A stretch of DNA of 38,212 nt, from positions 1-38,212 of the IMG/VR virus record IMGVR_UViG_3300008111_000049. One strand, given 5' to 3'. The DNA is from a virus. Positions 1-38,212 of this stretch are shown here, one piece after another. Both the position numbers and the translations under genes were made by a program. How positions within the stretch are numbered: position 1 is the stretch's first letter; the number at the start of each line of letters is the position of its first letter. The notes under the pieces were generated by a model. That model saw only the letters and a program-made list of their open reading frames with translations. It ran no database searches and was not told the origin of the DNA.

Positions 1-34
1 GCTATCAGTAAAAACATTAAAAGAAAGTAAGCAA

Positions 35-304
35 ATGATAGAGGTAAAGGAGTCACTCAGATCAGAACTTATACTAACACCAGAAGGTAAATTATTAATG
101 GCCGTGATGATCCAGGCCATAACAGAGATATGCGGTACTAATACGCATAGTAGGAAGGTGTCTTACAATTGGCTTATGAAAGAAAAAAACCCTGTAGCTG
201 ATATATGTCTTATCTTATCAGGATATGATAGACACCATATTGAAAACATGCTCATTCAAAAGTTTGGACATGATGAGTATTATGCTTTAAAAGGAGACTC
301 ATAA
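35..304 (+). CDS. Small hypothetical protein, 89 aa, possibly 5'-truncated by the window edge
   Basis: I do not recognise this protein. It is a soluble, mostly helical small protein ending Y-Y-A-L-K-G-D-S. The ATG used here lacks a convincing ribosome binding site (only AGTAAG lies upstream). The frame stays open to the left edge of the window, so the true start may lie outside it. If the window ends are contiguous, the frame continues backwards through the last bases of the window. Its stop overlaps the start of the cell wall hydrolase gene (TAATG), so the two are probably translationally coupled. It leads a run of small + strand genes typical of early phage accessory regions. Confidence 0.6.
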   Translation: MIEVKESLRSELILTPEGKLLMAVMIQAITEICGTNTHSRKVSYNWLMKEKNPVADICLILSGYDRHHIENMLIQKFGHDEYYALKGDS

Positions 305-657
305 TGGGAATAGAAACGGCAGCATTATGCCTGGCCCTGGCGGCCTACCATGAAAGTAGAGGAGAGCCAACCTCTGGTCAAACGGCTGTGATGTACGTAT
401 TACTTAATAGAGCGCAAAATACTAAAAATGTATGTAACGAACTATACAAACCAAAACAATTTTCCTTTATTGGAAATGTTCAATTAGCTTCCACAATTCA
501 GTTGCAACCTTATATATCTATGGCGTATAATGTGCTGCATAAGAAAGTAAAAGATCCAACTAAAGGCGCTACATATTTTCATAGCAAGAATGTAAAACCT
601 GTTTGGGCCAATGATAAACCAGTTAAAGTAGCGATAGGTAACCACATATTTTATTGA
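304..657 (+). CDS. SleB-like cell wall hydrolase (Hydrolase_2 family)
   Basis: This 117-residue protein matches the SleB/CwlJ-type cell wall hydrolase family, lytic enzymes that cut peptidoglycan glycan strands. What shows it is the N-terminal motif A-Y-H-E-S-R-G-E-P (residues 14-22), followed by G-Q-T-A-V-M-Y-V-L-L-N-R and, near the end, G-A-T-Y-F-H with downstream W. In the family the first Glu of the ExRGE motif (E17 here) is the catalytic residue. There is no classical signal peptide, although residues 5-14 are hydrophobic. The start has a good AAGGAG seven bases upstream. It sits among early genes, far from the holin cassette near 5.1-6.7 kb, so it may be a second lysin, an entry-related enzyme or a regulated early lytic function. 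The family call is firm; the role is inferred. Confidence 0.85.
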   Translation: MGIETAALCLALAAYHESRGEPTSGQTAVMYVLLNRAQNTKNVCNELYKPKQFSFIGNVQLASTIQLQPYISMAYNVLHKKVKDPTKGATYFHSKNVKPVWANDKPVKVAIGNHIFY

Positions 658-664
658 GGTCATT

Positions 665-901
665 ATGAAGACAGAGCCAGTAGGGTACTTGTACGAAGAA
701 TTTGATATTAAAACAGGTGAGCTTAAAAAGTCTTACTTGTGGTCGTTTCATCCAAAAGAACTTTCATACTTGAATGACTTAAAAGGATCAACCCATCATA
801 TTAAAATAACACCATTGTTTAGAGGCGATAAATTTGAAGAATATAAAGCAATGAATAAATATGACTCAAAACGTCTTGTAGAGGCAAATGGAGGTTTATA
901 G
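665..901 (+). CDS. Small hypothetical phage protein, 78 aa
   Basis: Not recognised. It begins M-K-T-E-P-V-G-Y-L-Y, a start reminiscent of small phage proteins with an EPVxYL opening. It contains several aromatic residues and no membrane segment. GAGG five bases before the ATG supports the start. The stop codon shares its last base with the GTG of the next gene, so the two are likely translated together. No function can be assigned. Confidence 0.7.
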   Translation: MKTEPVGYLYEEFDIKTGELKKSYLWSFHPKELSYLNDLKGSTHHIKITPLFRGDKFEEYKAMNKYDSKRLVEANGGL

Positions 902-1125
902 TGTATACATTACTAGACGATAGAAAAAAAGCCGAACAGATAAAAGCATATATGGAAGCGCATCCTGGAGCTATAAGAAAACAAATATACAGAGAATGCC
1001 ACATTACCAAATATAGGGCCAAGATATTAGAAGCTCAAGGCCTTATTAAATTGCCATTGCCATTGACTAATAAACAGTCTTTGATGAAGGCACGTAAGAA
1101 GTCATCAATGTTATTTTATTTATAG
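901..1125 (+). CDS. Small basic protein with probable helix-turn-helix
   Basis: This 74-residue protein starts at GTG with GGAGG six bases upstream and touches the preceding stop. Residues 12-47 look like a winged or simple helix-turn-helix: a stretch around A-I-R-K-Q-I-Y-R-E-C is followed by a turn and K-Y-R-A-K-I-L-E-A-Q-G-L-I-K, the usual 'recognition helix then Gly-Leu-Ile-Lys' pattern. The C-terminus is Lys/Arg-rich. A DNA-binding regulator of early transcription is plausible, but this is a fold-level guess from pattern alone. Confidence 0.6.
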   Translation: MYTLLDDRKKAEQIKAYMEAHPGAIRKQIYRECHITKYRAKILEAQGLIKLPLPLTNKQSLMKARKKSSMLFYL

Positions 1126-1133
1126 GAGGCAGT

Positions 1134-1409
1134 ATGTCAGATAACGTAAACCACCCTAGACACTATAATATCGGAGGCCTAGAAACCATAGATATTATTG
1201 AAAGTCGTTTAACTAGAGAAGAATTTGTTGGATACTTAAAAGGTAGTAAGATGAAGTATGACTTACGCTATCCGTTTAAGGGTAATGTAGAAGAAGACTT
1301 AGCTAAGTCTGAATGGTTTAAAAATAAACTTATTTCAGTTTTAAGAGATGAAGAAGCTGTGAACCCACCAGAAATTGAAGCTCAATTACAGAGGTTTGAT
1401 GATGAGTAA
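1134..1409 (+). CDS. DUF3310 family protein (T7 gp1.7-related domain)
   Basis: The N-terminus carries the DUF3310 signature N-H-P-x-H-Y-N (residues 6-12) followed by G-G-L-E-T-I-D-I-I (14-22) and a later Y-L-K-G-x-x-x-K-Y-D-L-R-Y segment. DUF3310 is widespread in phages. In T7 gp1.7 it belongs to a protein with nucleoside monophosphate kinase activity, but no Walker motif is visible in this 91-residue version, so the activity is not implied. GGAGG lies four bases before the ATG. The stop overlaps the start of the next small gene by eight bases. Confidence 0.8.
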   Translation: MSDNVNHPRHYNIGGLETIDIIESRLTREEFVGYLKGSKMKYDLRYPFKGNVEEDLAKSEWFKNKLISVLRDEEAVNPPEIEAQLQRFDDE

Positions 1410-1548
1410 AATATATTGGATATTTGTTATTGTAATGGCTGCGCTAGCTATATTCTGGACTGAAAAGTCTTTTAGTCAAACGATCATTGGCCCAGATGGT
1501 ACTGTAACTGTTTGTACTGTATCTAAAGATATGATCATCTGCGTATGA
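1402..1548 (+). CDS. 48-aa membrane-anchored or exported peptide
   Basis: This small gene fills the gap between the DUF3310 gene and the next frame, overlapping the first by 8 bases and the second by ATGA. The product has a short N-terminal K, then a hydrophobic stretch I-Y-W-I-F-V-I-V-M-A-A-L-A-I-F-W (residues 4-19), consistent with a signal peptide or anchor. The tail has two cysteines (T-V-C-T-V and I-I-C-V) and the turn G-P-D-G-T. Many phages carry similar tiny secreted proteins with a GPDGT-type motif and paired cysteines; I do not know their function. The packed overlaps on both sides support it as real. Confidence 0.65.
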   Translation: MSKIYWIFVIVMAALAIFWTEKSFSQTIIGPDGTVTVCTVSKDMIICV

Positions 1549-1907
1549 CGTTAGGAATGCGGAATAGTAATGCCAAGTTTATAGACTTTGGCTTTTTATC
1601 TGGAATGATCCCAGGTAAAAATATAATGCCGACAAACCTGGATATGGTCGTATGTAAAGATGGTAAAAAATTTTTAGTAGCTGAATGGAAACATGAGAAT
1701 GAGCCTATGTCATTAGGCCAAAAGATAGTATTAAAAGGTTTAGCTGCCCAAGAAAACTTTACTGTATTAGTCATATATGGCCATAGTGATGATCAAAGAA
1801 CTGAAGTAAATAACTTTTATCAAGTAACACAAGATAAACTTATTTACATAGATAAAGGCCCAGAAGCATTAAAAAGCTATATAAATACATGGTGGAAACT
1901 CAACTAA
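1545..1907 (+). CDS. Hypothetical protein with possible PD-(D/E)XK nuclease-like core
   Basis: A 120-residue protein whose start overlaps the preceding stop as ATGA, with no independent ribosome binding site, so translation is probably coupled. Residues 31-50 read N-L-D-M-V-V-C-K-D-G-K-K-F-L-V-A-E-W-K-H. An aspartate (D33), a beta hairpin and E47-x-K49 resemble the D...ExK arrangement of restriction-like nuclease folds. A later strand (F-T-V-L-V-I-Y-G) and a C-terminal W-W helix fit a compact alpha/beta fold. This is pattern reading only; it could be a non-nuclease member of the fold or unrelated. Confidence 0.7.
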   Translation: MTLGMRNSNAKFIDFGFLSGMIPGKNIMPTNLDMVVCKDGKKFLVAEWKHENEPMSLGQKIVLKGLAAQENFTVLVIYGHSDDQRTEVNNFYQVTQDKLIYIDKGPEALKSYINTWWKLN

Positions 1908-1950
1908 AACAATGACTTATAAAATAATTAAAAATATTTACAAAAAAGTG

Positions 1951-1979
1951 TTGACATCATGCTAGCAAATATATAGCAT
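1951..1979 (+). promoter_or_regulatory. Sigma70-like promoter for the sliding-clamp operon
   Basis: A perfect -35 TTGACA (1951-1956) is followed after 17 bases by TAGCAT (1974-1979) as the -10. The surrounding 1908-2043 gap is very AT-rich and holds no gene. Transcription would start near 1986 and run into the clamp gene at 2044. Half-sites resembling TAGCAAA overlap the spacer, suggesting repression. Confidence 0.6.
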
Positions 1980-2031
1980 ACACATATCGCTAATTTATTA
2001 TCTACTTGCAGGCGATCAAGAAATTTTGCTA
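1963..2031. promoter_or_regulatory. Candidate operator: TAGCAAA-type half-sites flanking the clamp promoter
   Basis: TAGCAAAT (1963-1970), TAGCATAC (1974-1981), CGCTAATTT (from 1988) and TTTTGCTA (2024-2031) are related half-sites in both orientations around the promoter. The outer two match the pair in the divergent promoter region at 36030-36064, where TGCTAGCAAA and ATTTTGCTAAA recur. The shared sequence suggests one regulator acting at both sites. No binding protein is identified. Confidence 0.35.
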
Positions 2032-2043
2032 AAGGAGAAAAGC

Positions 2044-2694
2044 ATGACAACATTTAATTATGAAGTATTAGTACAACTTGGCCACTTAAAAGCACTTAAA
2101 CTTTTTGTAGCTAAAAAAGACGTAAGATATTACCTTAATGGTATTTACGTTGAATTCAATAAATATAACACTATCTTTGTTGCAACTGATGGTCACCGAC
2201 TATTAAGTACAGCAGTCTATCATAACGAAGTACAGCACGGTAGAGATACATTAGGAGCAATTATTCCTATTGAAACTATTGATGCCTTACTTAAAGTTAA
2301 GTCAACCCTAGGTGCAGCTAGCATATCATTAGAAGTTGAAAACAATGTAGTTAAGAAAATACACGTTCTTAATGATGCGGTTAGGTTAGAAGCACGTCCA
2401 ATAGAAGGTAAGTATCCTGACTTTAGAAGAGTATTTCCTGAGTCAGTATCTTATGAACCTGGTAATTATGACTTTACATATCTTAATGACTTTAATAAGG
2501 CCGCAGAATATATCTCTGGCGTTAAGAATAAAAAAGCATCATTAAGCCAAAACGGTCTCAAACCAGCATTAGTTGACCTTGACTGTGTTGACTGTGTAGG
2601 TGTTATCTCACCATTAAGAGTTGAGTCATCTATTACAGGCGCACCAAAATTTATATTTGATGAACCTAAAGTATCTGTAAAGGAGGCTGCATAA
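2044..2694 (+). CDS. Shortened beta-type DNA polymerase sliding clamp
   Basis: This 216-residue protein resembles the second half of bacterial DnaN. Residues 27-37 (V-R-Y-Y-L-N-G-I-Y-V-E), 47-53 (A-T-D-G-H-R-L) and 121-132 (E-G-K-Y-P-D-F-R-R-V-F-P) match the classic motifs of E. coli beta domain 2 and the start of domain 3. Domain 1 is absent, and 216 residues is close to a two-domain clamp rather than the roughly 366-residue bacterial protein. The chosen ATG has AAAGGAG upstream; an in-frame TTG at 2026 lies before that site and is less likely. Its role would be tethering polymerase to DNA, presumably host Pol III because no phage polymerase is visible. It begins an operon with the next two genes. 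Confidence 0.8.
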   Translation: MTTFNYEVLVQLGHLKALKLFVAKKDVRYYLNGIYVEFNKYNTIFVATDGHRLLSTAVYHNEVQHGRDTLGAIIPIETIDALLKVKSTLGAASISLEVENNVVKKIHVLNDAVRLEARPIEGKYPDFRRVFPESVSYEPGNYDFTYLNDFNKAAEYISGVKNKKASLSQNGLKPALVDLDCVDCVGVISPLRVESSITGAPKFIFDEPKVSVKEAA

Positions 2695-2987
2695 TGACTA
2701 CAGATAACAAATATAATGGATGGTCTAATTATGAGACTTGGAGAATTCATTTAGAAATATTTGACTATTTTGATATATCTGACTACTCCAAAGATCCATA
2801 CGACTTATCTAAACAATTAGAAGACTATGTAGAAGAAGTAATATTTATTGATGTACCAGATGGGTTAGCTAAGGACTATGCTGGTGCATTCATAAGACAA
2901 GCTAACTTCTATGAAATTGCAGAGCATTTAATTGCGGACTGGAAGTATGATAATGAAGAGGAGGAGGAGGATGAACTTCAACTTTAA
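2694..2987 (+). CDS. Conserved small phage protein with NGWxNYETW motif
   Basis: This 97-residue protein has the N-terminal motif Y-N-G-W-S-N-Y-E-T-W-R (residues 7-17) found in a family of small phage proteins of unknown function. The C-terminus is very acidic (a run of five Glu). The ATG overlaps the clamp stop by one base (TAATG), with AAAGGAGG-type sequence inside the end of the clamp gene. The end overlaps the next gene by 17 bases: its acidic tail is encoded by the same GAGGAGGAGG that serves as ribosome binding site for the next gene, an economical double use. Confidence 0.75.
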   Translation: MTTDNKYNGWSNYETWRIHLEIFDYFDISDYSKDPYDLSKQLEDYVEEVIFIDVPDGLAKDYAGAFIRQANFYEIAEHLIADWKYDNEEEEEDELQL

Positions 2988-3351
2988 TGAATGGAAGCAC
3001 CGGCTGGATCTTGATGATGAAGACTTAATAGACTGGCTTGGGTTAAGTGATGATCAGATAGAGCATTACAAAACTCACAGAGTGCCAAAGTATATTGAAG
3101 TGGCATGCAAGTTTATAGAGGAGTGTTATTGTAAAGCATTAGCTGAATTACATATAAATGTACTCAATGGTAGTGAGCCTTATCTCAAGGCTCATTATCC
3201 TGCAGTAGCTGCTGCTAAAGGTGCATTTTTATCTTATGCTTTAAATAACTTTTACGTAGACTATGACTTTCAACCTAAACTACTTAAAAGCCTCTTAGAC
3301 GAAGTAGCTCGTCAACAGGGTTCATATAAGCTCCCTGACCAGCAGCACTAG
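2971..3351 (+). CDS. Putative helix-turn-helix protein, 126 aa
   Basis: The start at 2971 follows a GAGGAGGAGG run inside the preceding gene; an upstream in-frame TTG is not needed. Residues 8-45 include D-D-E-D-L-I-D-W-L-G-L-S-D-D-Q-I-E-H-Y-K, then R-V-P-K-Y-I-E-V-A. The pattern 'LGLS..QI..yk..RvPkyievA' is like the Cro/C1-type helix-turn-helix and the helix after it. The second half is helical with no recognised motif. The last 68 bases overlap the end of the convergent minus-strand gene at 3284-4228. A transcription regulator is a plausible but unproven role. Confidence 0.65.
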   Translation: MNFNFNEWKHRLDLDDEDLIDWLGLSDDQIEHYKTHRVPKYIEVACKFIEECYCKALAELHINVLNGSEPYLKAHYPAVAAAKGAFLSYALNNFYVDYDFQPKLLKSLLDEVARQQGSYKLPDQQH

Positions 3352-4228
3352 TATCAAAATAGGCAGAGTCTAGGAGTCCGTATTTAGGACTCTTAGCTAC
3401 GCCTTTTAATTCTTTAGCTAATTGTTTAGCACTCATTGCACCGTTAGGATCAAACACTAACATACCACCGTTAGGCGTTGCTGATACTACGCCACCTTTA
3501 GGGTTTAATTTTTTACCTGCTTCAATAATTTGTTTAGATGATACGTTTTCAAATAAGATACCGTTAGCAGCATCTTTGTTTAAGTTCATAGGTATTTTAG
3601 TAAAGCGTGTAGCACCTACACCCCATTGGCCTAGGTCACCACCCATAGACTGAGCGTATTCAGATAATGGCCCAGACTTCTGTATATTCATTATATTAAT
3701 AGGGCCTAAGTTTTGGCTGTATACTCTATTAAACTCTTCTACGTTACTTGCTGGATCTACCCATACACCTTGTACTTTAGATGGAGGAATGTTTGCATAT
3801 TCCATACCTTTACCTGCAGCGCCTTGTTGAGCAGTACCATATCTTAAGTCTGATAATGCACGGCCTGATCCTGTTTCATTTGCTTTTTGTAAGATATTAG
3901 GTGATGTAGCTTCAATATTAATATTGACCGGTGATAGTTTACGTTGGCCTTCTGCATACTTTAATGCAGCGCCTGGAGCTTTAGCAAGCGTTCCTACAAC
4001 ACCACCAGCAGTTGTTAGGCCGCCTAATAAACCTTGAATAGGGTTTTGGTTAGTATAACCTTGATACATTTCATAAGCGCCCAATGGAATGCCAATAGGA
4101 GGATAAGCCATAGATGCACCGGATGCAGCATATTGAGCCATATCTTTAATGTCTTGTTTACTAAGTTGTGGTACATTAGGCAATGGTTTGCCATTGTCAT
4201 CCACGACAAGTCCTCTTATTACTTTCAT
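3284..4228 (-). CDS. Hypothetical late protein, 314 aa, last gene of the late operon
   Basis: Not recognised. The N-terminus (M-K-V-I-R-G-L-V-V-D-D-N-G-K-P-L-P) looks like a short beta-strand domain. Residues of roughly 35-85 are rich in Ala, Gly and Pro with weakly hydrophobic stretches (A-Y-P-P-I-G-I-P-L-G-A-Y and G-L-L-G-G-L-T-T-A-G-G-V-V-G), as often seen in proteins that cross or line membranes. The C-terminal half is alpha/beta. AAAGGA seven bases before the ATG supports the start. Position at the end of the late operon, after the lysis genes, is compatible with a toxin-like, virion-associated or effector protein; none is demonstrated. Its 3' end overlaps the convergent gene. Confidence 0.75.
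   Translation of the reverse strand: MKVIRGLVVDDNGKPLPNVPQLSKQDIKDMAQYAASGASMAYPPIGIPLGAYEMYQGYTNQNPIQGLLGGLTTAGGVVGTLAKAPGAALKYAEGQRKLSPVNINIEATSPNILQKANETGSGRALSDLRYGTAQQGAAGKGMEYANIPPSKVQGVWVDPASNVEEFNRVYSQNLGPINIMNIQKSGPLSEYAQSMGGDLGQWGVGATRFTKIPMNLNKDAANGILFENVSSKQIIEAGKKLNPKGGVVSATPNGGMLVFDPNGAMSAKQLAKELKGVAKSPKYGLLDSAYFDTSAAGQGAYMNPVDELLRLRGF
3371..3395 (+). terminator. Hairpin, possible terminator of the left + operon
   Basis: TAGGAGTCC (3371-3379) pairs with GGACTCTTA (3387-3395): nine pairs including one G-U, with a seven-base loop. It lies just past the stop of the + strand gene ending at 3351, inside the 3' end of the opposing gene. There is no adjoining T tract, so it is a weak intrinsic terminator candidate. 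Confidence 0.3.
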
Positions 4229-4238
4229 TTTTTATCCT

Positions 4239-4400
4239 TTAGTCATCTAATTCTGGGAGTTCGTAGTTTACAGAGTCAACTGTAATTTCTACATAAAGAC
4301 CTGACTCGAATGTTAAAGCTAGTACATTCTCATCAAAATACGCTTCAGCCTCTACAATTTTATCTCCGACCAATTGATCAATTAATGGCTGAATTTGCAT
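4239..4400 (-). CDS. Small acidic hypothetical protein, 53 aa
   Basis: Not recognised. The ATG at 4400 is chosen because AAAGG sits six bases upstream. A longer in-frame start at 4433 would overlap the metallophosphoesterase stop and has no ribosome binding site. The product alternates hydrophobic and acidic residues (V-E-A-E-A-Y-F-D-E-N-V-L-A-L-T-F) and ends E-L-P-E-L-D-D, suggesting a small beta-rich acidic protein. It lies between the phosphoesterase and the terminal late gene in the same operon. Confidence 0.65.
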   Translation of the reverse strand: MQIQPLIDQLVGDKIVEAEAYFDENVLALTFESGLYVEITVDSVNYELPELDD

Positions 4401-4411
4401 GATAAACCTTT

Positions 4412-5119
4412 CTATACTATTTTTCCGATCCACCTACCGTTTGTGTTAAGAACCATAGGCATAAGTTTTGGCTGTCCATTGATAATGACACCACATCCTA
4501 CAATGAACCTGCTTTTAAAGTTTTTGGCATAGTCAAACGCCATAGACTTTTGATGTATTAAACATCCTACTTGCATACCCCAAATTAGTGCATCTGGGTT
4601 ACTGTAATATCCAATACTAAATTTAGTGTGGTAGTGGCCCTGGACTGTATTCATTCCATACTGCTGGGCTACCTTTAAAACGTCTGCAACAAGCCCATGT
4701 GTAAAGAAACATCTGGAGTTATCACTTAGGGTTATTGTATGATCATCTACCCATTCCCAACCTTTTCCAACGCCTAAAAACTCGTTATAGTCTTTTAGGT
4801 ATCCTCTAGGCATGCCGTGTTTTAATGCACGTCTATAAACTAATGAGCTATGGTTACTGTGAACCAATGTCATTTTAGGGAATATCTTTTCTAATTCTTT
4901 AATGTATTTTTTAGACTGTTCTAATTCATGGCCTGCTGAATATAAGTCTGGGTTATGTTCGTGCATAGATATAGCATGATGATCTAATTCATCACCTATA
5001 TTTACTACATGGTCAAACTTAAATTGTTTTTTTAGTGCTTTTAAAAATGTAAATGCGTCTGGATGATGGTAAGGAATGTGAAGATCAGATATTACTAATA
5101 CCGACTTATATTTAGACAT
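4412..5119 (-). CDS. Calcineurin-like metallophosphoesterase
   Basis: The 235-residue protein has the metallophosphoesterase motifs in order: S-D-L-H (D12, H14), G-D-E-L-D (42-46), S-N-H (N89, H90), T-H-G (H141) and G-H-Y-H (161-164). These residues bind the two metal ions. Phage members of this superfamily include DNA exonuclease subunits, nucleotide phosphatases and lambda-type protein phosphatases; which applies cannot be told here. AAGGA upstream of the ATG supports the start. It is transcribed late, after the lysis cassette, unlike a replication nuclease, so a role in nucleotide or protein dephosphorylation late in infection is possible. Confidence 0.85.
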   Translation of the reverse strand: MSKYKSVLVISDLHIPYHHPDAFTFLKALKKQFKFDHVVNIGDELDHHAISMHEHNPDLYSAGHELEQSKKYIKELEKIFPKMTLVHSNHSSLVYRRALKHGMPRGYLKDYNEFLGVGKGWEWVDDHTITLSDNSRCFFTHGLVADVLKVAQQYGMNTVQGHYHTKFSIGYYSNPDALIWGMQVGCLIHQKSMAFDYAKNFKSRFIVGCGVIINGQPKLMPMVLNTNGRWIGKIV

Positions 5120-5121
5120 AA

Positions 5122-5235
5122 CTATCCTTGATGGTTGTTTTGTCTATTGTACACTAATAATAAAATTACTACCATTATCAATAGCTTAAAATTGTCTATA
5201 AAGCATAGCGCATCACAAATAATATACTCTAGCAT
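5122..5235 (-). CDS. 37-aa single-span membrane peptide
   Basis: A short frame that exactly spans the gap between the DUF5675 gene (7-base overlap) and the metallophosphoesterase. The product has a hydrophobic segment F-K-L-L-I-M-V-V-I-L-L-L-V-Y (residues 16-29), then a short polar basic tail. It has no clear ribosome binding site and would depend on coupling to the preceding gene. Position beside a holin and a DUF5675 protein suggests an accessory lysis peptide, but it may equally be a chance frame in an AT-rich gap. Confidence 0.4.
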   Translation of the reverse strand: MLEYIICDALCFIDNFKLLIMVVILLLVYNRQNNHQG

Positions 5236-5618
5236 ATTTTAATTGTAGCTGTTTTAGCTTGCTTGAGCTTTTCAAAAAACTTTTTATAAGCTGCTTTAGA
5301 GTTCCCTATAAAGTCTTTACCTGACCATGTAGTGCCTACTAATATACATCCTTCAGTATGTGCAGATGTATTGCCTGAATGAATACGAACACCTGTAAAG
5401 TTAGGAACGTCTAGTATATGTGGCATATCTTGTTTAAAGCGTACAGATGCGTCTATAATTACTTTATATTCACCAGTAGGAATAGCAGTCTTACCTATGA
5501 CTTTAGTGCCATTTCTGACTACATCTTCTAACGTGTAACACTCATATACACCGTCTATATACATCTTGCCTATAGTGTGTGTATCTTTAAACTCAAACCT
5601 GTTTACTTCAATTAACAT
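5229..5618 (-). CDS. DUF5675 family protein (putative lysis-associated enzyme)
   Basis: This 129-residue protein matches the DUF5675 family. The signature G-V-R-I-H-S-G-N-T (residues 76-84), then T-E-G-C-I-L-V-G (88-95), contains a His (H80) and Cys (C91) spaced like the catalytic pair of L,D-transpeptidase-type folds. An earlier A-I-P-T-G-E-Y-K-V is also typical. The family is common next to phage lysis genes and is suspected to act on peptidoglycan, but I know of no firm activity. The start overlaps the preceding small membrane gene by 11 bases. Confidence 0.8.
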   Translation of the reverse strand: MLIEVNRFEFKDTHTIGKMYIDGVYECYTLEDVVRNGTKVIGKTAIPTGEYKVIIDASVRFKQDMPHILDVPNFTGVRIHSGNTSAHTEGCILVGTTWSGKDFIGNSKAAYKKFFEKLKQAKTATIKIC

Positions 5619-5766
5619 TTTTGTCTATATAAGTAAGAGCTTGTGTGAGATATTGCATAGCATACATAAATAGAATAGAGAAGCCCATAGCTACGAATAA
5701 TAGGCATACGACTAATAATTTAAGTATAGCTAAACCGATAAAGTTAAGTATGTTTAATACTATCAT
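5608..5766 (-). CDS. 52-aa small membrane protein of the lysis cassette
   Basis: The ATG overlaps the holin stop as ATGA, and the stop lies 11 bases inside the DUF5675 gene, so the frame fits tightly between two likely lysis genes. The product is strongly hydrophobic: residues 2-22 and 23-40 (L-L-F-V-A-M-G-F-S-I-L-F-M-Y) could form one or two membrane spans, followed by a polar tail. Roles to consider are antiholin, second holin or inner-membrane spanin. No coiled coil is present, which argues against a canonical i-spanin. The call as a gene is fairly strong; the function is unknown. Confidence 0.65.
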   Translation of the reverse strand: MIVLNILNFIGLAILKLLVVCLLFVAMGFSILFMYAMQYLTQALTYIDKNVN

Positions 5767-6134
5767 TTAACACTCTTTTTAATGTGTAATAATGAACGTT
5801 CACCGAATAAATAGAAACCAACTGCACTTGCAAAGTTATCTACTTCAGATGTTGCTGTACCGTTAAGGTGCATAGTAGCCCATGTTGTTAAAACTAATAA
5901 ACCAATAGCTGGTCGCATAAGTCTTATGATAGCTTCTACCCATAAGTATGATGGGTTACCACCACCAGCTTCATTCATCACTTTAAAGAAGTCTAGGTCA
6001 ATTTGTTTCATCTTGACATACTGTTCTATCGTAGCTGGTTTAAATTGGTCAGGTGCTATAAATTTATTAATAAGTGACTTGCCTAAGTCTACAGCAACTG
6101 GTGCAAAAGCAGATAATATTGTTATTGGGTCTAT
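5763..6134 (-). CDS. Holin of the 3TM (gene-transfer-agent type) family, probable AUA start
   Basis: The C-terminal half resembles the Holin_3TM family: a W-V-E-A-I-I-R-L-M-R-P-A-I-G-L-L-V-L segment, then a final hydrophobic stretch ending G-F-Y-L-F-G-E-R-S-L. An N-terminal hydrophobic region (I-T-I-L-S-A-F-A-P-V-A-V) supplies the first span. The role is pore formation in the inner membrane to trigger lysis. The start is odd. The only standard start codon is a TTG at 6170 with no ribosome binding site, inside the previous gene. A strong AAGGAG (6146-6141) stands six bases before an in-frame ATA at 6134. I therefore place the start at ATA, or a base change from ATG; the TTG start would add 12 residues. 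Confidence 0.75.
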   Translation of the reverse strand: MDPITILSAFAPVAVDLGKSLINKFIAPDQFKPATIEQYVKMKQIDLDFFKVMNEAGGGNPSYLWVEAIIRLMRPAIGLLVLTTWATMHLNGTATSEVDNFASAVGFYLFGERSLLHIKKSVK

Positions 6135-6144
6135 GATATTCTCC

Positions 6145-6504
6145 TTATAATTCTTTAGGATCGTAGCCAAGTGTGTTAGCTACTCTCTTTTGTAGTTTTA
6201 AGAATAAACCTTTGTGACTTGTATATTTATCTGTTTTAGGTGCTTCAAGATAGCATATCATGTGGATAATTTCGTGACAGATAGTTTTGATAACTGTATC
6301 TAAATGTCCACACTTTGCAGTAGATATAGTAATAACATGAGGTTCACCAGCTTCAGGCGGCTCATATTGTCCGCATATAGTATCGTCATGCACTACTACG
6401 AAGTCTACTTTAGATGCAGGCGGTAGTTTATATTCATCAAATACAGGAAATTGTATAAGAGTATCGTACAAATTCGCTATATTATTCTCATTAATGAATG
6501 TCAT
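6145..6504 (-). CDS. SprT-like zinc metalloprotease domain protein
   Basis: The ATG at 6504 overlaps the preceding stop as ATGA; a longer frame upstream would lie inside that gene. The 119-residue product has the zinc motif H-E-I-I-H (residues 77-81) on a helix (T-I-C-H-E-I-I-H-M-I-C) and a later S-H-K-G-L-F-L-K-L in which H97 may be the third ligand. This is typical of SprT-like and related small metallopeptidases in phages. It lies between a coiled-coil membrane protein and the holin, so it is co-expressed with lysis genes. It could cleave a peptide crosslink or a host or virion protein; the sequence does not decide. Confidence 0.75.
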   Translation of the reverse strand: MTFINENNIANLYDTLIQFPVFDEYKLPPASKVDFVVVHDDTICGQYEPPEAGEPHVITISTAKCGHLDTVIKTICHEIIHMICYLEAPKTDKYTSHKGLFLKLQKRVANTLGYDPKEL

Positions 6505-6707
6505 TTGCCAAGCCAGTTGTGCATGACAAATGTAAATAAGCCACCGATAAATGAAGCTATAGTCATACCTGCCCAAAAGCCACCCTTGCTTTTGTTAGCT
6601 AAAGCTAGTAGTTCATCCATACCTGCTTCTAACTTGTCTATTTTCTTTTCCATTTGCTCTACTTGAGCTACGAGTTGTCCGTATTTAAATGGGTCGATCT
6701 CACTCAT
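6501..6707 (-). CDS. Coiled-coil plus C-terminal membrane-anchor protein (XhlA-like)
   Basis: The 68-residue product has heptad-patterned residues about 8-40 (Q-V-E-Q-M-E-K-K-I-D-K-L-E) and one membrane span near the C-terminus (A-G-M-T-I-A-S-F-I-G-G-L-F-T-F-V), ending in a short basic tail. This layout resembles small phage lysis or haemolysin XhlA-like proteins. The ATG at 6707 is preferred because AAGGA lies seven bases upstream; an ATG at 6722 overlaps the previous stop but has none. It opens the lysis cassette: metalloprotease, holin, small membrane protein and DUF5675 follow. Confidence 0.7.
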   Translation of the reverse strand: MSEIDPFKYGQLVAQVEQMEKKIDKLEAGMDELLALANKSKGGFWAGMTIASFIGGLFTFVMHNWLGK

Positions 6708-6721
6708 TACTAATTCCTTCA

Positions 6722-8752
6722 TTATTGACTATTTAAGATACTTGGGAAGTATCTTTGTTGAGTTGTAGCGCCAAACTTACCAGCAATGCCACCTGTGGTA
6801 TATGGACTAATAAGTCCTCTTCCACCTCTAGTTAATACGTCTGAAATAACTTCAGATGGTCTGCGTGTAGTAAGTTCTCTAGCAATAGTTTGTAGTCTTG
6901 CAGGATCAGTCTCAGTCAATATCTTTACTACTTCGTTAGCTGTTGACTTAAGTTGCTGTTCGTTCATTTGTGTAGCATCCATTTTAAGAGCATTAAATAT
7001 TAAGTTTTGTGCGTCAATATTTGGTGCTTCTTGTGCAATAGTGCCACGTACTGCTTTAGCTGCTTCTTGTCTTGCTGCTGTTTGTGATCCAGCTAATACT
7101 TGACCAGATGTAGCTTTCATTTCCATTTCTGTTTGGAAGTTTTTAATAAACTGGTTAAATTTGTTTTGGCCCAACTCATTATCTGGGAAAGTAGCTTTAA
7201 TAAGCGCTACACGTTTAGGATCTTTAAGAATATTACGTGCTACGTTAGCCGTCATAGGTACAACTGTATCTGTAGACTGTCCACCTACACGCTCAATAAG
7301 ATCAGACATAGCACCTAGTCTAAATGCTTCTTTTTCAGATGTAGACATCTTTTTAATATCAGCTTTTAATTGGTCTGGGTTAGACTTTAAGAATGTTCTA
7401 CCTGACTGCATTGCATCCATAGTAGCTGTGTCATCTGCCCAGTAATTACGTGCTGACTTATAAGATGGGTTATTCTTATCAATATAGTTTAAGAATTGCG
7501 CTCTAGTATCTTTAATAGAGTTTAATTGTGTATTACCAATGCCACTAGATGGTGACTTGCCTGTATATACAAGATCATCTAAACCCATTTTAACAAAGTG
7601 TAAAAACTCTGTATCTACTGCAGGTACAAGTTTATTATCTGCTGTGACTAACTGACCTTGTGCATTTACTACTACATTAGGTACTTTAATACCTTTTTCT
7701 TGTGCAATATTAACACCTCTTGCATACGCTTGTTGTACGCTTGGACGGCCTAATAAGTCTGTAAGTTCTCTATTAACTGGCACTTGCTTTTTAAAAGCAT
7801 TCTCATACATCTTTTTACCTAGATCAGTTCTAGCTGCTTTAAGTGCATTAAACTCATCAAAGAATGATGCTGTAGTACCAAATGCTTCTTGCAAGTCTGA
7901 AGTTAAGCGTGCTGAAAGACCTTTATCACGTTGTTCTAAAAACTTCTTGGCTGTTTGTTTTGCTGGTGATGGAATAAGACTTACTGCATCTAAATAAGCT
8001 CTAGTATTAGGGCCAATATCAGCTAATGTATATGGTTTGCCGGCATTTTGAAGTACTGTATTAATAGCTTCATCTACTGAACCTACATCAGACTTTAATG
8101 CTTCTTTGACAAGGTTTCTACCAGCTTGTAAACCTGTTACATCTGGATCAGCAAACATAGACTTAATAATAGGTTGAGATACATTTTTAACAACTCTAGC
8201 ACCTAATTGTAATGCAGGAGCTGCTGCACCACCAGCTACACCGCCAATTGCTGTAGAAGTTAATTGTTCTGTTGGACTACCTTCTCCTGCACCAAAACCA
8301 CCAATTGCACCAGACTTAAACCCTTGTAAAGCAGCTTTACCCAATGTTAATGGAGCTGTAGTACCTTTACTAATAATGGCAGGAATAGCACCACCTACTA
8401 CTTGTTCACCAATAGATCTAATTGGCTTTTCTGAAGCTCTTTGCTCTAGTGCTAAACGCTCTAAACCTACACCAGCTTCTCTAGGCGTAATTTCACCGTA
8501 TCCTGCTTCTTTAGCTGCTTTAGAAATAACACCAGGCTTTTTTCCAAAGACAGAGTTAAGTGTACCTAGCAATTCATCTGAGAAATTTAATGTAGCGCCT
8601 TGTAAATACTGTCCAATGCTTTGTGGTGTCACTACACCAGTCTCAATAGCATTTAAAACTGTTTCACCTTGCTTACTTAAATTACCTTGGTCTCTACCAG
8701 CAGATAAGTCAAAATACAGTTCTTGTATGACTGCTTTTGGATCTTGAGCCAT
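6722..8752 (-). CDS. Large putative internal virion / DNA-ejection protein, 676 aa
   Basis: Not a family I can name with certainty. It is 676 residues with an Ala/Gly-rich, weakly hydrophobic region at about 110-200 (G-G-A-I-P-A-I-I, G-G-F-G-A-G, A-I-G-G-V-A-G-G-A-A-A-P-A), the sort of segment seen in P22 and T7 ejection proteins that insert in membranes. The remaining two-thirds is helical and charged, rich in Gln and Lys. AAGGA upstream of the ATG is good. It is the last of four consecutive genes after the tail fibre region with similar composition, just before lysis, the usual place for internal virion proteins in podoviruses. Confidence 0.7.
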   Translation of the reverse strand: MAQDPKAVIQELYFDLSAGRDQGNLSKQGETVLNAIETGVVTPQSIGQYLQGATLNFSDELLGTLNSVFGKKPGVISKAAKEAGYGEITPREAGVGLERLALEQRASEKPIRSIGEQVVGGAIPAIISKGTTAPLTLGKAALQGFKSGAIGGFGAGEGSPTEQLTSTAIGGVAGGAAAPALQLGARVVKNVSQPIIKSMFADPDVTGLQAGRNLVKEALKSDVGSVDEAINTVLQNAGKPYTLADIGPNTRAYLDAVSLIPSPAKQTAKKFLEQRDKGLSARLTSDLQEAFGTTASFFDEFNALKAARTDLGKKMYENAFKKQVPVNRELTDLLGRPSVQQAYARGVNIAQEKGIKVPNVVVNAQGQLVTADNKLVPAVDTEFLHFVKMGLDDLVYTGKSPSSGIGNTQLNSIKDTRAQFLNYIDKNNPSYKSARNYWADDTATMDAMQSGRTFLKSNPDQLKADIKKMSTSEKEAFRLGAMSDLIERVGGQSTDTVVPMTANVARNILKDPKRVALIKATFPDNELGQNKFNQFIKNFQTEMEMKATSGQVLAGSQTAARQEAAKAVRGTIAQEAPNIDAQNLIFNALKMDATQMNEQQLKSTANEVVKILTETDPARLQTIARELTTRRPSEVISDVLTRGGRGLISPYTTGGIAGKFGATTQQRYFPSILNSQ

Positions 8753-8765
8753 TTCTATTCCTTAA

Positions 8766-9836
8766 TTATTTGAATAAGATATTTTTGTTTTTAATAACGC
8801 CTGTATTGCTTTGAACCATGCCTGGCAATTGTGACTTAATAGCAAGTACATCTGGAGCAGTTCTAGCTTGTAAGTCTTTAGTAAATGCCATTTTGTCTTT
8901 AAACAATTTAGCTCTAGCTTGTGATGGACTTGTTTCAATAAGGCTAGCATTTTTAAGTTGCCAGTCTGCTGTCCATTCTGCAAGAGCTGCATCACGTTTA
9001 GCGCCAATTTCAAGTGCGTTGATAAGTAATAAGTTACCTTCAGGTGTTTTACCAATATTAGGAGCTGAATCAACAATAAATTGTAAGTCTGTATTAGTTG
9101 GGTTAGCTCCAAGTTTTTTAACTTGAGGAATAATAACGCCTTTAGATAATGAGTCAAACTGTTCAAGTTTAGAAGTAGACTCAACATTAAAGCCTGGTAC
9201 AAGTAATTGGCCTGCCTTAGAAATTGTTTTAGCTGCTTCAGCACCAGTACCTGTTCTTACACCTTCGTTAATTAAATTTCTCATTGATGAGTATGTTGGC
9301 AATGTGCTTTGTGCATCCATACCAGCATTTAAACTACCTTCAAGGTCTTTAATAACATTAGATGCAAACTCTTTATTAGATACGTTAGTAACCACATTAG
9401 TTTTTGGCGCTCTAAGGTTAGCCATTGTTTTAGCATATTCAAGAAATTGAGGGTTTTCTTGCGCAAACTGAAACTCACGTACATCCGTAGGCAATGCTTT
9501 TAGATAGTCTAATTGAGCATCTCTTAATTCTTTTTGGATCTTAAGTTTATTCATTTCATTTTCGGTTGCTGTATTAAAAGCACCTTGTGATGCTTGCATA
9601 CCACCTAAATATGACTTAGCAAGATATGGTATAGGTGAGCCATAGCCTTGGTTTTTAGGAGTAGCTAAATAAGTAGCTCCTGCTCCAATAAGACCAGATA
9701 ATAATGCTTGGTTTTTTAACTGTTCTTGTTGAGTAGAAGTTAATAAACCGCTTAAGTATTCAGGTTGTCTAGCACCAAATATATTCATGCCACTAAACAA
9801 ATTACCTAAACCAGTTCCTGTATCAAATAGTGCCAT
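8766..9836 (-). CDS. Putative internal virion / ejection protein, 356 aa
   Basis: The N-terminal 75 residues are Gly/Leu-rich (L-G-N-L-F-S-G-M-N-I-F-G, L-L-S-G-L-I-G-A-G-A-T-Y-L-A). Residues about 75-135 form a likely coiled coil (N-E-M-N-K-L-K-I-Q-K-E-L-R-D-A-Q), and the rest is helical. The short hydrophobic N-terminal patch followed by a long helical body is similar in kind to P22 gp7/gp16/gp20 proteins, but I see no decisive motif. AAGGT before the ATG gives the start. Neighbours on both sides share this composition. Confidence 0.65.
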   Translation of the reverse strand: MALFDTGTGLGNLFSGMNIFGARQPEYLSGLLTSTQQEQLKNQALLSGLIGAGATYLATPKNQGYGSPIPYLAKSYLGGMQASQGAFNTATENEMNKLKIQKELRDAQLDYLKALPTDVREFQFAQENPQFLEYAKTMANLRAPKTNVVTNVSNKEFASNVIKDLEGSLNAGMDAQSTLPTYSSMRNLINEGVRTGTGAEAAKTISKAGQLLVPGFNVESTSKLEQFDSLSKGVIIPQVKKLGANPTNTDLQFIVDSAPNIGKTPEGNLLLINALEIGAKRDAALAEWTADWQLKNASLIETSPSQARAKLFKDKMAFTKDLQARTAPDVLAIKSQLPGMVQSNTGVIKNKNILFK

Positions 9837-9838
9837 AA

Positions 9839-10528
9839 TTAATACCTTCCATAAACTTGTAAACCACCATAGCTAGGTGATAGTCTAGTTAAAAGTTTTT
9901 CATCTTGACCTAAGCCAAATGATGGAGCTGGTCTTTGTGTAATGGGAGCTGCAGGAGCTACTGGTAAATTAAGTGGAGGAGCTGGTTGGTTTAATGCTTG
10001 ATAACCTTGTAGTCCTGCACCAATAGCTTGGCTAGGGTTAGCTTGCGCCCAGTCAGATGCCATAGTACCAACGCCTGTTATTTTGTCCATGGCTGTTGGA
10101 GGTGTGTAATTAAATATTTTAGATGTATCCATAGCGCCTAATGGAATGCCAGTAGCACCACCAGCTAAGTTTGCTGTAGTTAAATTAATACCGTCAGCAA
10201 ATGCGCCAGTTGTTGTAGTTGCAGGTATTGCTTTACTTCCAATAGCACCTAAATTAGTACCTACTCCTGTTGTTGGAACTTGACTAAACAAATTATTAAT
10301 ACCCATGCCAGGAGCAATTGCAGTTCCTGCAGCGTCTGCGCCAAGTGATACACCTGGAGTTACTCCACTAGAGAACATATCAGCAATTTTACCGCCTAGT
10401 AAACTATCTGAACCACCAAATAAACCACCTGTAGCACCACCTAGTAAAGCACCTTTAAGAGGGCTTTGTCCGGTAATTGCTGAACCTACAGCGCCTACTC
10501 CAGCGCCTATTAATGTTGGCATACCCAT
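9839..10528 (-). CDS. Glycine-rich putative ejection protein, 229 aa
   Basis: The N-terminal 60 residues are Gly/Ala-rich with glycine-zipper character (L-I-G-A-G-V-G-A-V-G-S-A-I, G-A-L-L-G-G-A-T-G-G-L-F-G-G). This is typical of phage DNA-transfer proteins that perforate membranes. The C-terminus is Pro/Ala-rich (P-A-P-P-L-N-L-P-V-A-P-A-A-P) and ends Y-G-G-L-Q-V-Y-G-R-Y. AAGGT precedes the ATG at a generous spacing. It is the shortest of the run and lies directly upstream of the 356-aa protein. Confidence 0.65.
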   Translation of the reverse strand: MGMPTLIGAGVGAVGSAITGQSPLKGALLGGATGGLFGGSDSLLGGKIADMFSSGVTPGVSLGADAAGTAIAPGMGINNLFSQVPTTGVGTNLGAIGSKAIPATTTTGAFADGINLTTANLAGGATGIPLGAMDTSKIFNYTPPTAMDKITGVGTMASDWAQANPSQAIGAGLQGYQALNQPAPPLNLPVAPAAPITQRPAPSFGLGQDEKLLTRLSPSYGGLQVYGRY

Positions 10529-10529
10529 A

Positions 10530-11660
10530 TTAAGATACCTTTCCTACTAAATAGCAAATAGGCTCTAAGATAGCACGATAAATACGACCTAATGTGTCTC
10601 TCTTATTCCCACGCATTTGTTTATAAATATCAGCAGTTCTATGTCTAGCAATATGTGCTAATACATTGCGTACTACTTTGTTAAGTTTACCATTACCTTT
10701 AGCAAAGTCTACTAATGGTAAGAATAGTGTGTGATAACCTTTTTCGTATACTTTAGCGTTTGGCATGTTAGCTGAATGTTTGAGCCAAATTGCATTACGG
10801 AATGATCCGAAACCATAAGCCTGTTCATTCATCATAGTACATACTATCTTACCACCGCCACTTTGTTGAGACTGTGTAGTAGATACTTGACCAACAGGAG
10901 CGCCATAAGCTGCGCCAAGGTATGCTTGAAGTTTTTGATATGGTTTGTTTTGTTCGAAGTTAAACTTATCAATAGCAGCTTGTAGTGCTGTTTGTTGATA
11001 GTTTTCTGTAGTTTTACCTACGTTAGCTAATTGTTGAATATCTGCATAGTCAGCAGCAGCCATTTGAGGTGCGTTAAATGCAGAGGCTTGTTGCGCTGCA
11101 CGTTCACCTGCATAATTAGCATAAGCAAGATCACCATATTTATTAGTTAATGTATTAGCCAATGTTTGTGCTGCTCTGTTTTGAATGTCAGCAGATACAT
11201 TTGAACCATAACGTCCTGCTAAAGACGCAGTACCTTGTGCTGCTCTAATAGCGTCATTATATGCTTGTGTAGCTTCTTGTGTAGGCCCTCTTAATGCAGC
11301 ACTTAGGTATGGGTTACCAGCAGATAAATATTGACCTTGAACTGTACCTAATTGTTGTTGTTGAGCTGCTTGTGATAATGGACTACCTGCTAATGCTCTA
11401 TTTTGAGCTGCTTGCAATGCTAAAGTAGTTTGTTGAGATGGGCTGACATAAGTTTGACTAGGGAAATATTCTGGGCCAGGTTGTTGGTATAGGCCTTTAG
11501 CTTCTTGTAAACCATATTCTACGAATGGTCTTACAGTAGGATCTAATTCAGACTTAGTAGTAGACGTACCACTACCTCCGCCTCCTGATCCACCGCCACC
11601 ATAAAATGTAAATGACTCAACTAAACCTGTAAGCCAATTAGATAAATTCAGTAATTTCAT
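10530..11660 (-). CDS. Minor virion protein with natural GGGGS linker
   Basis: The 376-residue protein starts at 11660 with AAGGA seven bases upstream; an in-frame start at 11735 lies within the previous gene. After about 20 residues comes a flexible linker G-G-G-G-S-G-G-G-G-S-G-T. Next is a Gln/Ala-rich helical region (about residues 55-260) of the kind seen in phage head-tail or internal virion proteins. The C-terminus starts K-I-V-C-T-M-M-N-E with aromatic-rich Y-G-F-G-S-F-R-N and a basic, amphipathic tail. Similar C-terminal cysteine motifs recur in marine podovirus minor virion proteins, but the function is unknown to me. Confidence 0.7.
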   Translation of the reverse strand: MKLLNLSNWLTGLVESFTFYGGGGSGGGGSGTSTTKSELDPTVRPFVEYGLQEAKGLYQQPGPEYFPSQTYVSPSQQTTLALQAAQNRALAGSPLSQAAQQQQLGTVQGQYLSAGNPYLSAALRGPTQEATQAYNDAIRAAQGTASLAGRYGSNVSADIQNRAAQTLANTLTNKYGDLAYANYAGERAAQQASAFNAPQMAAADYADIQQLANVGKTTENYQQTALQAAIDKFNFEQNKPYQKLQAYLGAAYGAPVGQVSTTQSQQSGGGKIVCTMMNEQAYGFGSFRNAIWLKHSANMPNAKVYEKGYHTLFLPLVDFAKGNGKLNKVVRNVLAHIARHRTADIYKQMRGNKRDTLGRIYRAILEPICYLVGKVS

Positions 11661-11670
11661 ATTGCTTTCC

Positions 11671-12069
11671 TTAAAGTGTATATTCCCATGTTTGAGGTCT
11701 AAAACCCATTTTTCTAGCATTACGTTCCCATCCACGTCTTGCAGATGTAAATGTAACTTTAGACTTACCGCCTTGTTTTGCTATTGCTTGTATTTCTTGA
11801 AATGCTTGGTGAAATAATGACTCATCATACAATGTTGACCATGTGGCCCATACATGAAGAGCATTGCCTATTGGTTGAAGTACTACAAAACCTACTGCTT
11901 TATTGTCTACAATGCCTAAAAACAACATTGATCTTTGCTCATAACAGTCACAATAAATGTCTTCTACTATCCATTCATTATGACCTTTTGCTCTTATTAA
12001 CTCTAAACCGTGTTTAATGTAGTCCCAATGTTCTCTTAATTTATCTTTAGGTATGTAGTGTAATATCAT
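11671..12069 (-). CDS. GNAT-like acetyltransferase fold protein
   Basis: A 132-residue protein with the strand and turn pattern of small GNAT-type phage proteins: a central F-L-G-I-V-D-N-K-A-V-G-F-V-V-L strand pair, and a C-terminal R-R-G-W-E-R-N-A-R-K-M-G-F-R-P segment. The latter matches the usual GNAT end, where an acyl carrier-binding helix is followed by 'kmGF'. The classical Q/RxxGxG/A loop is not obvious, so acetyl-CoA binding is uncertain. It sits between a tail fibre gene and a minor virion protein and overlaps neither. In T7-like phages a GNAT-like protein occupies a similar place among internal virion genes. Confidence 0.65.
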   Translation of the reverse strand: MILHYIPKDKLREHWDYIKHGLELIRAKGHNEWIVEDIYCDCYEQRSMLFLGIVDNKAVGFVVLQPIGNALHVWATWSTLYDESLFHQAFQEIQAIAKQGGKSKVTFTSARRGWERNARKMGFRPQTWEYTL

Positions 12070-12081
12070 CCTAAAATTATA

Positions 12082-12900
12082 TCACGCTACGACTAAATAC
12101 CTGTATGTCTTTGTAGTTAAAGTATTAGCTGGATGTGTGATAACTGCACTACCTTTAGTAGTAGAACTTATCCAAACACCGCCAAATAAATTAGAAGAAT
12201 AACCATCACCAGATATATAGTCCATAGTTATAATAACGCTAGGAATATTAGGTCTTGTAGGTGAAGTTAAACTAGTAAATGCTGTAATAGTCACGTTAGT
12301 ACTTGTAGTACTCCATACGACTTCTATATAGTCATTAGCAGCTAATGTAGCAAAGTAATTAAGTGCAGCAATAACGTTATATGGGTCTGAAGCAGACTTT
12401 CTAGGTGCTAAACCAAAACGACTATTAGAACTAGGTATATCAACACCATTTTTTCTAAACCACACGTCTACGTCTTGTGTTGCATTATCTAAACTAGATA
12501 GTTGAAGACTAAACTGTATATTGTAAATACCAGAATATAGTACTTTTAAATGTGAATTACTTAATAACTCTATACCTTCTTGAAAGTCTGTAGTATCTAA
12601 GTCAATAGGATAAGCTGTATTAGCTAACGCAGCACTATGTGTTGTAGTATTTTGCCATGCACCATAAGGTAATGCAGTATTAGCAGCGTCTGCAGCAGTA
12701 GCAGTAGTTGCCATTAATAATACGACTGAGTTATAACCTATACGTTCATCATAGATAGTTGTAGTAGTAGCACCACCTGCTGCTAAAGTAATTTCTCCTG
12801 TGTTATTAGACTTACCTTCTACTAAATTGTTTACTACTTCTGAAACTTCTCTTGGCGTACCACCTTGCCAATTCAGTTTACGATACATGTCCCTAGACAT
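12082..12900 (-). CDS. Tail-associated protein with C1q/TNF-like jelly-roll domain
   Basis: The 272-residue product has a short N-terminal segment, then a beta-rich domain. The pattern Y-S-G-I-Y-N-I-Q-F-S-L-Q-L (about 134-146), V-D-V-W-F-R-K-N-G-V-D-I-P-S-S-N and a later Y-I-E-V-V-W-S-T matches the C1q/TNF-type jelly-roll repeats seen in phage fibre tips and baseplate proteins. The ATG overlaps the stop of the tail hub gene (TAATG). It probably contributes to a trimeric receptor-binding or spike structure; this is inferred from fold and place. Confidence 0.7.
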   Translation of the reverse strand: MSRDMYRKLNWQGGTPREVSEVVNNLVEGKSNNTGEITLAAGGATTTTIYDERIGYNSVVLLMATTATAADAANTALPYGAWQNTTTHSAALANTAYPIDLDTTDFQEGIELLSNSHLKVLYSGIYNIQFSLQLSSLDNATQDVDVWFRKNGVDIPSSNSRFGLAPRKSASDPYNVIAALNYFATLAANDYIEVVWSTTSTNVTITAFTSLTSPTRPNIPSVIITMDYISGDGYSSNLFGGVWISSTTKGSAVITHPANTLTTKTYRYLVVA

Positions 12901-14321
12901 TATCTACCACCGCTTTGTGTATAGTCTACGTCTACAGAAATAGCATGTGTCCATGTGCCTGTAGGTGTCACTCTAATTCTGTGATAACGACCATAAGACC
13001 TTAATGGACATCTTCCATCTGAATTTTGTGTAACTGTAGGTTTATAATTAACTGCATCATCTAATTCTTTACGAGATGCAATGGCCATAGTCACAGCACC
13101 GTTATCAACTTGCGCTCTACCATTAGTGACTACAGAGTTATATCCAAATTCCATTTCACCCACTACTATAGATGCTGTGGAGTTAGAACCAGTAAATGTA
13201 GCAATTTTAGCACCGTCTGCACCACCAAATAAGAACTTACCACCTGACCAAACACGTGAGTCTAAAGATGCAGGAAGTGAGTCTATAGTGCCATAAGCAT
13301 CTAAACCTTCTAATGTGATAGAGGATGACGCTAGAGATACAATATAGTCTACTGTAGTGTCAGCAGATGACCATTTTTTAATTAGCCAATTGTAAATAAG
13401 TAGTGATCTTCCACCGTTAGTATTAGGATAATTCCATACTACAATATTACGAATTGGGTCAATAGCAGCACTAATAGTGTCTTGTTGTGCTAAAGCCATA
13501 TTTTCGTAGAAGTATTCGTCTATTTTATCATTACCAATGTTCATAACATTAGTACCGTCACACATATAAAAACCATCATCCGCTAGGAAATATGTATTAG
13601 GGCCATATTGTGTTACTGATCCTGGCGTATTACATCCTAAATTACGTGAGATAGCGTCAAACTGGAAGAATAACGGTGAACCAATATATGACATACGGTA
13701 AATAGCACGTTCTAGTAGAACGATACCAAATTCACCACCAGTAATACCTGTGATATTACCACCTTCGGCAATTATCTGATAGTCGGCTTGTGAAGCACCA
13801 CCTGAAGTCCAGTCTGTTTCGTCATTAACATCTGACCATTGTAGTTTATTAGGTGTGCCATTTATATTAGCAGCTACTACAAAGTCACGAACTACTGTAA
13901 TGTATTTAGCTATAGGAGCTGTAGCAGATACGTCTGCAAAAGCACTAGAAGCTCCTACGTACCATGCTTGTATTTTATCGTCATTATTAGAAGCTAATAC
14001 AGCATTACCAAACTGTACAAAGCTCCAACGATCTGCACTAGAATAACCACCTGACTTACTTACATCTACTAAACCTGCAGTAGCTGGGTTAAACTTAAAT
14101 AATTTAGTTTGACCGCCTGCAAATAATACTGTGCTTAATTCAAATTTAGCAGCAGTTACGTTATTTAGGTTTTCACTTGCAGCAGTAGAATAGTCAGCAG
14201 ATAAAGGAAATGGGCCATAACCAATAGTCAAAGGATAGACGTTATTGGCTTCTAGTAATACTCCAGTAGTCGTAGGTTGATCCGGCAACCATTCCGTAAA
14301 CGCTATTCTTTGAGTAGCCAT
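12900..14321 (-). CDS. Tail hub / packaged DNA stabilisation protein (P22 gp10-like beta-propeller)
   Basis: The 473-residue protein resembles the gp10-like tail hub family of P22-type podoviruses. It opens with a short arm naming 'W-L-P-D-Q-P'. Its beta-propeller-like repeats carry motifs such as L-Q-W-S-D-V-N-D-E-T-D-W and G-I-V-L-L-E-R-A-I-Y-R-M-S-Y, then an F-L-A-D-D-G-F-Y-M-C-D-G blade. Its job would be to close the portal channel and attach the tail needle or fibres. Residues near 313-340 contain a T-L-E-G-L-D-A-Y-G-T-I-D-S-L-P-x-S-L-D motif that recurs twice in the 324-aa protein at 19519-20493. AAGGA precedes the ATG. Confidence 0.75.
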   Translation of the reverse strand: MATQRIAFTEWLPDQPTTTGVLLEANNVYPLTIGYGPFPLSADYSTAASENLNNVTAAKFELSTVLFAGGQTKLFKFNPATAGLVDVSKSGGYSSADRWSFVQFGNAVLASNNDDKIQAWYVGASSAFADVSATAPIAKYITVVRDFVVAANINGTPNKLQWSDVNDETDWTSGGASQADYQIIAEGGNITGITGGEFGIVLLERAIYRMSYIGSPLFFQFDAISRNLGCNTPGSVTQYGPNTYFLADDGFYMCDGTNVMNIGNDKIDEYFYENMALAQQDTISAAIDPIRNIVVWNYPNTNGGRSLLIYNWLIKKWSSADTTVDYIVSLASSSITLEGLDAYGTIDSLPASLDSRVWSGGKFLFGGADGAKIATFTGSNSTASIVVGEMEFGYNSVVTNGRAQVDNGAVTMAIASRKELDDAVNYKPTVTQNSDGRCPLRSYGRYHRIRVTPTGTWTHAISVDVDYTQSGGR

Positions 14322-14330
14322 TCATTTTCC

Positions 14331-14690
14331 TTAAACTGTTACTTCGTCCCAAGATGTTGTTTCTTCATTCCAAGTATATCTCTTACCGCCTGTAGGATAG
14401 TCTACAGGTGCTTTCCATTGTGCATTTTCATTTAAAGTCCATGAAGCATAGGGTTGTGGTGGTATAAATGCGTCTAGCTCTGCATCGTATTTATAGCCAA
14501 TACCTGCGTAGTTTTTACGAATGTTACCGTTGTATGAAGTTTGTTTCCAGCGACCACCAAGTAAGTTAGTGCAGAACTCAATGCCAATAGCTTCGTTCTC
14601 TACACCGTCTTGGTCGGCTGTGTCTTGGTTAGCAACTACAATTACTTGTGTTACTAAGTTCTCATCGTTTAATTGTGCAAAATGTGCCAT
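14331..14690 (-). CDS. Conserved small virion protein of marine/freshwater phages
   Basis: This 119-residue protein matches a family very common in aquatic phages. It has N-terminal M-A-H-F-A-Q-L-N-D-E-N-x-V-T-Q-V-I-V-V, then F-C-x-x-L-x-G-G-R-W-K-Q-T-S-Y-N, R-K-N-Y-A-G-I-G-Y, D-A-F-I-P-P-Q-P-Y and a Trp-rich end. It is a structural protein in several phages, but its exact place in the particle is unknown to me. AGGAG six to seven bases before the ATG is strong. It lies between the large fibre and the tail hub. Confidence 0.8.
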   Translation of the reverse strand: MAHFAQLNDENLVTQVIVVANQDTADQDGVENEAIGIEFCTNLLGGRWKQTSYNGNIRKNYAGIGYKYDAELDAFIPPQPYASWTLNENAQWKAPVDYPTGGKRYTWNEETTSWDEVTV

Positions 14691-14701
14691 GTTTTCTCCT
14701 G

Positions 14702-17700
14702 TTATCTTGCTAAAGCGTTTTTAAATGGGTTTTCTGCGAAGGCTGCGTAGATGTAAGTTCCACCTGAAGCATTTAAATATGAGTCTGTATTTCTTAACTT
14801 AAAACCATTAGATAAATAGTCTATGTCAAAATTACTTTCTGTGTTTGCTGCTTGTGCTTGTAATTGTTTATTTGCAGATGGGTTTGCAGAATTATATCCA
14901 TCTCTTTTTGAGTCACCAATTAACCATACATTTGCAGCATCAGTTCTTTTTAACAATATATAACTTGGTCTAAACCCTGTATAAATAAACGGACCATCTG
15001 TAGAACCATTACCTGTGTAAGAACCAAACTTACTAAACCCTGCTATTTCTGCCCAGCAATAACCAACCATTGTAGAGCCGTTAGTGTTTAATGCGGCACT
15101 TGTTCCCACAGTAAATACAGTTGATGTTGGGCTTGTATTATTCCATGCAGTAACACTTGTTGATGTTGCATTTGTTAAGTCTAAAAATACGCGACCTGTA
15201 TTGCCAATAGATTTATGATAAACTGACCAATTATTTCCTGCTGCACTTCTTTCTTTAAATATCATCATAGCTGGTGCAACACCAAGACCATGACCTATAG
15301 TAGCACCATTTACTCCATTAGCAGTCCAAGATACCACACTAAACCCAGCAGTTGCGTTTACAGATACAGTAGACGTAATAGAGCCTGAAGTGTTAGATGA
15401 TGTTGAACCTTGACCAGCTTGCCATTGCCAACCTACTTGAGTTCTACCAGCAGTATTATTAGTTCCACTATCACCAATGTTTAAAGTAAAGCCATTAGAG
15501 TTAAAGGTATTAATAAAGTTATCTGTTCCCTCTGCATTAGTAGCATTAGAATATAATGTTTTTGAACCTCCACGAACACTATCAACTAAATTATTCCATG
15601 TGCCAGCAGTATCTCTATTCTTTATCCATACCAAGTCAGGTTTAAACTGACCAGCATTAACAATAACATTAGACGCTGCACCATTTTGTGTATATAGCGT
15701 TGCATCCATATACTTATTACCTTGCAATATAGTAGGTGTAGGAAGGTTAAATGTGTTTAGTGCTACAAAGCCTGTAGGTGGTGTGTAAGAGAATGGGCGT
15801 TGTCCAAAGTTAATGTTAGAAACAATGTTTGCACTAGTGCTAGAAATACCTGATGAAACACCAATAGACCATAAACTAGAAGTTGATAAACCTGTAAAAG
15901 CTGTTCCTTGACTTGTATTATTTTTATAAAAAGTAACTGTTCCAGCGTCTGCATCAAAAGCAATACCTATAATATCATTATTAGTATATGAAGCACCATA
16001 AGCAGTTGCACTACCAGCATTATATTTATCACCACCTTGATTGTATCCGTATGAATTTGTAGAGCTACCTAAATAAGAAGCAACTACACTTGTTGCATCT
16101 TCTGACCTACATAAACCTACCATACATCCGCTTAAACTTCCTGATGCTGTAGTAAATGTTACTTCTGCATACCATTTTCCACTTGGAACATAAATTGTAG
16201 ATAAACGACTTCTGTTAGCCGCAGAAGTTGTCATGGTTAAGTTTGCATTAGACAATGTCATATTACCTGATGTTGTTGGGTCTAATGGGTCTAACACAGC
16301 ATAATTAGCCACAGTCGCACTTGTATTAGTAGGCACGTCTGTCATAGCATCATACGTTGTGCCAGCAGTTAAGCTAATATTGTTAGTAGTCCAATTATTG
16401 CCATTAGGTGAACTGTCATAGCCTAATGTTGTAGTGGATGTTGTGTTGCCAAATGTTAGGTAATAACCGTTAGTTCCGTATGTTCCTTTATATAGGATAG
16501 GTTTCCATACACCATTAGCGTCATTATTCCCAAAGTAATAGGGTTCTAGTGCTTGACCGTCAATGAAGTTAATGTCAGCCATGTAGCCATCAAAAAACCT
16601 ATCAGTAGAACTTGTAAGAAGAACTCCGCCTATTCTTGCTGGATAAGAAGGTGTGTTTATTAATATATTAGTATTTTGAGTTGGATATGTTGCTGATGAA
16701 AATGCAGTTACTTGGTTTCCATTAATATACATTTTCATTCTATCTGCAGCTGTTGCTTGAGTAGTATCTGCATTTATAACAACATGATACCAAGCTGAAG
16801 GGTCTCTAAATACTTGAGTGGTTGTAAGCCCTCCACCAGTTCCTAAATCAAAAATAAATGTGTATGTTCCGCTAAAAGTTTTCCATAATAATGATGGATT
16901 AACCCCAGCCGCTGCATTATCAGCACTTGCCCAAATAAATTTATCTACGCCTGTAGCAAAACTTCCTAATTTTACCCATGTAGATAAAGTAAATTTTTGT
17001 TGGCTTCCTGTAGCAGTAGGTGTTCTATTTAAGTATGCACTCGCACTACTTCTAAACCTTAAAGAGTTATTTAGGTTATTTGTTAATGGTGTTAAAGCAC
17101 CTGTAGAAGTAAATGTGTGGATAGTATTACCACCTGATGATGTGACTAGACCTCCATTAAATACTTGTGATCCAGCGTATGAGATGATAACGATACCAGA
17201 GCCACCTGACTGACCATTAACTGCAGTAGCTGGGTCACCTGCTGTTCCGCCTGCACCACCACCTGTGTTTGCAGTTCCTGGTGTATTACCTGTATTACTT
17301 GTTCCAGCACCACCATTACCGCCACCACCGCTACCTCCTGTGCCAGCTGTTCCTGATGAATAAGCACCTCCGCCTCCACCACCTGCGTAGAATGTAGCTG
17401 TGCCTGAAATGCTAGATGAAGTTCCTACACCGCCACCACCGCCTGTAATTGTAACGGCTACTGAACCTGCAGCTCCTGAACCTCCGCCACCACCACCAGC
17501 GTTTACACCATTACCACCATTATTACCTTGTCCGCTTGTGCCAGTGCCTCCAGCTCTTGTGCCTTCACCACTACCACCACCGCCTGAACCACCATTAGCA
17601 CCTGGTCCTGTAGAACCACCTCCACCACCGCCTCCTGTAGAAGTTAATGTCGTTAAGCCTGTTCCTGATAATACTGAATTACTGCCACTTGGTGCTACAC

Positions 17701-18772
17701 CTGAAGTAGTGCCTCCTGCACCACCAGCACCGACTGTGACAACATAGGTTGCACCTGAATAAATAGTTGTTGAGCCTGATAATAGTCCACCAGCACCTCC
17801 ACCACCATTACCTGCATATCCGCCTAATTGTCTAGCACTACCACCACCACCAGCTACTACTAAATAACTAGCTGTAATAGGTGTAATAGGGCTTAATGTG
17901 CCTGAAGATGTGAATGTGTGTATTTGTTTACCACCTGAAGTAGTAATTGTGCCACCTACGAATTTAGGTGTAGCAGATGTGTAAGATATGATGACTATGC
18001 CTGAACCGCCAGAAACGCCAGCAAAATTTCCTCTACCTCCGCCTCCGCCACCGCCAAGATTAGCAGTTCCTGCTGTGCCTGAACCTGAACCGCTACCTGC
18101 TCCACCGCCACCAGAACCTCCGCTACCGCCTGTTCCAGCATTGGCTGAATATCCGCCTCCACCTCCGCCACCGCCAGCATAAGTTACAGATGAACCTGAT
18201 ATAGAAGAAGCAGAACCATTACCACCATTACCTCCAACACCTGTGCCTGGAACAGGGCTACTACTAACTGAAGCATTTGTGCCTGCTGCACTTGCTCCAC
18301 CGCCACCACCACCTGCTGTACTACCACTATTTGTTCCTGTACCACCATTATTTCCTTGGCCTACAGTTCCTGTTCCGCCAGTCCCATTTCCACCAGAAGA
18401 GGAGCTACCTCCGCCGCCTGAACCTCCATTTGCGCCATTTACTTGTGAACTATCGCCACCACGACCACCGCCTGTTGAAGTTACTGTACTAAGACCTGTG
18501 CCAGATATAATTGAATTAGAACCTGATGTTGCTGTAGCTCCACCTGCACCTACAGAAATAGAGTATGTATTTAATGTAGATAATGTAAACGTAGAAGTTA
18601 AAAGACCACCACCACCGCCACCACCATGAGCATAAGATGAACCTCCTGTAGTTCCGCTACCACCACCACCTGCTACTACGAGATAGTCAGATACTACTTT
18701 AGTTTTATCTGCGGCTGATAGAATACCATAAGCTCTTGCGGCTTGTACGGCTAGTCTTGACAATAATGACAT
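14702..18772 (-). CDS. Giant modular tail fibre/adhesin, 1356 aa
   Basis: Modules in order: an N-terminal attachment region (1-28); a glycine-rich domain starting D-Y-L-V-V-A-G-G-G-G (about 29-300) and ending S-G-I-V-I-I-S-Y; a second glycine-rich domain starting S-Y-L-V-V-A-G-G-G-G (about 301-555) with the same end; a LamG/concanavalin-A-like domain (about 570-760, with F-T-L-S-T-W-V-K-L-G); a SPRY-like region (about 865-1000, with G-K-W-Y-A-E-V-T-F); and a C-terminal receptor-type region (about 1030-1356). Glycine-rich domains form polyglycine-II-like bundles in phage adhesins. The gene is the longest in the window, with higher GC in the glycine codons. AGGAA precedes the ATG. It most likely binds host surface glycans. 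Confidence 0.85.
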   Translation of the reverse strand: MSLLSRLAVQAARAYGILSAADKTKVVSDYLVVAGGGGSGTTGGSSYAHGGGGGGGLLTSTFTLSTLNTYSISVGAGGATATSGSNSIISGTGLSTVTSTGGGRGGDSSQVNGANGGSGGGGSSSSGGNGTGGTGTVGQGNNGGTGTNSGSTAGGGGGGASAAGTNASVSSSPVPGTGVGGNGGNGSASSISGSSVTYAGGGGGGGGYSANAGTGGSGGSGGGGAGSGSGSGTAGTANLGGGGGGGRGNFAGVSGGSGIVIISYTSATPKFVGGTITTSGGKQIHTFTSSGTLSPITPITASYLVVAGGGGSARQLGGYAGNGGGGAGGLLSGSTTIYSGATYVVTVGAGGAGGTTSGVAPSGSNSVLSGTGLTTLTSTGGGGGGGSTGPGANGGSGGGGSGEGTRAGGTGTSGQGNNGGNGVNAGGGGGGSGAAGSVAVTITGGGGGVGTSSSISGTATFYAGGGGGGAYSSGTAGTGGSGGGGNGGAGTSNTGNTPGTANTGGGAGGTAGDPATAVNGQSGGSGIVIISYAGSQVFNGGLVTSSGGNTIHTFTSTGALTPLTNNLNNSLRFRSSASAYLNRTPTATGSQQKFTLSTWVKLGSFATGVDKFIWASADNAAAGVNPSLLWKTFSGTYTFIFDLGTGGGLTTTQVFRDPSAWYHVVINADTTQATAADRMKMYINGNQVTAFSSATYPTQNTNILINTPSYPARIGGVLLTSSTDRFFDGYMADINFIDGQALEPYYFGNNDANGVWKPILYKGTYGTNGYYLTFGNTTSTTTLGYDSSPNGNNWTTNNISLTAGTTYDAMTDVPTNTSATVANYAVLDPLDPTTSGNMTLSNANLTMTTSAANRSRLSTIYVPSGKWYAEVTFTTASGSLSGCMVGLCRSEDATSVVASYLGSSTNSYGYNQGGDKYNAGSATAYGASYTNNDIIGIAFDADAGTVTFYKNNTSQGTAFTGLSTSSLWSIGVSSGISSTSANIVSNINFGQRPFSYTPPTGFVALNTFNLPTPTILQGNKYMDATLYTQNGAASNVIVNAGQFKPDLVWIKNRDTAGTWNNLVDSVRGGSKTLYSNATNAEGTDNFINTFNSNGFTLNIGDSGTNNTAGRTQVGWQWQAGQGSTSSNTSGSITSTVSVNATAGFSVVSWTANGVNGATIGHGLGVAPAMMIFKERSAAGNNWSVYHKSIGNTGRVFLDLTNATSTSVTAWNNTSPTSTVFTVGTSAALNTNGSTMVGYCWAEIAGFSKFGSYTGNGSTDGPFIYTGFRPSYILLKRTDAANVWLIGDSKRDGYNSANPSANKQLQAQAANTESNFDIDYLSNGFKLRNTDSYLNASGGTYIYAAFAENPFKNALAR

Positions 18773-18781
18773 TGTTAATTC

Positions 18782-19504
18782 CTATTTGAATTGTGTTTGA
18801 GCTGCGAATACTGTAAATGTTGCTGAACCTGTCTTCACGATAGTATATGAGTAAGCGTCAATTCCTGAAGCATTACCGCTTGACCATGCTGTGCCACCTT
18901 GATATTTAGGTGTGACAGATGAACCGTCAATAGTGACTGCATTATTGTAATATGCAGTTGCACCTTGTGATACTAAAAATACAACTGTGATAGCTTCACC
19001 TGTAGCCATAGCTGTATCTAAAGATGTGCCACTTGATCCTCTGAAATTTACAGTCCAATTCGCACTTGCATTTGTTGTATAGTATAACACAGACTGTGTA
19101 GTTACATCATAATTAATAGTGCCTGTGGCTGCAGTTGCAGATACTGTCACCACCTCTAAAGCGTTTGTAAATTTAGATGCTAATACTGAAGATGTACCTG
19201 TAAATATTTGTTTAGGTGTAAATGTATTTGTACCTGTATAACTTGGAATGTCTGTGCCAATAGCAAGACCTAAAGCTGATCTAGCTGAAGATGCTGTACC
19301 TGAACCTGTACCACCTGCTGTAAGAGGAATAGTGTCTCCACTTACACCTGACTGCAAGTCTTTAATTTGTGCCATTAGAGTTCTAATAGCATTATTTATA
19401 CCTGAAGGTGCGCATCCTTCATCAATATCAATACCTGCAATGTCTGTGTTTAAGTTTGCGCCAGCACTTGTTGAGTCGTACTGACTAATTTTATCTTTTG
19501 CCAT
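18782..19504 (-). CDS. Tail fibre protein, 240 aa
   Basis: The start M-A-K-D-K-I-S-Q-Y-D-S-T and the motif N-T-D-I-A-G-I-D-I-D-E-G-C-A-P-S-G-I-N-N (residues 18-37), then A-I-R-T-L-M-A-Q-I-K-D-L, match a widespread N-terminal segment of phage tail fibres. The family's IxEGCxPSxINNAIR core is plain. The remainder is beta-rich with Ser/Thr/Gly. GAGG six bases before the ATG is good. It is directly upstream of the giant adhesin and probably shares the same tail attachment complex. Confidence 0.8.
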   Translation of the reverse strand: MAKDKISQYDSTSAGANLNTDIAGIDIDEGCAPSGINNAIRTLMAQIKDLQSGVSGDTIPLTAGGTGSGTASSARSALGLAIGTDIPSYTGTNTFTPKQIFTGTSSVLASKFTNALEVVTVSATAATGTINYDVTTQSVLYYTTNASANWTVNFRGSSGTSLDTAMATGEAITVVFLVSQGATAYYNNAVTIDGSSVTPKYQGGTAWSSGNASGIDAYSYTIVKTGSATFTVFAAQTQFK

Positions 19505-19518
19505 TTTTTACCTCGTAA

Positions 19519-20493
19519 TTAAATTTGTGACCATGTATTGCTACTTGAACTTGATGCTGTCCATGTGTCTGAACTTGGAGTAATATCAGTCCATGAACTA
19601 GCTCCTGCTGTTACTTCTGTCCAAGTATCGCTACTTGGTGTTACATCATTCCATGACTCTGATCCTGGAGTGGTTGGAGACCATTCTTCTCCTAATATCT
19701 TACCTAAACCTGTTACTGTAGCATTGCCTGTAATGTTTCCTAGGCCCAATAGTATAAAATTTGGGTTACCTACTAAACTTGCTGTACATAGAATTTCACC
19801 ATCACCAGCATATTCAACACCACCAAGGCCTACTAATAAAGCATAACCCTCTATAGAACCGTCAAATGTTCTAATTCTGTCACCAGAACCTGTGACTGTG
19901 GCATCACCTGTAATAGAACCTGTAGATAGTCTATAACGAACACCATTTCCTGTGACAGTAGCATCTGCTGTTATTGCTCCAGAGCTTGTATAAATAGCGC
20001 TAGGACTTCCAGAAACGCTTGCTAACGCATTTATTTCACCTGACCCTACTGCTACCCTATTACCTGCTCCAATGACTGTGGCAAAGCCTGTAATTGCACC
20101 ACTATCAAATGTAATTCTTGATGCTTCACCTTCTAATTGAGCATTAGCAGTAATTGCACCTTGACCTGTAGATACACGAATACCATTTCCTGATACTGTG
20201 GCATCACCGGTAATAGCACCTGTGCTTGTTCTTAGTCTTACTGCATTACCTGTTACACTTGCATCAGATGTAATAGCACCTGTGGATAAATTAATACAAG
20301 CTGCATTAGTCCATAATGGATCATCTAGCGAAATAGCTAGACTATCCAAACTACCAAATGCGTCTAATTGATCTAGTGTCCATGGCCCACAAATAGTAGT
20401 ACCATTATCATAAAATGTATTATCTAAACTATATGGTACATTTTCCAAACTACCATAAACGTCTAGTTGCTCTAGCGTCATTGGTACTGGCAT
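19519..20493 (-). CDS. Repeat-built beta-solenoid-like tail protein, 324 aa
   Basis: The protein is made of repeats. Two N-terminal copies of a T-L-(E/D)-Q-L-D-x-x-G-S-L-(E/D) motif, each followed by S-L-D, occupy residues 6-60. Ten consecutive 20-residue repeats (about 69-268) have the consensus G-A-I-T-G-D-A-T-V-T-G-N-G, suited to a beta-solenoid. Last come six tryptophans spaced exactly ten residues apart (W271 to W321) in a Ser/Thr-rich tail, with units such as W-T-D-I-T-P-S-S-D-T. It is most likely a fibre or decoration protein. The N-terminal motif is shared with the tail hub protein. AAGGT precedes the ATG. Confidence 0.75.
   Translation of the reverse strand: MPVPMTLEQLDVYGSLENVPYSLDNTFYDNGTTICGPWTLDQLDAFGSLDSLAISLDDPLWTNAACINLSTGAITSDASVTGNAVRLRTSTGAITGDATVSGNGIRVSTGQGAITANAQLEGEASRITFDSGAITGFATVIGAGNRVAVGSGEINALASVSGSPSAIYTSSGAITADATVTGNGVRYRLSTGSITGDATVTGSGDRIRTFDGSIEGYALLVGLGGVEYAGDGEILCTASLVGNPNFILLGLGNITGNATVTGLGKILGEEWSPTTPGSESWNDVTPSSDTWTEVTAGASSWTDITPSSDTWTASSSSSNTWSQI
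19690..20289 (-). repeat. Ten tandem 60-bp units encoding 20-residue repeats
   Basis: The reading frame shows a strict 20-residue period. GAIT or GEI-type turns fall at residues 72, 92, 112, 132, 152, 172, 192, 212, 232 and 252. The DNA copies have diverged, so this is an old protein-level repeat rather than a recent DNA duplication. Confidence 0.8.
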
Positions 20494-20501
20494 AATTTAC
20501 C

Positions 20502-20894
20502 TTAAGCTAATGTTACTGAGACTGAACCTACTGCGAATTTAAAAATGTCGCCTGTGTCAATTGCTTTTGAAGTAGTTAATGGTGAATGATATAAAAGGTT
20601 ACCACCTGAAGCAGCATCATTAATACCAAAGTATGCAACTGTTCCCCATGATCCTGTGGCTTGTGGGAATTCTACTGCAGCGTCATTTAATATTTGACCT
20701 GAAGTACCTGAAGCTGTAGCAAATGTAATTTCAGTTCTTGCATATCCGTTACCTGATACTTCTGAACCGCTACCTGCATCTGTAGGATCTGTTGTCCATA
20801 GTGATACATATACATTAGCTGGTGCTGTGTATGTTGTACCATTTAGAGTAGCATTTAAAAGTGCGTTCTCTAAGTAATTGCTCATTTCTGCCAT
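20502..20894 (-). CDS. Conserved phage tail fibre-associated protein, 130 aa
   Basis: The opening M-S-N-Y-L-E-N-A-L-L-N-A-T-L-N-G-T-T-Y (from residue 4), then V-Y-V-S-L-W-T-T-D-P-T-D-A-G and a G-Y-A-R-T-E-I-T-F segment, match a conserved virion protein found beside tail genes in many podoviruses and siphoviruses. It is beta-rich, ending in a hydrophobic strand. AAGGA eight bases before the first ATG (20894) supports including residues M-A-E. It is sandwiched between the head-tail adaptor and the repeat protein, consistent with a tail accessory role. Confidence 0.75.
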   Translation of the reverse strand: MAEMSNYLENALLNATLNGTTYTAPANVYVSLWTTDPTDAGSGSEVSGNGYARTEITFATASGTSGQILNDAAVEFPQATGSWGTVAYFGINDAASGGNLLYHSPLTTSKAIDTGDIFKFAVGSVSVTLA

Positions 20895-20904
20895 AATATT
20901 GTCC

Positions 20905-21519
20905 TTATCTTGGTGTTACGCTTAGTGAAGTGTATGGGTATGTTTGGCCCAAGTCGCTTGTCTTAATGTTTGCAATTGCTCTGTCATATAAAGCTGACCA
21001 TGTTTGAATACGTCCATCATTCATGAGGTATGGCTCTGCTTCCGCTAGAGTTGCATATAATAAAGCGTCTGGGTAATTAGCTAGATATAAGTTACTAGCT
21101 GTTGATGTTGAAATAAATGTAGGTTGTCCATAATAAAGTATTTGAACAGTCATTGTAGAGTCAAATATTGGTGCAAATTGAAACTCTGAACCTAACATTG
21201 TAAAGTAATATGGCATACCTGAAAGTGTAGTTTGACCATTCTTAAAGAATAGATCAGGACTTTGGTATTCAACTCTAATAACTGGGTTACCTTGTACATG
21301 TATCTCTCTTACTTCTAACATGTCACTAGGTAAAGCTATTGTGCCATCACCTGCTGTAGATGTAGCAGTAGCTACTTTAAGCATTTTTTCAGTTCTTAAG
21401 TCACGACTCATTCTAATTTGTGCCATTTGAATGAAGTCTGGTATTTGTGAACTTAAGTCTGTGCGAGCCAAATAGTTTTCAACTACTGTCACAAAATTGG
21501 AGTAGGTATTTAAAGCCAT
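20905..21519 (-). CDS. Head-tail adaptor protein (SU10 adaptor / P22 gp4-like)
   Basis: This 204-residue protein fits the adaptor family that docks below the portal ring. An N-terminal helical part has N-F-V-T-V-V-E-N-Y-L-A-R-T-D-L and F-I-Q-M-A-Q-I-R-M-S-R-D-L. A beta domain follows (T-I-A-L-P-S-D-M-L-E-V-R-E-I). A C-terminal helical bundle has Y-P-D-A-L-L-Y-A-T-L-A-E-A-E-P-Y-L and a Y-D-R-A-I motif. AAGGAA is near the ATG. Order relative to portal, coat and hub is that expected for a short-tailed phage. Confidence 0.8.
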   Translation of the reverse strand: MALNTYSNFVTVVENYLARTDLSSQIPDFIQMAQIRMSRDLRTEKMLKVATATSTAGDGTIALPSDMLEVREIHVQGNPVIRVEYQSPDLFFKNGQTTLSGMPYYFTMLGSEFQFAPIFDSTMTVQILYYGQPTFISTSTASNLYLANYPDALLYATLAEAEPYLMNDGRIQTWSALYDRAIANIKTSDLGQTYPYTSLSVTPR

Positions 21520-21528
21520 TTAATTTCC

Positions 21529-22041
21529 TTAAAGTTTTTTCAGAAAGACAAGGCATCCATTAGCCATGGATACTTGCTTTAGAATGGTAAAACGCTTAAT
21601 TAATTTTTCACTCCACCATGCTAGTGGTTGTTGAATTAAGTGAGCATTACGACCATCTGGTAAAATTTTTTGTGCTGGGCCTGTATGTATTGTAAACAGC
21701 CCATATTTATCTACGACTCTTTGCAAGTCATCTAGTACATTATCTAATAATTCTGGTTCTATATGTTCAAGAACGTCTATACATGTAACAAACTCACATG
21801 GTTCAGGTGTTTGACTCCATAGTGGGTTACTTGGTTCATAAGGTGTGTAATTTACTACACATTTTATTGCTTCTTTTAACCTACATTTACCAGCACCATA
21901 GTCTAATAAGTTAGTAATGTTATGGTTTTTAATAATTTCATCAACAATAGGTGCATAAGCAATACTTGCTACACCATATCCAGGGTTTTCATGCAGTTTA
22001 GCCTGCATTTCTCTGTATTCGTTAGAAATTAAGTTGCTCAA
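21529..22041 (-). CDS. SAM-dependent methyltransferase (class I, Methyltransf_23-like)
   Basis: Motif I is L-L-D-Y-G-A-G-K (residues 45-52), and a later C-I-D-V-L-E-H-I-E-P-E (87-97) is the typical post-II motif of small-molecule or protein methyltransferases. The 170-residue length is a minimal Rossmann domain. The start is a TTG at 22041 inside the preceding gene. An ATG at 22008 is an alternative, but it would remove S-N-E-Y-R-E, which looks conserved. It follows a TPR/glycosyltransferase gene with a 20-base overlap, suggesting joint action, for example capping or modifying a sugar. The substrate is unknown. Confidence 0.8.
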   Translation of the reverse strand: MSNLISNEYREMQAKLHENPGYGVASIAYAPIVDEIIKNHNITNLLDYGAGKCRLKEAIKCVVNYTPYEPSNPLWSQTPEPCEFVTCIDVLEHIEPELLDNVLDDLQRVVDKYGLFTIHTGPAQKILPDGRNAHLIQQPLAWWSEKLIKRFTILKQVSMANGCLVFLKKL

Positions 22042-23344
22042 TGACTTCTTTCCAGGTTCTATCGTCTTGGTAAATTAGTCTCATGTGGCGATACCATGGC
22101 ATGCTTGGTTGTCCGTAACGCCATTGGTGATATTTAGGTACTAAACACCATGTTTTTACACCTAAAGCTGCTGAGCAATGCAATGCTGTAGTATTTACAC
22201 CTAAAACCATGTCACATTCTGCAATTAATGCTGCAGTATCGTCATAATTTTTTGCGTCTGTTGCAAATTCAAAGTATTTTACACCATCTAATTTGCGTTC
22301 TACGCTATAGTCTAGGCTTACTAACACAGTATCTTTGAGTTTTAATAGTGGCTCAATGTCTTCTTGTGTAAGTGTACGGCCTTTAGAGTTATTCCTGAAT
22401 GTACCACCTTTAGTTGTGATACCAATAACCTTTTTACCCCATGAGTCAAACAATGCACGCCACATTAAACGTTTCTCAGGATCAGCTTTTAGAAAAGGAG
22501 TCCCAGGAAAAGACTTACTGTTTGGTCTGAAAAACTGAGGTAGTCCACCAATTGCGCATCTTGCATCAATTGTAGCATCATCTACCCACCTCGCATCTTC
22601 TTCTTTACGTGTCCCATATACTTCTGCATTTGGAAAACTTCTTTGAAATAATGTTTCTAACCTACTATCGCATTCAATGTATACTTTCTTACTAATTGCT
22701 ATAGCATCTGGTACACATGAAGCATAAAATATTTCATCACCTAGGCCTTGTTCACCATAGATAACTAAATTCTTATCCGGTGATCCATCCCACTTAACTT
22801 CATCTTTATAAACTATCTCTTTACGGAATTTACCACCTAGTGACTTATCCCATTCTATCCAACCTTTTTCCCATTCACCTTTTGCTAGGTAGCTATGAGC
22901 TAGGTTTAATTGTGCGTGTATCTCTTTAGGATCGCATTCTAGGGCCATCTTAGCAGACTTCTCTGCATCATCCCAACGTGACATTTGAACTAATGATGCT
23001 GAAGCATTAGAGTATGCCATAGCGTAATTAGGATCTAGTTCAGCAGACTTTAAAAAGTATTTAAGCGCTTCTTCAAAGTTATCCATCTCATGGCATGCAC
23101 GGCCCAAGGATGTCCATAATGCTTTATTGCCTGGCTGTTCTTGTAATGCTCTACGGAAGTATTGATAAGCAAATGCTGGCTTCTCACCCATAAGCCAGAT
23201 ATAACCTAAGAAGTTTAATGTAGCAGCGTCATTAGGATATACCATTAACACTTCATTAATAATAGGAAGTGCTGTCTCATACTGTTCTTTTTGTATGAGA
23301 TCATGTATAGCTAACTGTACTTGCTTTAATTCTTCTCTGTCCAT
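22022..23344 (-). CDS. TPR protein fused to glycosyltransferase-9-like domain
   Basis: Residues 1 to about 165 hold TPR-like repeats (for example L-N-F-L-G-Y-I-W-L-M-G, A-L-K-Y-F-L-K-S-A-E-L-D-P-N-Y-A and H-A-Q-L-N-L-A-H-S-Y-L). The remaining part has Y-G-E-Q-G-L-G-D-E-I (196-205) and, near 385-400, V-L-G-V-N-T-T-A-L-H-C-S-A-A-L-G, both typical of the GT-B, glycosyltransferase-9/ADP-heptose transferase-like fold. Such TPR-GT proteins occur in marine phages and bacteria and may add sugars to proteins or lipopolysaccharide. The ribosome binding site is weak. The neighbouring methyltransferase suggests a small modification module inserted between coat and adaptor genes. Confidence 0.8.
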   Translation of the reverse strand: MDREELKQVQLAIHDLIQKEQYETALPIINEVLMVYPNDAATLNFLGYIWLMGEKPAFAYQYFRRALQEQPGNKALWTSLGRACHEMDNFEEALKYFLKSAELDPNYAMAYSNASASLVQMSRWDDAEKSAKMALECDPKEIHAQLNLAHSYLAKGEWEKGWIEWDKSLGGKFRKEIVYKDEVKWDGSPDKNLVIYGEQGLGDEIFYASCVPDAIAISKKVYIECDSRLETLFQRSFPNAEVYGTRKEEDARWVDDATIDARCAIGGLPQFFRPNSKSFPGTPFLKADPEKRLMWRALFDSWGKKVIGITTKGGTFRNNSKGRTLTQEDIEPLLKLKDTVLVSLDYSVERKLDGVKYFEFATDAKNYDDTAALIAECDMVLGVNTTALHCSAALGVKTWCLVPKYHQWRYGQPSMPWYRHMRLIYQDDRTWKEVIEQLNF

Positions 23345-23478
23345 CTAGTCCTATAGTGAAACCATATTTTTCTGTATTTAGCTATTCTATCGTAAACTCT
23401 TTTGTTTCTATTAGACGTTCTTGTCTTTACTACACGTTTTAAATTACTGAACAAACCTTTAACGCTATATACTATCAT
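23326..23478 (-). CDS. 50-aa strongly basic small protein
   Basis: The frame starts 14 bases inside the end of the preceding gene and ends 19 bases inside the TPR/glycosyltransferase gene, filling what would otherwise be a 120-base gap. The product is highly basic (K-R-V-V-K-T-R-T-S-N-R-N-K-R and Y-R-K-I-W) and could bind nucleic acid, but no family is recognised. The ribosome binding site is poor. I include it because the window leaves almost no other gaps this size unfilled. Confidence 0.4.
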   Translation of the reverse strand: MIVYSVKGLFSNLKRVVKTRTSNRNKRVYDRIAKYRKIWFHYRTRWTEKN

Positions 23479-23794
23479 CTATTGTCTTTATAGTTTGTTG
23501 CCACATACCATTACTGTAAGCCCATCTTGCTAATTCTCTAGGCTCTAATGTATGACCATAGTCATCAAACCATTTGTCTATAAAAGACCAGTCTTGTTTA
23601 ATATCATCACGTTTAGCACCTGATAACTCTCTCATCTCTGTTAATACTTTATCTAGTTTTTCAGTCATTAGCACTCTGCATGATGAAATGTATATAGGAT
23701 GAAATTCATTATCACTATCTGATACTTCAGTATAGTCTAAATAGTCTTCAAAAAAAGACTTAACTAATTCTTTTAGTCTTGCTTCCTTATCCAT
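23465..23794 (-). CDS. Hypothetical protein, 109 aa
   Basis: Not recognised. An acidic, helical protein with a likely coiled or amphipathic N-terminus (K-E-A-R-L-K-E-L-V-K-S-F-F-E-D-Y-L) and a Trp-rich C-terminal half (D-W-S-F-I-D-K-W-F, A-R-W-A-Y-S-N-G-M-W). The start overlaps the preceding gene's stop by eight bases. Position just after the coat gene and its companion suggests a head-related or late non-structural role, but nothing more can be said. Confidence 0.65.
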   Translation of the reverse strand: MDKEARLKELVKSFFEDYLDYTEVSDSDNEFHPIYISSCRVLMTEKLDKVLTEMRELSGAKRDDIKQDWSFIDKWFDDYGHTLEPRELARWAYSNGMWQQTIKTIDDSI

Positions 23795-24110
23795 TCTTTG
23801 TAGTCAACTTGAGATATGGATAGTTTTCGTTTATTTCTTTAATTAATGCTTTGGTGTGATCTGGGTTATATATATCTATACCTTTTAACTTTAACTGCAT
23901 TTCCACTACTGGAGGAATGCTAGCAAAGTGCGCCCATTCTTGTTTTACACCTTTATCCCATATTTCAGGGTTATCTCTTGCTTGTTTAATTCTGTCTAAC
24001 ATACCACTCACATCTTGAGTAGAAGTTAGGTAATATGTATCTTTAGCTGGGTCATAGTCAAAGTACTGACTTACACCTGTTACGCTATTGTGATCAAATA
24101 ATATTGGCAT
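23787..24110 (-). CDS. Conserved phage protein downstream of coat, 107 aa
   Basis: The sequence resembles a family often found near phage capsid genes. It has a central K-Q-E-W-A-H-F-A-S-I-P-P-V-V-E-M-Q-L-K, then G-I-D-I-Y-N-P-D-H and a final N-Y-P-Y-L-K-L-T-T: the 'H-x-A-(S/T)-I-P-x-V-V ... G-I-D-(I/V)-(Y/F)-N ... Y-L-K-T' pattern. The function is unknown to me; a minor head or completion protein is possible. There is no ribosome binding site before the ATG, and the T-rich end of the coat terminator directly abuts it. Confidence 0.7.
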   Translation of the reverse strand: MPILFDHNSVTGVSQYFDYDPAKDTYYLTSTQDVSGMLDRIKQARDNPEIWDKGVKQEWAHFASIPPVVEMQLKLKGIDIYNPDHTKALIKEINENYPYLKLTTKNG

Positions 24111-24111
24111 A

Positions 24112-24143
24112 TAAAAATAACAGAGGGAGAATTAACTCCCTCC
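24112..24143 (-). terminator. Intrinsic terminator after the major coat gene
   Basis: On the minus strand GAGGGAG (24142-24136) pairs perfectly with CTCCCTC (24129-24123) around a six-base loop, followed shortly by TTATTTTTAT. It begins about 20 bases past the coat stop. This is a clear rho-independent terminator, probably partial, since genes continue downstream without a visible promoter. Confidence 0.8.
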
Positions 24144-24163
24144 ATTATATCACTACTTAGCTA

Positions 24164-25117
24164 TTAAGCACCTGTATTTTGTACTTTAGCATGTGCATCT
24201 GGGTTTTGAACCACTAATGCGTACTCTGCTGTGAGTAACCATTTTGTGCTGTCACCAGTTTTAGCTAATTCTTCTTTAGACATAGGACGTAAAGAAGCTA
24301 AGCCAACATAACCAGGATCAATACAGAGAACAGCTTGATCTCTCATGAAACGGTCAAGTTTAACTGTGTGATTACCGAAGTCAGAAACGTAAACGTCTGC
24401 TGCGCCAGTAATTGTAGCTTGTGTTGTACCTTGAACATTGTTGAACTTAGTAGCAATACCAGCAAAGCCAGAGAAACGTGCTTTGTTAGTTGCTGACATA
24501 AGAATTGTTGATGGCTCGCCACCATCTGTCCAAGCTAATTGTAAAGCTGACTTTAAGTCTGCTTCAATAAATGTTACAGAAGTACCGTCTGTAGGAGCTG
24601 CAACTGTACCGCCTGAGAAACCAGGAGTTGTACCAGATGTAGAACCTGTAGCGATAACTCTATTTACGATCCAAGACTCAATACCTGCTGATGTACGAGC
24701 TGTTGCTGCGCCACCTGCTGAAGATGCTTGATTACGTACAATAGCATATTCCATGTCACGTTTAAGTTCTTTACCAGCTTTCATAAGTTGGTAAGCAACT
24801 TCAGACTTACGACCATACTTACGTACTACGTCATAAGTGTTAGAAATTTGAACTGTCTTACGTGAAATTTGTGTGTAGTTACCTAACACAGTTGTTGCTG
24901 CTAATGTTGCGAATGATGCGTCATCACCTTCAACGTTTGCATTAGTTGTTGCTGCTGCTAATGCGTCTGTTTGCCATTGGTGATAAGTTTGGCCGGCGCT
25001 CATGCGCTTTGCCATTGATAATAATGGTGTATCTTCTGGAGAAATATCAAAGATAATATCTTCGAATGACTCCGCTATACCTTTACCGGTGTAGCTATTG
25101 GTTGCTGATGCTGCCAT
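24164..25117 (-). CDS. Major capsid protein (DUF5309 / SU10 head-protein family)
   Basis: The 317-residue protein matches the DUF5309/SU10 major head family. The N-terminus has E-S-F-E-D-I-I-F-D-I-S-P-E-D-T-P-L-L-S. Then come T-Y-H-Q-W-Q-T-D-A-L, N-Y-T-Q-I-S-R-K-T-V-Q-I-S-N-T, R-D-M-E-Y-A-I and a C-terminal K-W-L-L-T-A-E-Y-A-L. The HK97-like fold is expected. It is preceded by AAGGAAA with good spacing, and codon use is regular. It sits next to scaffold, and both are bracketed by intrinsic terminators, consistent with high-level, dosage-controlled expression. Confidence 0.9.
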   Translation of the reverse strand: MAASATNSYTGKGIAESFEDIIFDISPEDTPLLSMAKRMSAGQTYHQWQTDALAAATTNANVEGDDASFATLAATTVLGNYTQISRKTVQISNTYDVVRKYGRKSEVAYQLMKAGKELKRDMEYAIVRNQASSAGGAATARTSAGIESWIVNRVIATGSTSGTTPGFSGGTVAAPTDGTSVTFIEADLKSALQLAWTDGGEPSTILMSATNKARFSGFAGIATKFNNVQGTTQATITGAADVYVSDFGNHTVKLDRFMRDQAVLCIDPGYVGLASLRPMSKEELAKTGDSTKWLLTAEYALVVQNPDAHAKVQNTGA

Positions 25118-25138
25118 GATATTTTTTTCCTTTGTAAA

Positions 25139-26125
25139 TTAGATCATTTGTTCGATAAGTTTTGTAGCCATATCTGCTTTACCTGTCTTACGTAATTGAT
25201 CACGTAAGTTACGTACATTAGAGCTGGCTTCCGCTTTTGTATCTTTAGCACCTGGTCTCACTACAGGTTTAGCGCTTGATACTTTTTTCTTTACAGTAGA
25301 ATTCTGTTGTAGTTTGCGCCATTGCATAGCGTCATGCAAAACCTTAACGTGTCTAGGATCTACAATTGAGTTGAGTTCTGCATCTGAAAAACCATACTCT
25401 TTGCCTACAGATACTAGTTGCTGGGTAGTCTCTTGACTCCAACCTGGTATCTCTTTAGCTAAGACTTCTTTTCCTTTTGCTACTCTATCTGCTATCAATT
25501 GAGCTTGCTGAGCTGCTATTTGTTGCTTCTTGGCCTCAAACTGTGAAACGAGTGCGCTACGTTGTTGTTGTAGCTGGTTATATGTAAAGAAATGTTTTTG
25601 CGCTTCCACAAAGTCATTATCAGACAATTCTTGCCAATTCACGTTACTGTATTGACCTAATTGTTGGTCTAATGCTGTGATCTTCGCTACATCATCAATT
25701 AAGACGTTATTAAGTTGCATTTGCTCTTGAAAGGCTTGCTCTTGCAATTTAATTTGCTGAGCATAGGCTTCTAGCTCTTTACGTTGTTCTGCTACTTGTT
25801 GTGTCTTTTGTGTGTAGTCAAGCCCTTGTTGTGCTAATGCTACGACTTCGTCTAGTGGCTTCTCAACTTCTTCACCATTGACCTTTAGCTTTAAGATAGC
25901 AGGAACTTCATCTTGCGACTGATCCTCTTCCTCTGCCTGATCATCCGGTGCATCATCTACGACTTCTTCTTCAGCTACTGCTTCTTCAGCAGGAACTTCA
26001 GCTTCAGCCTCAGCTTCTAGCGGTTGTTCTTCCGTTGGTTGTTGTTTTACTTCCTCTTGAATACTATCACCGAGCATAGCCTCTAAGCGGCTTTGTGGTG
26101 ACTGTTCTGCGACTTGGTCACTCAT
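25139..26125 (-). CDS. Capsid scaffolding protein
   Basis: The 328-residue protein has the usual scaffold layout: an extremely acidic, disordered N-terminal third (runs of E-A-E-A-E-A-E and E-E-E-V-V-D-D-A-P-D-D), a central helical Gln-rich coiled coil (about 105-215, Q-Q-V-A-E-Q-R-K-E-L-E-A-Y-A-Q) and a basic C-terminus for coat binding (K-K-K-V-S-S-A-K-P-V-V-R-P-G). It lies directly upstream of the coat gene. AAGGAAA precedes the ATG. Confidence 0.85.
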   Translation of the reverse strand: MSDQVAEQSPQSRLEAMLGDSIQEEVKQQPTEEQPLEAEAEAEVPAEEAVAEEEVVDDAPDDQAEEEDQSQDEVPAILKLKVNGEEVEKPLDEVVALAQQGLDYTQKTQQVAEQRKELEAYAQQIKLQEQAFQEQMQLNNVLIDDVAKITALDQQLGQYSNVNWQELSDNDFVEAQKHFFTYNQLQQQRSALVSQFEAKKQQIAAQQAQLIADRVAKGKEVLAKEIPGWSQETTQQLVSVGKEYGFSDAELNSIVDPRHVKVLHDAMQWRKLQQNSTVKKKVSSAKPVVRPGAKDTKAEASSNVRNLRDQLRKTGKADMATKLIEQMI

Positions 26126-26151
26126 AGTTTATTTCCTTTAAATTAGACAAT

Positions 26152-26174
26152 AAAAAAGCCCACCTAAGTGAGCT
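26152..26174 (-). terminator. Intrinsic terminator upstream of the scaffold gene
   Basis: On the minus strand AGCTCAC (26174-26168) pairs with GTGGGCT (26163-26157), with one G-U and a four-base loop, followed by an uninterrupted T run. It lies between the 90-aa gene and the scaffold gene. No obvious promoter follows it, so scaffold and coat expression must depend on read-through or on a promoter I cannot see. Late antitermination by the Q-like protein would explain this. Confidence 0.8.
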
Positions 26175-26190
26175 TTAAATGGGCTTGTCC

Positions 26191-26463
26191 TTACCCAAAT
26201 ACTTTGAACCGTGGAGTATCTGTTTGTAGTTTAGCTAACTTACCTGTATTCATAACGTCAGTAAGTTGCTTCTCTATTTGGTTTAATAATTGTAATGCAA
26301 TAACTAAACGGTTATGAGTCTTCTCGTCACCTAGTGGACTAGTCGTCATAGTGCTGACAATGTTCTCTTTAACTTTTGATATTGCTTCTTTAAATAATGG
26401 GTTCTCTAAAACTACCGCAGCTTGTTCGCCACGTTTAATTTCGTTTAATGAATTATCTGCCAT
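26191..26463 (-). CDS. Conserved small head-region protein, 90 aa
   Basis: A helical 90-residue protein beginning M-A-D-N-S-L-N-E-I-K-R-G-E-Q-A, with A-L-Q-L-L-N-Q-I-E-K-Q-L-T-D-V in its second half. It resembles short phage proteins located between portal and scaffold genes; I know of no assigned function. There is no strong ribosome binding site. It ends just before a terminator, closing the terminase-portal segment of the operon. Confidence 0.7.
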   Translation of the reverse strand: MADNSLNEIKRGEQAAVVLENPLFKEAISKVKENIVSTMTTSPLGDEKTHNRLVIALQLLNQIEKQLTDVMNTGKLAKLQTDTPRFKVFG

Positions 26464-26464
26464 A

Positions 26465-26788
26465 TTAGTTTTTAGTTATTGTCCAATTTACTAATGGGTT
26501 TTTACGCATCATGTCCGTACCCATAAAATTAAATAATGGGTTACCACTTTGTGCAAATATACTTCCAATTTTATACATATCACTTGGGCCTTCCCAAGGT
26601 GTTGGTTGATATATATTAGTACTATAACTAGGCATTGTACCACTAGGAGCGTTAAAATTCAACTGTGGGCCTAATAACCCACCTATATATTGTCCTGCAC
26701 CATATTGTTGTTGTGGCATAGATAAATACTGTGAAGCACCACCTTGGCCTAATTGAGGTTGCTGTTTTAATAACTCTTCAATAGTCAT
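26465..26788 (-). CDS. Hypothetical protein, 107 aa, Gln/Pro/Gly-rich
   Basis: Not recognised. Low-complexity, rich in Gln, Gly, Pro and Tyr (Q-Q-P-Q-L-G-Q-G-G-A-S-Q-Y, P-Q-Q-Q-Y-G-A-G-Q-Y), with a more ordered end (F-N-F-M-G-T-D-M-M-R-K-N-P). The ATG overlaps the portal stop (TAATG), so expression is coupled. Composition is like that of the 148-aa protein near 30.4-30.8 kb. Possibly a flexible virion-associated protein. Confidence 0.65.
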   Translation of the reverse strand: MTIEELLKQQPQLGQGGASQYLSMPQQQYGAGQYIGGLLGPQLNFNAPSGTMPSYSTNIYQPTPWEGPSDMYKIGSIFAQSGNPLFNFMGTDMMRKNPLVNWTITKN

Positions 26789-28782
26789 TATACTATTCCT
26801 GACTGTGCCTTAATTTGTGCTATTGCTAAGTCTGTTTCAGCTTTTAATTGTGCCTTAAAGCGTTCTAACTCAGCTTGAGCTGCTATTTTTTCACGCTCAA
26901 TGATCACATCATTTTGTGAACGTAGTTGTTCTTGTTGAAGTTGAGCTTGTGCTTTTTGTTGTTCTATAGCTAATTGTCCTTGAACCATGATCTCTGCTTC
27001 TGAAGGTTTAGACTGCTGACCTTCTGGCTCAGGTGTATTAGCTGGGTTGATCCAGAATTCCTCTGGGTTTTTAAAGCCAGCATTCTGAGTAAGTTTAGCT
27101 AAAGCATTATAGATCTTCTCTGGTGAAGTAATACCAATAGATAATGCTTCTTTTTGAGCTTGTAGAATAGTAGCTAAGTGAGCTAACTGTTGATCTTTAT
27201 TACCTGCACCTAGGCCCACAGAGATAGATAAGTCTTTACGGTCTTCCCATTCTCTTGGATCTACTTCTACCCATTTATTACGGATACGTACAATATCAGG
27301 TTTAGTAAGTGTAGTTCTTACTAGTCTATGTACTAACTTAAATAGTTCTTTAACACCTGTCTCTGCAAATGTACGTGCTACTAACTCAACTCGTTGTTGA
27401 GCAGCAGACATAATTTGTTGTACGCCTGTAGCTGTCTTATTAAGACTGTTAGCATCTAGGCCTTGGTTATATGCTGTGATACCTGTACGTTTTTCTTTCA
27501 TGCTATCCATGTACTCAACCATAGCAAAAGATGATGCTGGTAGAGGAGGATGCGACAAAGGCATAATACCTGAAGATGGGTCACCTTCTACACGTACAAT
27601 ACCGCCTGGACGTGAAGTCAACATATCATCTAGGTTTACACGATCAGAAATAGCATAACGGCCATTGTTAGCTAGATACATGTTATCTAGTTGGCCACGT
27701 AGCAATGTAGACTTGATAAGCTGAATATCCATTGTAAGATCAGCGTATGATCTACCAATATGTCTATGTGGCATGATCATTGGAGTGATACATGCAAATG
27801 GTACACATTCCATCTTTTCTTTATGTAAGATAGTATTGCCTAACACTACTACTCTATGTCTTTCACCATCTAATTTAATGTAGGTATCTTTAACGAGTGC
27901 TTCATCTGGTAATAAAGCTCTGTCATATTCTTCGTCATAAATGTCACGTGCATTGGACTCTTCTTCGAATGTATCACGTAAGTCTGACATAATAGACTTA
28001 ACATACTCTAATGGCTTATCAAATGCTTCTGCAATATCAGCCAATGACATGACTTCTCTATGCTGTACAAAGCGTGCATCATCTAAGTTAGGGCCTACAG
28101 CATCTACTGACACCATCATGTTTTCTGGTGCTACGTTTTCAATGCAGATCTCTGTCTTCTTCTCTGTAACCTTTAGCTTTACATCATGAAGCATAGGTTG
28201 AATGATGGTAGCTGGGTCTTGGCCCATAGCTAATGCTTGATCCATAAGTGCGTTCATATCTACACTAGGATCAGGATAAGCCTCATGCTCTAATACTTCT
28301 GTCTTTTCATCTGAAGCCAACATCTGAAGCTGAGCATCTGTCAGACCTTCGTATTCGTATTCTTCTTCTTCCTCTTCGTCTTCAGCGTAAACTTTAACGT
28401 ATCCGTTCTTAGATAGTAATGCGTCTTTAAACCATACGTAGAATATCTTGAAGCCTTCATTCTTTTCCATGACCACATGGTTGACATAGTCAGTTTCTTG
28501 ATCAGCAGCATCTTGATCTTCTGGGCCTTTAGGCTCAAACTTAACTACTTGGTCACCTGATACAAATACTTTTAATAACTGAGGCAATGCTGACTCAATA
28601 GTATCTTGCACGTCAAATGATACAACTTGTGATCTACCCTCAATTTCATTACCGAATGGTTCACCTAGGTAGTAATCAATAGCTGTAGCACGATCATTAG
28701 ATAGAGCTGAGTCATTCACGCCATACGCAATGTTCTCTTCTTCTTCTATACGTGCAATAATTTCTAAGTCTTGTATCTTCAT
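26788..28782 (-). CDS. Portal protein (P22-like)
   Basis: The 664-residue protein has the marks of P22-type podovirus portals: an N-terminal region with N-D-R-A-T-A-I-D-Y-Y-L-G-E-P and I-E-S-A-L-P-Q-L-L-K-V-F, a central P-F-A-C-I-T-P-M-I-M-P-H-R-H-I-G-R-S-Y-A stretch (a typical crown or stem approach), and a C-terminal Gln/Ala-rich helical barrel (about 590-664, Q-Q-K-A-Q-A-Q-L-Q-Q-E-Q). Order terminase-portal-scaffold-coat is canonical. The start overlaps the terminase stop (TAATG). Confidence 0.85.
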   Translation of the reverse strand: MKIQDLEIIARIEEEENIAYGVNDSALSNDRATAIDYYLGEPFGNEIEGRSQVVSFDVQDTIESALPQLLKVFVSGDQVVKFEPKGPEDQDAADQETDYVNHVVMEKNEGFKIFYVWFKDALLSKNGYVKVYAEDEEEEEEYEYEGLTDAQLQMLASDEKTEVLEHEAYPDPSVDMNALMDQALAMGQDPATIIQPMLHDVKLKVTEKKTEICIENVAPENMMVSVDAVGPNLDDARFVQHREVMSLADIAEAFDKPLEYVKSIMSDLRDTFEEESNARDIYDEEYDRALLPDEALVKDTYIKLDGERHRVVVLGNTILHKEKMECVPFACITPMIMPHRHIGRSYADLTMDIQLIKSTLLRGQLDNMYLANNGRYAISDRVNLDDMLTSRPGGIVRVEGDPSSGIMPLSHPPLPASSFAMVEYMDSMKEKRTGITAYNQGLDANSLNKTATGVQQIMSAAQQRVELVARTFAETGVKELFKLVHRLVRTTLTKPDIVRIRNKWVEVDPREWEDRKDLSISVGLGAGNKDQQLAHLATILQAQKEALSIGITSPEKIYNALAKLTQNAGFKNPEEFWINPANTPEPEGQQSKPSEAEIMVQGQLAIEQQKAQAQLQQEQLRSQNDVIIEREKIAAQAELERFKAQLKAETDLAIAQIKAQSGIV

Positions 28783-30032
28783 TAAACAATTCCTAAGTTT
28801 GAATATCGTATCTCTGAACTAGTCCATGACTCATTCTTCATGCTGTCTGCAGAGGTACATAAATATCTGAATGCGTCTGCTCCATGAGAATATTCATCAT
28901 GCAATGGCGCACCAGGTTCGTTAGTTGCAGAGTTAATAGATCTGCGATAATGCTTTAAACAGTCAACAAGTCTGTTAGCTGACTTATCAAAATAAACTCT
29001 ATGGAAGTTCATCCGTGCTATCTTGATGCCGGCCTCTATATCCATGCGAGGTACAATTCTTACATCCCATCCAAACTTACGCATAATATCTTCTGCTGAT
29101 ATACCATGCTTAAAGTCTTTAGACTGTCCGTCATGAGGTAAGTACATAGTTCCCCAATTATACGGTAATGCTTTTAACTGAGATGAATAACTATCTAAAG
29201 TTCTATGATCATCTTCTATATAACCAATGATGCGTAGATCTGATACACCTTTTTGACATAGGATAACTGACATTGAGTCATTCCATCCTAAGTCCATGAC
29301 TACATGAACCTTAAGCATTGGATCATAAGGTACGTTAGTAATACGTCCAGCCTCCTGGGCCTCTCTGATCTCGTTAGAATATATAGCACCATCTACGGCT
29401 GCTTTACATTCACCTTCCCATATATTTGCATAGTCAGGGTTAGTATTTAAACTGTGTAAGCGTTCCTGTTCGAGAACGTCTGGAAACCAAGGGTTATCTT
29501 GGTAATTAACTTTAACTACTTTAGCATTCTCTGGAGGCTCTACGACAAAGCGAGTATATGTGTCGTCTGTATCTACATTTGGGTTGAATGATACCCAGAT
29601 CTCTGAGTCTGGTTTACGTATTGTAGGTATTAAAATATCCCACGACTTCTTTGATACTGTTTGTGCCTCTTCCACCCAGACAATATCACATCCTTCAAAA
29701 GACTTAATGGACTCCACAGTATTAGTAGCCAGCCCAGTAAAACTGAACGTGCTACCGTTAAGACCACGTATCTCTGCTTCCAAAACTTCATAGAAAGCTC
29801 CTAGACCTAAAGACTGTATTTGATCGTTGAGCAAGGTATGCACCGACTGCTTAATAGATCTTTGTATCTCTCTAGCGCATAGTACACGCAATGGCTTATT
29901 GGCAGCCTGTATAAGTAATGCTCTAGCATAAGACCATGACTTGCCAGATCCACGTCCTCCGTAGCTTACCTTGTATCTGTACGGATCGAATAGAAATTGT
30001 AGCTTATCAGGAAAGGTTGCATTAACCTTCAT
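28782..30032 (-). CDS. terL: Terminase large subunit (packaging ATPase/nuclease)
   Basis: Walker A is G-G-R-G-S-G-K-S (residues 25-32). Walker B is C-D-I-V-W-V-E-E-A (115-123), with catalytic E121. A nuclease-domain acidic motif V-V-M-D-L-G-W-N-D (about 244-252) and the late H-D-E-Y-S-H-G-A-D-A-F-R-Y segment complete the Terminase_3/6-type large subunit (416 aa). It cuts and pumps DNA into the prohead through the portal. The start overlaps the end of the small-subunit candidate by 11 bases. Confidence 0.9.
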   Translation of the reverse strand: MKVNATFPDKLQFLFDPYRYKVSYGGRGSGKSWSYARALLIQAANKPLRVLCAREIQRSIKQSVHTLLNDQIQSLGLGAFYEVLEAEIRGLNGSTFSFTGLATNTVESIKSFEGCDIVWVEEAQTVSKKSWDILIPTIRKPDSEIWVSFNPNVDTDDTYTRFVVEPPENAKVVKVNYQDNPWFPDVLEQERLHSLNTNPDYANIWEGECKAAVDGAIYSNEIREAQEAGRITNVPYDPMLKVHVVMDLGWNDSMSVILCQKGVSDLRIIGYIEDDHRTLDSYSSQLKALPYNWGTMYLPHDGQSKDFKHGISAEDIMRKFGWDVRIVPRMDIEAGIKIARMNFHRVYFDKSANRLVDCLKHYRRSINSATNEPGAPLHDEYSHGADAFRYLCTSADSMKNESWTSSEIRYSNLGIV

Positions 30033-30342
30033 CTTTTGGCTTTACAAAGTCTATAGCAATGCTTATAGGTAAATTAGATCCATCTACACCAGTTAGTTCT
30101 GTAGTAGCTACTGACTTACCGTCTATTCTATCGCCTAATTCTTTAATAGCTGATACATCACCTGAGGCTGCTTTATCCAATAAAGCCTCTGCGATCATGC
30201 GTAGTCTTTCAGCATCTGACTGAATGACAGCACGCCTAAGTGTTTCCGCCCATAACCTATTGTTTTTACTAGAATGTGTGTTACCTTTGTTAGCTTCTGA
30301 GCTACGTTCTGCTGCTAGTTTTTTTCGTTCTTCAATATCCAT
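30022..30342 (-). CDS. terS: Putative terminase small subunit
   Basis: The 106-residue protein lies directly upstream of terL with an 11-base overlap, the normal place for terS. It contains K-G-N-T-H-S-S-K-N-N-R-L-W-A-E-T-L-R-R-A, then a helical segment and A-I-K-E-L-G-D-R-I-D-G-K-S. The last resembles the 'lgDrldGKp' end of small phage proteins annotated as terminase small subunits. AAGGAG is present but at long spacing (about 11). No DNA-binding helix-turn-helix is clear, so the label rests mainly on position and this motif. Confidence 0.65.
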   Translation of the reverse strand: MDIEERKKLAAERSSEANKGNTHSSKNNRLWAETLRRAVIQSDAERLRMIAEALLDKAASGDVSAIKELGDRIDGKSVATTELTGVDGSNLPISIAIDFVKPKDEG

Positions 30343-30379
30343 TGTTTTGCAACTCCTTATAGGTTGGTTGCCCTCTTAA

Positions 30380-30826
30380 TTATCGGCTTAATAGGCCTCT
30401 ATAGTACATTTGTTCTATGATAGCTGGGTCAATGTAGTTTTGCTGCATTGTCATGCCTGGGTTAGTTAAGTTTTGCATATATGGTGACATTTGTGAAGGT
30501 GCTGTCTTTGGCATAGCTCGCATCATTGCATTCATATCATCCGGTGTCATGCCTTGTGGAATAGTTGGCATTTGAGCTGGAGGTAATGTACCTGGCTGTC
30601 TTCCTAATTGAGGCATAGGTACTGGAGGCATTTGACCTGTAGGAGGTACATATTGTGGCATTTGTGCTGGAGGTAACATAGCTTGGCCTGCTAATTGTGG
30701 CAATGCTTGTGGTACTGCCTGTCTTAATGTGTTAATGTCTTGTTGACTGTACCCATATTGTTGAGCCAATTCTCTTAGCCTTTGGGCATCTTGTAATTGT
30801 CTTAATTGTTTAGCTAGATCTGCCAT
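30380..30826 (-). CDS. Pro/Gln/Met-rich hypothetical protein, 148 aa
   Basis: Not recognised. The first 40 residues are helical (Q-L-R-Q-L-Q-D-A-Q-R-L-R-E-L-A-Q-Q-Y-G-Y-S). The middle is repetitive, with many copies of P-A-Q-M-P and P-P-(V/A)-x-M-P-Q. The end is again ordered (Q-N-Y-I-D-P-A-I-I-E-Q-M-Y-Y-R-G). The low-complexity middle suggests a flexible linker. It lies between the glycosyltransferase and terminase genes. Confidence 0.65.
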   Translation of the reverse strand: MADLAKQLRQLQDAQRLRELAQQYGYSQQDINTLRQAVPQALPQLAGQAMLPPAQMPQYVPPTGQMPPVPMPQLGRQPGTLPPAQMPTIPQGMTPDDMNAMMRAMPKTAPSQMSPYMQNLTNPGMTMQQNYIDPAIIEQMYYRGLLSR

Positions 30827-30827
30827 A

Positions 30828-31535
30828 TTATAGCTCGCTTTCCCTGTTTTTACCTTTAAGTGGATAGATCATCCGTTGATATGTTTCCCACCATTCTTGA
30901 CTATAGTCTGTATTCTGATAGTCTTTAAAGCATGGTGTGCCTAATGTGTGATGCACTAACTTAGCATCTGGGTTGTATTCGTATTCTGTTTCTAGCCAGT
31001 TCCATGTTTCGTCTAGCTTACCTACTTGTTCTTCAGGATATTTGAGCCATTCAAACCTGTGTAGGTATTTACCTGTTTGTTCTTGTACAAACTTAGGTGT
31101 AAGTTGTTTATTGAGCCAATGCCCACAATTCCATAACATAACGCTTGACCAATTCTTTTTAGGATAGTCTTCGTTCTTTGCACCCAAGTATTTAATAGGA
31201 TGCTTTGTTGTGTAGTTATGCTTTACGACTTTGACTGCTTCATCATTATCAAAGTTAGCTACTATCTCTGCAATATCTGTTCGGCATATCATATCGCCAT
31301 CTACAAATAATGCTATACCTTTAAAGCCATTTAGATATGGCACTAAAAAGCGTGAGTAGATGAATGCGTTGCTACCGTCTTTATGTGTTTCTTCGTAGTC
31401 TTTTAAAGTATTTAATGCTAATGGTGTAAAACTTACCGGTATAGATGACTTTTCTATAATTGACTGGCAAAAATTGTGGTATGCAACTGGTTCTACCTTG
31501 CCATCATATCCTACGTATATATCTAGTTTTACCAC
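30828..31535 (-). CDS. Glycosyltransferase (GT8-like GT-A fold)
   Basis: The 235-residue protein starts Y-V-G-Y-D-G-K-V-E-P. It contains R-F-L-V-P-Y-L, then the metal-binding A-L-F-V-D-G-D-M-I (DxD type, residues 79-81) and W-S-S-V-M-L-W-N-C-G-H, the normal order in glycosyltransferase family 8-like enzymes. It would transfer a sugar from a nucleotide-sugar; acceptor unknown. The start is GTG with AAGG four bases upstream, overlapping the preceding stop. It belongs to the late operon, so the product or its acceptor may be virion proteins or host surface. Confidence 0.8.
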   Translation of the reverse strand: MVKLDIYVGYDGKVEPVAYHNFCQSIIEKSSIPVSFTPLALNTLKDYEETHKDGSNAFIYSRFLVPYLNGFKGIALFVDGDMICRTDIAEIVANFDNDEAVKVVKHNYTTKHPIKYLGAKNEDYPKKNWSSVMLWNCGHWLNKQLTPKFVQEQTGKYLHRFEWLKYPEEQVGKLDETWNWLETEYEYNPDAKLVHHTLGTPCFKDYQNTDYSQEWWETYQRMIYPLKGKNRESEL

Positions 31536-31780
31536 TTAACCTTGTTAGCCCAATAAGCTGCGGACATTTTTCCTTTTGCAATGTTTTTAGCGTGTCTTGC
31601 TTTAAATGACTTTGCTCTTGCTGTATCTGTTTTGTCACCACTTACGCCTTTTTGACCAAAGCGTATGAGTTTTTCCTGGTCACCTTGTTTAGCCAATACT
31701 GCATGGGACTTAGTAGGATGACTAGGTGTTCTCTTAGGTTTATTATAACCTGAAAACGTCTCTTTACCTTTTTTGATCAT
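31529..31780 (-). CDS. Small basic phage protein (DUF6321-like), 83 aa
   Basis: A strongly basic protein with K-S-H-A-V-L-A-K-Q-G, then L-I-R-F-G-Q-K-G-V-S-G, and F-K-A-R-H-A-K-N-I-A-K-G-K-M-S-A-A-Y-W. This matches a family of short phage proteins (DUF6321, as far as I recall). Conserved, but function unknown. The ATG overlaps the stop of the next small basic gene upstream (ATGA). It is the first protein in the late operon longer than 60 residues. Confidence 0.75.
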   Translation of the reverse strand: MIKKGKETFSGYNKPKRTPSHPTKSHAVLAKQGDQEKLIRFGQKGVSGDKTDTARAKSFKARHAKNIAKGKMSAAYWANKVKW

Positions 31781-31929
31781 TTCTTTTTAGCTGTCTTTGC
31801 TGATTGTTTAAATGCTTTAGCAGTAGGTGCGCCTTTTGTACCTGGTTTACGCATCTTTTCGCCTGAGCCAGCTTTAATTCTAGCTCTCTTAGCTGCTATG
31901 TTAGCATAAAGACCAGGTTTACTTGCCAC
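31777..31929 (-). CDS. 50-aa basic conserved phage protein, GTG start
   Basis: Translated from GTG at 31929, the product reads A-S-K-P-G-L-Y-A-N-I-A-A-K-R-A-R-I-K, then G-S-G-E-K-M-R-K-P-G and G-A-P-T-A-K-A-F-K. This is a pattern found repeatedly in small phage proteins (K-P-G-L-Y-A-N-I ... G-S-G-E-x-M-R-x-P-G). AAGG nine bases upstream supports the start; an in-frame stop just before it excludes a longer protein. It overlaps the genes on both sides. Function unknown; the high Lys content suggests nucleic acid contact. Confidence 0.75.
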   Translation of the reverse strand: MASKPGLYANIAAKRARIKAGSGEKMRKPGTKGAPTAKAFKQSAKTAKKK

Positions 31930-32062
31930 GTTTAGCTGCCTTTTTCATTGGCTTAGCTGCCATTTTGCTGCCTGTTTTCTTTGCGTATTCTTTGGCTTCC
32001 ATCTTGCCTTTTGCTGTGTAAGGAAATGCTTTGACTCCACTTTTTGTTTTTACCATTGGCAT
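31919..32062 (-). CDS. 47-aa basic conserved phage protein
   Basis: The product begins M-P-M-V-K-T-K-S-G-V-K-A-F-P-Y-T-A-K-G-K and continues with A-K-E-Y-A-K-K-T-G-S-K. The F-P-Y-T-x-K-G-K ... A-K-x-Y-A-K-K-T-G pattern is a recognised small phage family of unknown function. AAAGG lies about ten bases upstream. Overlap with the 50-aa gene is 11 bases, and two bases separate it from the preceding DUF6496 stop. Confidence 0.75.
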   Translation of the reverse strand: MPMVKTKSGVKAFPYTAKGKMEAKEYAKKTGSKMAAKPMKKAAKRGK

Positions 32063-32064
32063 AA

Positions 32065-32238
32065 TTATTTACCTTTCTTTTTAGACATACCAGCTTCGCT
32101 AAGTGCGATAGCTACGGCTTGTTTTTTTGACTTAACTACTGGGCCTTTTTTTCCTGAGTGAAGAGTTCCTGCCTTCCACTCCTTCATTACTTTTGATACT
32201 TTCTTTGTCTTTCCTGCTTTTGTGGTTGGCTTCTTCAT
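32065..32238 (-). CDS. DUF6496 family small basic protein, 57 aa
   Basis: The product has V-S-K-V-M-K-E-W-K-A-G-T-L-H-S-G, then K-G-P-V-V-K-S-K-K-Q-A-V-A-I-A-L-S-E-A-G. The 'VMxEfKxGxLHSGxxxGPVVKxxxQAIAIALSEAG' pattern is that of the DUF6496 family seen in many phages. Function unknown. AAGGA stands seven bases before the ATG. Its first half overlaps, in another frame, the end of the zinc-ribbon reading frame at 32132-32341. Confidence 0.8.
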   Translation of the reverse strand: MKKPTTKAGKTKKVSKVMKEWKAGTLHSGKKGPVVKSKKQAVAIALSEAGMSKKKGK

Positions 32239-32341
32239 GAGGTATCCTTATAAACGTGTGATCATACTGACACTCAGGACATTGTTCATAGCCGGTGTCA
32301 TCATACGGCTGGCCGCATGTACTGCAAATTTTGGGACGCAT
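32132..32341 (-). CDS. Possible zinc-ribbon protein, 69 aa, overlapping DUF6496
   Basis: The N-terminus has two Cys pairs: I-C-S-T-C-G-Q-P-Y (C6, C9) and E-Q-C-P-E-C-Q-Y-D (C21, C24), a clear zinc-ribbon arrangement unlikely to arise by chance. The frame runs another 40 residues over the DUF6496 gene in a different frame; this part is charged and low-complexity. There is no ribosome binding site, and the ATG lies two bases beyond the T run of the terminator at 32343-32375. Translation might be leaderless, or the frame might be a remnant. Treat as possible. Confidence 0.45.
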   Translation of the reverse strand: MRPKICSTCGQPYDDTGYEQCPECQYDHTFIRIPHEEANHKSRKDKESIKSNEGVEGRNSSLRKKRPSS

Positions 32342-32342
32342 A

Positions 32343-32375
32343 AAATAAAAAACCCTACCGGTGAAGATAGGGTTT
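32343..32375 (-). terminator. Intrinsic terminator between the Q-like gene and the late operon (tR'-like)
   Basis: On the minus strand AAACCCTA (32375-32368) pairs perfectly with TAGGGTTT (32357-32350), with a ten-base loop, followed by T-rich sequence to 32343. It stands about 40 bases downstream of the expected start of the late promoter. It would stop both early read-through and unmodified late transcription, as tR' does in lambda. Confidence 0.85.
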
Positions 32376-32393
32376 ACGGAGAGTTACGGAGTT

Positions 32394-32414
32394 AATGGGC
32401 GTAGTTATCCCATT
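32394..32414 (-). repeat. Inverted repeat at the start of the late leader transcript
   Basis: AATGGG (32414-32409 on the minus strand) and CCCATT (32399-32394) are perfect partners separated by nine bases. The element falls within the first bases of the predicted late RNA and could form a small pause hairpin. Six pairs only, so chance is possible. Confidence 0.35.
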
Positions 32415-32421
32415 GCGTGAT

Positions 32422-32449
32422 ATTTTACCACGGAAATGCGTTTTGTCAA
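32422..32449 (-). promoter_or_regulatory. Near-consensus late promoter (pR'-like)
   Basis: On the minus strand a perfect -35 TTGACA (32449-32444) and a -10 TAAAAT (32427-32422) are separated by 16 bases. Both lie in the 78-base gap directly after the Q-like gene. Transcription would begin near 32416 and meet an intrinsic terminator after roughly 40-70 bases, then enter the late genes. This is the best promoter seen in the window. Confidence 0.8.
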
Positions 32450-32453
32450 GGTC

Positions 32454-32783
32454 TCAGGCATTAATTCTTTTTGATACAATGGTTAAAAGGTTGTCCATAG
32501 CTAATTCTAACTTGTATTCATAAGCCAAAGGTTTTTTAGCATGCAAGTAACGGTGATATATGGCATCTTGTTGTTCACCAGGTAAGCTATGAATGACCGA
32601 GTCGACTACATGGACGTTAGAAAGGTCTTGTATATCTATCATCTCATCAAACGAGTCCACCGTTGACTCTCCCCCTGAAGAGAGTCCAACTGACTTAGAT
32701 GGATAACCCAGGCGGTGATTATCCGACTTCATCCATAAGGCCCAGTCATCTAATATTTGCATAAGTCTATCAATATGGATCAT
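32454..32783 (-). CDS. Q-like late antitermination protein
   Basis: The 109-residue protein has L-D-D-W-A-L-W-M-K-S and H-R-L-G-Y-P-S-K-S in its first third, the 'W..W....lgYPs.s' pattern of phage antitermination Q-type proteins. It ends in a sigma-region-4-like helical part (V-V-D-S-V-I-H-S-L-P-G-E-Q-Q-D-A-I-Y-H-R-Y-L). In the family, Q loads on RNA polymerase at the late promoter and makes it ignore terminators. Position supports this: last gene of the replication operon, immediately before a strong promoter and terminator. The start overlaps the preceding gene by 14 bases. Family similarity is moderate; context raises confidence. Confidence 0.7.
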   Translation of the reverse strand: MIHIDRLMQILDDWALWMKSDNHRLGYPSKSVGLSSGGESTVDSFDEMIDIQDLSNVHVVDSVIHSLPGEQQDAIYHRYLHAKKPLAYEYKLELAMDNLLTIVSKRINA

Positions 32784-33144
32784 GAGGTATTCCTAGGATG
32801 CTAGCATTAAATGACTCAATGCCTCTGTATGGGTTACGTACACTATGCTTATCATGATCTGCTGTATGTTTATAAACACTTAATATTTTAAAGTTTGGCA
32901 TTGGATGGTATAGCTCCTGAAGATAATGTTTCTTTGGCTTATGATAGAAAAGGTTTTTACCTCCTCTGATCTCACATAATAATTCCCACTCTACAAGTTT
33001 AATGACTACAAATTTAATATCATTAAATTTTAAACCTACACGGTTTGCTATTTCTTTGCATGTAATAATTTCATCTTCAGCTATTACATCTAACAACATA
33101 TCTTTCATGCGATATGCTTTTGTTTGTATTGCTGTTACTTTCAT
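32770..33144 (-). CDS. Winged-helix-like hypothetical protein, 124 aa
   Basis: Residues about 15-65 look like a winged helix: D-M-L-L-D-V-I-A-E-D-E-I-I-T-C-K-E-I-A-N-R-V-G-L, then I-K-F-V-V-I-K-L-V-E-W-E-L-L. The pattern 'i.keIA..vgl....v...l..lve.gll' fits a MarR/IclR-type domain. The rest is basic and unrecognised. It lies between a nuclease-like gene and the Q-like gene; the ATG overlaps the preceding stop. A DNA-binding role in replication or regulation is inferred. Confidence 0.65.
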   Translation of the reverse strand: MKVTAIQTKAYRMKDMLLDVIAEDEIITCKEIANRVGLKFNDIKFVVIKLVEWELLCEIRGGKNLFYHKPKKHYLQELYHPMPNFKILSVYKHTADHDKHSVRNPYRGIESFNASILGIPHDPY

Positions 33145-33464
33145 GAGACATCAACTTCTTTGACATGCCATCTATTATTTTTCTTGTACCATCCGTGGAC
33201 TAACACAATCCAACCAGCTTTCCTAATGTGACCAATTGCAGTACTGTCTTTTATTTTTCTTATCCTTGCGCTGACATTACTTAAACTCGTGGTTTGAATA
33301 GCAACAGTATTGCCGTCTTCAGATATTGCAAGGACATCAATGCAGCCATAGAGATCAACACGCACTCGACCCCAGCTATTCCATTTCTCCACTATCTGAA
33401 CTAGTGGGTAATTTTCCTTCTGAAGTTTCGCTAGTGTTAGTTGTGTTGGACTCTTGCCTGCCAT
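33141..33464 (-). CDS. PD-(D/E)XK-like nuclease-fold protein, 107 aa
   Basis: The protein has V-D-L-Y-G-C-I-D-V-L-A-I (D near residue 44), then N-T-V-A-I-Q-T-T-S-L-S-N. The second acidic-x-K position is replaced by I-Q-T-T, as in resolvase-like phage proteins that use Q in place of E. Following S-A-R-I-R-K-I and A-G-W-I-V-L-V-H-G-W are typical of that family. It may resolve or nick recombination intermediates. Start: ATG with AAGGA upstream, located 89 bases inside the preceding gene's reading frame, so the two genes overlap extensively. Confidence 0.7.
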   Translation of the reverse strand: MAGKSPTQLTLAKLQKENYPLVQIVEKWNSWGRVRVDLYGCIDVLAISEDGNTVAIQTTSLSNVSARIRKIKDSTAIGHIRKAGWIVLVHGWYKKNNRWHVKEVDVS

Positions 33465-33657
33465 TAAATTGATCCTTATTAGGTTTAGATGTACTTTCGT
33501 ATAAACGTTCTAACTCACCTGTAGACTTATTAAGTTCATATTCAATTAGGTGTGGTGATGTGTAAGCACTTTTCTGTTTATTTTTAAATATCTTATCCCA
33601 ATTGTCTTCAAAAGTATGTCTATCTGTAAACGGTCTTGGTGCGCTTCCTTTTCCCAT
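33376..33657 (-). CDS. Conserved small phage protein (MGKGSAPRPF type), 93 aa
   Basis: The start M-G-K-G-S-A-P-R-P-F, followed by F-E-D-N-W-D-K-I-F, is a hallmark of a small phage family near recombination genes; function unknown. The C-terminal third is low-complexity (S-N-T-T-N-T-S-E-T-S-E-G-K) and is encoded by the stretch that also contains the start and first 29 codons of the nuclease-like gene. That suggests overprinting. The ATG overlaps the stop of the HNH gene. Confidence 0.7.
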   Translation of the reverse strand: MGKGSAPRPFTDRHTFEDNWDKIFKNKQKSAYTSPHLIEYELNKSTGELERLYESTSKPNKDQFNGRQESNTTNTSETSEGKLPTSSDSGEME

Positions 33658-33938
33658 TATTTAATTCCTATGATGTCATGTTCCCATAAATATTGCATGG
33701 TATTTACATAAGCTCTATTCCACATATCACGCTTTTGATCTTTAGTAAGTTTGTTACCAGCATCTAATTCATAATGACAATGATAACATAAACTACAGGT
33801 GAGCGCATCCGAATTTTTGAGACCCATGCCCTTGCCCTCGTTACGGTGTGCAGCGACTACAGTACCATCACTAGCACCGCATGACTGACATGGGATCTCT
33901 CTTAAAAGTTTAAGGAGTTTAGTGTTGCGATATATCAC
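33657..33938 (-). CDS. HNH / YbcO-like (DUF1364-type) nuclease
   Basis: Using the GTG at 33938 (AGG seven bases upstream), the 93-residue product has P-C-Q-S-C-G (C17, C20), A-H-R-N-E-G-K-G-M-G (H31) and C-S-L-C-Y-H-C-H-Y-E-L-D (C48, C51, H53, H55). These are the metal and catalytic positions of YbcO/NinG-neighbour HNH nucleases; 'GKGMGlKnsD' is diagnostic. A longer TTG start at 33968 is possible. It sits directly after a NinB-like gene, as in lambda nin regions, so it probably cuts recombination or replication intermediates. Confidence 0.75.
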   Translation of the reverse strand: MIYRNTKLLKLLREIPCQSCGASDGTVVAAHRNEGKGMGLKNSDALTCSLCYHCHYELDAGNKLTKDQKRDMWNRAYVNTMQYLWEHDIIGIK

Positions 33939-34299
33939 TTGGAAACCTAAAACCGTACTCAATACCAAACCGTCTTACCTGTTCAAGGTAGTCAGAAAAT
34001 TCGTTAGTATCAAGATCAGTAGTTGATCTTACGTGTGTAACAGGACGGCCAGCTACTATTTTAGTTTCAGCGAGGTTCTGAAATGTTAATAGTTCATGAA
34101 GTTCATAGTCATGGTATCCAAGGTAGTCACCCAACTCTTTTAACATGGCCCAGTACTTATCATTCTGTGAGTTACTTCTTAACTTCTTACCACCGTCAGA
34201 AAACTTTACATCAACATGGCCATTAGTTTTAATTTCACTTTTGACCATATCCACGAACTCTTGGAAATTCACTTCGTTTACTGTCATTCTCTTTGCCAT
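33919..34299 (-). CDS. ninB: NinB-like recombination protein (Orf family)
   Basis: About 126 residues with R-S-N-S-Q-N-D-K-Y-W-A-M-L-K-E-L-G, a central E-L-L-T-F, then V-R-S-T-T-D-L-D-T-N-E-F-S-D-Y-L-E-Q-V and F-G-I-E-Y-G-F-R-F-P. The 'RSTsdLdtnEFs.ylE.vrrfg...Gi.lP' end is typical of NinB/Orf, a lambda protein that assists host recombination by acting at RecO/R/F-type SSB sites. Start uncertain: ATG at 34299 is used; 34341 and 34287 are alternatives, none with a good ribosome binding site. It overlaps the 59-aa gene before it. Confidence 0.75.
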   Translation of the reverse strand: MAKRMTVNEVNFQEFVDMVKSEIKTNGHVDVKFSDGGKKLRSNSQNDKYWAMLKELGDYLGYHDYELHELLTFQNLAETKIVAGRPVTHVRSTTDLDTNEFSDYLEQVRRFGIEYGFRFPSDISQH

Positions 34300-34414
34300 A
34301 TTTGTTATCCCATCCTTTGCTTTTAAATACTTTTCCTTCATTAGACGTAGCTCTGTATTCTACAGGCCCAAATAATTCTTGTATATCTTTTAAAAACTCA
34401 TTGGCTGTTTTCAT
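34235..34414 (-). CDS. 59-aa small protein, strong ribosome binding site
   Basis: The start overlaps the helicase stop as ATGA, with AAGGAGAG immediately upstream, one of the best ribosome binding sites in the window. The product (A-N-E-F-L-K-D-I-Q-E-L-F-G-P-V-E-Y at the N-terminus, G-W-D-N-K-Y-G-K-E-N near the middle) is not recognised. Its second half is basic and overlaps the start of NinB in another frame by at least 53 bases, so the tail may be free to vary. Expressed with the replication operon. Confidence 0.7.
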   Translation of the reverse strand: MKTANEFLKDIQELFGPVEYRATSNEGKVFKSKGWDNKYGKENDSKRSEFPRVRGYGQK

Positions 34415-35322
34415 GGACTCTCCTTATAACGTAAACCTTTTGGATCATACCAGAAGTTGAACGACCCTTCAAACTGAAAATTCCTTTGCTTTTGCACGAA
34501 TATCTTTGCATCCGGAATAATTTTTAAGTCAGCATCAGCAGTCTTGCCTTCATCCTTCAGGCGCTCTTTGTATCTGTTCCTCCAGCAACATAAGATGTTA
34601 TCGCTCAGGTTGCGCAGATGCGAGCTGCCCATGATGTCCGTAGCGTCAGGTATCTGCTCTTCATCTGATAATTTTCTAGTATGTGCGACTAAAAAAATAT
34701 GTATGTTTAGATCTCTACACACTACCGCTAAACGATCAGCAAAAAGTTTTTGAGCATTGTAATTATCTTCAGCTATGTCAGCCATCTTCATAAGTGAGTC
34801 GATCACGAATACTTCAACTCCGAGGACATGCTTACCCCAGTATAATGTAGCTATCATGTCTTCAGATGTAGTAACGCCAGTTTGATCGTAAATATACAGT
34901 TTGCTGGACGCCCTCTCACAGAAGCGAGTAACGTATTCGTCTGTAGGCTCTTGTGATCCTAATGACTGGGCCAACATGCGTGCCATAGTGAGTACTGGCC
35001 TCATCTCAAGACTACTGACCAAACCTATTGAGCTTTTCATAAGACGCAATATACCTTGTGAAAGCCACATTGACTTGCCGTGGCCGCTAGGGCCGGTAAC
35101 TAGTGTTACCTCCCCTGGCCGAACATGGAATTTATCATGCGTTTTAGTCCACGGTAGCGTCTTGCCAGCATGTATTTCAGTAGAGTAGTATTTAATGAGA
35201 TCATCAATAAAAATATTTGCACTTTTAATTTTAAATTCGTTACCATAAGTTTCTCCGTTGTAAAAGTTATTTACTTCTTGTTGACTAACTGTCAGTTTAT
35301 TAATTGCATCATTGAGGTTCAT
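34411..35322 (-). CDS. DnaB-type replicative helicase (C-terminal domain only)
   Basis: The 303-residue protein is a RecA-fold helicase with Walker A G-P-S-G-H-G-K-S (residues 77-84), Walker B V-F-V-I-D-S-L-M-K-M (D175) and a later H-I-F-L-V-A-H-T-R-K-L motif. A DnaB-like S-H-L-R-N-L-S-D-N-I region also occurs. The N-terminal primase-interacting domain of DnaB is missing, as in several phage helicases. The ATG at 35322 has GGAAGGTGG upstream; a start five codons earlier lies within the initiator gene. It unwinds DNA for host polymerase. The adjacent initiator probably loads it. Confidence 0.85.
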   Translation of the reverse strand: MNLNDAINKLTVSQQEVNNFYNGETYGNEFKIKSANIFIDDLIKYYSTEIHAGKTLPWTKTHDKFHVRPGEVTLVTGPSGHGKSMWLSQGILRLMKSSIGLVSSLEMRPVLTMARMLAQSLGSQEPTDEYVTRFCERASSKLYIYDQTGVTTSEDMIATLYWGKHVLGVEVFVIDSLMKMADIAEDNYNAQKLFADRLAVVCRDLNIHIFLVAHTRKLSDEEQIPDATDIMGSSHLRNLSDNILCCWRNRYKERLKDEGKTADADLKIIPDAKIFVQKQRNFQFEGSFNFWYDPKGLRYKESP

Positions 35323-35933
35323 ATACCACCTTCCCATGGCTTACGTTCAACTTCTATATCATCCAACCACCTCATTTGCTGAATGTACGTTATTGGAGCT
35401 GGCGAGTAACCATCCTTCCATTGCTTACTTTGTTTCATTGTTTCTACATGAGAAATAATTTGATCAGCTATTTGATAATACTTCTTCGACCTCCATCTTT
35501 CAAAACATTTTTGTTTAGCTACTTTTCTAATAGACGGATAAGACTTCCAGAATTTATTAAAACTTTCTTCTATAGCGACTTGCTCCACAGGATCTGTCTC
35601 TGTCTCTGTCTCTGTCTCTGTCTCTGTACCCCCACTTTGCTCCATGTTTGCTAGCACGTTGCTATCTAGCTCTTCTAACCATGGTGTGAGTGAAGATAAG
35701 CATTTAATTAATAAAGACTTTTCTATTCTTAGTCTAAAAGCCATAGTCTCGATAGCAGGTAAATTTCCATCAATATCCTCTGCTGCTAGTAACCATAAAT
35801 TTATAAGCATTTTTGCGAATAATGGATCTAAATTATGCCATTCAAAGTCATCTAATAACGATCTATGGACTTTTATCCAGGGCGGACATCTGTCGTGGTA
35901 ATGTTGATATTTACTCCAATTTCTTATTTTCAT
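35319..35933 (-). CDS. Replication initiator / helicase-loader (O/DnaT-like) with (TE)n linker
   Basis: The 204-residue protein has an N-terminal winged-helix-like domain (about 1-95, with W-I-K-V-H-R-S-L-L-D-D and E-D-I-D-G-N-L-P-A-I), typical of phage replisome organisers. A linker of alternating Thr-Glu follows (residues 103-114), then a C-terminal part ending S-P-A-P-I-T-Y-I-Q-Q-M-R-W-L-D-D, a motif common in replisome loader C-termini. It begins the leftward replication operon and is followed by the helicase with a four-base overlap. AAGGAG eight bases upstream is strong. It would bind the origin and load the helicase. Confidence 0.75.
   Translation of the reverse strand: MKIRNWSKYQHYHDRCPPWIKVHRSLLDDFEWHNLDPLFAKMLINLWLLAAEDIDGNLPAIETMAFRLRIEKSLLIKCLSSLTPWLEELDSNVLANMEQSGGTETETETETETDPVEQVAIEESFNKFWKSYPSIRKVAKQKCFERWRSKKYYQIADQIISHVETMKQSKQWKDGYSPAPITYIQQMRWLDDIEVERKPWEGGI
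35593..35628. repeat. Hexanucleotide tandem repeat inside the initiator gene
   Basis: Five perfect copies plus one variant of TCTGTC on the + strand, a 36-base microsatellite coding for the (Thr-Glu) linker. Copy-number change would keep the frame. In lambda the O gene holds the iterons of the origin, so an origin role is imaginable, but this repeat is shorter and simpler than known iterons. Confidence 0.7.
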
Positions 35934-35968
35934 ACACTCTCCTTAAGCGTAACACGTTGAAATATGGT

Positions 35969-35998
35969 ATAATACACGTCCTTTCCTACAAAATTCAA
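35969..35998 (-). promoter_or_regulatory. Promoter for the leftward replication operon
   Basis: On the minus strand TTGAAT (35998-35993) and TATTAT (35974-35969) are 18 bases apart. Transcription would start near 35962, leaving a short leader with AAGGAG before the ATG at 35933. The opposite strand of the -10 reads TATAAT, so the two strands may compete. Confidence 0.55.
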
Positions 35999-36029
35999 CT
36001 GTATCATCCATAGAGCGGTAGTATACTGC

Positions 36030-36064
36030 TAGCAAAAAAATAGAGCAAGAAAAATATTTTGCTA
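36030..36064. promoter_or_regulatory. Candidate operator, inverted repeat TAGCAAAA / TTTTGCTA
   Basis: Perfect eight-base inverted repeats (36030-36037 and 36057-36064) separated by 19 bases lie in the 200-base divergent intergenic region 35934-36133, between the leftward promoter and the probable rightward -35. Similar sequences flank the clamp promoter near 1963-2031. This suits a dimeric repressor or activator site. No other gene is seen in this gap. Confidence 0.4.
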
Positions 36065-36070
36065 AATTAC

Positions 36071-36100
36071 TTGACTTCTATTTTTAAAGAGATCAATATT
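36071..36100 (+). promoter_or_regulatory. Possible rightward early promoter
   Basis: TTGACT (36071-36076) with a weak CAATAT or AATATT about 17-18 bases downstream, in an AT-rich stretch before the gene at 36134. The -10 is poor; activation or a phage-specific factor may be needed. Confidence 0.4.
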
Positions 36101-36133
36101 CGTTTTGTAGTCTTTATTAACTAGGAGAGAATA

Positions 36134-36316
36134 ATGGATACAAACAAAAAATTACCTAACTTAAAACCAGTACCTAAATGTGGTGAATGGGCAAACAATA
36201 ACCCAAACGTATTTGAAAACTTTTTTAATAGAACTGGCCCTCATAGAACTTTAACCATAGATGAAATATTTGCTGACTTTGAAAATGATATTGCAAATAT
36301 CAAAGGAGGTGAGTAA
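36134..36316 (+). CDS. Hypothetical protein, 60 aa
   Basis: Not recognised. The product is hydrophilic, with several Asn and Pro at the N-terminus (K-L-P-N-L-K-P-V-P-K-C-G-E-W) and a charged helix (T-I-D-E-I-F-A-D-F-E-N-D-I-A-N-I). AGGAG is at good distance from the ATG. Its end carries a near-perfect ribosome binding site for the next gene (AAAGGAGGTGA), and the stop overlaps that start by one base. Confidence 0.65.
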   Translation: MDTNKKLPNLKPVPKCGEWANNNPNVFENFFNRTGPHRTLTIDEIFADFENDIANIKGGE

Positions 36317-36429
36317 TGGACGAAAGATGGTTAGACTATGACGAATACTTGGATCAACAAGAATTCTGGCGACAAAAAGAATTAGAAGAGCAGCATCAAT
36401 TAGAACAGCAGGAGAAGCATGATGGATAA
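36316..36429 (+). CDS. 37-aa acidic/Gln-rich peptide
   Basis: A very short gene with the best Shine-Dalgarno in the window (AAAGGAGGTGA, six bases before the ATG). The product is W- and Q-rich with a likely coiled coil (D-Q-Q-E-F-W-R-Q-K-E-L-E-E-Q-H-Q-L-E-Q-Q). Unknown function; the strong translation signal argues for a real gene. It overlaps the next start by 11 bases. Confidence 0.6.
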   Translation: MDERWLDYDEYLDQQEFWRQKELEEQHQLEQQEKHDG

Positions 36430-36628
36430 CTGGGGATGGGATAAAAATAAACACCAGACCTGGTATAACCAATGGGACTTTAAAACTCCTAGGACTTATA
36501 GAGAGCGTTATGGTATTGACTATAAACGTGATCAAAGTTTTGAAGAAGAAACACTTGCGTCTAATAGTTTTATTGTGATAGTGTTATTACTCATCTTAAT
36601 TTACGGAGGTTTTTTATGGATGAATTAA
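36419..36628 (+). CDS. Small tail-anchored membrane protein, 69 aa
   Basis: Not recognised. The first 45 residues are Trp/Tyr-rich and charged (N-W-G-W-D-K-N-K-H-Q-T-W-Y, R-E-R-Y-G-I-D-Y-K-R). The last 18 form a single membrane span (S-F-I-V-I-V-L-L-L-I-L-I-Y-G-G-F-L-W). A small early inner-membrane protein; possible roles include superinfection exclusion, but nothing proves it. Two ATGs are adjacent (36419 and 36422), and GGAG lies upstream of both. Confidence 0.65.
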   Translation: MMDNWGWDKNKHQTWYNQWDFKTPRTYRERYGIDYKRDQSFEEETLASNSFIVIVLLLILIYGGFLWMN

Positions 36629-36762
36629 ATAGAATTATTGAGCAATTACAGCTAATGAATGAAGATCTACGTGAGTCAAATGACAAAGCAGATCAAAAAG
36701 AACATTACATTAGAGAATTACAAATTAAACAGTTACAGGAGAGTAAAGATGACAGTCTTTAA
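36616..36762 (+). CDS. 48-aa coiled-coil peptide
   Basis: The start has GGAGG six bases upstream and overlaps the previous gene by 13 bases. The product is charged and helical with heptad-like spacing (L-N-R-I-I-E-Q-L-Q-L-M-N-E-D-L). It ends in the same bases as the ERF start (14-base overlap). Unknown; it may be a small interaction partner. Confidence 0.6.
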   Translation: MDELNRIIEQLQLMNEDLRESNDKADQKEHYIRELQIKQLQESKDDSL

Positions 36763-37291
36763 AAAATTACAGGAAGCACGCATCAAGCTACAAAATACTG
36801 ATCTGAAAAAGTCAGGCCTTAATAAATTTGCAGGATATAAATATTTTGAGTTAGGTGACTTCTTACCTACCATTCAGAATATATGTAATGAAATTGGTTT
36901 ATGTGGCCATGTTACTTTTTATACAGATATAGCAATTTTAAGTATTACTGACGTAGAAGATCCGGCTCAGTTTATAGAGTTTAAATGCCCTATGTCTTCA
37001 GCAGCTTTAAAAGGTTGTCATGAAGTACAAAATTTGGGAGCTGTGCAGACCTATTTGAGAAGGTATCTTTGGACAAATGCGTTTGAGATAGTTGAGCATG
37101 ACGCTATTGACTCAGCTAGACCTGTTGAGCCTGAAGCAGAAGTTATTACTGAAGCTGATATTGAAAAAGCTAAAGATACATTAACTGAAGCCAATGCTAA
37201 AGGTGAACTTAAAAAAGCATTCTTTGCATTAGGCCCAGTACTGCAAGAAAAACTACGTGAGTTTGCTAACGAACTTAAGAAGTCTGCATGA
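36749..37291 (+). CDS. ERF-family single-strand annealing protein
   Basis: The 180-residue protein has K-S-G-L-N-K-F-A-G-Y-K-Y-F-E-L-G-D-F-L-P (21-40) and the key E-V-Q-N-L-G-A-V-Q-T-Y-L-R-R-Y-L (92-107), then N-A-F-E-I-V-E-H-D (110-118), the ERF signature. It anneals complementary single strands during recombination. The ATG at 36749 has GGAG upstream; an in-frame start at 36659 is inside the previous gene and is rejected. It is followed at a four-base overlap by the exonuclease, forming a phage recombination pair. Confidence 0.85.
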   Translation: MTVFKKLQEARIKLQNTDLKKSGLNKFAGYKYFELGDFLPTIQNICNEIGLCGHVTFYTDIAILSITDVEDPAQFIEFKCPMSSAALKGCHEVQNLGAVQTYLRRYLWTNAFEIVEHDAIDSARPVEPEAEVITEADIEKAKDTLTEANAKGELKKAFFALGPVLQEKLREFANELKKSA

Positions 37292-37836
37292 GTCATTTAA
37301 GTGATAATAGACGTCATAACGTAATTACGGCCAGCAATGCCTGGTCGGCTGTATATGAAAGACAAAAGTTATGGCGTCAAATGACTTTACGTGAGCCACC
37401 GTTTGAAGGTAATGACATGACTGAATATGGAAATATTCATGAGCCTATTGCATTATCTGCATTAGAAAAAGAGTTTGATGACATTGTAGAGCCTGGTAAC
37501 AAATTTGTGTTACATGACAAATTACCATTTGGTGCAAGTCCGGATGGGTACTACCAAGGAAACGTCATTGAGATCAAGTGTCCCTATACTCAAGTAATAT
37601 ATCCTGAGATCCCAGAGCGCTATTACTTTCAAATGCAAATGCAAATGGAAGTATGTAAAATGCCTCACGCTTATTTTTATATATGGACACCTACTGAAAC
37701 AAAAATACAAGTAGTAGACAGAAGTAAAGCATGGCTTGAATGGTATACGCCATTAGCGCTAGAGTTTATGAAATATGTTGAAGATGACATAGAGCCTAAA
37801 CGCTGGACTAAAAAACCAATTTTTAATAAGGAGTAA
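37288..37836 (+). CDS. YqaJ-type viral recombinase exonuclease (lambda Exo-like)
   Basis: The 182-residue protein shows motifs of lambda exonuclease/YqaJ in order: Y-G-N-I-H-E-P-I-A (47-55, E52), F-G-A-S-P-D-G-Y (81-88, D86), V-I-E-I-K-C-P (93-99, E95 and K97) and Y-Y-F-Q-M-Q-M-Q-M (112-120). It degrades 5' ends of double-stranded DNA to give 3' overhangs for ERF. The start overlaps the ERF stop (ATGA). The set ERF-Exo-SSB-like is a complete homologous recombination cassette. Confidence 0.9.
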   Translation: MSHLSDNRRHNVITASNAWSAVYERQKLWRQMTLREPPFEGNDMTEYGNIHEPIALSALEKEFDDIVEPGNKFVLHDKLPFGASPDGYYQGNVIEIKCPYTQVIYPEIPERYYFQMQMQMEVCKMPHAYFYIWTPTETKIQVVDRSKAWLEWYTPLALEFMKYVEDDIEPKRWTKKPIFNKE

Positions 37837-37839
37837 AGT

Positions 37840-38076
37840 ATGGCTGAATATGATAATAATAATAGAGCTGCAGGTTGGCTACGTGAAAGTAAAACAGGAA
37901 ATAAATATATTTCATTAATGCTTAATGTAGAAGGTAAAGAATATACATTAGCATTGTTTAAGAATGAAGTAGAAGAAGGATCTAAAAGACCGGTGTATAC
38001 AGGTAAAATTACACCAAAAGGCGAGTATGCTCCAAGTGGGCCGGCAGTTGAAGGTGAAGAGGATGTGCCGTTTTAA
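37840..38076 (+). CDS. Putative single-stranded DNA-binding (DUF736/SSB-like) protein
   Basis: The 78-residue protein has A-G-W-L-R-E-S-K-T-G-N-K-Y-I-S-L-M-L, a strand pattern like DUF736 and small phage SSBs. It ends E-E-D-V-P-F, like the acidic tip of bacterial SSB (usually D-D-D-I-P-F), which docks replication and repair proteins. AAGGAG before the ATG is good. Position right after ERF and the exonuclease fits a recombination role. A perfect OB-fold match cannot be shown from this sequence alone. Confidence 0.7.
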   Translation: MAEYDNNNRAAGWLRESKTGNKYISLMLNVEGKEYTLALFKNEVEEGSKRPVYTGKITPKGEYAPSGPAVEGEEDVPF

Positions 38077-38085
38077 GGCGCATCC
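38061..38085. terminator. Hairpin overlapping the SSB-like stop, between convergent genes
   Basis: GGATGTGCC (38061-38069) pairs with GGCGCATCC (38077-38085), nine pairs with one G-U, loop of seven bases containing the stop. It lies between the + strand gene ending at 38076 and the minus-strand pqqA stop at 38097. Neither side has a good T tract, so it may act as a weak bidirectional terminator or stabilise mRNA ends. Confidence 0.45.
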
Positions 38086-38096
38086 CCATACACATA

Positions 38097-38168
38097 TTAC
38101 TTGTTCATTACGTACATTGTGACTTCAAAGCCGAAACGCATTTCTGTAACTGCTGGAGTTGTCCACAT
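38097..38168 (-). CDS. pqqA: PqqA, ribosomal precursor peptide of pyrroloquinoline quinone (PQQ)
   Basis: The 23-residue product begins M-W-T-T-P-A-V-T-E-M and continues R-F-G-F-E-V-T-M-Y, ending V-M-N-K. Length, the opening M-W-x-x-P-A, R11, G13 and E15-V-T-x-Y19 match bacterial PqqA exactly. E15 and Y19 are the residues that PqqE crosslinks to make PQQ, the cofactor of methanol and other quinoprotein dehydrogenases. A GAGGA ribosome binding site is seven bases upstream of the ATG. At 72 bases it is shorter than usual gene-finder cut-offs. It is the only minus-strand gene at this edge and has no pqqB-E companions, so it would feed the host's PQQ pathway. The flanking upstream 44 bases contain a 10-base palindrome (GCAATATTGC, 38192-38201). 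Identity is strong; physiological role is inferred. Confidence 0.9.
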   Translation of the reverse strand: MWTTPAVTEMRFGFEVTMYVMNK

Positions 38169-38212
38169 GATATATTCCTCGGTTAGTTAATGCAATATTG
38201 CCATTTCATTAT

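What the first reader, a model, noticed from the sequence alone, without database searches (positions are those of the whole stretch)
38097..38168. A phage-encoded pqqA: the PQQ precursor peptide as an auxiliary metabolic gene
Seen: a 23-codon minus-strand gene with a good ribosome binding site whose product matches PqqA over its whole length, keeping E15 and Y19 at the exact spacing that the radical SAM enzyme PqqE joins. Known: PqqA is the only substrate peptide for PQQ; PqqD chaperones it and PqqE, PqqF/G, PqqB and PqqC process it; PQQ serves methanol and glucose dehydrogenases. Inferred: the phage supplies substrate to boost PQQ and so quinoprotein (for example XoxF/MxaF) activity in a methylotrophic host, or it acts as a competitor or decoy. 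A phage carrying only the precursor of a RiPP cofactor, without the enzymes, would be an unusual and economical form of metabolic takeover. I do not recall a described case.
Basis: partly seen in the sequence, partly recalled or inferred. Interest (0 to 1): 0.95.

Follow-up and report, generated by a model that had tools for sequence, protein, structure and literature searches.

The report
Hidden pqqA genes in methylotroph phages
Viruses that infect methanol-eating bacteria carry a tiny, overlooked gene for the raw-material peptide of the cofactor PQQ, kept intact in several unrelated virus groups, which suggests that they feed the host's own cofactor assembly line during infection.

Summary
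Window 38097-38168 (-) encodes a 23-residue PqqA well over both curated profile cut-offs, with E15 and Y19. It is no contig-end artefact: relative L411 is identical to the terminal 1500 bases at both window ends and joins them across 20 bases. It is also not unique: two capped IMG/VR scans gave 146 complete copies, and ten named phage records carry it (P19250A, MEP301, Venkman, MEP401/402, four Melnitz, MW202481); in the 7 whose annotation I viewed it is unannotated or under a wrong-strand ORF. In an E15/Y19-blind scan 119 of 119 complete sites keep both residues and the same stop. Among relatives found through a neighbouring gene, with room to tell, 66 of 66 (window lineage), 59 of 64 (P19250A lineage) but only 3 of 9 (MEP401 lineage) hold it. 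No PqqB/C/D/E over cut-off in 48 records. Host-family genomes carry 1-12 pqqA copies. Best reading: the phage adds dosage of the one PQQ component that is consumed, and host enzymes do the rest; the effect on PQQ is inferred. PqqA in a phage was reported in 2020 (Lake Baikal, with methanol dehydrogenase); its spread, near-fixation in two lineages and stand-alone form were not found in the papers searched.

The parts
38097..38168 (-). pqqA: 23-residue PQQ precursor peptide PqqA (72 bases with stop), E15 and Y19 intact
   Evidence: conserved in relatives
38176..38180 (-). Shine-Dalgarno sequence GAGGA, seven bases before the ATG
   Evidence: read; such a 4-mer in 154 of 154 sites
37840..38076 (+). 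neighbour convergent with pqqA; position and weak similarity match the gene annotated as single-stranded DNA-binding protein in MW202481; no family hit of its own
37288..37836 (+). RecE-like exonuclease; used as the pqqA-independent anchor for the lineage test
36659..37291 (+). Erf-like ssDNA annealing protein
35..304 (+). small protein, relatives of which lie on the other side of pqqA in L003, L017, L046 and L112: the contig start follows the contig end
304..657 (+). cell wall hydrolase (PF07486), next gene in the same order

Best explanation
The phage carries a working pqqA as a stand-alone gene and uses it as extra dosage of the one component of PQQ synthesis that is consumed (one peptide per cofactor). 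The 23-residue peptide is made from a strong ribosome binding site, bound by host PqqD, cross-linked E15-Y19 by host PqqE and finished by host protease, PqqB and PqqC. PQQ then keeps host quinoproteins, above all methanol dehydrogenase, supplied through a long infection in which host transcripts fall. Shown here: family membership, intact frame, E15/Y19, purifying selection, no PqqB/C/D/E found in the phages, enzymes and several pqqA copies in the hosts. Inferred: translation during infection, processing by host enzymes, PQQ as the limiting factor, benefit to phage yield, and the window's host (Methylophilales).
For: Profile hits over curated cut-offs. In a scan whose pattern leaves E15 and Y19 free, 119 of 119 complete sites keep both and end after residue 23; one more is cut by a contig end. 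Start codon and Shine-Dalgarno in 154 of 154. pN/pS 0.055 in 34 distinct alleles found through the exonuclease, not through pqqA; 0.017 for residues 14-19 in the blind scan. pqqA present in 66 of 66 exonuclease relatives with at least 700 bases beyond the gene, 80 of 129 relatives examined; in 59 of 64 relatives of P19250A gp31 with room. PqqE, B, C and D over cut-off in 0 of 48 phage records; PqqE over cut-off in 13 of 14 hosts, PqqC and PqqD in 4 of 4. Host-family genomes: 120 of 120 have pqqA, 1-12 copies, median 4, two or more in 113; a published survey gives 3-12 pqqA but normally one copy of the other pqq genes (PMC4109929, passages). In LSUCC0665 none of three pqqA copies lies within 100 kb of pqqCDE, so host PqqA itself can be encoded apart from its enzymes. 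One of 48 records, a 72-kb contig, carries pqqA, a PQQ methanol/ethanol dehydrogenase and formate dehydrogenase alpha, as Baikal VP_266 carries PqqA and methanol dehydrogenase.
Against: No transcript, peptide or PQQ measurement exists here. Hosts already hold several copies, so one more could matter little. PQQ-dehydrogenase was found in 1 of 48 records only. Carriage is not universal: 6 of 9 MEP401-gp67 relatives with room lack it, and 5 of 64 P19250A-gp31 relatives (two of them 84-87% identical). The promoter scan of window 36000-38212 found fewer promoter-like sites than shuffles and no terminator, so the window's own promoter is not identified. In the P19250A lineage no exact TATAAT lies upstream in 63 of 63.
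Confidence: 0.75

Rival explanations
1. Decoy: phage PqqA floods PqqD/PqqE and lowers host PQQ, shutting down periplasmic methanol oxidation.
For: An intact substrate could compete with other work of PqqD/PqqE; no level was measured.
Against: A decoy has no need of the cross-linked residues, yet E15 and Y19 stay in 119 of 119 sites of a scan blind to them, and residues 14-19 show pN/pS 0.017. A competing but complete substrate still ends as PQQ. A phage contig that also brings methanol dehydrogenase points the other way.
Confidence: 0.07
2. PqqA has a second role, for example as a signal, regulator or anti-defence peptide, and the phage uses that one.
For: A RiPP family annotated PqqA is co-expressed with two defence systems in ocean data (PMC11118758, one passage). 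Conservation of the whole peptide would look the same.
Against: No defence function of PqqA is shown in the passage seen. In the phage collection the peptide was found only in phages of methylotrophs or of unrecorded host and in mislabelled bacterial contigs, as expected of a PQQ role.
Confidence: 0.1
3. DNA- or RNA-level role: attachment site, recombination target or RNA sponge.
For: The stretch is short and resembles host genes; two exact nucleotide sequences are shared between phage and host sets.
Against: Synonymous sites differ widely (pS 0.39 in one lineage, 0.60 pooled) while the protein holds. Start codon and Shine-Dalgarno hold in 154 of 154.
Confidence: 0.03
4. Passenger or artefact: host DNA in the assembly, or a gene recently picked up and not selected.
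For: The gene lies 44 bases from the contig end. Two 'Acinetobacter phage' records with pqqA look like bacterial contigs.
Against: L411 bridges the window ends; same order in 13 records; 66 of 66 in the lineage; pN/pS 0.055; isolates carry it.
Confidence: 0.01

Closest known systems
Cellular PqqA (PF08042, TIGR02107) of Methylophilaceae
   Same: Length, W-x-x-P start, R11, G13, E15, Y19 and nearly every residue; hosts also carry orphan extra copies.
   Different: Lies in a phage genome, with no other pqq gene over cut-off.
Lake Baikal virus population VP_266 (PMC7678222; passages read)
   Same: PqqA in a predicted Methylophilaceae phage, read there as an auxiliary metabolic gene for methanol oxidation.
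   Different: T4-like and with methanol dehydrogenase. The window and most contigs here are small phages with pqqA and no PQQ-dehydrogenase. That paper states that P19250A has none of these genes; P19250A has an unannotated pqqA.
Virus-encoded pqqA/pqqE/pqqD of reservoir sediments (PMC13188868; passages read)
   Same: pqq genes on viral contigs.
   Different: Treated as phosphate-solubilising genes; no alignment, context or selection seen in the passages.
Auxiliary metabolic genes at large, such as cyanophage psbA (recalled)
   Same: Host-type metabolic gene kept under selection in phages of that host.
   Different: psbA and the like encode working proteins; here the gene product is the consumed substrate of a ribosomal-peptide cofactor.

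Membership tests
PqqA (PF08042 / TIGR02107) | Profile match over the curated cut-off | tested here: met
   41.6 vs 21.1 bits; 44.8 vs 20 bits
PqqA (PF08042 / TIGR02107) | Glu and Tyr separated by three residues, joined by PqqE | tested here: met
   E15, Y19 in the window and in 119 of 119 complete sites of the blind scan
PqqA (PF08042 / TIGR02107) | Short free-standing peptide of about 22-24 residues with its own start and ribosome binding site | tested here: met
   154 of 154
PqqA (PF08042 / TIGR02107) | Bound by PqqD and cross-linked by PqqE, ends as PQQ | not testable with these tools
   needs biochemistry
PQQ biosynthesis gene cluster (pqqABCDE) | pqqB, C, D and E beside pqqA | tested here: not met
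   none over cut-off in 48 records including the window; PqqB had no positive control genome in my runs
Auxiliary metabolic gene | Gene of host metabolism in a true phage genome, not host contamination | tested here: met
Auxiliary metabolic gene | Kept by selection in the phage | tested here: met
   pN/pS 0.055; 66 of 66 in the lineage
Auxiliary metabolic gene | Expressed in infection and changes host metabolism | not testable with these tools
   needs infected cultures

The most novel reading that the evidence does not exclude
Phages of PQQ-making methylotrophs have repeatedly taken up, and in some lineages fixed, the precursor peptide alone: a 'substrate-only' takeover in which the virus supplies the consumed raw material of a ribosomal-peptide cofactor and leaves catalysis to the host. 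The gene escaped notice because it is below the usual gene-caller size, and PQQ supply is a limiting factor of methylophage production.
Probability: 0.5. Interest if true: 0.85.

Novelty: new variant of a known kind. Interest (0 to 1): 0.72.

Why it matters
If true, a cofactor supply line, not only the enzyme, is a point of viral control over methanol oxidation by OM43 and LD28, abundant one-carbon bacteria of sea and lakes. It shows that useful phage genes of 20-odd codons are missed by standard annotation even in isolated, published phages. It makes an experiment direct, because phage-host pairs with the gene (P19250A, MEP301, Venkman, MEP401/402, Melnitz) exist in culture. It also offers pqqA as a marker of host: the T4-like Melnitz is described as close to SAR11 myophages (PMC9004378, passages), yet carries pqqA, while no Pelagibacter phage appeared in the 12 records with a match.

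Tried and rejected
Three DNA patterns of mine were mis-spaced. One search (23 N instead of 22) gave five chance hits, L011-L015, which I dropped; two searches gave nothing for the same reason. One search is the corrected form.

Considered and rejected: contig-end artefact; attachment site or RNA role (synonymous divergence); a dead decoy. The two Acinetobacter 'phage' records (144,066 and 13,355 bp) were dropped from counts because the stretches read carry pqqBCDE and cellular genes. L262 was dropped from counts of complete sites because a contig end cuts it. One search used 152 of 154 sites (full-length, unambiguous, 22 codons after Met). Pooled pN/pS (0.18 phage, 0.15 host) is biased by the search patterns; one search uses only the positions each pattern left free, and a pqqA-independent set. 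All are uncorrected counts.

A general promoter claim was weakened: exact TATAAT lies upstream in 56 of 150 pqqA genes, against 27 of 150 on the antisense strand and 5.7% of random windows; in 48 of 70 of the window lineage against 19 of 70 antisense and 6.2% random; and in 0 of 63 of the P19250A lineage. The group count is soft: 40 records gave 6, 13 or 18 groups at 10, 20 or 30% shared ORFs, on ORFs of at least 60 aa, with some contigs fetched in part. Sub-threshold matches: PqqE 27.7 bits in one record and PqqD 15.2 bits with a stop in one record.

Full report
WHAT IS THERE. Window 38097-38168, minus strand, reads MWTTPAVTEMRFGFEVTMYVMNK and stop, seven bases after a GAGGA. It passes the PqqA cut-offs of Pfam (41.6 vs 21.1 bits) and NCBIfam (44.8 vs 20 bits, equivalog). 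The window is a tailed phage: terminase, portal, major head protein, DnaB-like helicase, Erf, RecE-like exonuclease. It holds one pqqA, and PqqE, B, C and D are absent at cut-off.

NOT A CONTIG-END ARTEFACT. The gene starts 44 bases from the contig end. L411, found through the window's exonuclease, is identical to the last 1500 and to the first 1500 window bases and has 20 bases between them, so the window is a cut-open circular or permuted map and pqqA is internal. In 13 other records (12 IMG/VR and MW202481) pqqA lies between Erf/exonuclease/SSB-like relatives on one side and relatives of the window's first genes on the other.

HOW WIDESPREAD. tblastn in 50,697 phage records gave 12 with a match. 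Two are Acinetobacter contigs carrying pqqBCDE and cellular genes. Ten remain: P19250A, MEP301, Venkman, MEP401, MEP402, four Melnitz, and MW202481 (Manatee Spring, host unrecorded). In the seven whose annotation I viewed pqqA is not annotated: five bear nothing there, and MW202481 and Melnitz EXVC044M have a hypothetical ORF on the other strand. A second pattern, for residues 2-13 only, also stopped at 120 rows and added 27 loci; L262 is cut by its contig end, which leaves 146 complete IMG/VR sites.

SUBSTRATE RESIDUES. The second pattern does not look at E15 or Y19. Of its 120 sites, 119 are complete; 119 of 119 have E15, Y19 and a stop after residue 23. Across 154 sites (window, seven named records, 146 IMG/VR) all start with ATG and have a Shine-Dalgarno-like 4-mer, against 10.9% of random windows.

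A TEST THAT DOES NOT USE pqqA TO FIND pqqA. Through the window's exonuclease I obtained the best 80 of 129 relatives in IMG/VR. 66 have at least 700 bases beyond the gene: 66 of 66 hold an intact pqqA. Of the 14 shorter ones 8 hold it; the other 6 end within 355 bases. In 73 of the 74 it lies 314-544 bases beyond the exonuclease, in one 1,523. 34 distinct alleles give pS 0.39, pN 0.022, ratio 0.055. With P19250A gp31 as anchor I had 80 of 81 relatives: 64 had room, 59 hold pqqA; of the 5 without, two are 84-87% identical and three 31-48%. With MEP401 gp67 as anchor, 12 relatives: 9 had room, 3 hold it, 6 do not. In these 11 loci without pqqA nothing matches more than 8 of 23 consensus residues: the gene is whole or absent, with no decay seen.

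TWO WAYS OF BEING EXPRESSED. In the window lineage pqqA runs against its neighbours, and 48 of 70 have an exact TATAAT 39-56 bases before the ATG (19 of 70 on the antisense strand, 6.2% of random windows). The window itself is not among those with an exact TATAAT, and its region scan shows no promoter excess. In the P19250A lineage pqqA follows the early genes on their strand, has no TATAAT (0 of 63), and 56 of 63 are followed within 69 bases by a GGGGC...GCCCC-T hairpin, out of 59 such hairpins in 467,618 bases of these loci. Two contigs without pqqA run straight into the same hairpin, a clean empty site.

UNRELATED PHAGES. By shared ORFs, 40 records fall into 6, 13 or 18 groups at 10, 20 or 30% (soft, since some are fragments). 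The window shares 19 ORFs with MW202481 and 14 with Venkman, but 2 with P19250A, 2 with MEP301 and 1 each with MEP401, MEP402 and Melnitz. Terminase families differ too: phrog_3717 in the window, phrog_9 in a P19250A relative, phrog_38 in the contig of L039 and phrog_2 in that of L035. Megablast of 6 kb of Venkman against the phage collection finds, besides itself, only 85 bases of MW202481, which are pqqA and its ribosome binding site. Repeated gain or exchange is the simplest account; 66 bases are too few for a gene tree, so I built none.

HOSTS. All 120 genomes drawn from the family of LSUCC0665 (Methylophilaceae bacterium) carry pqqA: 1-12 copies, mean 4.2, median 4, two or more in 113. 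PqqE is over cut-off in 13 of 14 (one copy in 11, two in 2; the 14th is a single-cell genome), PqqC and PqqD once in 4 of 4. In LSUCC0665 the three pqqA lie about 110 kb or more from pqqCDE. The literature agrees: 3-12 pqqA against one set of the others (PMC4109929, passages), and five pqqA in a PQQ producer, three of them alone on the chromosome (PMC9851590, passages). The phage gene is built like the host's own orphan copies.

MECHANISM. Hosts multiply pqqA only; the phages carry pqqA only; the residues kept are those of the substrate. So I read the phage gene as dosage of substrate. The link to methanol oxidation is inferred, helped by the contig of L057, which holds pqqA, a PQQ methanol/ethanol dehydrogenase (607.9 bits, cut-off 480) and directly behind it formate dehydrogenase alpha (884.8 bits, cut-off 666). 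It is an IMG/VR record; of 16 further ORFs checked several match phage families, but none a structural one. Only 1 of 48 records has such a dehydrogenase.

NOVELTY. Ten paper searches gave two reports of pqqA on viral contigs (PMC7678222, PMC13188868). Four papers on cultured OM43 phages hold no mention of a phage pqq gene (word searches; section 'Metabolic capacity' of PMC10580990 read). The P19250A paper itself is not in the library and I did not see it. So 'PqqA in a phage' is known; its occurrence alone, across unrelated cultured methylophages, near-fixed in two lineages, is not in what I searched.

Noticed in passing
L342:13989-18783 (contig of L057, IMGVR_UViG_3300025120_009955): A PQQ methanol/ethanol dehydrogenase gene directly followed by formate dehydrogenase alpha, on a 72-kb viral contig that also has pqqA and ribonucleotide reductase; no structural phage gene among the ORFs checked.
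   Followed up: partly
L009, L010: Two records named Acinetobacter phage MD-2021a hold pqqBCDE beside ordinary cellular genes and look like bacterial contigs.
   Followed up: partly
L018, L027, L032, L038, L039, L042, L089, L093: PqqA of viral contigs with a different middle part (for example TYETIRLGFEVTMYFKNR), perhaps phages of PQQ makers outside Methylophilaceae.
   Followed up: no
L192 / genome of LSUCC0665: A complete streamlined OM43-type genome has three pqqA copies, none at the pqqCDE locus.
   Followed up: partly
window 4412-5119 (-): Calcineurin-like phosphoesterase (PF00149), with relatives of 81-91% identity in many pqqA contigs; such a gene is also listed among OM43 phage metabolic genes (PMC10580990).
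   Followed up: partly
window 2026-2694 (+): Match to the central domain of the DNA polymerase sliding clamp (PF02767); no relative found in the pqqA loci held at that time.
   Followed up: no
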